Origin: Natrialbaceae archaeon Tc-Br11_E2g14
GTDB lineage: Archaea; Halobacteriota; Halobacteria; Halobacteriales; Natrialbaceae
Assembly (NCBI GenBank): GCA_001564275.1
Contig: LKND01000018.1
Span: forward strand, 1-39,179
Direction of reading: 5' to 3'
DNA: 39,179 bases
Part shown: piece after piece, positions 1-39,179 of the stretch
Numbering within the stretch: position 1 is the first letter of the stretch
How the letters are laid out: every line of letters begins with the position of its first letter
Made by a program: the position numbers and the translations under genes
Notes under the pieces: model-generated
Told to the model about the DNA's origin: nothing
The model's input: only the letters and a program-made list of their open reading frames with translations
Databases searched by the model: none

Positions 1-713
1 CCAGCACCGACCCCGAAACGGACACCGTCCAGGTCGTCGCCGACCAGCGGGAGATGGACGCCAACATCGCCCGCGACCTCTCCCGGCGCGAGACGATCGA
101 CGTCCGACTCGAGACCCTCGAGGTCGGCGACTACATCTGCTCCGATCGAGTCGCAGTCGAGCGAAAATCGGTCGGCGATTTCGTCGATTCCCTCGTCGGC
201 GGCGATCGCTCGGTCTTCGAGCAGGTCGGGGCGATGGCCCGCCACTACGCCCGCCCCGTCGTGATCGTCGAGGGAGCGGGCCTCTACGAGCAGCGGGACG
301 TCCACCCGAACGCCATCCGTGGCGCGCTCTCGAGTCTCGCCGTCGACTTCGGTGCGAGCGTCCTCCGGAGCGAGGGCGAGACGGACACGATGGAACTACT
401 GGCGACGATGGCCACACGCGAACAGGAACTCTCGAGTCGCGAGGTGTCCGTCCACGGCGAGAAGGGAGCGAAGACATTGAGCGAACAGCAGGAGTACGTC
501 GTCTCCTCGATCGCCGAAATCGGCCCGGTGACCGCCCGGTCGCTGCTCGAGACCTTCGGCACCGTCGAGGCGGTGATGATCGCGAGCGAGGACGAGTTAC
601 AGGAGGCCGACGGCGTCGGCCAGATCACCGCCGAGCGGATGCGCGAAGTGATCGGGGGCGCGTACACGGGTGCGGGGGATGGCGGTGCCAACGGCGGGGG
701 ACCGGAACCCTGA
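1..713 (+). CDS. hef: Hef helicase/nuclease, C-terminal part (5' end outside window)
   Basis: This is the C-terminal end of Hef, the archaeal XPF/FANCM-family protein that unwinds and cleaves stalled replication forks. The reading frame is open from base 3, so the start lies upstream of the window and 236 residues are visible. The ERCC4 nuclease domain is seen as VVADQRE near the visible start, then GDYICSDRVAVERKS followed by GD; ERKxxxD is the catalytic signature. A tandem helix-hairpin-helix domain follows (IGPVTARSLLETFGTVEAV, then DGVGQITAERMREV), which in this family binds DNA and mediates dimerisation. The last 20 or so residues are a Gly-rich tail. The N-terminal DEAH helicase is inferred, not seen. 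The DCC gene follows 32 bases later on the same strand. Confidence 0.93.
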   Translation, partial: STDPETDTVQVVADQREMDANIARDLSRRETIDVRLETLEVGDYICSDRVAVERKSVGDFVDSLVGGDRSVFEQVGAMARHYARPVVIVEGAGLYEQRDVHPNAIRGALSSLAVDFGASVLRSEGETDTMELLATMATREQELSSREVSVHGEKGAKTLSEQQEYVVSSIAEIGPVTARSLLETFGTVEAVMIASEDELQEADGVGQITAERMREVIGGAYTGAGDGGANGGGPEP

Positions 714-745
714 ACTGTCGATCGCCCGTAGCTGGGAGTAACGAG

Positions 746-1207
746 ATGTCCGACGACATTCCCGAGGACGCCCCCATCGTACTCTTCGACGGCGTCTGCA
801 ACCTCTGTAACGGGTTCGTCCAGTTCATCGCCCCACGGGACGACGACGAGGTGTTCCATTTCGCCTCCCTCCAGTCGCCCGCCGGCCGCGAGCTGCTCGA
901 GGCTCACGACCTCCCCACGGACGCCCTCGAGTCCGTCGTGTTGATCGAGGGCGACCGAGCGTACGTCAAGTCGGGTGCCGTCCTGCGGACGGCCTACCAC
1001 CTGGGATTGCCCTACCGTGCGCTGTGGCCCTTCCGGGTCCTTCCCGCTGGATTCCGGAACTGGCTGTACGATTTCGTCGCCGCCCGTCGGTACCGGTGGT
1101 TCGGCCAGAAAGACCGGTGTATGCTGCCCACGGGTGGCCTCCAGGATCGGTTCCTCGAGGATGGGGTACAGCCGGCGGCGGATGGTGGTGTCGAAGGGGA
1201 CGACTGA
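746..1207 (+). CDS. DCC-family thiol-disulfide oxidoreductase-like protein (DUF393)
   Basis: A 153-residue protein of the DCC (DUF393, YuxK-like) family, which has a predicted thioredoxin fold. The family signature DGVCNLCN is intact at residues 14-21, with a CxxC pair suited to thiol-disulfide exchange. The conserved segment VVLIEGDRAYVKSGAVLRTA follows, then an aromatic-rich C-terminal half ending in GQKDRCMLP. No signal peptide is visible, so it should be cytosolic. The ATG is preceded by GGGAG about 10 bases upstream, a plausible ribosome-binding site, and the gene probably shares a transcript with hef. The physiological substrate of the family is not established. A second DCC-like protein, without the cysteines, lies at 25059-25478. 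Confidence 0.88.
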   Translation: MSDDIPEDAPIVLFDGVCNLCNGFVQFIAPRDDDEVFHFASLQSPAGRELLEAHDLPTDALESVVLIEGDRAYVKSGAVLRTAYHLGLPYRALWPFRVLPAGFRNWLYDFVAARRYRWFGQKDRCMLPTGGLQDRFLEDGVQPAADGGVEGDD

Positions 1208-1541
1208 GGCGGTTTGCTGTGGCCCTTTCTCGGTGATTGCGCGTACCGGATCGCTGAGGATCTGCGCTCGTCTGATAGGGGACGCCGGCGTCACGTCCCG
1301 ACGAGCGTTCCATGTCGACACTCGGCCCCCGACGCCCGACACTCGGCGGGCACCCTCCCAGAACCCCCGCAAGCGCCCCTCGCACACGCTGTGTCGAGTG
1401 GAACCGTTTTATATCCTGCAACCGGTACGATACGCGCAATGAGCCTGCGCTTCCCTCGAGTCGTCGACGGACACACCACGACTCGATGGGGTCGGGTGCC
1501 CCCGATCGAAGCATCCACGTCATCGACCTCCGGGGTGGCCG
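1208..1541. other. Intergenic region with promoter and possible upstream ORF
   Basis: 334 bases without a recognised conserved gene. The first 190 bases show only a 10-base direct repeat, CGACACTCGG, near 1316-1350. The downstream part holds a strong TATA box at 1407-1414 and a short ORF at 1439-1552 that runs into the DUF368 gene. Confidence 0.6.
1407..1414 (+). promoter_or_regulatory. TATA box upstream of the DUF368 gene
   Basis: TTTTATAT stands out in GC-rich surroundings and sits about 28 bases before the ATG at 1439, the usual distance for a leaderless archaeal start. The DUF368 start at 1542 is about 130 bases further on, so either the small ORF is translated first or the mRNA has a 5' leader of about 100 bases. 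Confidence 0.7.
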
Positions 1542-1552
1542 ATGGGGTATAG
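1439..1552 (+). CDS. Possible 37-residue leaderless upstream ORF
   Basis: The ATG lies at the expected transcription start of the TATA box at 1407-1414. The ORF encodes 37 residues beginning MSLRFPRVVDGHTTTRW and stops at 1550-1552, overlapping the first codons of the DUF368 gene (ATG at 1542) in another frame. The product resembles no family I know and is not acidic like typical haloarchaeal proteins. The overlap would allow translational coupling. It may equally be an untranslated leader. Confidence 0.3.
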   Translation: MSLRFPRVVDGHTTTRWGRVPPIEASTSSTSGVADGV

Positions 1553-2501
1553 CCTCGAGGAGCGTGCCGTCGATCGCCTCGCGGTTCTCCGGATCTACGC
1601 CTACGGGCTCTGTATGGGCAGCGCCGACGCCTTGCCGGGCGTCTCCGGGGGGACCGTCGCCCTGCTGCTTGGCTTCTACAGTCGATTGATCGCCGCGATC
1701 ACGGCGGTCACGCCCGGTCGCCTCCTGTCGGTGGTCGGCGGACTCCGGGCCGACCGGCGGGCCGAGGCCCGCGAATCACTGCTCGAGATGGACGTCGGTT
1801 TCCTGTTGCCACTCGGCGTGGGCATGGTCACCGCGGTGGCGCTCATCGCCGGGGCGGTGTCGACGCTCGCGGCCACCCATCCAGTTGCCCTCTATGGCTT
1901 TTTTACCGGCCTCATCGGTGCCTCGGCGCTGGTGCTGTATCGAAGTTTGACGCTCACGTGCCCGCGCCACGCCGCCGTTGCGCTGGCCGGCATCACGCTC
2001 GCCCTGCTGGTCGCCGCGAACGTCCTGACGTTGCCCGGGAGCGGGTTGACGGTGGTCTTCCTCGCGGGTGTCCTCGCCATCAGTGCGATGATCCTTCCTG
2101 GCATCTCCGGGGCACTCATCCTCCTCCTCCTGGGGCAGTACGTTTTCCTCTCTGACCAGCTGAGTGCCTTCCTCTCTGGATTGGCGGCGCTCCCGCGTGG
2201 TGGCTCACTCGGGCCCCTCATCGATCCCGGCTCGGTGGTCGTCGTGTTCGTGCTCGGCGGCCTCGTGGGGCTCGTCACGATCGCCCGGCTCGTGCGGGCG
2301 GCGCTCGAGCGCCAGCGAAACTTGACGCTGCTCTTTCTGGTGAGTCTCATCGCGGGGTCGACGCCGGCCCCGCTGCACAACATCAGCGAGACGACGGCCT
2401 GGACGACCGAGACGGTGCTCGTGGCGGCCGGCTGGACGCTCGTCGGGGCGGTCGCGCTGGTCGCTCTCGATCGCCTGGCCGGTGGCTTCGACCCCGAGTG
2501 A
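1542..2501 (+). CDS. DUF368 multi-pass membrane protein
   Basis: A 319-residue polytopic membrane protein with roughly eight hydrophobic segments. It carries the two family signature loops, ADALPGVSGGT near residue 25 and ILPGISGALILLLLGQY near residue 185, as expected from an internally duplicated fold. Bacterial DUF368 proteins (PopT) are implicated in returning undecaprenyl phosphate across the membrane. By inference the haloarchaeal version could recycle a dolichyl-type phosphate used for S-layer glycoprotein glycosylation. The ATG at 1542 is chosen because the conserved N-terminal region begins about 20 residues later and no better start exists upstream in frame. No glycosylation genes lie nearby. 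Confidence 0.87.
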   Translation: MGYSLEERAVDRLAVLRIYAYGLCMGSADALPGVSGGTVALLLGFYSRLIAAITAVTPGRLLSVVGGLRADRRAEARESLLEMDVGFLLPLGVGMVTAVALIAGAVSTLAATHPVALYGFFTGLIGASALVLYRSLTLTCPRHAAVALAGITLALLVAANVLTLPGSGLTVVFLAGVLAISAMILPGISGALILLLLGQYVFLSDQLSAFLSGLAALPRGGSLGPLIDPGSVVVVFVLGGLVGLVTIARLVRAALERQRNLTLLFLVSLIAGSTPAPLHNISETTAWTTETVLVAAGWTLVGAVALVALDRLAGGFDPE

Positions 2502-2659
2502 GCGCTCACGAGGCTGGATTCGGTCTGTTGATTGCCCACGGCTTCCCGAGCCCCGCTGGATTCCGACCGCTCAGGTCTTCAGAGCCCCACTCGAGCTGGC
2601 GACCCAACGCCGACACGTGCCGGCACCATCCTTACCCGTCCGCGGCTCTTGCTCACGGT

Positions 2660-2875
2660 ATGGCACTCACTCGCTTCCTCAGTTCGCGGGCAACCCGCTC
2701 GCTCACCGTCCTCTCGGTCGCCCTCGAGGCAAAGCGCGCCCTCGAGACGGGCCACCGGTTGCGTGGTGTCCTTTTGTTGGGCCTGGCCGCCATCACCTGG
2801 AAGTGGGCGGTATTGGCCGTCTTCGTACAGGCGGGGCTCCGGATGCTGCGTGGGGGGCGGACAGGCGCAGCCTGA
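2660..2875 (+). CDS. Small hypothetical membrane protein
   Basis: A 71-residue protein starting MALTRFLSSRATRSLTV. A basic, amphipathic N-terminal half (SVALEAKRALETGHRLRG) is followed by one clear hydrophobic stretch, GVLLLGLAAITWKWAVLAVF, and a short Arg-rich tail. Haloarchaeal genomes often carry short proteins of this type, but I cannot assign a function. The frame is open further upstream to 2498; the ATG at 2660 is preferred because the upstream part is Pro/Ser-rich and lacks the character of the downstream protein. Confidence 0.6.
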   Translation: MALTRFLSSRATRSLTVLSVALEAKRALETGHRLRGVLLLGLAAITWKWAVLAVFVQAGLRMLRGGRTGAA

Positions 2876-3217
2876 TGGCCTGTGGTGGCTCTCGTTGCAG
2901 GGGACCTGAGTTGCTGTCGCCCATTCCATCGTCTCTGTCGCACTCTACTATATCTATTGTACTAACACGATACAGATATTGTAGCGATGGCGCAGTTGTC
3001 CGAACTGTATCGTGGCCACGCTCGAGAGAGGCGGCCTCGAGTCACGAGCGAGGGGGACCCAGGGTGGGTTCGGCAAGCACGCCTCCCACACCGCCCAGTG
3101 GCCAGACAGTATAGTGGCCTCTCCCCAGCTTTGTGCACAGCGAGCGCAACGTTGACTCCCCTCGAGCGCCGAGTGGGGGGCCATGAGGGCCAACGATCTC
3201 GTCGTCGGTGACCAGTC
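2876..3217. other. Intergenic region with an AT-rich block
   Basis: 342 bases between the small membrane protein and the EamA gene. The block 2945-2985 is strikingly AT-rich (ACTATATCTATTGTACTAAC and onward) and contains TATTGTA twice; it is probably a promoter or operator. An Arg-rich frame at 2987-3211 looks non-coding. A second weak TATA-like element, AGTATAG, lies near 3109. The EamA GTG start at 3218 is therefore far from the strongest promoter-like sequence. Confidence 0.5.
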
Positions 3218-4117
3218 GTGAGCACTGCCTCCACCGAGGTGCTGGTGTTCGCCCTCATTCCGGCGCTTCTCTGGGGGCTCGCCCCCATCTTCGACAAGCG
3301 GGGGATGGCCGCCGGTGGCGACGCCGTCCAGGCGTCGCTGGTCGTGGTCGTCGTCGAACTCGGCTGTTACCTGCTGGCCATCGCTCTCCTCTACGGCTTC
3401 GGGGGCTTCGCCGGGCTCACCCTCGAGGTTGTGGCCATCTTCGTCTTCGCGGGAGCCATCGGAACGGCACTCGGCCGGATCGCCATCTTCGTCGGTGTCG
3501 ATCGCGTGGGCGCGAGCATCAACAGCGCCATCCTGAGTTCCCGCCCGCTGTTCGCCACACTCATCGCCATCCCCTGGCTCGGCGAGGGCGTCGACGCCGT
3601 GACCGCCACCGGCATCGTCGTCATCGTGTTCGGCCTCACCCTCCTCGCGACTGCCCGCGGGGGCGATCTCGAGGGCTGGACCATGCGAGACCTGGTCTGG
3701 CCCATCGCCGCCGCCCTCACCTTCGCCGTGGCGAACGTCGCCCGACGCTACGGCCTGCTCGAGGGCTCGATCACGGCTCTGGAGGCGGTGACAATCAACG
3801 AGCTGGCGGGCTTCGTAGTACTCGTCGGCTACGCCGTCGCCCGCGGTCAGGTGTCGACGTTTCGGAGGCTTCCCCGAGAGAGCTACGGCTACTTCGCCGT
3901 CAGCGGCCTCTTGACCACCGTCGCGATGTTGTCGCTCATGATCGCCCTGGGCCTCGAGGCGGGTCGGATCGCCATCGTCGACCCGCTCGTGGCGACGGCG
4001 CCGCTCGTGACCCTGGTCTTTGCGGCGGTCTTCCTGCGCGACCTCGAGCGGGTGACACGCGGCGTCCTCGTGGGGGCGACGCTGGTGGTGATCGGGGCCG
4101 TCCTCATCACCGTGTAG
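3218..4117 (+). CDS. EamA-family (DMT superfamily) permease
   Basis: A 299-residue membrane protein with ten predicted hydrophobic helices in two EamA repeats, the first from the N-terminus (VLVFALIPALLWGLAPIFDK) and the second from about residue 160 (DLVWPIAAALTFAVANVARR). This is the usual drug/metabolite transporter layout. Such permeases move small metabolites such as amino acids or purines, and the substrate cannot be read from sequence. A TGA lies in frame at 3209-3211, so the GTG at 3218 is the first possible start. The C-terminus ends GAVLITV directly after the last helix. serA follows 57 bases downstream on the same strand but has its own TATA-like element. Confidence 0.88.
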   Translation: MSTASTEVLVFALIPALLWGLAPIFDKRGMAAGGDAVQASLVVVVVELGCYLLAIALLYGFGGFAGLTLEVVAIFVFAGAIGTALGRIAIFVGVDRVGASINSAILSSRPLFATLIAIPWLGEGVDAVTATGIVVIVFGLTLLATARGGDLEGWTMRDLVWPIAAALTFAVANVARRYGLLEGSITALEAVTINELAGFVVLVGYAVARGQVSTFRRLPRESYGYFAVSGLLTTVAMLSLMIALGLEAGRIAIVDPLVATAPLVTLVFAAVFLRDLERVTRGVLVGATLVVIGAVLITV

Positions 4118-4143
4118 CATCCACGGTCCGTGCACTTCGCAAG

Positions 4144-4151
4144 GGTTTACC
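4144..4151 (+). promoter_or_regulatory. TATA-like element of serA
   Basis: GGTTTACC is centred about 27 bases before the ATG at 4175. It supports a leaderless start at 4175 rather than the upstream in-frame GTG at 4130. Confidence 0.55.
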
Positions 4152-4174
4152 CCGTCGGGTGGATTCACTCCCAC

Positions 4175-5758
4175 ATGCACGTGCTGGTCACGGACCCGAT
4201 CGATGATGCGGGTCTGGACGTATTGCGGGCGGCAGGTCACGAAGTCGAGACGGGGTACGACCTCGAGGGTGCGGCCCTCCTCGAGGCAGTCTCGTCGGCG
4301 AACGCCCTGATTGTCAGGTCCGGGACCGAGGTGACGCGGTCGGTTCTCGAGGCCGGCGAGGAACTGGTGATCGTCGGGCGCGCTGGCATCGGCGTCGACA
4401 ACATCGACATCGAGGCGGCCACCGACGAGGGCGTCATCGTGGCAAACGCCCCGGAGGGGAACGTCCGTGCGGCGGCCGAACACACCGTCGCGATGACGTT
4501 CGCGACCGCCCGCTCGATCCCGCAGGCCCACGCCCGCCTGACGCTCGGTGAGTGGGCCAAAGGCGACTACCTCGGAACCGAACTCAACGGGAAGATCCTG
4601 GGGATCGTCGGCCTCGGCCGGGTGGGCCAGGAGGTCGCGAAGAAACTCGACGCCCTCGGCATGGAACTCGTCGCCTACGATCCCTACATCTCCGAGGAGC
4701 GCGCCGCCCGCATCGGTGCGGAACTCGTCGACCTCGAGACCTGTCTCGAGCGCGCGGACTTTTTGACGATTCACACGCCGCTCACGCCCGAAACCGAGGG
4801 GTTGATCGGCGAGGACGAACTCGACAAACTGGGTGCAGGCCACCTCGTCAACGTCGGCCGTGGCGGGATCGTCGACGAGGACGCCCTCGCGATGAAAGTC
4901 GAGGATGGCACGGTTGCGGGCGCGGCTCTGGACGTCTTCCGCGAGGAACCCCTCCACGAGGACTCGCCACTGCTCGACGTCGACGACGTCATCGTGACGC
5001 CCCACCTCGGGGCCTCGACGGAGGCCGCCCAGGAGAACGTCGCGACCTCGACGGCCGCCCAGGTCGTCGCCGCCCTCGCCGACGAGCCGGTCGCCAACGC
5101 GCTGAACGCCCCCTCGATCGACGAGAGCGCGTTCCCGCGACTGGAGCCCTACATCAACCTCGCCGAGACGGCGGGGAAGATCGCTGCCCAGGTTCTCGAC
5201 GCCCGGATCGAATCCATCGAGGTCAGGTACGAGGGCGACATCGCCGAGGAGGATGTCGAGTTCGTCACCGCCTCGGCGCTGAAGGGCGTCTTCGAGCCAC
5301 TCGAGTGGCAGGTGAACGCGGTCAACGCGCCCCAGATTGCCCAGGATCGCGGGGTCGACGTCACCGAATCGAAGAGCCGGCAGAGCGAGGATTTCCAGAG
5401 TCTCGTTTCGGTGACGGTCGCGACCGACGGCGAGTCGGTCACCGTCGACGGGACCCTGTTCGCGGGCGAGGACCCGCGCATCGTCCGCATCGACGACTAC
5501 CGCGTCGACGCCATCCCCCACGGCAAGATGGTGGTCACCCGGAACACGGACGAGCCGGGCGTCATTGGCCTCATCGGCTCCGTGATGGGTGATCACGACG
5601 TCAACATCGCGGGGATGTTCAACGCTCGCGAGACGATCGGTGGGGAAGCGCTCACCGTCTACAACGTCGATCAGATGGTGCCCGAGGAAGCGAAGGCCGA
5701 ACTCGAGGCCGACGAGCGGATCATCGGTGTTCGGTACATCGTCCTGAACGGATTGTAG
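4175..5758 (+). CDS. serA: D-3-phosphoglycerate dehydrogenase
   Basis: SerA oxidises 3-phosphoglycerate to 3-phosphohydroxypyruvate with NAD+, the first committed step of serine synthesis. The 527 residues match the long form of the enzyme. The NAD-binding motif GIVGLGRVGQEVAKKL lies near residue 143, NVGRGG carries the substrate-binding Arg, and TPHLGAS has the catalytic His near residue 276. The intervening allosteric substrate-binding region runs to about residue 450. A C-terminal ACT domain (TRNTDEPGVIGLIGSVMGDH) follows, suggesting feedback control by serine. The ATG at 4175 is chosen because MHVLVTDPID is the normal N-terminus and a TATA-like element sits 27 bases upstream. No other serine-pathway gene is adjacent. 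Confidence 0.96.
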   Translation: MHVLVTDPIDDAGLDVLRAAGHEVETGYDLEGAALLEAVSSANALIVRSGTEVTRSVLEAGEELVIVGRAGIGVDNIDIEAATDEGVIVANAPEGNVRAAAEHTVAMTFATARSIPQAHARLTLGEWAKGDYLGTELNGKILGIVGLGRVGQEVAKKLDALGMELVAYDPYISEERAARIGAELVDLETCLERADFLTIHTPLTPETEGLIGEDELDKLGAGHLVNVGRGGIVDEDALAMKVEDGTVAGAALDVFREEPLHEDSPLLDVDDVIVTPHLGASTEAAQENVATSTAAQVVAALADEPVANALNAPSIDESAFPRLEPYINLAETAGKIAAQVLDARIESIEVRYEGDIAEEDVEFVTASALKGVFEPLEWQVNAVNAPQIAQDRGVDVTESKSRQSEDFQSLVSVTVATDGESVTVDGTLFAGEDPRIVRIDDYRVDAIPHGKMVVTRNTDEPGVIGLIGSVMGDHDVNIAGMFNARETIGGEALTVYNVDQMVPEEAKAELEADERIIGVRYIVLNGL

Positions 5759-5861
5759 CGGCCGCTCGACCGATTGGGCCGACATTTAATAAACAAAACC
5801 TGATAAGTAATCCGGCTGGTTCGGGCCCTCGAGACTGTAGTAGCCACTGAACGTCATTGCA

Positions 5862-5932
5862 CACACCCTCACGAGACCATGGCTCAGAACCGGTCATAAA
5901 CCGGTTCTGAGCCGACTCACTGTGAGGATGTG
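5862..5932. repeat. 71-bp two-arm dyad (cruciform-capable inverted repeat)
   Basis: The inner arms are perfect over 14 bases: GGCTCAGAACCGGT at 5881-5894 and its reverse complement at 5900-5913, with a 5-base loop, CATAA. On the same axis of symmetry the outer arms 5862-5872 and 5922-5932 pair over 11 bases with one mismatch (CACACCCTCAC against GTGAGGATGTG). The two arms are separated by unpaired stretches of 8 bases on each side. It lies about 100 bases after serA and 83 bases from the stop of the convergent small gene. It could be a bidirectional terminator, an operator or a small mobile remnant. Confidence 0.75.
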
Positions 5933-6014
5933 GAAATCGTTTCAATTGTTACTATAGCTGGTAGACGATTGGCCCACTTCCTCGAGGCACCACCGAGCAA
6001 TACAGAAGGGCGGT

Positions 6015-6245
6015 TCACCGAGGACCGTTCTTCGAGTGTTTGTGGTTTTGCTCGTCAAAAAATTCCTCCAATGCCATCATTGCTCCAGCATATGTTGCGG
6101 TCACGACAGCAACGAGGAACAATAACGCAAAGAGAAATGTAACGCTAAACAACATCTCAAAGGAGAGAGATGCAGCTATAGCAATCATGATAAACACCAC
6201 TCCAATGAGTGGCTTGAAGCTGGCCGGAATGCTCATCGTCAGCAT
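6015..6245 (-). CDS. Small two-helix membrane protein, AT-rich gene
   Basis: A 76-residue protein with two hydrophobic helices, at about residues 10-30 (PLIGVVFIMIAIAASLSF) and 33-56 (FSVTFLFALLFLVAVVTATY), and a charged C-terminal tail, ALEEFFDEQNHKHSKNG. The palindromic TATA box CTTATATAAG at 6268-6277 is centred about 27 bases before the ATG at 6245, so the transcript should be leaderless and the gene is probably expressed. Its base composition is clearly lower in GC than its neighbours, and codons such as ATA and AAA are used. I recognise no family. The flanking dyad and low GC suggest later acquisition, but no mobile gene is present. Confidence 0.62.
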   Translation of the reverse strand: MLTMSIPASFKPLIGVVFIMIAIAASLSFEMLFSVTFLFALLFLVAVVTATYAGAMMALEEFFDEQNHKHSKNGPR

Positions 6246-6267
6246 GGGATACTTCTTTCTGTATTTC

Positions 6268-6277
6268 TTATATAAGT
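6268..6277 (-). promoter_or_regulatory. Palindromic TATA box of the small AT-rich gene
   Basis: CTTATATAAG is centred about 27 bases upstream of the minus-strand ATG at 6245. It is the most canonical TATA box in the window and reads the same on both strands. Confidence 0.7.
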
Positions 6278-6351
6278 CTGGCGCTCAGAGCGAGGGAAGT
6301 GACCGGACCGACCCTGTCAGACGGATCCAAATGACCTCACCAGCCCTCGAG

Positions 6352-8013
6352 CTAGGAGAATTTCTGAACGGTCACGTCGAGGGTGTCCAGATCCACGATC
6401 GGGGCGTACCCCGCGTCCGGGTCGATGTTGACGCTCTTTTGGAAATCGGTCTGGGCCTGCCAGCACCCGGAGTTGATCGCGAGCACGTTGTGATACTTCC
6501 CGAACCCGAGTTTGTGGACGTGGCCCGTGTGGAAGATGTCGGGCACCTCGTCGATGATCAGGTAGTCCCTCTCTTCGGGGGCCAACCTGGTGTGGCCGCC
6601 GAACTGCGGGGCGACGTGGCGCTTTTTGAGTAACTGGTACATCGCCCGGTGTGGCTCGTCGTAACTCGCCTTCTCCGCCGGGAGTTCGGCGATCACCTCG
6701 TCCAGGCTCACCCCGTGATAGAGGAGGACGGAAACGCCCTCGAGCGTCACGGTGGAGGGATTGCTCACGATCCGGGGATCGTGGGCGTCCATGATCCCCC
6801 GGAGGCGCTCGTCGAAGCCCGGTTGGGGTTCCGCGAGGCGAACGGCGTCGTGGTTGCCGGGAATCATCACGATCTCGAGGTCGCCGGGAACCTGCTTGAG
6901 GTACTCGTTGAACACCTCGTACTGGTCGTAGATGTCGACGACCTCGAGTTCCTCGTCCTGGTTCGGGTAGACGCCGACGCCCTCGACCATGTCCCCGGCG
7001 ATCAGGAGATATTCGACGTGCTGGGCCGCCTCCGTGTGTAACCAGTCGGTGAAGGCGTTCCAGGCGTCGGCCATGAACTCCTGGCTGCCGACGTGGACGT
7101 CGCTGATGAGCGCGGCCTGGACGTGGCGATCGGCCGTCGAGGGTTCGTGGGTCCGCGGGACGTCGGGGAAGTACATCGAATCGACGAAGGCGATCCCCGA
7201 GTCGTCGGCGAGGGTTCCCTCCATCGCCAGCACCTCGTCACAGAGCAACTCGTCGACGAGGTCGGCGTACTCGCGATCCTTCATCACCAGCCAGGGAAAG
7301 GTCCCGGTGGCGTCCTCGAGTTCGATCAGCCAGTGGCCACTGGCCGTCGAGCGGACGTCGTTGACCAGCCCCACCATCCCGACCTCGCCGCCGCCGGGCA
7401 TCGACTGGATCGAGGTCGCTGGTCGGTGGTTGACCCGACCCTTGAGCTTCGAGCCCAGGCGCTCGAGGCGATCCCGAAACACGGCGACGAAGTCCTTGTA
7501 CTCGCCGGTCCCCGTACTCTCGCCAGTCATGTCGTTGGCGATGGCGACCGCCTGTTTGCTCGGGTCGATTGGCTTGCGAGCCCCCCTCGTTTCAGGTCGA
7601 TCCTCACCACCGCCTTGAGTCGGTACTGGGGTGCGGTCTCCAGTTGAAACGGAGGGGTCTTCGTCCGGGGATGGGGCCGGAGTGGTCTCGGTTCCGGACG
7701 TGGTCTCGATGCCCGCGTTGCCGGCGGACTCACTCGAGGATTCGATCGTCGGTTCGCTGTTGCGTTGGCTCTGGGTCTCGGTCACGTTGGCCGCACGCAC
7801 CGCCGCTTCGTTACCCGCTTCGACGGTCTCCATTGCCGTTCGGACGTGCTCGGTCGTCACGACGAGGGCGTCGTCGGGGACAGTCTCGATGACGCGCTCC
7901 AGGACGGCCCCTGGCCGGTCGGCACCCGCGAGCAGGGTGACGGCCTCTCGCTCGGCGTTGTAGCCGTGGCTGGTGAGTTCCCTGACGATTCTCGCCGGAC
8001 CCTCGAGCGGCAC
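6352..8013 (-). CDS. polD1: DNA polymerase D small subunit (DP1), 3'-5' exonuclease
   Basis: DP1 is the proofreading subunit of the archaeal replicative polymerase D and pairs with the large subunit DP2, which is not in this window. The 553 residues show an N-terminal domain (ARIVRELTSHGYNAEREAV), a low-complexity acidic linker at about residues 75-160, an OB-fold region, and a calcineurin-like phosphoesterase domain. The Mre11-like motifs are SDVHVGS near 303, GDMVEG near 340, PGNHDAVR near 385, and TGHVHKLG near 496; all metal ligands appear intact. The GTG at 8013 is chosen because VPLEGPARIV is the expected N-terminus and TTTTATC lies 26 bases upstream; the frame stays open to 8208 but that part is Arg/Pro-rich. 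The divergent sec11 gene starts 90 bases away. Confidence 0.96.
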   Translation of the reverse strand: MPLEGPARIVRELTSHGYNAEREAVTLLAGADRPGAVLERVIETVPDDALVVTTEHVRTAMETVEAGNEAAVRAANVTETQSQRNSEPTIESSSESAGNAGIETTSGTETTPAPSPDEDPSVSTGDRTPVPTQGGGEDRPETRGARKPIDPSKQAVAIANDMTGESTGTGEYKDFVAVFRDRLERLGSKLKGRVNHRPATSIQSMPGGGEVGMVGLVNDVRSTASGHWLIELEDATGTFPWLVMKDREYADLVDELLCDEVLAMEGTLADDSGIAFVDSMYFPDVPRTHEPSTADRHVQAALISDVHVGSQEFMADAWNAFTDWLHTEAAQHVEYLLIAGDMVEGVGVYPNQDEELEVVDIYDQYEVFNEYLKQVPGDLEIVMIPGNHDAVRLAEPQPGFDERLRGIMDAHDPRIVSNPSTVTLEGVSVLLYHGVSLDEVIAELPAEKASYDEPHRAMYQLLKKRHVAPQFGGHTRLAPEERDYLIIDEVPDIFHTGHVHKLGFGKYHNVLAINSGCWQAQTDFQKSVNIDPDAGYAPIVDLDTLDVTVQKFS

Positions 8014-8035
8014 GATACTGGCATTCGCGCAAACC

Positions 8036-8042
8036 GATAAAA
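8036..8042 (-). promoter_or_regulatory. TATA-like element of polD1
   Basis: On the minus strand it reads TTTTATC and is centred about 26 bases before the GTG at 8013, which decides that start. It lies in the 89-base space shared with the divergent sec11 gene. Confidence 0.65.
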
Positions 8043-8102
8043 GCGTGGCGAACCGCCAGGCGAACAAAACGTTGATTGCCGGCGCTCCCAAACCCGAGGG
8101 CG

Positions 8103-9248
8103 ATGAACGAGGACGGCGGCGAGCGGCCACACGAGGCGGCCGAAGACGACGGCCATCCGGACGATGGCTCCCGTCGCCGCCCAGAGACGGACGGGCCTCG
8201 AGACCCACCGACGGATTCGCGACGCTCTGATGGCAGCCAGTCGGGCGATTCGGACGACAGCATCACCGGCAGCGATCCGTCCGAACCGGGTGGCGCCGAG
8301 CGCGAAGACCGCCACCCCCGTGTGGACGCCTCGAACGCCGATGCGGATCCGACGACGAGCGATACCTCCCGTGGTGAGAATACGGCGGCCGAGCATCCGC
8401 CCCACCTCGACGACCGACCGAAACCCCCGAGTCACGACCCGGATGCGGTGACGATCGAGCACGATGGCGTCGTTCGCTGGTTCCTCACGACCGACGACGG
8501 AACGATCGTCGCCATCCGGGACGTCGCGAGCAGTGTCGCCCTCGTGTTAGTGATCGGCCTGATTCTCTTTGGCGTCAGCGGCGTCTGGCCACCGATGGTC
8601 GCCGTCGAGAGCGGGAGTATGGAACCGAACATGGAGCGCGGAGATATGATCTTCGTCGTCGAGAACGAGCGGTTCGTGGGTGACGGAGCCGTCGCCGACA
8701 CCGGGATCGTGCCCGGTGATCGCGGCGCGGAGTCGGGCCACGACAAGTTCGGCGGTGACGGCGACGTCATCATCTTCCTCCCTGACGGCAATCCGGGGGA
8801 GACGCCGGTGATCCACCGGGCCGCCTACTGGGTCGAGGAGGACGAAAACTGGGTCGACGAGCGGGCAGACGCCGACAACCTCAACGGGGCCGGCTGTGAG
8901 GAGGTCCGGTCCTGTCCGGCCCCCCACGACGGGTTCGTCACTATCGGTGACGCCAACCAGGGCTACGACCAGTGGACGTCGAACGTCGGCGCCGACACGA
9001 CGGTCGTCAAATCCGAGTGGACGGCGGGCAAGGCCATGTTCCGCATCCCGTACCTCGGCTACGTTCGCCTCGGGTTCGAGAGCGTGTTCGGGGCTGCGGG
9101 CCCGTGGACGCCTGCAGGTGCCGTCGAGGCCTCGAGCGCTGTCGCCACTGCACCCTCTGGCCCAACTCCGCTCGGCCCGGCGCTGATCGGTGCCGCGGGG
9201 GCCGTCGGCGTGGTCCGGAGGCTCGAGGCCCAGGCGAGTGAGGCCTGA
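8103..9248 (+). CDS. sec11: Type I signal peptidase, archaeal/ER (Sec11) type
   Basis: This membrane protease removes Sec and Tat signal peptides outside the cell membrane. The 381-residue protein has a long acidic, Pro-rich cytoplasmic N-terminus (about 1-140) and a transmembrane helix near 142-162 (VALVLVIGLILFGVSGVWPP). The catalytic box ESGSMEPNMERGD follows, with nucleophile Ser172. Box D is GDVIIFLPDG, then VIHRAAY with His238. The archaeal/ER type uses His where bacterial enzymes use Lys. GDANQGYDQW follows, and a weak C-terminal hydrophobic segment near 355-370 may be a second anchor. The ATG at 8103 is chosen as the start of the acidic region. The N-terminal extension is longer than in most family members. 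In Haloferax volcanii sec11 and polD1 are also neighbours, next to an origin. Confidence 0.94.
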   Translation: MNEDGGERPHEAAEDDGHPDDGSRRRPETDGPRDPPTDSRRSDGSQSGDSDDSITGSDPSEPGGAEREDRHPRVDASNADADPTTSDTSRGENTAAEHPPHLDDRPKPPSHDPDAVTIEHDGVVRWFLTTDDGTIVAIRDVASSVALVLVIGLILFGVSGVWPPMVAVESGSMEPNMERGDMIFVVENERFVGDGAVADTGIVPGDRGAESGHDKFGGDGDVIIFLPDGNPGETPVIHRAAYWVEEDENWVDERADADNLNGAGCEEVRSCPAPHDGFVTIGDANQGYDQWTSNVGADTTVVKSEWTAGKAMFRIPYLGYVRLGFESVFGAAGPWTPAGAVEASSAVATAPSGPTPLGPALIGAAGAVGVVRRLEAQASEA

Positions 9249-9292
9249 TCGGCGCTGTTGGCGTTTCGCGGCACACACCATGCCCCGGTCCG

Positions 9293-9805
9293 CTACACGG
9301 TGCCAAACGCGTCGTTCGGGATCCTGATCGGTTCGGGGCTGGGCCCCGAGAGGGTGAGGCCAGCGCTGGTGGCCTCCTGGCTGGCCCCGGCGTGTTCGCC
9401 GGACCAGCCGGTTTCCGATTCTTTGCGTGTGCGCTCCCAGGTAGCGGCGAAGCGCTCGCCGGGGGTCACACCCGCGTCTCGGTCGCCCTCAGCTTCGGGA
9501 TTCGGAACGTTCGTCTCGTCGAACCCAACGGTGGTACCCTCGGCCAGCCCGGGCGGTGAGCGCTCGACGCTCTCGCTCGCCTCGAGCTCGCGGGCGACCC
9601 TGCCCAGTTCGGCAAAGAGGTCGCTGGCGACACAGTCGGTGGCGTCGATGGCGTCGTCGGTCGCTGGGTCGTGTCTGTCCTGGGCGTCGGGCCCGTCGTC
9701 CGTCGCCTGGTCGATGAGGTCCGTGAGGTCGTCGATGCCGAACTCCTCGAGGACGCCCTCCGGATCGGGGGTGACGTCCGAGAAGTCCTCGGGGTCGTCG
9801 GTCAT
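9293..9805 (-). CDS. Acidic hypothetical protein
   Basis: A 170-residue, very acidic protein starting MTDDPEDFSDVTPDPEGVLEEF. The N-terminal half is Asp/Glu-rich with a possible short helix (FGIDDLTDLIDQATDD). A second helical patch (VASDLFAELGRVARELEAS) lies near residue 60, and the C-terminus is Gly/Pro/Ser-rich and probably disordered. No signal peptide, membrane segment or metal-binding motif is visible, and I recognise no family. The strongly halophilic amino-acid composition makes this strand the coding one. It converges with sec11. Confidence 0.7.
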   Translation of the reverse strand: MTDDPEDFSDVTPDPEGVLEEFGIDDLTDLIDQATDDGPDAQDRHDPATDDAIDATDCVASDLFAELGRVARELEASESVERSPPGLAEGTTVGFDETNVPNPEAEGDRDAGVTPGERFAATWERTRKESETGWSGEHAGASQEATSAGLTLSGPSPEPIRIPNDAFGTV

Positions 9806-10238
9806 GGCTATCCTCGAGCACCACCGTCGAAGCCCTTGGTTAGCCCCTCGCTACCAATCTGCTCGGACGGTTGACCGACGCCCGAGACCGGTTTGGCGGC
9901 CCATACCGTGTGCTGTAGAACGGACGGCAACGTCCTCACGTCAGGGAAATCGACGATTGGGACTTGCTTCTGGCGTGGCGGTACTGGGTTGTGGAGGGGA
10001 TGAGGCAGGATAGGCTCGCATGGGAGTGGGTGGGAAGCCGTCGATCAGCGTCGGGTCCGGTTTCGGGGCTGGGTCCAGATCGAAGTTCGGGTCCAGGTCG
10101 TGGCTCGCTTTGGCCTCGGATCAGCCGTCGCGTTCGGTTCGAATCCACATCCTGGTCCGTCCTCGAGGCCGGACCCGATCCTGACGTACCGGTTCTGACC
10201 CTTGAGCCCGAGCGGGTGTCTGGAACGACGTTCAGTGG
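9806..10238. other. Intergenic region with an 18-bp tandem repeat
   Basis: 433 bases without a recognisable gene between the acidic hypothetical protein and prs. The only structure I see is GGGTCC starting at 10053, 10071 and 10089, a perfect 18-base spacing. The opposite strand reads DLDPNFDLDPAPKPDPTL over this stretch, but no start codon precedes it after a stop, so coding is unlikely. Confidence 0.5.
10053..10106. repeat. Short tandem repeat, 3 x 18 bp
   Basis: Three degenerate 18-base units each begin with GGGTCC and share TCG or TTCG at about unit position 10. The units are GGGTCCGGTTTCGGGGCT, GGGTCCAGATCGAAGTTC and GGGTCCAGGTCGTGGCTC. The period is a multiple of three, as in decayed coding repeats. 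Confidence 0.55.
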
Positions 10239-11114
10239 CTACGATAGGACGTCCGCGATCACGGGGGCGACCGAGGTGGTGGTGACCGATCGCTCGAGGG
10301 TGTCGGTGGCGTAGATGGCCTCGACGCCGGCCCCCCAGAGCCGGGTGAGGGCGTTGCGGGCCAGCAGCGCATGGACGCAGGTGACGAACACGCGACAGGC
10401 GTCCCGGTCCTGGAGTACGCCTACGGCCTGGCTCATCGTGCCGCCCGTGGCGACGATGTCGTCGACGACGACGACGTCCCGGCCGGCGACGGCCACGTTG
10501 CTCGGGGTGATTTCGACGTCCGTTCCCGAGTGGCGGGTCTTCTCGAAGTGGTCGGTGGTGCCGCGCCCGTAGGCGTCCCGAACGGTTTCGGCCAGCCCCG
10601 TCGCGCCGGCGTCGGGGGCGAGAAAGACGGGGTCTTCGAGGGCTGCGGGTAGCGGATCGGCGAGGACCGCTGCCCCGTCGACGGCCGTCGCGGTCGGCTC
10701 GAAAAACGAACAGACGTCGCGTTCGTGGGGGGTGACGACCAGGACTCGATCCGTCCCGCTGGAGATGGCCCGGGCCATCGCGCGAGCCGAGACGGGCTGG
10801 CCGGGTTCGAACGCCTCGTCCTGACGACCATAGCCCATGTACGGGAGAATCGTGATGAGTTCGCTCGCGCCGGCCTCGCGGACGGCGTCCTGGAGACAGA
10901 GCAGTTCGACGTGGGCGTCACTCGAGGCCGTCGCGCCGACGACGATCACGCGCTCGCCGTCGAGGCTCGACTCCGCGAGGTCCCGGTCGAGGGCGACGAA
11001 CAGTTCGCCGTCGGGGAACCGGTCGTACTCGACTGGGGCGAGCCTCGCCCCGAGTTCGCGGGCCAGCGCCGCCGCGAGGGACTGGCTGGCCGACCCGCTG
11101 ACGATGGTGGTCAT
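10239..11114 (-). CDS. prs: Ribose-phosphate diphosphokinase
   Basis: Makes PRPP from ribose 5-phosphate and ATP for purine, pyrimidine, histidine and tryptophan synthesis. The 291 residues span the two phosphoribosyltransferase-fold halves. The N-terminal half has FPDGELFVALD and ITILPYMGYGRQDEAFEPGQ, the latter part of the ATP-binding flexible loop. The PRPP-binding signature VVVDDIVATGGTMSQAV is near residue 214. It is slightly shorter than bacterial Prs, which is normal for archaea. The ATG at 11114 is chosen because MTTIVSGSAS begins the first strand and GGTTTTACCC lies 26 bases upstream; an in-frame ATG at 11126 would fall too close to that element. Confidence 0.95.
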   Translation of the reverse strand: MTTIVSGSASQSLAAALARELGARLAPVEYDRFPDGELFVALDRDLAESSLDGERVIVVGATASSDAHVELLCLQDAVREAGASELITILPYMGYGRQDEAFEPGQPVSARAMARAISSGTDRVLVVTPHERDVCSFFEPTATAVDGAAVLADPLPAALEDPVFLAPDAGATGLAETVRDAYGRGTTDHFEKTRHSGTDVEITPSNVAVAGRDVVVVDDIVATGGTMSQAVGVLQDRDACRVFVTCVHALLARNALTRLWGAGVEAIYATDTLERSVTTTSVAPVIADVLS

Positions 11115-11134
11115 ACTCGAGGGCACAGCCTCCT

Positions 11135-11144
11135 GGGTAAAACC
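11135..11144 (-). promoter_or_regulatory. TATA-like element of prs
   Basis: Minus-strand GGTTTTACCC is centred 26 bases before the ATG at 11114, indicating a leaderless prs transcript. Confidence 0.6.
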
Positions 11145-11301
11145 GATTGTGTTCGGCCGCGGGCGAGTCTGCTGGGACGGTGTGGTTGCTGGGTGGGACT
11201 CCCCGGAGCAGTCGTCTCAGTGTCTTGGTGCCCATCGATTACCGCCGCTGACCGGCGACCTGCCGCCTGAGGGCGGCGGGACCTGACCCCGCCAATCCCG
11301 T

Positions 11302-11802
11302 TCAGGACTCGTTGCTCGAGGCGTCGTCCTCGACGGCTTCGGCCTCGTCAGGATCGACGTCACCGTTGCCACAGGGACCGCCCTCGGTGGCACTGCTGAC
11401 GGTGAGCGAGCCGTCGCGCTCGATGAAGACGATGAGGTTGGTACAGTCCGGTTCGTTGAGATCACTCGGCGTCCGCTGGGTAAACTCACGCCCGTCGATA
11501 CGGACGGTCACCCGGAACTCCCCCGGGTCCTCCGGCCAGTCGGGTTCGATGGTCACGCCGTCGCTCTCCGCGTCGAACTCGTGGGTCGACCAGTGTTCGA
11601 TCTCGCCCTCGAACTCGACGAGGACGTCAATCGTATGTTCGTCCTCCCCGATGTTTTCGATCCTGATGTCCCCGAGTTGCGTCCCCGATGGCTCCGAGTC
11701 CGCCGATCCCTCACCGCTGTCATCGCCGAGACAGCCGGCGACCGCGACCGCGCCGACGACCCCACCTGCGGCGAGCACCCGTCGCCGTGAACACTGTTGC
11801 AT
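11302..11802 (-). CDS. Tat-exported lipoprotein of unknown function
   Basis: A 166-residue secreted lipoprotein. The N-terminus MQQCSRRRVLAAGG holds a twin-arginine motif. A hydrophobic stretch (VVGAVAVAGC) ends in a lipobox, with the likely lipidated Cys near residue 24, followed by the acidic spacer GDDSGEGSADSEPSG typical of haloarchaeal lipoproteins. The mature part contains alternating beta-type segments (EHTIDVLVEFEGEIEHWSTH, FRVTVRIDGREFTQ) and a Cys pair, PDCTN and GGPCGN, that could form a disulfide. It resembles an immunoglobulin-like beta-sandwich, but that is inference. AGTTATGCG about 28 bases upstream of the ATG is a likely TATA box. Confidence 0.8.
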   Translation of the reverse strand: MQQCSRRRVLAAGGVVGAVAVAGCLGDDSGEGSADSEPSGTQLGDIRIENIGEDEHTIDVLVEFEGEIEHWSTHEFDAESDGVTIEPDWPEDPGEFRVTVRIDGREFTQRTPSDLNEPDCTNLIVFIERDGSLTVSSATEGGPCGNGDVDPDEAEAVEDDASSNES

Positions 11803-11942
11803 TGTCGGGCGACTAGTCGTCCCAACGCATAACTCCCCGTCAGACGCCCGTCAGACAGGCGGCGCTGGTCTTCCCGCTCGAGGCGTGGGGCTGGTTCGCC
11901 ATCCCCTGTGGCCCGTGGCCCCGTCGCCGTGTTTGGAAGTGG

Positions 11943-12956
11943 TCACCTCGTGCGTGGGTCGACAACGAGCCCGTTCACGCCCGTCAGCCCGATGGGATGA
12001 GATCGCCAGCTCGCGTGTCCGGTGTCGTCCGTGCTCGCGAGCAAGACCCCGTCGTCGGTCACCGCGTAAGTCCGCTCCCCGTAGGCGACATCGACGACCC
12101 GTCCGGCCGCCTCGAGCGTCCCCGACTGGAGTTGTCCCCAGCTCGAACCGTCGGCTGGTGGGGCGTCCGAGTGGCTGCCGGCTGCGTCGTACGCCCACAG
12201 GTCCCCCGCATCGTCGACGGCGTGGGCGCTCGAAATCGAGCCGGGGGGAGTTGCGGGGTCGGCCGTCACGGTCGTGAACGCGCCCTCGAGGAGGCGCATC
12301 CAGCCGTTGCCCAGTTTGTACAGCCCGTCGCCGGTGGCAGCGAGGGGAACGCCTGGCGCTGACACGGCCCGAACGTCCTCGAGGCCGGCGTCGACGAGGC
12401 GATCGTCGAGGACCCGGCGGAGCCCCCGGTCGGTGGCGACGAGGGGGCCGTCGATGGCGCACACGGTCGATCCCGACGCGTTGCTTGCCGTCGCGTCGTC
12501 GCCCATCGTGTCGTCTCTCACCCCTCGCGTGACCGTTCGCCAGTCGTCGTCCCCGACCCCGTCTGGGTCACGGGCAACGTGGTCGAGCGATCGCGTAGCC
12601 ACCTCTCCCTCGTCGGTCGCTGCGAGCAGGCTGCCGTCGTGGATGCCAACCGCAGTGGCCGGTCCGAACCCCGTGGCCCGTATCTCGAGGCCCGCGTCTC
12701 CCCCCCGACCGCCGCCTCGATCCTCCGAAGCGATGGCGACGAGCACGTCATCGGGCGTCGTGAGGGCGACGGTCGTTCGGTCACCGCTCGCCGTGTCCAC
12801 CGCGAGCCCCCGAATTGGCGTTCGCTCGAGCAGCCCAAATTCACCGACGCTCGCCCCCGAGACGCGAAGGCGACAGAGCCCCTGTTCGCTGGCGACGTAG
12901 GCGACGGTCGCGCCCGTTCGGTCGCCGTAGACTCGCTTTTCGTCGATCGAGGTCAT
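11943..12956 (-). CDS. Haloarchaeal beta-propeller-like protein
   Basis: A 337-residue soluble protein starting MTSIDEKRVYGDRTGATVAY. It has repeating units of about 40-50 residues with beta strands and DG/GD turns, for example AYVASEQGLCRLRVSG, TVALTTPDDVLVAI, GIHDGSLLAATDEGEVATR and TYAVTDDGVLLASTDD, which suggests a seven-bladed propeller. The N-terminal sequence resembles a haloarchaeal family I know under the label HVO_0234-like beta-propeller; this is from memory. No signal peptide or catalytic motif is seen. Its function is unknown; propellers usually serve as binding scaffolds. It lies between the lipoprotein and prepilin peptidase genes, all on the minus strand but with separate promoter-like elements. 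Confidence 0.82.
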   Translation of the reverse strand: MTSIDEKRVYGDRTGATVAYVASEQGLCRLRVSGASVGEFGLLERTPIRGLAVDTASGDRTTVALTTPDDVLVAIASEDRGGGRGGDAGLEIRATGFGPATAVGIHDGSLLAATDEGEVATRSLDHVARDPDGVGDDDWRTVTRGVRDDTMGDDATASNASGSTVCAIDGPLVATDRGLRRVLDDRLVDAGLEDVRAVSAPGVPLAATGDGLYKLGNGWMRLLEGAFTTVTADPATPPGSISSAHAVDDAGDLWAYDAAGSHSDAPPADGSSWGQLQSGTLEAAGRVVDVAYGERTYAVTDDGVLLASTDDTGHASWRSHPIGLTGVNGLVVDPRTR

Positions 12957-13005
12957 ATGGAGGCCAACGGTCGCGGGGGGTGAAAACGTTCGCCCAGGCC
13001 GCCGC

Positions 13006-14064
13006 TCAGACGACCGCCGAGAGCAGCAGATCTCCGTAGACGAGCGCCACGAGGAGTCCGACGAAGACGGGGACGAGAAACGGCGTGCCGGGGGAGACCC
13101 AGACCCGCTCGGCGCTGGTCAGCACCTCGAGGCCGCCTCGGAGCGTGTCGGGGTCGGTGCCGTAGGCCGTCCCCTCGATATCCGCGAGGAATGCCTCGGC
13201 GCCCCACGGGTCCGCGGGGTCCGCCGCCGGCCCCCGTGTCCCTCCCTGGTCGGACTCGGCCGCCGGGGCCGCCTGTGACTCGAGGGATGTCGAGCCCGTC
13301 TGGGGTTCGTCGTTGCCCGCTGTCTCCGCACCCACGACGGCGTGCACCGCCCCGTCAGTCGGCGGGTTCGGTTCCGCTGGCAGACTCGCCGGATCGCGGT
13401 ACGTATCGGGGTCCCGTCGCAGGGTCTCCAGATCGAGGCCGCGCCACCGGAGGTACATTCGCAGTGCGTCCAGATCGAGGCCGCGCCGAGTTCGCCCCTC
13501 GGGCGTCTCGAGCAATCGGCCGTGAGTAGCCCCCACCTCCCGCCAGTGGGTCGGCCAGCCGACGATCATGACCCGGTCGAACCGACCCGCGGCGGCGTTG
13601 CGAACGGCCAGGACGAGCGGGAGGGCGGCGCCGAAAATAACGGCGTTCGTGAGGATGGTGAGCGAAAACGGCGTCAGGAGATCCGGGGTCGCGAACGGGA
13701 ACGTCACACCCACGAGGGTGTACGTCGGCACCGTCGGGAACAGGAGCGCGATCACCAGCAGCGCCTTCGCGTCGGCCCCGCCGTAGCCCCCGAACCACCA
13801 GAACAGGTACGCCAGGGGGACGACGACGCCGAGGCTCATCGTTGCCGGGACCAGAAACTCCTGGGTCCAGGCGAGCCCTCCGGCCCGGTAGGCGACTGTC
13901 CCCTCCCAGAGGAACAGCGCGAGCGCCAGCACCGACAGCGGGATCCAGACGTCACTCGAAATCCGGCGGGTCTTCACGTCCCGCACGGCAGCCCAGGCGA
14001 AGACCGGCACGGCCACGAGCCGGAGCAGGTCCGGCGTCGAGGCGACGGCGACGAGGTCGTACAC
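13006..14064 (-). CDS. pibD: Archaeal prepilin peptidase (A24 family)
   Basis: Membrane aspartic protease that trims class III signal peptides of archaellins and type IV pilins. The 352 residues begin VYDLVAVASTPDLLRLV. The first catalytic Asp is in AVRDVKTRRIS and the second in the GYGGADAKAL form of the GxGD motif, with about six hydrophobic helices between and after them. The C-terminal cytoplasmic part has the conserved WPTHWREVGATHGRLLETPE segment and a long acidic linker, and the protein ends with a final helix, FLVPVFVGLLVALVYGDLLL. The GTG at 14064 is preferred because the frame upstream (open to 14232) is not conserved in character. A 14-residue internal repeat, RGLDLDALRMYLRW then RGLDLETLRRDPDT, is mirrored by an exact 19-base DNA repeat at 13427-13445 and 13469-13487. 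Confidence 0.9.
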   Translation of the reverse strand: MYDLVAVASTPDLLRLVAVPVFAWAAVRDVKTRRISSDVWIPLSVLALALFLWEGTVAYRAGGLAWTQEFLVPATMSLGVVVPLAYLFWWFGGYGGADAKALLVIALLFPTVPTYTLVGVTFPFATPDLLTPFSLTILTNAVIFGAALPLVLAVRNAAAGRFDRVMIVGWPTHWREVGATHGRLLETPEGRTRRGLDLDALRMYLRWRGLDLETLRRDPDTYRDPASLPAEPNPPTDGAVHAVVGAETAGNDEPQTGSTSLESQAAPAAESDQGGTRGPAADPADPWGAEAFLADIEGTAYGTDPDTLRGGLEVLTSAERVWVSPGTPFLVPVFVGLLVALVYGDLLLSAVV

Positions 14065-14238
14065 GTGCGAGTGGGCGAGTGGGTGGATCCTTAGTGTTAC
14101 GGCTCTCTCGCCGGACTGGCGCGATCCCACGGATATCGTTTCGAACCGCCTCGAGGCTCCAGACGGTCTGCTGTACGGTTTCCCCGTTACTGCTCGCCCG
14201 AGTGGACACTCACCGAAACGAGGCGACAGCACGCCGTC

Positions 14239-14793
14239 TCACTCGAGCCAGTCGGGAACCCACGCCAGGAGCCGTCGCCGGAGGACCGCATAGACCAGCG
14301 AGACGAGCAGGCAACCGACGATGAGGCGGCGAACGAAGCCGTCGAAGACCACGAGTGCGGGGACGGCGAGGATCGCCCCGAGGAGGGCGTCCTCGGGCGC
14401 GCCATCGTACCTGATCCAGCGCCGAGGCCGGATCCAGCGACCGCGACGGTGGTCGTAGACGGCCCGATCGGTGGGGTTCGTCCAGGGATCCATCTCGGGT
14501 CCGCCGCCGGCGGCGTCCGTGAGCGCGTGGATCCAGGCAGCCAGGGCGAACGCCGCGAGGCCGGCGGTCGACGCCGATGGGGCGAGCAGTGCCAGCCCAA
14601 CTGCAGGAAGGCCGACCGCCGCCCCCAGGACGGGAAAGTGGAGCGTTCGACGGTGACGACCAACCAGATCGAGGTCCGGGGCCAGCCCGCCGATGATTGC
14701 GCCGACGGCGAGTGGCCACGCCAGTTCGGGAGCGGCGTAGGCGACCGGCGCGACAAGCGCCAGCCCGACGAAGACGTGGGTCGTCGCCATCAT
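14239..14793 (-). CDS. YdjM-like membrane metal-dependent hydrolase family protein
   Basis: A 184-residue membrane protein, MMATTHVFVGLALVAPVAYA, with about four hydrophobic helices. Polar residues typical of the YdjM/YbcI (DUF457-like) family are present: THVFVG at the N-terminus, GLAPDLDLVGRHRRTLHFP near residue 37, and AAWIHALTDAAGGG near residue 85. The His and Asp residues are spaced as predicted metal ligands. The biochemical activity of this family is uncertain and the name reflects homology only. CCTTTTTGC lies about 29 bases upstream of the ATG, supporting the start at 14793 or the adjacent ATG at 14790. Confidence 0.8.
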   Translation of the reverse strand: MMATTHVFVGLALVAPVAYAAPELAWPLAVGAIIGGLAPDLDLVGRHRRTLHFPVLGAAVGLPAVGLALLAPSASTAGLAAFALAAWIHALTDAAGGGPEMDPWTNPTDRAVYDHRRGRWIRPRRWIRYDGAPEDALLGAILAVPALVVFDGFVRRLIVGCLLVSLVYAVLRRRLLAWVPDWLE

Positions 14794-14863
14794 GGTACCC
14801 GCCTCAAGGGGGTGTGGCTGCAAAAAGGACCGGGCTTTCGTCGCTCGCTGCAGGCCGTGCTGA

Positions 14864-15343
14864 TCAGAGGTTCTCGCCCTGGTAACTGCCGTCGTAGACG
14901 TCCTCGTGATCGGCCTCGGCGAGGACCAGCTGAGCGATCCTGGCGCCACGCTCGAGTTCGATGTCGTGGTGGACCTGCAACAGCCCCTCTCCGCGACCCT
15001 CGTAGCCGGCATCCCAGACGGCCGTGTTCAGCATACACGAGTTGCGCATGAGTGACGACCGCGGATAGACGAAGCCGACGTGGCCCTCGGGGATGGCGAT
15101 TCGCTCGCCGTAGCGGACGACGTACGACCCCGCCGGGAGGTAGTACGTGTCTGGAGCTTTCCCCTCGAGTTCCTCGAGCGGGCGTGCCACGCGGTCGCCG
15201 ATCTCCTTGCCGCCGCGGGTGATGCGTCCCGGCTCGAGCTGTTCGAACACGACGTCGAGGGTGAGGTCGACGCCGTTGGGCTGGACCTGCTCGTCGGTCG
15301 TCGGCGAGATGTACTCGGCGACGAACGCGCCAGCGCGGTACAT
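14864..15343 (-). CDS. dut: dUTPase / dCTP deaminase family enzyme
   Basis: A 159-residue trimeric nucleotide hydrolase of the Dcd/Dut fold, starting MYRAGAFVAEYISPTTDEQVQ. Visible family motifs are PNGVDLTLD, PRSSLMRNSCMLNTAVWDAG near residue 93, YEGRGEGLLQV, and RIAQLVLAEAD. Haloarchaeal proteins with this N-terminus are annotated as dUTPase (dUTP to dUMP, keeping uracil out of DNA and supplying dTMP), though the motif set also fits dCTP deaminase; the sequence alone does not settle it. The ATG at 15343 is chosen over 15370 because GCTTTTGC sits 28 bases upstream and overlaps the region of the earlier start. Confidence 0.88.
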   Translation of the reverse strand: MYRAGAFVAEYISPTTDEQVQPNGVDLTLDVVFEQLEPGRITRGGKEIGDRVARPLEELEGKAPDTYYLPAGSYVVRYGERIAIPEGHVGFVYPRSSLMRNSCMLNTAVWDAGYEGRGEGLLQVHHDIELERGARIAQLVLAEADHEDVYDGSYQGENL

Positions 15344-15366
15344 GTCCTCGAGAGGACCTGGGGTGG

Positions 15367-15375
15367 GCAAAAGCG
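15367..15375 (-). promoter_or_regulatory. TATA-like element of the dut gene
   Basis: Minus-strand CGCTTTTGC is centred 28 bases before the ATG at 15343 and rules out the upstream in-frame ATG at 15370. Confidence 0.55.
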
Positions 15376-15427
15376 TGTTCGTTTGTCCCTGCGGGTGGTG
15401 GGTCGGCCCGTGGGACCAGCCGTCAGA

Positions 15428-16672
15428 TCAGGAAAACAGCTCTCGTGCGCTCTCGATCCCCTCGAGCAGCCGATCGACCTCTTCGCGGGTGTTGTAGACG
15501 TAAAAGGAGGCTCGCGCGGAGGCGGCCACCCCGAGTTTGTCGTGGAGCGGCTGGGTACAGTGGTCACCCGCCCGGATCGCGACCACGTGGTCGTTCATGA
15601 TCGAGGCCAGGTCGTGGGCGTGGACGGACTCGAGGTTGAAACTCACCAGCCCGCCCCGATCGGGCCCGGGCTCCGGGCCGTAGAGGTCGACGTCGCCCTC
15701 CCCGGCCAGTTGCTCGTAGGCGTAGGCGGCCAGTTCCTCCTCGTGGGCCTGGACGCGGTCCATGCCGATGTCCTCGAGATAGTCGACCGCGGCCTCGAGC
15801 CCGACGGCCTCGGCGATCGCCGGGGTCCCGGGTTCGAACTTCCAGGGGAGTTCGGCCCAGGTCGAGTCCTCGAAGGTGACCTTCTCGATCATGCCCCCGC
15901 CGTAGAGATACGGCTGGAGGGCCTCGAGGATGTGCCGTTTGCCGTACAGCACGCCGATGCCGGTGGGGCCGGCCATCTTGTGACCCGAGAACGCGTAGAA
16001 GTCGGCGTCGATGGCGGCCACGTCGACGGGCCGGGTGGGGACGGCCTGGGCCCCGTCGACGAAGATCAGCGAGCCGTGGTCGTGGGCGATGTCCGCCAGT
16101 TCGGCGACGGGGTTGACCGTGCCGAGGGTGTTCGAGACGTGGACGACGCTCACCATTGCCGTGTCGTCGGTGATACACTCGCGAGCGTGGTCCATGTCGA
16201 GGCGACCCGTCTCGTCGACACGGATGTAGCGAACCTCCGCACCCGTCCTCGCGGCGATCTGTTGCCAGGTCACGAGCGAGGCGTGGTGTTCCATCTCTGT
16301 GAGCACGACCTCGTCACCCGGGCCGAGGTGCTCGAGGCCCCAGGCGTAGGCCACGAGGTTCTCGCTCTCGGTGGTATTCTTGGTGAAGACGACCTCCTCG
16401 CGGCCGTCGGCCCCGATGAAGTCGGCGACGCGGTCGTGGGCCTCCTCGTAGGCGACCGAGGCCTCCTGGCTGAGGTGGTGGATCCCCCGGTGGACGTTCG
16501 CGTTGGTCTGGCGGTAGTAGTCGCTCATCGCGTCGACGACGGGGTCGGGCGTCTGGGTCGTCGCTGCGTTGTCCAGGTACACCAACTGCGTGCCGTCGAA
16601 CGCCCGCTCGAGGATGGGGTACTCCGCTCGAATGCGAGCGGTGTCGAGGGACTCGACCTGTTGATGGCTCAT
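15428..16672 (-). CDS. sufS: SufS-type cysteine desulfurase
   Basis: A PLP enzyme that takes sulfur from L-cysteine as a persulfide for Fe-S cluster assembly. The 414 residues are full length for group II desulfurases. The N-terminal YLDNAATTQTP, EMEHHASLVTWQQI with the cofactor-stacking His, DGAQAVPTRP with the cofactor Asp, and AFSGHKMAGPTGIGVLYG with the PLP Lys near residue 231 are all present. The catalytic Cys is in RAGDHCTQPL near residue 372, the SufS position. The usual partners sufB, sufC and sufD are not adjacent, so they must be elsewhere. The ATG at 16672 is preceded by a TATA-like GTTTTGTC at 16694-16701. Confidence 0.95.
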   Translation of the reverse strand: MSHQQVESLDTARIRAEYPILERAFDGTQLVYLDNAATTQTPDPVVDAMSDYYRQTNANVHRGIHHLSQEASVAYEEAHDRVADFIGADGREEVVFTKNTTESENLVAYAWGLEHLGPGDEVVLTEMEHHASLVTWQQIAARTGAEVRYIRVDETGRLDMDHARECITDDTAMVSVVHVSNTLGTVNPVAELADIAHDHGSLIFVDGAQAVPTRPVDVAAIDADFYAFSGHKMAGPTGIGVLYGKRHILEALQPYLYGGGMIEKVTFEDSTWAELPWKFEPGTPAIAEAVGLEAAVDYLEDIGMDRVQAHEEELAAYAYEQLAGEGDVDLYGPEPGPDRGGLVSFNLESVHAHDLASIMNDHVVAIRAGDHCTQPLHDKLGVAASARASFYVYNTREEVDRLLEGIESARELFS

Positions 16673-16693
16673 TGGATGAGTAGAAGAACCGGA

Positions 16694-16701
16694 GACAAAA
16701 C
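16694..16701 (-). promoter_or_regulatory. TATA-like element of sufS
   Basis: Minus-strand GTTTTGTC is centred about 25 bases before the ATG at 16672, in a 164-base spacer with no other visible signal. Confidence 0.45.
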
Positions 16702-16836
16702 ACTCCTTCGGTCACGGCCGTCTGTCCGGATCGGATGCCACTCGAGGTTCGTCATCGAGACCGTTTCGGTCGTCACCTCCCGCTGCATGCCTCTCTCGAA
16801 TCGCCAATCACCGGTACCACGGAACCACAACCCGTC

Positions 16837-17718
16837 TCAGGCGTCGACCTCGAGCAAGCGCGCGTCACAGTCGTTGCAGGTGATGGCGTAGACCTCGTAG
16901 GATCGACAGCAGGACTCGACGGTTTCGGCGTCGATGGAGATCGCGCCACCGCAGGTCGGACACTGCTCCAGAAAGGCCCGCAGACCGCCCGCGAGCTGGC
17001 TCCGCTGTTCGATCGGGTACGTCTCCCAGTCGGGCACGCGCTCGGCCAGCACGTCCATCCCGGCGATGTCCGCGATCAGTGCGCCCTCGGACTCCCAGCG
17101 GGCGGCGACGCGCCCCTCGAGACGGACGACGACGTGATCCGTCGGCTTACCAGTGTTGACCGCGACGGTTTCAGCGTCGGCGTCGAGCAGGTGAGCGACC
17201 TGCTGGCGACGTCGCCCCTCGATCACGTCGTCCATCGCCGCCCGCCACGCCTCGCGCACGTCGGCGACGAGACAGAGGTCGTCCTCGTCGGCACAGGGTT
17301 CGACGACGCCCGCCGACAGCAGCGCTTGCTCGGGACTGACGCGCCGTTCGCGCCCGTGAGTCGAGTCCGGATCCTGGTCGGTGGCCGCCTCGTCCGCACT
17401 GGCGGCGAGGCCCTCACCGTCGACCTCGGTCTCGAGGCCGTACCCCTCGGGTGCCTTGTCGAATTTCGCCAGCAGCCAGTCGGGAAAGTACCGCTTCGTG
17501 AGCGTGGGCGTGCCCGGCACGAGGTAGCCACGGAAGTAGATCGCTAGCACGGACACGAGGAAGACGAGACCGCCCGCAGGCGGGAAGAACACGCCAGCGC
17601 CAACAGCCAGCACTGCGGCGATAACCAGGTTGACTGCCGTACAGGGGACACAGCGATTCTCGCCCGTGTAGGCCGGTTGCCGGAGCCGCTCGAGCGCTCG
17701 CGTGATCGTCGGATGCAT
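16837..17718 (-). CDS. Membrane-anchored zinc-ribbon protein of unknown function
   Basis: A 293-residue protein. The N-terminal 30 residues include NRCVPCTAVN. Two hydrophobic helices (NLVIAAVLAVGAGVFFP and GLVFLVSVLAIYFRGYLVPG) follow, then a cytosolic region with an acidic linker near residue 105 and a mixed domain. The C-terminal zinc ribbon has CPTCGG, SCC and CNDC. The Cys pairs at both ends are spaced as metal ligands. The protein is conserved in style with haloarchaeal proteins of unknown function. The ATG at 17718 is chosen because ATATTTTTGA lies 27 bases upstream; the in-frame ATG at 17730 lies closer to that element. It is followed by sufS after 164 bases, but a role in Fe-S biology is only a guess. 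Confidence 0.78.
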   Translation of the reverse strand: MHPTITRALERLRQPAYTGENRCVPCTAVNLVIAAVLAVGAGVFFPPAGGLVFLVSVLAIYFRGYLVPGTPTLTKRYFPDWLLAKFDKAPEGYGLETEVDGEGLAASADEAATDQDPDSTHGRERRVSPEQALLSAGVVEPCADEDDLCLVADVREAWRAAMDDVIEGRRRQQVAHLLDADAETVAVNTGKPTDHVVVRLEGRVAARWESEGALIADIAGMDVLAERVPDWETYPIEQRSQLAGGLRAFLEQCPTCGGAISIDAETVESCCRSYEVYAITCNDCDARLLEVDA

Positions 17719-17740
17719 ACTCGAGGGCATCGGGGGCGGA

Positions 17741-17750
17741 TCAAAAATAT
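17741..17750 (-). promoter_or_regulatory. TATA box of the zinc-ribbon gene
   Basis: Minus-strand ATATTTTTGA is centred 27 bases before the ATG at 17718 and is strongly AT-rich for this genome. Confidence 0.65.
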
Positions 17751-17802
17751 CCTCGGTTCCGTGCTGTGGTGACGTGGCTCATTCCTGTGTGGGAAGCCTC
17801 GT

Positions 17803-18420
17803 TCACGGCTCGAACAGCCCATCGACGTCCTCGCGTCGTTGCTGTCGGCGGTCGACGTGTGCCTCGAGGCGGTCGACGATCAGCCGTCGATTGTCCGCAT
17901 CGGTGGTGAAATCGACGAGCAGCGCCAGCAACCGACTCGAGTCGCGCTCGGTGAGGTCCTCCCTCGCGAACGCGATCGCCCGGTCGATCATCGCCTCGTC
18001 CTCACCCAGCTCCTCGGCGAGTACGCCGGCGGCGATGAAGATCTCCCCAGGTGTGAGATCGGCCAGCCTGAGCACCGTCCCCTCGTGCGTGAGCGCGAGC
18101 GGTGGCCGGCGCTCGATGACCGCTGGATCGGTCGCGAGCGTCTCGAGGAAGTCACGGACTGGGGCCACGTTCACACCCCTGTAGGCAGGAGAAAGCGGGC
18201 CCAGGTACGTGCCCGCGCTCTCGGCCAGGCCGGTCGATCCCTCCCAGTTGCGGCGGTTGGCGTGGTAGACCGCGGCCGTGAACTGGATCAGCCCGTGGAG
18301 CAGGCGTTCGTCGTCGGTGTCGGCCTCGAGTTCGAGCCAGCGGGCCTCCCAGGCGTCGTGGGCGGCGTGGTGGTGGCCGTCGTTGTAGATGGCGATCCCG
18401 GCCCGGAGCGCGTCGCGCAT
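17803..18420 (-). CDS. DUF309 family protein
   Basis: A 205-residue helical protein starting MRDALRAGIAIYNDG. The DUF309 signature HHHAAHDAWEARWLELE lies near residue 16 and is followed by LLHGLIQFTAAVYHANRRNW. His and Glu residues on the first helices look like a conserved polar cluster, but no enzyme activity is established for the family. The C-terminal half (residues 100-205) is a haloarchaeal extension with helical, acidic character. The ATG at 18420 gives the usual N-terminus; an in-frame GTG at 18444 is the alternative, and the minus-strand TATA-like GTTTATACC at 18486-18493 is compatible with either. Confidence 0.86.
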   Translation of the reverse strand: MRDALRAGIAIYNDGHHHAAHDAWEARWLELEADTDDERLLHGLIQFTAAVYHANRRNWEGSTGLAESAGTYLGPLSPAYRGVNVAPVRDFLETLATDPAVIERRPPLALTHEGTVLRLADLTPGEIFIAAGVLAEELGEDEAMIDRAIAFAREDLTERDSSRLLALLVDFTTDADNRRLIVDRLEAHVDRRQQRREDVDGLFEP

Positions 18421-18848
18421 GTTCGACCATTGGGTCGGTGGCACATGAATGACTCGCGGGGGCTCGCCGCGGTGTGGACGGTCATGGTATAAACGGGGTA
18501 GCGAGGGAGCCGGATCCGGCGGTCACTATGGGTCGATAATACATGGGAAGGCCGGATACGTGCCGCCTCCGGCGGGGCGGGCAGCCAACAGTGGTACGCG
18601 AGGAGGGGGTGGCGGGGAATCCACCCCGGCCGGTTACTCGTCGGTCGGCCCCGAGTTCAGGGGGGACCGCGGGCACCGCCACCGGCCACGGCGGTAACAG
18701 ACCCGAGGTTGTGACCCGGTATCAGTATGGACCCACTGCAGGATGATAACTGGGGGCTACGACGTGGTAGCGGCTCCCTTCGGCCGACTCTCGACCCTCG
18801 AGCGGTGGCCGGCACCGACCAGACGAGGGCCCCACCGATCGTGGCACC
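18421..18848. other. GC-rich intergenic region with several hairpins
   Basis: 428 bases without a convincing protein gene. It contains GTTTATACC on the minus strand (TATAAA on plus) near 18487-18493. It also has three compact inverted repeats: GCCGGATCCGGC at 18509-18520, GGGGTGG/CCACCCC at 18606-18612 and 18621-18627, and ACCGCC/GGCGGT at 18675-18680 and 18690-18695. It does not show the GGAAAGTCC-type core of RNase P RNA or the GGAAG...AGCAG core of SRP RNA. It might encode an unrecognised structured RNA or be plain spacer. Confidence 0.4.
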
Positions 18849-19946
18849 CTATCCCTCGAACCCCGTCTCCCAGCGGAAGGTCCCGTTGCGCTGGACGACC
18901 TCGCCATCGACCTCCAGCCGGGCATCTTCGCTCACGTCGGTGATCATATCGGTGTGGACGGCCGATTCGTTGCCGGACTCCCCCTCGGGGAGGCAGGCGT
19001 CGTAGGCCCGTCCGACCGCCAGGTGGACCGTGTCCCCCATCTTCTCGTCGAAGAGGATGTTGTCGGTAAAGCGGTCGATCCCGCGATTCATGCCGATACC
19101 CAGTTCCCCCAGTCGCCGGGCACCTGGGTCGGTCTCGAGAATCGCGCCCAGGGCGTCCTCGCCCTCGCCGGCCTCGAAATCGACGACCTCGCCCCCGTCG
19201 AACTCGAGGCGGACGTCGCGGACGGCCGCGCCGTTGATCGTCATCGGGACGTCGAAGGTGACGACACCCTCGGTGTCGTACGGGGCGGTAAAGACCTCGC
19301 CGCTGGGCAGGTTGTGGGAGTCATAGCGAACGGAGGCCGCGCTGTTGACGGCCGTTCGGCCCTCGATGGACATGGTCAGGTCCGTGCCGGGTTTCACCAG
19401 GCGAACGGTCGACCCCGCATCGAGGATGTCCTTCATGTTCGCCATCTCCGCGGCCAGTGACTCCCAGTCCCGGAGGATGGCGTCGTAGGCGAAGTCACGG
19501 TACTCCTCGTAGGCCATCCCGGCCTGCTGGGCGAGGGATCTGGTCGGGTGACGCGTGGATACCCATCGGGTGTCGTAGCGGGCTTCCCGGACTCCGCTGT
19601 GCGCTTTCCGATGGGCTCCCTGGAGCTCACCAGGCACGTCGGCCATCGCTGCGGTGTTGCGGCCACCACCGATCGAGAGGACCACGTCGGCCCCCTCGTA
19701 CAATCCGAGTTCGTGCGCCGGGTCCTCGTCGAAGTCACCGTCGTGGGCTGTGAGGTAGGCCCTGGTGAGTTCGGCCGAACTGTACGTCGCCAGCAGGTTC
19801 GCGCCTCGCTCGCCGAGTTCCCTGGCCACGGCGACCGCCAGGTCGTGGGCGTCGGGCCCCACCGACACCACGACGTCGTCACCCGCTTCGACCTGGGCGC
19901 TCCAGTCGACCAGCACCGCCGCGTGTTCGCGAACGCGTTCGTCCAT
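18849..19946 (-). CDS. M29-family aminopeptidase
   Basis: A 365-residue metallo-aminopeptidase of the M29 (AmpS/AmpT) family, cytosolic, releasing N-terminal residues from peptides. It starts MDERVREHAAVLVDWSAQVE. The family motifs are in order in the C-terminal half: LPSGEVFTAP, then the GIGMN segment, FDEKMGDTVHLAVGRAYDAC and ESAVHTDMITD. These provide the Glu, Glu, His, His and Asp ligands of the two-metal site known from the Thermus enzyme. The N-terminal half has the VGPDAHDLAVAVARELGERG segment. Length is normal for the family. The ATG at 19946 is preferred because the open frame upstream is not acidic, and CTTTAGG lies about 27 bases upstream. Confidence 0.92.
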   Translation of the reverse strand: MDERVREHAAVLVDWSAQVEAGDDVVVSVGPDAHDLAVAVARELGERGANLLATYSSAELTRAYLTAHDGDFDEDPAHELGLYEGADVVLSIGGGRNTAAMADVPGELQGAHRKAHSGVREARYDTRWVSTRHPTRSLAQQAGMAYEEYRDFAYDAILRDWESLAAEMANMKDILDAGSTVRLVKPGTDLTMSIEGRTAVNSAASVRYDSHNLPSGEVFTAPYDTEGVVTFDVPMTINGAAVRDVRLEFDGGEVVDFEAGEGEDALGAILETDPGARRLGELGIGMNRGIDRFTDNILFDEKMGDTVHLAVGRAYDACLPEGESGNESAVHTDMITDVSEDARLEVDGEVVQRNGTFRWETGFEG

Positions 19947-20283
19947 ACCCGACGGTCTCGAGCGATCACCTAAAGCCCACGCGTTTCGGTGGGCGCTGCC
20001 GGCTGTGGGCTGGCGGCGTCGGCTGTCGACTGGAGGCCCCGTCCCTCGAGTTGCTGGGAGAGCTATCCGTGACCGATGGGCATCGGCATGGGTACTGACC
20101 CCCACCAGCGTCGACTCCTGGCACGCGTTCGAGGCGTCCTCATCTTCGGCTGACCTCGAGGGCTCCCCGCTGCCCCGACAGTTCGACGACTGTAGCGTCG
20201 TGGTACTGCGTCGATAGTGTTAGTACACATTCTGTAGTGAGTCGGTGGCAACGATTTTACCGCGGGCCGTCCCATGATCAGGC
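19947..20283. other. Divergent intergenic region between aminopeptidase and HIT gene
   Basis: 337 bases with no conserved gene visible. The aminopeptidase end has the TATA-like CTTTAGG (minus strand) near 19969-19975. The HIT end has GATTTTAC at 20253-20260, preceded by an AT-rich stretch, ATAGTGTTAGTACACATTC, near 20214-20232 that could hold regulator sites. Confidence 0.5.
20253..20260 (+). promoter_or_regulatory. TATA box of the HIT gene
   Basis: GATTTTAC is centred about 27 bases before the ATG at 20284, indicating a leaderless transcript. Confidence 0.65.
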
Positions 20284-20703
20284 ATGCCCACCATCTTCAG
20301 CCAGATCGTCGACGGGGATATCCCCGCCCGAGTCGTCCACGAGGACGAAACGACGTTCGCGTTCCTCGATGCAAACCCGCTCGCGCCGGGTCACACCCTC
20401 GTGATTCCCAAGGCGGACCACGGGCGGTTGAACGACATCCCTGTCGAGGAAGCGGCGGACCTCTACGCCACGATTCACCGCCTGATCCCGGCCGTCGAGG
20501 CGGCCGTCGATGCCGATGCGACCACCGTGGCGTTCAACAACGGCGAGGCGGCGGGCCAGGAGGTGCCCCACGTGCACTGTCACATCGTGCCGCGGTTCGA
20601 GGGCGACGGCGGCGGCCCGATTCACGCCATCGCGGGGGAGACGCCCGACCTCGCCGACGACGAACTGGACGACATCGCCGACGCGATCGGGGACCGGGTC
20701 TGA
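20284..20703 (+). CDS. HIT-family nucleotide hydrolase/transferase
   Basis: A 139-residue HIT (histidine triad) protein starting MPTIFSQIVDGDIPARVVHE. Members hydrolyse nucleotide phosphoramidates or dinucleoside polyphosphates. The fold signatures are FAFLDANPLAPGHTLVIPK near residue 25 and the triad HVHCHIVPR at about residues 96-104, where the central His is the nucleophile. The C-terminal extension after the triad is acidic and ends DIADAIGDRV. Length and motif spacing match the Hint/Fhit-like archaeal group; the physiological substrate cannot be read from sequence. It is flanked by the divergent aminopeptidase gene and a small membrane-protein gene. Confidence 0.93.
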   Translation: MPTIFSQIVDGDIPARVVHEDETTFAFLDANPLAPGHTLVIPKADHGRLNDIPVEEAADLYATIHRLIPAVEAAVDADATTVAFNNGEAAGQEVPHVHCHIVPRFEGDGGGPIHAIAGETPDLADDELDDIADAIGDRV

Positions 20704-20845
20704 TTGTCCGTACAAGATTGGTACGCTCCGTGAAGCGACGATCGGACCCAATCTAACGGGCGAGGCGAGGGCGTGGGTACTCGAGCGCTCGGGTTCGCGT
20801 GTTCCCCGCCGCTGGAATTATGACCCTCGAGTGTGAGCCAGGCGT

Positions 20846-21085
20846 ATGTTCGGCCTGGCTGGCTTCGCCGACCGGTTTCGGGCGCATCCGGTGGCGGCGA
20901 CGATCGAGCTCGGAAGCTTTCTGGGGTGTTTCGCCCTGGTGTTCGCGACCCTGGTTGCCGTGGCGAGTGGACCGCCGGCTGGCTCGCTCGAGGCGGATTG
21001 GCTGTGGCTCGCGATCGTCGCCGCCGGCGGGTTCTTCGTCGTGTTCTGGACAGCACTCGTGCCGCTGTACGAGTGGAGCCTGTGA
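20846..21085 (+). CDS. Small two-helix membrane protein
   Basis: A 79-residue protein starting MFGLAGFADRFRAHPVAAT. Two hydrophobic helices are clear (LGSFLGCFALVFATLVAVAS and WLWLAIVAAGGFFVVFWTAL), joined by a short polar loop, GPPAGSLEAD, and ending PLYEWSL. I recognise no named family with certainty. AATTATGA about 28 bases before the ATG is a plausible TATA box, which supports this start. It converges with purO, leaving 94 bases between the stops. Confidence 0.72.
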   Translation: MFGLAGFADRFRAHPVAATIELGSFLGCFALVFATLVAVASGPPAGSLEADWLWLAIVAAGGFFVVFWTALVPLYEWSL

Positions 21086-21179
21086 TGGGGACGGTCGGAC
21101 GGTGAGGCGGTCAGGCCGTCAGGCCGATGGATCATCGGATCGTGCGTGTGGCTCTCCGACGTTTACCGCCCGGCGGATG

Positions 21180-21770
21180 TCATTGCCCGTTGTCGATCGC
21201 CGTCTCGAACCCCTCGTCGGTGCGAACGACGCCGGCCGCACAGACTGCGTGTTCGAACTCGGCCTCGAGGGCCGTCGCCGCCGCTTCTTGGGCGCTCGAG
21301 ACGTCGAACGCATGGGGTTCAGGGCTGTCCATTTCGTAGGTCGCCACGAGCGTCGGCTCCGCGACGGTGTCGACGAGCAGGGCATCGCGCCGGACGGTGG
21401 CGATGCGGGCCTCGCCATCGGCGTCCATCGTCGCGGCGATCCGGGGCGTGTCGTAGTCGTCCTTCTCGAAGTCGAGTGCCAGGAGGGCGGTCGCGAGGGC
21501 GTCCCGGGCGGGATAGCCAAGCTCGAGTTTCTCCGCGATGGGGTCGACGTGGGAGCCGTTCCCGAAGGCGACGGTCTCGCCCGTCGGCGTCTCGACGACG
21601 CGCAGGCAGTTGTAGGCGACGTAGGGGTTGTCCGTCTCGGGGGCAGCCGGCGTCGGGCCCACGGTGAGCGCCTCGTCTCGAGCCGTGATCTGGCGGTTGG
21701 GGAACGAACGCGAGGAGACGCGGTAGGCTCCGGCGTCCGGACCGACGACGACGAATCGACCGATGTACAT
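21180..21770 (-). CDS. purO: Archaeal IMP cyclohydrolase
   Basis: PurO closes FAICAR to IMP, the last step of de novo purine synthesis, and is the archaeal replacement for the cyclohydrolase half of PurH. The 196 residues begin [20 protein letters not shown] and include the diagnostic [31 protein letters not shown] and [20 protein letters not shown]. Length is that of the family. The ATG at 21770 is the standard N-terminus; the open frame extends upstream to 21818 but CTATTTTCC about 30 bases upstream of 21770 supports the internal start. No other purine gene is adjacent, although prs in this window supplies the PRPP for the pathway. Confidence 0.95.
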
Positions 21771-21940
21771 ACACGCTCGATGGGCATCTCGCGGGAAAAT
21801 AGGTGTCGGTCTGTACACGGGCTCGGTTCAACGGGTCTCCGCTAACCGTCTCTCCCCGAGAGGAGCCACCGATTCGCCGACCGGAGAACCGGCTCGAGGC
21901 GATAGCTTGACCATCCGGCCAGTCGTATCGCCAGAGTAGC

Positions 21941-22258
21941 ATGTTCCCGCTCTCCACGACCTCGGCCATCGGCGACGGTCCGGCCGAGCCACTGGCGTAC
22001 ACCGACGTGACTCTCTACGGCGACGCCGACAACGAGGATGTCCTCTACGAGGGCCCCGTCTTGATCCACGGAAACGGCTGGCTCGAGGTCGAGGGCGGGC
22101 GGCTGCTCTCGCCCGCCGCCGTCCATCACCTCGACATCTACGACGACGACCCACCGTGGGGTCGGGTGGAGGGCCCCGAGGAACCCCGTGAGTCACGCGA
22201 AACACCCAATCACGGGGAACGCGGCCACGACAACAGAACCAACCGGTTCCGGCCGTGA
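21941..22258 (+). CDS. Acidic hypothetical protein
   Basis: A 105-residue protein, MFPLSTTSAIGDGPAEPLAY, with beta-strand-like segments (TDVTLYGDADNEDVLYEGPV, GNGWLEVEGGRLLSP) and HHLDIYDDD, then a polar tail rich in Glu, Arg and Pro. The strand alternation in the first 75 residues resembles a small beta barrel. No family is recognised. It is divergent from purO, and its acidic composition supports coding. The tail after residue 80 may be variable. tRNA-Gln follows 53 bases after the stop. Confidence 0.65.
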   Translation: MFPLSTTSAIGDGPAEPLAYTDVTLYGDADNEDVLYEGPVLIHGNGWLEVEGGRLLSPAAVHHLDIYDDDPPWGRVEGPEEPRESRETPNHGERGHDNRTNRFRP

Positions 22259-22275
22259 TCGCCGAAAGACGACAC

Positions 22276-22284
22276 GCATAAGTA
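22276..22284 (+). promoter_or_regulatory. TATA-like element of tRNA-Gln
   Basis: GCATAAGTA is centred about 32 bases before the first base of the mature tRNA, suitable for a short leader removed by RNase P. Confidence 0.5.
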
Positions 22285-22311
22285 GACCCCAGCCGAATTT
22301 CCGTTGCACGC

Positions 22312-22384
22312 AGACCCATGGGGTAGCGGCCAATCCTGAAGCCTTCTGGGGGCTTCGACCCAGGTTCGAATCCTGGTGGGTCTA
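22312..22384 (+). tRNA. tRNA-Gln, anticodon CTG
   Basis: A full cloverleaf can be drawn. The acceptor stem AGACCCA pairs with TGGGTCT, and the discriminator is A at 22384. The D arm follows as GGGTAGCGGCCAATCCT. The anticodon stem AAGCC pairs with GGCTT around the loop TTCTGGG, giving anticodon CTG (codon CAG, Gln). The T arm is CCAGG-TTCGAAT-CCTGG. The 3' CCA is not encoded. No intron is present. It closely resembles the tRNA-Gln I remember from other haloarchaea. Confidence 0.95.
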
Positions 22385-22519
22385 CTTCTCGTGGTTCATC
22401 TCGAGACATACCAACGAGCAGTCGGCCACTCTCCAGTGGAAACGATGGGGTGTGCGAACGCGTTCACACGATCTGGGCCGGACCACAACGGTTAGACGAC
22501 TCGAGTCCGTGTCTCGGGT

Positions 22520-23221
22520 ATGCAGCGTCGTACGTTCGTCTCGACGGCTCTCGCGGTCGCTGGGGTGACGGCCCTCGCTGGTTGCACCGACGGCGCGGGA
22601 GAGGACGACGGCCCCGGTGGGTACGAGACCGGTACCTACGACGGTCGATCGGTCCCGCTGGCCCCACTCGCCGACGTACACGAGTGGTACGAAGATGGAA
22701 CGGTCCGGATCGTGGACACTCGTGGCCCCGGACAGTACGGCTCGGGGCATATCGAGGGTGCGGTCCTGAGCCCGCCACCGTCGGACGGCGATCGGGACGA
22801 CACGCTCGCCGACTGGGACCGCGAGGACCGCATCGTCACCTACTGTGACTGTCCCCACTCGCTGGCGGTGATGCGGGGGAGTCAGTTGCTCGCCGATGGA
22901 TTCGAGGCTGTCTACGCCCTCGACGACGGCTTTCCCGCCTGGGAGGAGGCCGGCTATCCCGTCGAGAGCGATACCGAGGCCGAGATCGAGACCCACCGGA
23001 TCGTCGGGGAGAGCGATCCGCGCCACGCCGAGGACTACGTCTGGGTGCGGACGGCAGACGGCGATCAGGTCGAAATCGCCCAGATCGAAGCCGACGGCAG
23101 CTACGAACTGACGATCCGCTTTGCGGACGTCGATGCCGACTCCCTGCTCCACCTCGAGGCGCCCGACTACGAACGGGAGGCCACCCTCGGAGTGTTGACG
23201 AGCGGCCCGGTGGTCGCCTGA
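22520..23221 (+). CDS. Tat lipoprotein with a rhodanese domain
   Basis: A 233-residue exported protein. The N-terminus MQRRTFVSTALAVAGVTALA is a Tat signal ending in the lipobox LAGC, with an acidic Gly-rich spacer (TDGAGEDDGPGG). The rhodanese domain spans about residues 45-150: RIVDTRGPGQYGSGHIEGAV, VTYCDCPHSLAVMRGSQLL with the active-site Cys in the CDCPHS loop, and ALDDGFPAWEEAGYPV. The loop lacks the GxR of classical thiosulfate sulfurtransferases, so activity is uncertain. A C-terminal beta-rich region of about 80 residues (THRIVGESDPRHAEDYVW) is not recognised. GGTTAGAC about 28 bases upstream is a possible TATA box. It lies downstream of tRNA-Gln. Confidence 0.87.
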   Translation: MQRRTFVSTALAVAGVTALAGCTDGAGEDDGPGGYETGTYDGRSVPLAPLADVHEWYEDGTVRIVDTRGPGQYGSGHIEGAVLSPPPSDGDRDDTLADWDREDRIVTYCDCPHSLAVMRGSQLLADGFEAVYALDDGFPAWEEAGYPVESDTEAEIETHRIVGESDPRHAEDYVWVRTADGDQVEIAQIEADGSYELTIRFADVDADSLLHLEAPDYEREATLGVLTSGPVVA

Positions 23222-23375
23222 CTGGACCGGAACCTGGGTTTCGGTGGATCGATTCCGGCCGAACCCGTCCATTGGCATGACCGTCACTCGAGTCGAGGGA
23301 CGAGCGATTGAGGTGTCTCGAGCCCCTACGTATTCCGTATAGCCAGCCAACCGCACCACCACTCACGAGACACCA

Positions 23376-24047
23376 ATGAAAACCCTCGACGCATCCACGA
23401 ACACACTCGCGTCACCCAACGCCTCCCTCCCAGTCCCGAACACAGCCCAACTCGACGACCGATCGGTCCGCGCTCGAGCCGAATCGATGGCCGTCCTCGC
23501 CCTCGGCGATGGGCTCTACGAGGTCGAAGCCGAGAGTGGCGAGACCTACCTCGTCGACCTCGCTGCCGGCCGCTGTACCTGTCCGGATCACGTCTTCCGG
23601 GGCGTACGCTGTAAGCACGTCCGCCGGGTCGCCATCGAGATCACCGAGGGGCGAACGCCCCCACCCGGCCAGGTCGCCGTCCCCTGTGTCGACTGTGGCG
23701 ATCGGGTCTTCCTCGAAGCGGACGACCCGGTCGTCGAGCGCGACGGACCCGCCTACTGTGACGCCCACACAATCGCACCCGGGGACAGGGTTCGAGATCG
23801 GGAGACCGACGGCATCCTGACAGTGATCGACGTCACCGACCGTCGCGCTGACGCCGTCCGAATCCGGGCCCGACAGGGAGCGACCACCGTCGCCGAGTAC
23901 CCGACGAACGAGCTCTACGCCGATGACGTGCCGGTCGTGGGGGCCGTCTACCCCCACGCCCGGGTGGCCGCGAACGGACCAGTTCCCGCGTCGCTTCGGG
24001 TCTACGTCTTCCCGCGGACGCGTCTCGAGCGGGTCGCCGACCGGTGA
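23376..24047 (+). CDS. SWIM zinc-finger protein
   Basis: A 223-residue protein. The SWIM motif is CTCPDHVFRGVRCKHVRRV at about residues 68-86, with the CxC and CxH ligand pairs; SWIM domains bind DNA or protein. It is preceded by the usual strand pair (YEVEAESGETYLVDLAAGR). A second possible zinc site follows with CVDCGD and YCDAHT. The C-terminal 90 residues form a beta-rich domain (PGDRVRDRETDGILTVIDVT) that is not named here. Haloarchaeal genomes carry SWIM proteins of this layout, but no function is proven. The ATG at 23376 follows CCGTATAG by about 37 bases, which would leave a short leader. Confidence 0.87.
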   Translation: MKTLDASTNTLASPNASLPVPNTAQLDDRSVRARAESMAVLALGDGLYEVEAESGETYLVDLAAGRCTCPDHVFRGVRCKHVRRVAIEITEGRTPPPGQVAVPCVDCGDRVFLEADDPVVERDGPAYCDAHTIAPGDRVRDRETDGILTVIDVTDRRADAVRIRARQGATTVAEYPTNELYADDVPVVGAVYPHARVAANGPVPASLRVYVFPRTRLERVADR

Positions 24048-24108
24048 GACCGTCCGTCCACCATCGCCGAGCCAAACGCTATTGAGGACATCGCCCCTAT
24101 CCGGCCAC

Positions 24109-24999
24109 ATGCGCACGCTCGTGGTGGGGGCGACCGGATTCGTCGGCAGACGATTGGTGGACGCACTCCTCGAGCGGGGCCACGATGTCGTCGCCTTCTC
24201 GCGGCACGCCAGCACCGAACCGTTCCCCGATGAGGTCGAACCGTTCGAGGGCGACCTCGAGGATCCCGACTCGTTGACGGGACTCTGTGCCGACGTCGAC
24301 GTCGCCTACTATCTCGTCCACTCGCTGACCGACGACGATTTCGCCGAGCGCGATCGACGGTATGCCAGCCGCTTTCGTGACCTGGCCACTGCGGCTGGCG
24401 TCGACCGGGTGATCTACCTCAGCGGCATCAGTGGCGATGGCGTCGATCTCTCGGAGCATCTGGCCTCCCGGCGTGAGGTGGAATCGCTGCTGGCGGGCGG
24501 CAGCTACGACCTGACGGTGCTTCGGGCGGCCGTCATCATCGGCGCGGGAAGTGCCAGTTTTCAGATCCTCGAGGACCTGAGCGAGCGACTGCCCGTGATG
24601 GTCGTCCCCGAGTGGGTTCGGACGCCGTGTCAACCGATCGCAATCGGCGACGCCGTCACCTATCTCGTCGAACTGCTCGATGCCGATGAGACCCGCGGCG
24701 AGACGTACGACATCGGCGGGCCGACGGTCTGGTCGTACGAGTCGCTCCTCCGACTCACTGCCAGCGAGAAGGGCAAAACCATCTACATCGTTCCGGTGCC
24801 GGTGATGACTCCCGAACTGTCCTCACACTGGCTCCGTCTGACGACCGAGGTGGCGTACCCGGTCGCTCGAGCGCTCGCCGAGAGTATGCGAAACCCGGTG
24901 ACAGTGCGCGAGGACGCCGACCTGCAGCGAGTGATCCCGATCGATCGGACGTCGATCGACGCCGCGGTGCGAACGGCCCTCGCTGCGGAGGACGGGTGA
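24109..24999 (+). CDS. NAD(P)-binding atypical SDR / NmrA-like protein
   Basis: A 296-residue Rossmann-fold protein starting MRTLVVGATGFVGRRLVDAL with the GxxGxxG dinucleotide motif at residues 7-13. Further family marks are FEGDLEDPDSLTGLCADVD, VAYYLVHSLTDDDF, and YLSGISGDG, in place of the classical YxxxK active site, so it may be a regulatory or isomerase-type member. The C-terminal part contains ETYDIGGPTVWSYESLLRLT, common in this group. The substrate cannot be deduced. The ATG at 24109 is chosen because it begins the Rossmann strand, with GCTATTGAG about 28 bases upstream; the open frame upstream overlaps the SWIM gene. Confidence 0.9.
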   Translation: MRTLVVGATGFVGRRLVDALLERGHDVVAFSRHASTEPFPDEVEPFEGDLEDPDSLTGLCADVDVAYYLVHSLTDDDFAERDRRYASRFRDLATAAGVDRVIYLSGISGDGVDLSEHLASRREVESLLAGGSYDLTVLRAAVIIGAGSASFQILEDLSERLPVMVVPEWVRTPCQPIAIGDAVTYLVELLDADETRGETYDIGGPTVWSYESLLRLTASEKGKTIYIVPVPVMTPELSSHWLRLTTEVAYPVARALAESMRNPVTVREDADLQRVIPIDRTSIDAAVRTALAAEDG

Positions 25000-25058
25000 C
25001 CGCTGGAGGGTGATGGTCGTGGGTGGGCGGCTGCTGGGGGACTGCTGGCCACCCACAG

Positions 25059-25478
25059 CTAGCCGTCGCGGCCAGCCCCTGTCGCCCCCGAGCGAACGGG
25101 CTCGAGATGCTCGCGAGCCGCGGGCTCGAGGGCGAAGGTGCCGTGGATGTCCGCGGGTGCTTCGCCGTGGACGACCCGTCCGAACGGGTCGGCGATTTTG
25201 GGATAGAGCCGTTCGAACGCCCTGGCCGCCGGCCCTCTCACCCCTCGAGCGGTCATCGCCCGTTCGACCGCCCGTTCGCCGGCGTGGACGGCGTCGCCCT
25301 CGATGAGCAGGAAGACGAACGGCTGGCCGCCGAATTGGGCCTCGAGAAACGCCTGTATCGGCTCGGATTCCCAGGGCACGGCGACGATGTCGTCCATCCG
25401 GTAGGTGAAGGCGTCGGCGACCGTTCGGAACGGCCGTTTTCGGCCGTCGTAGACGAGAACCGCGGGGTGATCGCTCAC
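25059..25478 (-). CDS. DCC-like thioredoxin-fold protein lacking the CxxC
   Basis: A 139-residue protein starting VSDHPAVLVYDGRKRPFRT from a GTG at 25478. Its layout follows DCC (DUF393) proteins: a first strand, VLVYDG, at the place of the DGxCxxC motif, then AVPWESEPIQAFLEAQFGGQ, then FLLIEGDAVHAGERAVERAM. The last segment matches VVLIEGDRAYVKSGAVLRTA of the intact DCC protein at 746-1207. Both cysteines are replaced (DGRKRPFR against DGVCNLCN), so redox activity is unlikely. The relationship is my inference from pattern matching. The upstream in-frame sequence is basic and non-conserved in character, so the GTG is preferred. The gene diverges from the acyl-CoA dehydrogenase gene. Confidence 0.68.
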   Translation of the reverse strand: MSDHPAVLVYDGRKRPFRTVADAFTYRMDDIVAVPWESEPIQAFLEAQFGGQPFVFLLIEGDAVHAGERAVERAMTARGVRGPAARAFERLYPKIADPFGRVVHGEAPADIHGTFALEPAAREHLEPVRSGATGAGRDG

Positions 25479-25586
25479 GATGACGTCGCTAGGCGGCCGA
25501 TGGGTGTGATTCTTTCGAAGCCGGGTGCACACGGCGTGGCTCGAGGCGACAACTCGAGGCAACTCAACACCTGTTTCTCCTGCGCC

Positions 25587-25594
25587 ATTTTATG
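25587..25594 (+). promoter_or_regulatory. TATA box of the acyl-CoA dehydrogenase gene
   Basis: ATTTTATG is centred about 30 bases before the ATG at 25620 and fixes that start against the very long upstream open frame. Confidence 0.65.
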
Positions 25595-25619
25595 CCCCTC
25601 CGAAACCGAGTGGTCGATC

Positions 25620-27503
25620 ATGACAAACGGTATCGACTACGGCCGCCTCGAGGACGGCCGCCACGTCAACTACTGGCGCCTCGATCGGACCATCAGGCGG
25701 GAAGTCAGGCGGACCTATTCTACCGAGGAGTTCGCGTGGGCGACGGCCCGCCTCGAGTCCTTCGGCCACCTGATCGGCCACACCGTCGCTGACAACGCCG
25801 ACTGGATCGACGATCACGGGCCCGAACTCGAGACCTACGATCGACACGGCGAGGTACAAAACCGAGTGCGATACCCGGCCGAACAGCACGAAAACGATCG
25901 GCTGGTCTACGAGTCGGGCATCGTTGCCGACGCATTCGAGGCCCCGCCAGGCCGCGAGGACCCCATGCCCCTGACGCACAACCTCGTCATGCAGTACCTG
26001 CTCTGTTACGCCGACGTCGGGTTCAACTGCCCGGTCGCGATGACCGCCGGGGTCGCCCTCGTGCTCGAGAAGTTCGACGACGGTGCGCTGGCGGCATATT
26101 ACGAGGGGCTAACCAGCCGGGAGTACGAGGATTGCATCGAGGGGGCGATGTTCCTCACGGAAAAGCAAGGCGGTAGCGACGTCGGGGCGACCGAAACCCG
26201 GGCCGAGTGGGATCCGGCGACCGCGTGTCACCGTCTGTACGGCGAGAAGTGGTTCTGCTCGAACATCGACGCCCAGGGCACCCTGGCGCTCGCCCGCACC
26301 GAGGACGCACCCGACGGGATCGGCGGCCTCTCGCTGTTTCTCGTCCCCCACGAACTCGAGGGCGAACTGAACGACCAGCTCTACCGCCGCCTGAAGGACA
26401 AACTCGGAACCACGTCCGTGCCGACGGGCGAGGTGGAGTTCCGGGGCGCGAGAGGATTCCTGATCGGCGAGGAAACCCGCGGGTTCCACCAGATGGCCGA
26501 GATGGTCAACCTCGAGCGACTGTCGAACGCCATCGGCTCCTGTGGCCTGATCGGTCGCGCCCTGCTCGAGAGCAAGATCAAGGCGGCGAACCGGGAGGCC
26601 TTCGGCGAGACGATCGATCAGTATCCGCTCATGCGTCGCGATCTGGTGGACATGACCGTCGACCACGAGGCCGCGACGGCGTACACCATGGAAGCCGCCC
26701 GGCTCTTTTCGGTCCGCGAGCGGGCCGAGCGGGCGAAACGCGGTGCCCTCGAGGCCATGGGCCCGGACGACGTCGACGAGGAGCGGGCCGAACGAGCCTA
26801 TCGGCTCATGCGGCTTTTGATCCCCATTGCCAAAGCCAGGACGGGGCGTCTCGCGGTCGACACCGCCTCATACGCCATGGAGATTCAGGGGGGCAACGGC
26901 TACGTCAACGAGTTCGTCACCCACCGACTGCTCCGGGACGCCCAGGTGTTGCCCATCTGGGAGGGGACCGAGAACATCCTCTCGCTCGACGTCCTGCGGG
27001 CGCTCGAGCGCGAAGCGGCCCACGAACCGCTCCTCGAAACCGTCACGACGCGCCTCGAGGGAATCGACCATCCCGCGCTGGCGGACACGACAGCGACCGT
27101 CGAGGCGTCACTCCAGGAACTCGGTACGGCCCTCGCGACGCTCGCGAGCGAGGACACCGATTACGCCCAGCTACAGGCGAAAGAACTGGCCCACTTCATC
27201 TACGACGTCTTCGCCGCCAGCCTCCTGCTCGAGCAGGCCCAGGACGCCCTCGAGGGGCGTGGTGCGCCGGGTGCCGTGGCTGCTGGCGATCCGGCGACCG
27301 CGGCGGATGACCGCGGCGGGGGTCAGCCGGACGCCCGACTCGCGCTGATCGCCCGCCGATTCGTGCGCCGACACCTCACGGAACGACCCGCTCGTGGGAT
27401 CACCGACGGGGAGCGACTCGCGCTGGAGCACTTCGATTCGATCGTCCGGTTCGCGCCGCTCGAGCCGGCGGCCCTGCTTGCGAGAGCGGGTGAGACCGAG
27501 TGA
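25620..27503 (+). CDS. AidB-type acyl-CoA dehydrogenase
   Basis: A 627-residue FAD-dependent acyl-CoA dehydrogenase of the long AidB-like subgroup. The two family signatures are present: AMFLTEKQGGSDVGATET near residue 180 and EIQGGNGYVNEFVTHRLLRD near 420, followed by QVLPIWEGTENILSLDVLRA with the Glu at the usual catalytic position. The extra C-terminal helical region (about 450-627) is typical of AidB relatives and carries a low-complexity Gly/Ala/Asp insertion near residue 555. Substrates could be branched or medium acyl-CoAs; the E. coli AidB role in alkylation response should not be assumed. No other fatty-acid gene is adjacent; a P450 gene converges 178 bases downstream. Confidence 0.92.
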   Translation: MTNGIDYGRLEDGRHVNYWRLDRTIRREVRRTYSTEEFAWATARLESFGHLIGHTVADNADWIDDHGPELETYDRHGEVQNRVRYPAEQHENDRLVYESGIVADAFEAPPGREDPMPLTHNLVMQYLLCYADVGFNCPVAMTAGVALVLEKFDDGALAAYYEGLTSREYEDCIEGAMFLTEKQGGSDVGATETRAEWDPATACHRLYGEKWFCSNIDAQGTLALARTEDAPDGIGGLSLFLVPHELEGELNDQLYRRLKDKLGTTSVPTGEVEFRGARGFLIGEETRGFHQMAEMVNLERLSNAIGSCGLIGRALLESKIKAANREAFGETIDQYPLMRRDLVDMTVDHEAATAYTMEAARLFSVRERAERAKRGALEAMGPDDVDEERAERAYRLMRLLIPIAKARTGRLAVDTASYAMEIQGGNGYVNEFVTHRLLRDAQVLPIWEGTENILSLDVLRALEREAAHEPLLETVTTRLEGIDHPALADTTATVEASLQELGTALATLASEDTDYAQLQAKELAHFIYDVFAASLLLEQAQDALEGRGAPGAVAAGDPATAADDRGGGQPDARLALIARRFVRRHLTERPARGITDGERLALEHFDSIVRFAPLEPAALLARAGETE

Positions 27504-27565
27504 GTCAGCTCGAGGGTCTGTGGGTCATCGATCACTGATAATCGGAGTGCTGCGGCCACTTCGGA

Positions 27566-27594
27566 ATGTATACTATAATACTTTGAATTTTGTA
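27566..27594. terminator. AT-rich block between convergent genes, possible terminator
   Basis: An AT-rich run, ATGTATACTATAATACTTTG and onward with TTTTG, lies in the 178-base space between the convergent acyl-CoA dehydrogenase and P450 genes. Haloarchaeal transcription commonly ends in T-rich sequence, so a terminator for the plus-strand gene is likely here. No strong hairpin accompanies it. Confidence 0.35.
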
Positions 27595-27681
27595 GCAACC
27601 CTCGAGCGCTCGTCTCCGGTGTCCCGCGGGATAGCGTGTCACGTGACGGCGATCGCCGGTAAAACGCTACAATGATCCGTA

Positions 27682-29130
27682 TCAGTCGTCAGCTGTCGCT
27701 TCGCTTTCGTCAGCGTCGGTCCTCCCGTCGCTCGAGCCGGCGGCTTCCCCAGCATCCGGCTCCGTGACAGCTCCCTCGCCACGGCTGCTCGCCAGCGGCC
27801 CGTCCGTCCGCCGCTCGAGACGCATCTCCATGCCACCCTCGGGGTGGACCGTCAGCGAGCTTCGCAGCTCGATTGGGCCGTCGTCGACCCGTCGAAGTGT
27901 GAACCGCTGGGCGATGATCGCGGCGAGGATCGGGGCCTCGAGCATCGTGAATCCCTTGCCGATGCAACTCCGGGGCCCGGCACCGAACGGGAAGTAGGCG
28001 TAGGTGGGGTGGTCGGGATCGAGCCAGCGGTCGGGATCGAACGCCGTGGGGTCATCGAAGTATCGGGGGTCCCGGTGGCTCGCCCACTGGGAACACATGA
28101 TCAGCGAGTCGGCGTCGATGTCGTAGCCAGCGAGGCTGACGTCAGTGTCCGCCTGCCGGAACATCACGTACACCGGTGGGTAGAGTCGCATGGACTCGCG
28201 CAATACGTTCCGAAGGGTCGGCAGCTGTCGGATCTGCGTGGCCGTCGGGACCTCACCACCGAGCACTTCGTCGACCTCCGCGTGGAGCCGGCGTTCGACC
28301 TCGGGAGCGTCCGAGAGGAGCGCCCAGGTGTAGGTCAACACTAGCGCCGTCGTGTCGTGGCCCGCGAGCAACATCGTCAGAAGTTCGTCTCGAATCCCCT
28401 GTTCGTCGATTGCGCCCGCCGCCTTCGCTTGCAGGAGCAACGCGAGTAGGTCCTGGTCGTCGGGATCGATGCCCGACCGACGTCGCCGACGGACGAGGTC
28501 GTCGACCACCTCCTCGAGTTTCGCGATCGAGCGCTCGAACTGGCGGTTTTCCCGCGTGGGCAGCCAGTCGGGGATCACGGCCCGACGCGGGTCGGGCTCG
28601 AACCGCTGGCCCACCGGCTCGAGGAGGTGGGCCGTCTTCTTCGCCAGACCGACCGGGAGGTCGACGCCGAACATCGCCTCGACGATGATCTCGAGGGTCG
28701 TCCGGGTCATCTCCCACTCGATATTTCGGACGTCGCCGTCGTTCCAGCGGTCGACCATCGCGGTGGCCCGGTCGACCATCACGGGTGCCAGGCTGGCGAT
28801 TCGGTCGGGGGCGAACGCCGGACCGGCCATGCTTCGCCGCTCGCGCCAGAGATCGCCCTCGCTGAGGAGCAATCCCTCGCCGAGTAACTGCCCGAGGGCA
28901 TCGGTCTGGAAGTCGGGCTTCGAGAACGAGTCGGCCTCGCTGACCAGGACCCGCTCGATCGAGTCGGGGGTCAGGGCCATGTACGTCCGATTGGGGCCGA
29001 GGTCGAACGCCGCGAGGTCGCCGTAGCCGTCGCGAACCTGCTCCATGAACGCGAATGGGTCTCGCGCGTACCGTGGCAGGACGCCGACCGGTGGAACACC
29101 GTTTGGCCCTGGCACGACGTGATCTGTCAT
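27682..29130 (-). CDS. Cytochrome P450
   Basis: A 482-residue soluble P450 monooxygenase. The hallmark motifs are AGHDTTALVLTYTWALL in the I-helix near residue 253, the ExxR of LRESMRLYPP near 311, FDPDRWLD, and the haem loop FPFGAGPRSCIGKGF with the axial Cys389. The sequence resembles the CYP102/CYP4-like bacterial and archaeal group. The substrate is unknown, and the ferredoxin and reductase partners are not in the window. The C-terminal 40 residues form an acidic Ser/Asp/Glu tail, an adaptation common in halophiles. The ATG at 29130 is chosen because CTTTACG is centred 24 bases upstream; the frame is open to 29220. Confidence 0.95.
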   Translation of the reverse strand: MTDHVVPGPNGVPPVGVLPRYARDPFAFMEQVRDGYGDLAAFDLGPNRTYMALTPDSIERVLVSEADSFSKPDFQTDALGQLLGEGLLLSEGDLWRERRSMAGPAFAPDRIASLAPVMVDRATAMVDRWNDGDVRNIEWEMTRTTLEIIVEAMFGVDLPVGLAKKTAHLLEPVGQRFEPDPRRAVIPDWLPTRENRQFERSIAKLEEVVDDLVRRRRRSGIDPDDQDLLALLLQAKAAGAIDEQGIRDELLTMLLAGHDTTALVLTYTWALLSDAPEVERRLHAEVDEVLGGEVPTATQIRQLPTLRNVLRESMRLYPPVYVMFRQADTDVSLAGYDIDADSLIMCSQWASHRDPRYFDDPTAFDPDRWLDPDHPTYAYFPFGAGPRSCIGKGFTMLEAPILAAIIAQRFTLRRVDDGPIELRSSLTVHPEGGMEMRLERRTDGPLASSRGEGAVTEPDAGEAAGSSDGRTDADESEATADD

Positions 29131-29150
29131 GGACTGGCTAGCGGCTACGT

Positions 29151-29157
29151 CGTAAAG
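29151..29157 (-). promoter_or_regulatory. TATA-like element of the P450 gene
   Basis: Minus-strand CTTTACG is centred about 24 bases before the ATG at 29130. Confidence 0.5.
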
Positions 29158-29320
29158 ACGGTTCTCCCGAACAACGTAACCGGGCCCTGGTCCGGGGTGG
29201 TCACGCTGTCGCCAGGCCACTCACTCAACGGCGCTCTCACAGGCGGTCATCGCCCGACAAAGACCGAGACACAGTGACGAACGATGGGCTTCGACCCCTT
29301 CTCGGAGCGGCTACTCCCGC

Positions 29321-30421
29321 TCAGGCGGCCACCACCGCAGAGACGACGAACTCCGTCGTCCCGTCCGGTGGCTCGAGCCCGCCGCCGAAGAGGAGTTCGG
29401 CGATGGGAATCGTCAGGTAGGCTTCGACGAACGCGGCGAGGACGAGGACGAACCAGGCGTAGACCACGAGCATCGTCGTCTCGTAGACGTACGCTTTCGT
29501 GAGAAACGACTCGCGGCTGCCGAGAAGGCGCTGACCGAAGCGATGGACCAGTCGGAACCCGATGCCGGCGGTGACGAACAGCGCCGTGAGTTCGAAGACG
29601 CCGTGGGGAATCAACAGCGCGAGGATCTGGCCGAATCCGAGTTCGGCCCCGGCTCCGAGCGCAATATTCCCCACCAACACGCCGTTGAACACCATCACCA
29701 CGAACGTCAGAATCCCCAGACTGAACGCCCCCACGATGGCGAGTAGAAACGGTGGCGTATTCTGCGTGATGAAGAAGGTCGCGGTGAGTTCGAACTCCGC
29801 GCCCCCCGGCATCCCCTCCTCGCCGAGTTCGTCACCGAACTCAGCCTCGAGCAACTCCGCGAACAGCCCCATCAGGTCGACGCCGGCGCCGTAAAGCAGC
29901 ATGCCGAGCAGGATCCCCATGCCAAACAAACCAGCGGCGAAGCCGACGTGCAGTCGGTGTTCGCCCCAGGCCGCTTCGACGGGCTCGAGTGAGAACCGGC
30001 TGTCGAGGGCGTCGCCGATCAGGAAGGCCATGAAGCCGACGCCGAGGGTTACCGCGCCGACGGCTGCCGTGAGCGCTCCCTCGAGCGCTCCCAGATAGAC
30101 GCCCGTCAACACGCTCAACAGGGCGAGGACGGCGGTGAGCTGGCCGCTTCGGCGCTCGAGTGGCGGGCTCGAGGGCGCCGTCTCGCCTTCGTCGGGGTCG
30201 CGGTCGGCCGGCCCGCCGGTGTCGCGGGTGATCTCGTCCGAGTCGACCGTCGGCGTCCGACCGTCGTCGGATTCGGCCGTCGACGCATTGGCTGTCGTTG
30301 CCGTCGGCCGGCCATCGGCGTCGTCAGTGGACGCGGCCGACGTCGACGTTCCTCGAGAGTCATCACCGCCCTCGTCGGCGTCCGGGACCCGGTTCCGATT
30401 CGGGTCCGCCTCACGCTCCAT
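29321..30421 (-). CDS. SpoIIM (DUF95) family membrane protein
   Basis: A 366-residue protein with a long disordered acidic N-terminus (about residues 1-90, rich in Asp, Thr and Ser) and six or more hydrophobic helices. The DUF95 signature region is FSLGILTFVVMVFNGVLVGN then LLIPHGVFELTALFVTAGIG. Bacterial SpoIIM acts in engulfment with cell-wall hydrolases; the archaeal role is unknown and cannot be sporulation. The loop between helices has an acidic stretch (EAEFGDELGEEGMPGGAEFE). The ATG at 30421 is favoured over the GTG at 30427 because ATTTATC at 30445-30451 is centred 27 bases upstream. Confidence 0.88.
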   Translation of the reverse strand: MEREADPNRNRVPDADEGGDDSRGTSTSAASTDDADGRPTATTANASTAESDDGRTPTVDSDEITRDTGGPADRDPDEGETAPSSPPLERRSGQLTAVLALLSVLTGVYLGALEGALTAAVGAVTLGVGFMAFLIGDALDSRFSLEPVEAAWGEHRLHVGFAAGLFGMGILLGMLLYGAGVDLMGLFAELLEAEFGDELGEEGMPGGAEFELTATFFITQNTPPFLLAIVGAFSLGILTFVVMVFNGVLVGNIALGAGAELGFGQILALLIPHGVFELTALFVTAGIGFRLVHRFGQRLLGSRESFLTKAYVYETTMLVVYAWFVLVLAAFVEAYLTIPIAELLFGGGLEPPDGTTEFVVSAVVAA

Positions 30422-30444
30422 ACCCACCGTTCGGTCAGGAAAAC

Positions 30445-30451
30445 GATAAAT
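30445..30451 (-). promoter_or_regulatory. TATA box of the SpoIIM gene
   Basis: Minus-strand ATTTATC is centred 27 bases before the ATG at 30421, indicating a leaderless transcript. Confidence 0.65.
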
Positions 30452-30532
30452 GCGCCGACTGCGCCACCCGGATGGGTGCCGTCCTCGAGCAGGTTTCAGT
30501 CGCCGGGCCTTCCGCCCTCGAGTCAGCGCCCG

Positions 30533-31981
30533 TCACTGAGCATCCACGTCCTCGACAGGGAGCCCGTCGTGGGCTGCCAGGGCGGAGCGGATCGCCGGCC
30601 AGGAGGAGTCGACTGAGGGGGCCGCGTACCAGCCGTCGCCGGATGCCATCGGAGTCGACTCGGCCCCCGGCTCCCGTCGCGAACCGCCACGGTCGCCCGG
30701 CAACGCGGCCCCGTCCTTGAACCCGCTCGAGGTGCCGATGACGACCACTGGGCCCTCGAGGCGAGGCCGCTCGACGGGGGTCCCGTCGGCGTCGACGGCC
30801 TCCGCGGGTCCCGCGTCCCGCTCGTCCGCCGCTGTGGTCGACTCCTTGCCCTCGAGCAGGTCGCCCAGGGCAGCGAGGCCCGCGACGCCCGCCGCACCCG
30901 AGGACTCCTGCCACCATCCTGCCCGGGCCAGCCGATGCTGGGCGTCCTGGAGGTGAGCCTCGGTGAACCCGACCGCGAGCCCGTCGCTCTCACGGATGGC
31001 GCGATACCCCCGCACGCTCGAAGTGGTGGCCTTGATCGAGTAGGCCTCCGTGGGCCTGGCATCGACGCTGGCGATCGCCTCGCCGCGCTCGAGTGCCTGG
31101 CACAGTGGGGCCCGAACGCCGGGTTCGCAGGCGACCAGGCGTGGGGTTCGATCCGCGACGCCGAGCGCCTCGAGTTCGCGAAACCCCTTCCAGACGCCAT
31201 AGAGTAGTTCGGCGTAACAGGTGGGTACCACGACCGTCCCTGGGACCTGTTCCTGGAGCTGGCCAAACAACTCGTAGGCGATCGTCTTGTACCCCTCCGG
31301 TCCCCACGGATGACCGGTGTGGACGCCGGTTCGGCTGCTGACGGGGTGAAACCCGTGGTCCTCGGTCAGTCGGTCCACGGCCCGCTGGCGGGCCTCGATC
31401 TCGTCGACGGCGAGGACGACGGCCCCGTAACTGCGAATAAACGCCTGAACTGCTGGCGGGGTTCTCGAGGCCGTGAGGACGACACAGGGCAGGCCCGCCC
31501 GGGCGGCGTAGGCCGCAGCGGCTGCGCCGTGGTTGCCGGTCGAGGCGGCGACGACGCCCCTGGCGTCCTCGCGGACGGCGGCGCTAACGGTGCAGCGATT
31601 GAGGCGATCCTTGTGGCTCCAGGTGGGATTCTGGGACTCGTCTTTGAACCGGAGCGTGGATGCCTCCCCCGACGCCATGAGCCCCGCGACGTCGAGGGAC
31701 TGGAGCGTGAACTCGAGCAGGGGGGTGCCACCCTCACCCAGCGAGGGCGTCGAGAGGGGTGGCAACAGCGGCTGCCAGTGGTCCATGGGCGGCCGCTGGC
31801 CAGCCTGCCCGAACAGGCCCGCCTCGTGGGACCCGTACTCGTAGGCAACCTCGAGGGGATACTGGACAGCGTCGGTACTCGATTGTGGACAGCCGGCGGT
31901 CAGTACCGGCTCGAGCGGGTAGGTGATCGACGGGTTAGCGAGCGAGCGGGTCCCGCTCGCGAGGGAGGCCGCAGGGTCCAT
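30533..31981 (-). CDS. Threonine-synthase-like PLP-dependent enzyme
   Basis: A 482-residue fold-type II PLP enzyme. The cofactor Lys is in NPTWSHKDRLN near residue 124, followed by VVAASTGNHGAAAAAYAARA, where the loop binds the PLP phosphate, and GTVVVPTCYAELLYGVWKGF. The arrangement matches threonine synthase (O-phosphohomoserine to threonine) and related dehydratases. The C-terminal third is unusual: after GVAGLAALGDLLEG comes an acidic low-complexity insertion (about residues 375-400), then VVVIGTSSGFKDGAALPG and a second Gly/Glu/Ser insertion. Other aspartate-pathway genes are not adjacent, so the function could also be a paralogous beta-eliminating lyase. GCCTTTCAAG about 30 bases upstream supports the ATG at 31981. 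Confidence 0.86.
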   Translation of the reverse strand: MDPAASLASGTRSLANPSITYPLEPVLTAGCPQSSTDAVQYPLEVAYEYGSHEAGLFGQAGQRPPMDHWQPLLPPLSTPSLGEGGTPLLEFTLQSLDVAGLMASGEASTLRFKDESQNPTWSHKDRLNRCTVSAAVREDARGVVAASTGNHGAAAAAYAARAGLPCVVLTASRTPPAVQAFIRSYGAVVLAVDEIEARQRAVDRLTEDHGFHPVSSRTGVHTGHPWGPEGYKTIAYELFGQLQEQVPGTVVVPTCYAELLYGVWKGFRELEALGVADRTPRLVACEPGVRAPLCQALERGEAIASVDARPTEAYSIKATTSSVRGYRAIRESDGLAVGFTEAHLQDAQHRLARAGWWQESSGAAGVAGLAALGDLLEGKESTTAADERDAGPAEAVDADGTPVERPRLEGPVVVIGTSSGFKDGAALPGDRGGSRREPGAESTPMASGDGWYAAPSVDSSWPAIRSALAAHDGLPVEDVDAQ

Positions 31982-32135
31982 GCGAGGGCGAACGAGCCGG
32001 TGACGCTTGAAAGGCGTTGTCTCTGTATCGGAGTTGCAGATTCACAATTTCTCTCAAAACACGGTTCGCGCCACCGAACCGACCCAGTAGCGGTTCCCGG
32101 CACTGTGCGAGTCACTCCTGAAACGATTCATACAA

Positions 32136-32202
32136 TTAGTGTCGTCTCTTACCGGTGAGTGCCGAACCCGGGCTGGTACTCACCGGTAAACAGTGACACT
32201 AA
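32136..32202. repeat. 67-bp two-arm dyad
   Basis: Two nested perfect inverted repeats share one centre at 32169. The outer arms TTAGTGTC (32136-32143) and GACACTAA (32195-32202) enclose the inner arms TTACCGGTGAGT (32149-32160) and ACTCACCGGTAA (32178-32189). The 5-base spacers between the arms do not pair apart from two possible wobbles. The central 17 bases include the partly self-complementary CCCGGG region. It could form a cruciform or an RNA hairpin, or bind two protein dimers. Confidence 0.8.
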
Positions 32203-32203
32203 A

Positions 32204-32242
32204 CCGTATCAGACACTGATCGCCGATACGGCTGGCGATCAG
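32204..32242. repeat. Two overlapping, mutually exclusive hairpins
   Basis: CCGTATC at 32204-32210 can pair with GATACGG at 32225-32231. CTGATCGCC at 32216-32224 can pair with GGCGATCAG at 32234-32242, whose loop contains that same GATACGG. Only one can form at a time unless a tight pseudoknot exists; the 2-base connecting loop makes a full pseudoknot unlikely. The block follows the 67-bp dyad by a single base. Confidence 0.65.
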
Positions 32243-32359
32243 GTGTGCAATGGCCTTCGCTGGCTACGACAGTGAGAGCGTCGGGTTCAGAAAGGCTCAT
32301 TGCAAGAGCCGGGTGGTGGCTTACGTTGCTTTTCGTCATATCTGGGACAGAGCGTCGAA

Positions 32360-32911
32360 ATGTTCGAGTCAGTACTGGAACGCAGACAGAACCAGGACGA
32401 AGACCACGTCGGCGACGAGACGACCGTCTCGAAGGTTGGCCATGCGGTCCTAAGAGGGCTCCAGGCCGGATTCGTTGCCACGCTCATCATGACGGCCTTT
32501 CGCCTCCCAATCATGCGATCACTGCCGCCGTCGGCGAACTTCTGGGCCAGGTACGTCCGAGGCGGTGATTCAGCGGACCATCCGCTACCGGGTCTGCTTC
32601 TCCACGTGCTCTATGGGACCTCCGCAGGTGCCGTTTTCGGCGGGGTCTTCCCACTGCTCGAGGCCGAACGGTCGATCGAACCAGAGCAGCGAGGGCTCGT
32701 TTGGGGCGCTGTCTATGGCATGGGGTTGTCGCTATTTGGATCACAGATCATGCTCGCAGCGATCCTCGACACCCGCCTCGATGCTGACGAACTCGCGCTC
32801 TTTCACGCTGCCCACCTGGTCTACGGGATCTCTCTTGGCGCATGGGTCGGATCGCGGACCGAAGGGGTCGAGGATCCCGACGACGAATACGACTACGCTG
32901 AAGCGGGGTAA
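32360..32911 (+). CDS. Uncharacterised membrane protein
   Basis: A 183-residue protein starting MFESVLERRQNQDEDHVGDE. Four hydrophobic segments are visible: GLQAGFVATLIMTAFRLPIM, LPGLLLHVLYGTSAGAVFGG, GLVWGAVYGMGLSLFGSQIM and AAHLVYGISLGAWVG. The N- and C-terminal tails are acidic. The sequence style matches a haloarchaeal family of small membrane proteins that I believe is listed as DUF6789, but I hold that name loosely. The ATG at 32360 is chosen because the acidic N-terminus starts there; the frame is open to 32300 without that character. The upstream region contains extensive inverted repeats. Confidence 0.72.
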   Translation: MFESVLERRQNQDEDHVGDETTVSKVGHAVLRGLQAGFVATLIMTAFRLPIMRSLPPSANFWARYVRGGDSADHPLPGLLLHVLYGTSAGAVFGGVFPLLEAERSIEPEQRGLVWGAVYGMGLSLFGSQIMLAAILDTRLDADELALFHAAHLVYGISLGAWVGSRTEGVEDPDDEYDYAEAG

Positions 32912-33116
32912 CGGGAACGAACCGTCTCGACGTCCTCCCGCATCGAACGAGGGTCTCGTGCTTACCGACTCAGCGACAGGGATCTGTGTACCTCGGAGAC
33001 GAGCCGGAACCGTTCCCGGGGCCTCGCCAGCTCCGAACGAGCGAAGCGACAGGCCTCGAGGAACGCAGGCAACTCGAGACGACAGAGTAAGGCCCCCGGG
33101 ACCCGGACGGGCGAGC

Positions 33117-34415
33117 ATGCACACGCTGGCGATCACCGGCGGACGGGTCCTCAGACCCGACACCACCGTCACGCGGGCCGACGTACTGATCGATCGAGAC
33201 GCCGGCAGGATCCTCGAGGTCGCTCCCGAGGTGGAGACAGCCGACGAGACCGTCTCTGCTGAGGGCGCCCTGGTCACGCCGGGTTTCGTCAACGGCCACA
33301 CGCACGTCGCCATGACGCTCCTGCGGGGCTACGCCGACGACAAGCCACTCGAGGCCTGGCTCCAGGAGGACATCTGGCCGGTCGAGGCCGCCCTGACGGC
33401 CCCAGACGTCCGATCCGGGGCCGAACTGGGCGTCCTCGAGTGCATCAAGGCCGGAGTCACCGCCTTCGCGGACATGTACTTCGAGGTCCCCGAGCTCGTC
33501 GACGTCGTCGATCGAGCCGGCGTCCGTGCCCGGCTCGGCCACGGCGTCGTCACCGTCGGAAAGGACGACGAGGACGCCCGCGCTGACGCCCGCGAGAGCA
33601 TCGAAATTGCGCGCCAGTTCGACGGCGCGGCCGACGGCCGGGTGTCGACGGCGTTCATGCCTCACTCGCTGACGACCGTCTCGGCCGAGATCCTCGAGGC
33701 GTTCGTGCCCGAGGCTCGCGACGCTGGGGTCCCGGTTCACTTCCACGGCAACGAAACGCGAGACGAGGTCGATCCCATCGTCGACAAACGCGGGATGCGG
33801 CCACTCGAGTACGCCGACGATCTCGGGATGCTCGAATCCGCGGACTTCCTGGCTCACGCCGTCCACGTCGACGACACCGAAATCAATCTGCTGGCCGCGC
33901 GTGGAACGGGGGTCGTCCACTGTCCAGCCTCGAACATGAAACTGGCCAGCGGTATGGCTCCCGTGCAGGCCATGCGCGAGGCGGGTGTCACTGTCGGGCT
34001 TGGCACCGACGGAGCGGCCTCGAACAACGACCTCTCGATGCTCGACGAGGCCAGAGACGCCGCCATGCTCGGCAAACTGGCGGCCGACGACGCAAGCGCC
34101 GTCCCAGCCCCTGCCGTCGCCGACATGCTGTCCCGAGCGAGCGCCGACGCTATCGGCCTCGAGACGGGTCGGCTCGAGCCCGGTGCCCCCGCCGACCTCG
34201 CGGTAATCGACCTCGAGGCCCCGCACCTGACACCCGTCCACGACCCGGTGAGTCACCTGGCCTACGCGGCGACGGCGGCCGACGTCCGGCACACGATCTG
34301 TGATGGGCGGGTGCTGATGCGGGATCGAACGGTCCAGACCCTCGATGAGGGCGCGATCCTCGAACGCGCCACCGACAGGGCCGGGACGTTGCTGGAGCGC
34401 GCCGGCGCTCTGTAG
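33117..34415 (+). CDS. mtaD: MTA/SAH/5'-deoxyadenosine deaminase (amidohydrolase)
   Basis: A 432-residue metal-dependent amidohydrolase. The metal ligands are in VNGHTHVAMTLLRGYADDKP near residue 60, HFHGNETRDEV near 206, the HAVHVDD segment near 245, and GTDGAASNNDLSMLDEAR near 298. The conserved LEAWLQEDIWPVEA segment places it in the MtaD/DadD group. These enzymes deaminate 5'-methylthioadenosine, S-adenosylhomocysteine or 5'-deoxyadenosine to the inosine forms, recycling by-products of SAM-dependent and radical-SAM reactions; archaeal DadD is a characterised example. Which substrate is preferred here is not decidable. The ATG at 33117 is the standard N-terminus (MHTLAITGGRVLRPD), with AGAGTAAG about 29 bases upstream. 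Confidence 0.93.
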   Translation: MHTLAITGGRVLRPDTTVTRADVLIDRDAGRILEVAPEVETADETVSAEGALVTPGFVNGHTHVAMTLLRGYADDKPLEAWLQEDIWPVEAALTAPDVRSGAELGVLECIKAGVTAFADMYFEVPELVDVVDRAGVRARLGHGVVTVGKDDEDARADARESIEIARQFDGAADGRVSTAFMPHSLTTVSAEILEAFVPEARDAGVPVHFHGNETRDEVDPIVDKRGMRPLEYADDLGMLESADFLAHAVHVDDTEINLLAARGTGVVHCPASNMKLASGMAPVQAMREAGVTVGLGTDGAASNNDLSMLDEARDAAMLGKLAADDASAVPAPAVADMLSRASADAIGLETGRLEPGAPADLAVIDLEAPHLTPVHDPVSHLAYAATAADVRHTICDGRVLMRDRTVQTLDEGAILERATDRAGTLLERAGAL

Positions 34416-34722
34416 CACGTTCTCGCCCTCCTTAGCAGTTGTTGGCAATTCGATTTTCTTTACTGGAGTCGGAACGCGTACATTGGCGTTCCGGGCACAA
34501 TTGGTGCGGATTTGAGTATAAACCTTGGTCATATTGCCAACGACTCTTAGGGGAGTTCGCCCCTGCACAGCACGCACACACAGCGGGCAGGGCCGGGTCG
34601 AACTGGTGGTCCCGAGCCGCCAGTCACTCGAGGGGTACCCGCTGGCAAGTACCGTTATCCCAGCTCTGTCCATCGTGGGCGAGATCGTCGAGGCCCACGG
34701 TTGGACGCTCGAGGTGGCCGAG
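34416..34722. other. Intergenic relic zone
   Basis: 307 bases between the deaminase and a small membrane-protein gene. It is AT-rich at 34441-34541, where nested inverted repeats occur, and includes TATAAA at 34517-34522. From 34654 it contains a decayed histidine-kinase fragment. No intact gene is visible. Confidence 0.6.
34441..34541. repeat. 101-bp segment bounded by 9-bp inverted repeats, possible mobile remnant
   Basis: GTTGGCAAT at 34441-34449 and ATTGCCAAC at 34533-34541 are perfect inverted repeats at the ends of an AT-rich segment. Inside it, CGGAACGC at 34470-34477 and GCGTTCCG at 34486-34493 form an 8-bp hairpin. The layout resembles a miniature inverted-repeat element, but no target duplication is evident, so it may be chance or a relic. 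Confidence 0.4.
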
Positions 34723-34761
34723 TTAGTCGGAGGCGCTCGTGGCGTGGTCCGCATCATCCGA
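34654..34761 (+). pseudogene. Decayed C-terminal fragment of a histidine kinase
   Basis: In one frame this stretch reads LSIVGEIVEAHGWTLEVAEL followed by GGAR. That is almost exactly the end of the HATPase domain of haloarchaeal sensor histidine kinases (typically GLGLSIVREIVEAHGW then GGARFEI). The preceding glycine-rich G box is lost (VIPALSIV instead of GTGLGLSIV), and nothing upstream resembles the H box or N box. It is therefore a remnant, not a gene. The small membrane-protein gene on the opposite strand overlaps its end. Confidence 0.65.
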
Positions 34762-34902
34762 CCGACGAGCGACCACGATTCCGGCGCCGAACAAACCGAC
34801 AGCCACCGCGATCAGCCCGACTGTGAGCGTTTGGCCGGGAACGAAGATTCCGACTCCGAGCAAGAGCATTGCTGTAGCGTGCAACACGGCGGTCAGGTTC
34901 AT
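34723..34902 (-). CDS. Small two-helix membrane protein
   Basis: A 59-residue protein starting MNLTAVLHATAMLLLGVG, with two hydrophobic helices (TAVLHATAMLLLGVGIFVPG and LTVGLIAVAVGLFGAGIVVA) and an acidic tail, SDDADHATSASD. A TATA-like CCTTTG lies about 30 bases before the ATG at 34902. An in-frame GTG at 34926 is the alternative start. The tail overlaps the histidine-kinase remnant on the other strand, so the last ten or so codons may be of recent origin. No family is recognised. It lies 121 bases after glpA on the same strand. Confidence 0.6.
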   Translation of the reverse strand: MNLTAVLHATAMLLLGVGIFVPGQTLTVGLIAVAVGLFGAGIVVARRSDDADHATSASD

Positions 34903-35023
34903 ACCGCTGGTACGTGGCCGACCCACAAAGGCACCTCGTTCCGCCGTGACGAGCCGATCGCCGGTGTTCGCCGGCTCCTCGTCCTCGTTCAGCCGTCCGT
35001 ACCGCCACGCCTCGCCCGTGGTG

Positions 35024-36253
35024 TCAGGGCTCCCCGGTGGCGATCACGTCGAGGTCCGTCGGGTTCGCCCCGCCGTATCGCTCGACGAACGCATCGAGGC
35101 GATCCGGATCGTCGGCACCGATGAGCGGCGTCGTTGCCGTCGTACACGGCTCGGTCACGCCCAATCGTTCGCAAACGCGGTCGGCGGTCACCGCTGCCAT
35201 CTTCCGATAGGTCGTCAGTTTCCCGCCGACGACGCTGTAGAGGTTCGGTACGCCCTCGTCGGCGTGCTCGAGCAGTGTGAACCCCCGGGAGATCCCCCGT
35301 CGGTCCGTCCCCGCTTCGTCGGGTTCGTACAGCGGACGCACACCCCACCACGTCCGTTGTTTTGGCGCGTCGGCGACCGCCGGAAGCATCGCAGCACACT
35401 CCTCGATCGATCGCTCGACCTCCCAGTCGGCGGTCTCGTAGTCGTCCGGGTCGGAGACGGGCACACTCGTTGTTCCCACCACGACCTCGCCCTGGTGGGG
35501 GACGATGATGTCGCCGTCGTCGGGGTCTCGACACCGGTTCAGCACCGGGGCGAGCCCCTCGTAGGCGAGTGAGATCATGACCCCGCGACTCGGTGCCATC
35601 TCGATCTCGACGCCGGCCATGTCGGCGATCCCCGAGGCCCACGCACCGGTCGCGTTGATCACGTACGCGGGCTCGAACACCCGGTCGACGGTGCCGCCGA
35701 CGTGAACCCCGGTAAGTCCGTCAGCGCCCGTCTCGATGGCCTCGACGGGGGCGTGTGGATGTACGGTCGCCCCGTTGGCTGCCGCGTCGGCCGCGTTCGC
35801 CGCCACGAGCCGTGATGGGTAGATGACCCCGTCAGGGACGCGAACGGCCTCGACGACCGACGATGCGAGCCCGGGGACGAGCGCACGGGCCGCGTCAGCG
35901 TTTAGCCGTTCGGTCTCGATGCCGATCTCCGCACAGGCGGCCACCTTCGCCTCGAAGTAGTCCGCGTCGTCGTCCTCGAGGCGGACGAACAGCCCACCCG
36001 TCTCGCGAACGCAGGCCCCGGCGATCTCCCGGAGGGTGCGGCTCTCGGCGAGACACTCGGCGGCACCGTCTGGGTCGGCCTCCGCGTATCGGGCGCCGCT
36101 GTGTAACAGTCCGTGTGAGCGACCGGAGGTCCCACTCCCCAGGCCCTGGCGCTCGAGGAGCGTCACGTCGACGCCCCGCAACGCCAGGTCGCGAACGATT
36201 CCCGTTCCGGTCGCGCCGCCGCCGATCACGAGAACGGTCGGGTCCGTGCTCAC
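35024..36253 (-). CDS. glpA: GlpA-like FAD-dependent glycerol-3-phosphate dehydrogenase, short form
   Basis: A 409-residue FAD oxidoreductase of the GlpA/GlpD family (glycerol 3-phosphate to dihydroxyacetone phosphate, electrons to quinone). The FAD motif VLVIGGGATGTGIVRDLALR is at residues 7-26, followed by GTSGRSHGLLHSGARYA near 41, VINATGAWA, and the C-terminal NLYSVVGGKLTTYRKMA near 340. The protein ends soon after LDAFVERYGGANPTDLDV. Haloarchaeal GlpA proteins of the GlpABC complex are, as I recall, longer, with a C-terminal BFD-like domain that is missing here. glpB, glpC and glpK are not adjacent. It starts from a GTG at 36253 with a 14-base palindrome just upstream. It may be a standalone paralogue with another substrate. 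Confidence 0.85.
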   Translation of the reverse strand: MSTDPTVLVIGGGATGTGIVRDLALRGVDVTLLERQGLGSGTSGRSHGLLHSGARYAEADPDGAAECLAESRTLREIAGACVRETGGLFVRLEDDDADYFEAKVAACAEIGIETERLNADAARALVPGLASSVVEAVRVPDGVIYPSRLVAANAADAAANGATVHPHAPVEAIETGADGLTGVHVGGTVDRVFEPAYVINATGAWASGIADMAGVEIEMAPSRGVMISLAYEGLAPVLNRCRDPDDGDIIVPHQGEVVVGTTSVPVSDPDDYETADWEVERSIEECAAMLPAVADAPKQRTWWGVRPLYEPDEAGTDRRGISRGFTLLEHADEGVPNLYSVVGGKLTTYRKMAAVTADRVCERLGVTEPCTTATTPLIGADDPDRLDAFVERYGGANPTDLDVIATGEP

Positions 36254-36260
36254 ACGCCCT

Positions 36261-36274
36261 CACCCCGCGGGGTG
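36261..36274. promoter_or_regulatory. Perfect 14-bp palindrome upstream of glpA
   Basis: CACCCCGCGGGGTG lies only 7 bases before the GTG start at 36253. A second dyad, GCCAGCG-CT-CGCTGGC, lies at 36305-36320. No TATA box stands at the usual 27-base distance, so the transcript may begin further upstream and the palindrome would lie in the 5' leader; otherwise it may be an operator. Confidence 0.5.
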
Positions 36275-36468
36275 TCGACGCTGACGCTCGGACGCAGGCC
36301 ACGCGCCAGCGCTCGCTGGCTGCCCGCCTGCCCTCCGGGAAACTGTTCATTGTCCCACAAAACATGTCGACTCGTTGACTGGGTGTCCATACGATGGATA
36401 CGGGTCGGACGGGGTTGAGACTGTTGGCGTCGGCCACAGGTTCCGGGTCGTGGTGACGACAAACCGCC

Positions 36469-38274
36469 TCACTCGAGCAGATCGGCCAGTTCCTCGAGGC
36501 GATCCCGGTACGTCGAGAGCGCCCGGTCGATCGGTGCGCCACTGCGCATGTCGACGCCGGCAATCCGGAGCAACTCGAGGGGATACTCGCGGGAGCCCCG
36601 CTCGAGGAACGCCCGGTAGTCCGCCGCGGCGGGCTCGCCGCGTTCGATGATGTCGTCGGCGATCGCCAGCGCCGCCGAGATACCCGTCGCGTACTGGTAA
36701 ACGTAAAAGGCCCGGTAAAAGTGCGGGATTCGCATCCACTCGCGGGCGATCCGGTCGTCGACGACGGCGGGTTCGTAGTAGCGCCCCTTGAGGCCCCCGT
36801 ACAGGTCGTCGAGGCGATCGGCCGTCAGCGGTTCGCCACCTTCCTCCAAGGCGTGCGCCTCGTGCTCGAACTCCGCGAACAGCGTTTGTCGGTACAGCGT
36901 CGAGCGCACCCGCTCGAGGAACTCGTTGAGGACGGCCTTGCGGAGGTTGGGGTCCTCGACGGTCTCGAGGAGGTGGTGGGTCAACAGCGCCTCGTTGACC
37001 GTACTCGCGACCTCGGCCACGAAAATTTCGTAGTTCGAGTAGATGTATGGCTGTTCGTCCGTCGTCAGTTCGGAGTGCATCGAGTGGCCGAGTTCGTGAG
37101 CCAGCGTGTACATCGAGGCGACGTCGTCCTGGTAGTTCAGCAGGATAAACGGCTGGGTGTCGTAGGTCCCGCCCGAGTACGCCCCGGAGCGCTTGCCCTC
37201 GTTCTCGTAGACGTCCACCCAGCGGGACTCGAGGCCCTCGGCGACCCTGGACTGATACTCAGAACCGAGGGCACCGACGGCCTCGACGACGTGGTCGGTC
37301 GCCTCGTCGTACTCGACGTCCGGTCCGCCGTCGCCAGTCAACGGCATGTAGAGATCCCACATCCGCAACTCGTCGACGTCGAGTGCCTCGCGCTTCAACT
37401 CGGCGTGGCGGTGGAGATGTTCGAGGTTGTCGTTGACGCTCTCGACCAGATTGTCGTAGACCTCGATAGGGACGTTTGGCCCGTCGAGGGCGGCCTCGCG
37501 AGCGGTGTCGTAGTGGCGGGCCTGGGCCAACTTGACGTCCGTCTTGACGCTGTTTTTGTAGGCTGACGCGACCGTGTTGCGCACCGCCTCCCACTCGTCG
37601 AAGTAGCCCTCGTAGACGCGCTGGCGGAAGTCCCGGTCCGGTCGGCGAAGCAGATTGACGAAATTGCTCTGGGTGATCTCGATAGCCTCCTCGCTCCCCT
37701 CGAGGGCCGGCCCCTCGACGGTCGGGAACGTCATGTCCGCGTTCGAGAGCATGCCGTAGACCTCACCCGGCGATCCCGTCACCTCGCCCAGTTCGGCGAG
37801 CAGGGACTCGACCTCCGTCGACCGCGTGTGGGGTTTCTTTCGCAACACGTCGTCGACGTAGTGGTCGTAGGTCTCGAGGCTTGACTCGCGCTCGACCATC
37901 GACTCGAACGCCTCGCGCGTGAGCGTCTGCAGTTCGGGTTCGATGAACGACGCGGCGGCCTGGGCCTCCGAGGCCAGGGACTGCCCGCGAGCGCTCAGCG
38001 CCTGGTATTCCTGGTTTGTCGTGTCCTCGTCGCTTCGCATCCGCGCGTAGGAACCGATCGTCGACACCTCCCGCAGCAGCCGATCGCGCAACTCCAGGAC
38101 CTCGAGGAGCGTCGCAGCGTCCTCGGTCGCTTGCCCCTCGTAGCTCGCCATCTCCTCGACCAGGTCGGTCGCCGCCTCGTAGGCTGCCTCCCAGTCCTCG
38201 TCGGTCGCATAGATGCTCTCGAGGTCCCAGGTGTGGGCCGTCTCGAGTTCGTCGCGGGTGGGAACTGAACTCAT
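36469..38274 (-). CDS. pepF: Oligoendopeptidase F
   Basis: A 601-residue cytosolic zinc metallopeptidase (M3 family) that degrades short peptides. The zinc site is HELGHS with HExxH at residues 393-397, and the third ligand is the Glu in IFVAEVASTVNEALLTHHLL about 30 residues later. The N-terminal half shows the PepF helical domain, starting at HTWDLESIYATDEDW near residue 14. Other marks are KRSGAYSGGTYDTQPFILLN and FYRAFYVYQYATGISAALAI. It is full length. A TATA-like CCTTTACC at 38298-38305 is centred 27 bases before the ATG at 38274. Together with the M29 aminopeptidase it could serve peptide recycling, but the genes are not linked. Confidence 0.95.
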   Translation of the reverse strand: MSSVPTRDELETAHTWDLESIYATDEDWEAAYEAATDLVEEMASYEGQATEDAATLLEVLELRDRLLREVSTIGSYARMRSDEDTTNQEYQALSARGQSLASEAQAAASFIEPELQTLTREAFESMVERESSLETYDHYVDDVLRKKPHTRSTEVESLLAELGEVTGSPGEVYGMLSNADMTFPTVEGPALEGSEEAIEITQSNFVNLLRRPDRDFRQRVYEGYFDEWEAVRNTVASAYKNSVKTDVKLAQARHYDTAREAALDGPNVPIEVYDNLVESVNDNLEHLHRHAELKREALDVDELRMWDLYMPLTGDGGPDVEYDEATDHVVEAVGALGSEYQSRVAEGLESRWVDVYENEGKRSGAYSGGTYDTQPFILLNYQDDVASMYTLAHELGHSMHSELTTDEQPYIYSNYEIFVAEVASTVNEALLTHHLLETVEDPNLRKAVLNEFLERVRSTLYRQTLFAEFEHEAHALEEGGEPLTADRLDDLYGGLKGRYYEPAVVDDRIAREWMRIPHFYRAFYVYQYATGISAALAIADDIIERGEPAAADYRAFLERGSREYPLELLRIAGVDMRSGAPIDRALSTYRDRLEELADLLE

Positions 38275-38297
38275 TGACTGCAGTTCGAAGCGGCGGT

Positions 38298-38305
38298 GGT
38301 AAAGG
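38298..38305 (-). promoter_or_regulatory. TATA-like element of pepF
   Basis: Minus-strand CCTTTACC is centred about 27 bases before the ATG at 38274. Confidence 0.55.
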
Positions 38306-38369
38306 GTGTCGAACCACGACGCTGGCGTGGACTATCGGACCCTTTGCCGGCCGTCCCTCCTGCACAAAA

Positions 38370-38377
38370 TATTTATC
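38370..38377 (+). promoter_or_regulatory. TATA box of the DUF4870-like gene
   Basis: TATTTATC, within the AT-rich run AAAATATTTATC, is centred 27 bases before the ATG at 38400. It fixes that start against an open frame reaching back to 38016. Confidence 0.7.
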
Positions 38378-38399
38378 TCAGGGTAGGAGCGATCGAAAT

Positions 38400-38708
38400 A
38401 TGTCCAGCAACTCGAACGTCATGGGATCGCTCGTCCACGTCCTTGGGCTGTTCACCTCGTTCCTCGGCTCGGTGGTCGTCACCCGAACCGCGGGGAATCC
38501 CCACAGCGTGCGCAACGCCGAGCGCGCGGTCGGCTGGCAAGCGACCGCCTTCGCCGTGACGGTCGCCGTCGCCGTCATCGGCGTGGGATTCCCGCTCCTG
38601 TGGGCGCTTTTGCCCCTACTCTACCTCCTCAACCTCCAGCAGTCGGTCAAAGCCGCGGTCACTGCCAGCGAGGGTGGGATGGCCCAGTACCCCTACACGC
38701 CGTTCTGA
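38400..38708 (+). CDS. DUF4870-like small membrane protein
   Basis: A 102-residue protein starting MSSNSNVMGSLVHVLGLFTS with three hydrophobic segments: VMGSLVHVLGLFTSFLGSVV, ATAFAVTVAVAVIGVGFPLL and WALLPLLYLLNLQQSVKAAV. A polar loop, NPHSVRNAERAVGWQ, lies between the first two. The HxxxNAxxAxxWQ pattern is typical of DUF4870 proteins, whose function is unknown. The C-terminus, EGGMAQYPYTPF, is Pro/Tyr-rich. The leaderless start is supported by the TATA box. It is divergent from pepF, with a 125-base shared promoter region. Confidence 0.83.
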   Translation: MSSNSNVMGSLVHVLGLFTSFLGSVVVTRTAGNPHSVRNAERAVGWQATAFAVTVAVAVIGVGFPLLWALLPLLYLLNLQQSVKAAVTASEGGMAQYPYTPF

Positions 38709-38799
38709 CCCCAGGATCACGGTGGAATCCACACCGAGGACTGTTCGTTCCCCGCGACGTGGCCGAAGGTTCAATTGGCATCGCCACCCACTCGGACCC

Positions 38800-39179
38800 A
38801 TGTACGCCATCGTCGGCTGCAGTGAGTGTTCGCACCTCTGGCTCATCGAGGGACGCTCGAAGACCACCCAGTGCCCCCGCTGTGGCTCCCGGCGACCATA
38901 CGAGAAGCGCAAGCAGTTCCTCGAGACCGAGGATATCGACCACGCTCGAGAAGTCAGGGCGTCGATGCTCGCCAGCCGCCAGGGCGAGGGCGAAGCCTTC
39001 GCTCGCGTCGACTCCTTCGCCGACCTCGAGGACGACGTCGCCGACGGCGTGGTCGACGAGACGGCCTACCTCGAGGCGTCGGGGCTCGATCCCGACGCGA
39101 TCGAGGAGGCGGGCGATCGGGATCCACGTCAACCCGCAGGCTCGAGCAAGAGAGCCGTGGTCGAGGACGCCCTTGCCGA
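38800..39179 (+). CDS. DUF5817-like zinc-ribbon protein (3' end outside window)
   Basis: The first 126 residues of a haloarchaeal protein starting MYAIVGCSECSHLWLIEGR. A zinc ribbon is visible as CSEC near residue 7 and CPRC near residue 25. It is followed by KRKQFLETEDIDHAREVRAS, which matches what I remember of DUF5817 proteins. The rest is acidic and helical, and the frame is still open at the window edge. The role is unknown; zinc ribbons of this type often bind nucleic acid. The ATG at 38800 follows TTCAATTGG by about 28 bases. It is on the same strand as the preceding gene but with its own promoter-like element. Confidence 0.85.
   Translation, partial: MYAIVGCSECSHLWLIEGRSKTTQCPRCGSRRPYEKRKQFLETEDIDHAREVRASMLASRQGEGEAFARVDSFADLEDDVADGVVDETAYLEASGLDPDAIEEAGDRDPRQPAGSSKRAVVEDALA

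Follow-up and report, generated by a model that had tools for sequence, protein, structure and literature searches.

The window, that is, the whole stretch of DNA analysed here (39,179 nucleotides of Natrialbaceae archaeon Tc-Br11_E2g14), contains a small gene without a single cysteine codon, a neighbouring gene that ends almost where the first one ends, and, at some distance, a classical member of the DCC family. The features used in this analysis are the following:

25059..25478, minus strand: cysteine-less DCC-like protein, 139 residues plus a TAG stop codon, GTG start
25425..25451, minus strand: former active-site stretch YDGRKRPFR (residues 10-18), with K14 and F17 in the two cysteine columns
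25134..25187, minus strand: C-terminal conserved stretch PFGRVVHGEAPADIHGTF (residues 98-115)
24109..24999, plus strand: candidate partner, an NAD(P)H-binding atypical SDR (Pfam NAD_binding_10) of 296 residues, tail to tail with the cysteine-less gene and with 59 nt between the stop codons
746..1207, plus strand: canonical DCC1-like protein (DGVCNLC; PF04134, E 7.9e-30), a distant cysteine-bearing comparison outside the pair

The reading frame of the cysteine-less protein was traced on the minus strand from the GTG at 25478 to the TAG at 25059; its product carries the motif YDGRKRPFRT and none of the 139 residues is a cysteine. It is overlapped by a frame (25023-27503, plus strand) that runs antisense to the neighbouring acyl-CoA dehydrogenase ORF, and the protein matches nothing in Pfam or NCBIfam up to an E-value of 10. 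The overlap and the missing Pfam match would suit a DCC gene in decay, or an ORF that arose by chance on the strand facing a longer frame. However, dN/dS (NG86) was 0.09-0.37 in all six close cysteine-less pairs tested, the gene is intact and free of internal stops in 30/30 genomes, and mean column identity reaches 54% across 27 aligned cysteine-less sequences. The gene is under purifying selection, and its being a pseudogene or a chance frame was rejected as scarcely credible.

Within the order, 137 of the 293 genomes searched contain homologues of the protein; in a wider sample of the phylum they appeared in 28 of 294 genomes, every one of them inside that order. The alignment comprised 95 homologous ORFs with 94 distinct sequences, of which 58 keep both cysteines of the DCC motif, 35 have neither, and one (L081) presents Tyr and Arg instead. 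The cysteine-less type is present in 30 of the 293 genomes (31 loci) with scores of 169-218 bits against its own profile, whereas the cysteine-bearing loci among the matches listed stay at or below 93 bits, so that two separate score bands are seen. The cysteine-bearing group, hereafter the sister, shows the motif DG[ED]CPYCS and its variants, and both cysteines are kept in 58 of its 59 aligned members. The exception is again L081 (1647-2099, minus strand), which could reflect an independent loss, gene decay or a sequencing error; it was left out of the clade counts, as its genome is in about 400 contigs with 70% completeness and decay or error is possible. Concerning the surroundings of the sister, in some lineages a gene with a ferritin domain recurs next to it (L039-L097; 19 of the 62 loci compared), which could connect the sister with iron or oxidative stress.

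The earlier note had described the 25059-25478 product as a DCC-fold protein that has lost both catalytic cysteines, and this description agrees with the alignment: together with the sister and with canonical DCC proteins, K14 and F17 occupy exactly the two cysteine columns of a genuine ORF. Across the clade, neither cysteine is kept in any of the 35 distinct cysteine-less homologues, which answers the question of whether the pair is missing throughout. The first site is variable (T in 14 sequences, N in 10, K in 7, R in 3 and S in 1), and the second is Phe in 35/35, followed by Arg in 34/35. No other cysteine column could take over the function, since the commonest one is occupied in only 14 of the 35 sequences, all from one genus, and 17 of the 35 have no cysteine anywhere. 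Ahead of the former motif, Tyr-Asp is invariant in the cysteine-less group and also occurs in the sister, where the Asp is invariant. Furthermore, the cysteine-less proteins share a second, strongly conserved region near the C-terminus, with the pattern PFGRxxHG...ADxxGTF. It includes G100, H104, G105 and G113, which are invariant in 27/27 aligned proteins. This region differs in the sister, from which the FGRxxHG part is absent.

Regarding the origin of the protein, the earlier note had matched its layout to that of the intact protein at 746-1207. The pairwise comparison of both sequences did not bear this out (BLASTP, E 0.074, not significant), but the relation emerged with profiles. When 27 cysteine-less sequences were compared by hhalign with 37 cysteine-bearing ones, the probability was 99.8% and the E-value 1e-29 over the whole length; against canonical haloarchaeal DCC proteins, including 746-1207, the values were 92% and 6.6e-7, and the DG motifs lay in register. 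The score against canonical DCC (44.9) was reached by none of 100 column shuffles (maximum 21.3), a reversed-profile control scored 12.0, and 35.1 was still obtained after masking residues 6-19, the motif region, so the homology proposed earlier is significant and survives removal of the motif. The sister itself connects to the named family, as PF04134 recognises 37/37 of its tested members at E<=1, with a best E-value of 2e-8 and several scores above the gathering cut-off, and the Haloarcula marismortui copy is annotated in RefSeq as 'DCC1-like thiol-disulfide oxidoreductase family protein'. Only one of 27 cysteine-less members matches PF04134 at that threshold (E 0.007), and a PDB sequence search with the cysteine-less or the cysteine-bearing profile returned no meaningful match. 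On these profile comparisons, the cysteine-less clade shares descent with DCC1-like proteins; its nearest outside relatives are the haloarchaeal DCC1-like subfamily with DGxCxxC, and 746-1207 is a distant paralogue. It is best described as a conserved clade that derives from DCC proteins and has neither cysteine. However, the 25059-25478 protein does not show the DxxCxxC pattern of PF04134 proteins and, judged by Pfam and by CxxC, it should not be named a DCC thiol-disulfide oxidoreductase.

The structure predicted by AlphaFold2 from the window protein and five relatives has the order E-H-E-H-E-E-H (E6-10, H15-25, E31-35, H39-49, E56-60, E63-66 and H68-77), with a pLDDT of 73.9 and a pTM of 0.72; residues 95-109 fall below a pLDDT of 50. 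This is the beta-alpha-beta-alpha-beta-beta-alpha topology of thioredoxins, the fold that had been anticipated from the letters. Foldseek gave no match in the PDB at E<=0.001. With a second aligner the top matches were MglA/SspA (Z 5.8, rmsd 2.4-2.6, 75-77 residues; one of them, over 77 residues with 8% identity, tied with unrelated GST folds), followed by glutathione transferases, glutaredoxins, CLIC1 and the thioredoxin-like domain of SasA. The best 11 matches, all with Z of at least 5.0, are GST, glutaredoxin, thioredoxin or CLIC folds, although the best Z, 5.8, lies in the range in which, by the tool's own warning, a match may mean merely a common arrangement. The DCC family is absent among the structural matches listed. 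These data are consistent with a thioredoxin-like fold, predicted with moderate confidence, and the structure alone is not decisive.

The word 'lost' deserves separate attention. The absence of the cysteines holds throughout the clade; the direction of the change rests on parsimony, with a root that is not firm. In a careful tree that included the motif columns, the cysteine-less set formed one clade with weak support (88/33) and the sister stood on a branch with 97/94. A quick tree without these columns kept the sister (99) and placed the distant canonical DCC outgroup inside the cysteine-less set, which implies two changes. CxxC is found in canonical DCC proteins as well as in the sister, which makes a one-step loss the simplest reading, and the cysteines would have been lost rather than gained.

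A protein without cysteine cannot carry out thiol-disulfide exchange by the usual mechanism, and a thiol-redox role of the 25059-25478 protein is, to judge from its residues, very unlikely. The earlier suggestion of a non-redox member, perhaps a binding or regulatory protein, gains support in this way, 'non-redox' being a reading of the residues. It could be argued that the protein is still redox-active or catalytic through other residues, as a cysteine-free enzyme of peroxidase, isomerase or transferase type. Cysteine-free glutathione transferases work with Ser or Tyr, GST-like N-domains are among the nearest folds, YD is invariant, and His104, Arg101 and Asp110 are conserved in the C-terminal stretch. 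Nevertheless, YDG is also found in the cysteine-bearing sister and is therefore not a new active site, and the position of the first cysteine is not conserved (T/N/K/R/S). Catalysis by other residues seems to us highly improbable.

The gene next to the cysteine-less one offers a more concrete lead. The SDR at 24109-24999 matches PF13460 (E 1.4e-16, 61.3 bits, cut-off 27.2) and carries the nucleotide motif GxxGxxG as GATGFVG at residues 7-13, invariant in 16/16 sequences; a profile of 16 partner-type SDRs matches, among solved structures, the NDUFA9 chains of complex I (1e-11). As to the substrate, this resemblance is a lead only. The same type of SDR lies directly downstream on the opposite strand at 19 of 26 cysteine-less loci (18 of 25 minus a duplicate), with a gap between stop codons of -8 to 59 nt that is exactly 0 in nine loci. 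Genes placed tail to tail do not form one operon. Besides the SDR, no gene family is common to more than five of the 26 loci, and the flanks of 92 sister or canonical DCC loci gave a single weak SDR match (32 bits).

Other features of these neighbourhoods were recorded in passing. A cytochrome P450 gene is near the pair in the window (27685-29220, minus strand) and in a genome of the same genus (G100; L128:8342-9739, minus strand). The partner SDR is found on megaplasmids of two named haloarchaea, adjoining another SDR gene in divergent orientation, and in one locus (L006) the SDR next to the cysteine-less gene is an 84-residue piece, with a full-length copy on another contig. Thermus thermophilus pTT27 (L198, 35809-54699) encodes a longer protein that is homologous to the SDR (38% identity), about 4-9 kb from genes for CarH, LdrP, phytoene synthase, photolyase and cytochrome P450, which is a lead only; a 'complex I NDUFA9 subunit family protein' is annotated within the same stretch.

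The profile of 16 SDRs was run over the same 293 haloarchaeal genomes. The specific SDR appeared in 33 of them at 529-599 bits and the next SDR group began at 394 bits and continued downwards; by these scores the partner subfamily is clearly separate from the widespread haloarchaeal paralogue. Both the cysteine-less protein and the specific SDR are present in 30 genomes, the protein alone in none, the SDR alone in 3 and neither in 260 (Fisher p 6.6e-38, in a test that counts genomes as independent although 14 of the 30 belong to one genus, g41). Two controls, counted in the same order, showed no association: the cysteine-less protein with the SDR paralogue (19/11/177/86, p 0.68) and the cysteine-bearing sister with the specific SDR (14/106/19/154, p 0.85). 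Of the 30 genomes with the cysteine-less protein, 13 also encode the sister, which serves as an internal control. The SDR was also found in three of three further genomes searched (those of loci L002, L003 and L006). Within genera g1, g19, g41, g49, g52 and g59, the genomes bearing the protein have the SDR, and the remaining ones lack both, apart from three that have only the SDR. These three genomes are G051 (L189), G067 (L190) and G215 (L188), and the cysteine-less gene was not found within about 5 kb of their SDR; hence, the SDR can be kept without the cysteine-less protein.

The arrangement of the pair differs among the genomes. The genes are tail to tail in 15 of 30, representing 10 of 12 genera, and for adjacent genes joint gain or loss comes free. 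In the other 15, namely 14 genomes of genus g41 plus G060, they are far apart, and the g41 SDRs still score 561-570 bits although none of them entered the SDR profile. Between the distance matrix of the 30 SDRs and that of the 30 cysteine-less proteins the correlation is r 0.91, a value reached by 0 of 2000 permutations, and members of families f1, f4 and f5 cluster alike in both trees. This agreement fits a pair that moved between families as a unit, and shared species history also contributes to it.

The same grouping across f1, f4 and f5, together with the frequent adjacency, would also fit a transfer of the block in which the SDR is merely a fellow traveller and the cysteine-less protein is a non-redox thioredoxin-fold adaptor for some other partner. 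Against this, all 15 genomes with non-adjacent genes keep both of them, and the 26 loci examined offer no other neighbour shared by more than five. An adaptor for a different partner is an unlikely explanation, although one that deserves to be kept in mind.

The start of helix 1, where the invariant Phe-Arg is found, is the place where thioredoxins contact their partners. This position and the strict co-occurrence with the SDR suggest a non-redox partner or regulatory subunit. On the best reading of these data, the cysteine-less protein would be a binding partner or regulatory subunit, with a thioredoxin fold, of one specific SDR, and we would give this even chances. The DCC1-like ancestor would have given up thiol-disulfide chemistry while keeping the thioredoxin fold; where helix 1 begins, the CxxC would have given way to a polar residue that varies, two further residues and then Phe-Arg, and the new C-terminal FGRxxHG...GTF stretch would have been added. 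The old active-site face, now with Phe-Arg, may act as a docking surface for a protein or a ligand, and the SDR at 24109-24999 would supply the nucleotide.

Alternatively, the pair could together form an enzyme: the SDR would do the chemistry, and the DCC-like protein would carry or bind the substrate, which would be a lipid, a quinone or a similar hydrophobic compound. The SDR is of the NAD_binding_10/Epimerase type and NDUFA9-like among solved structures, and the residue that replaces the second cysteine is an invariant Phe; nevertheless, a carrier and a regulator are indistinguishable on the present data, and taken by itself the carrier is rather improbable. The full proposal covers both functions. 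In it, a DCC-type thioredoxin fold left redox catalysis and became the obligate companion, free of cysteine, of an NAD(P)H-binding SDR dedicated to it, either as a regulator or as the subunit that binds the substrate; the two would have passed from one haloarchaeal family to another as a unit and would have stayed together even where their genes became separated. This full account is put forward tentatively, with its chances somewhat below even.

The SDR partner is a new result beyond the earlier claim. It gives the cysteine-less protein a testable function, turns an orphan into a concrete pair, and provides a joint hypothesis for two anonymous haloarchaeal annotations, 'hypothetical protein' and 'NAD(P)H-binding protein'. 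Moreover, a clade that kept the fold and abandoned the chemistry would reveal what, besides thiols, is recognised by the DCC fold. Experimental work on the DCC family is almost absent from the library searched, and the titles and beginnings of abstracts listed for DUF393/DCC and for CXXC-less archaeal thioredoxin folds mention no cysteine-less DCC protein.

Among known systems, MglA/SspA, CLIC1 and the thioredoxin-like domain of SasA use their fold for binding instead of thiol-disulfide exchange. Their arrangement is similar to that of the model over residues 3-83 (Z 5.0-5.8, below the level trusted by the tool; rmsd 2.4-3.5 A), but they have no sequence relation to the cysteine-less protein, and the likeness is one of arrangement and not of their binding to RNA polymerase, membranes or clock proteins. 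As for the partner, it belongs by its PF13460 match with the atypical NAD_binding_10/NDUFA9-like SDRs, whose NDUFA9 chains its profile recovers, and within them it forms a subfamily of its own (529-599 bits), distinct from the paralogue that is common in haloarchaea (<=394 bits). The closest comparison is with the DCC1-like family itself (PF04134, formerly DUF393). The cysteine-less clade shares with it the order of the fold, the YDG start and the position of the motif, and its closest subfamily, the cysteine-bearing sister, aligns over the whole length. Unlike PF04134 proteins, the clade has no CxxC cysteine and presents instead the FR and FGRxxHG motifs and what appears to be a dedicated SDR partner.
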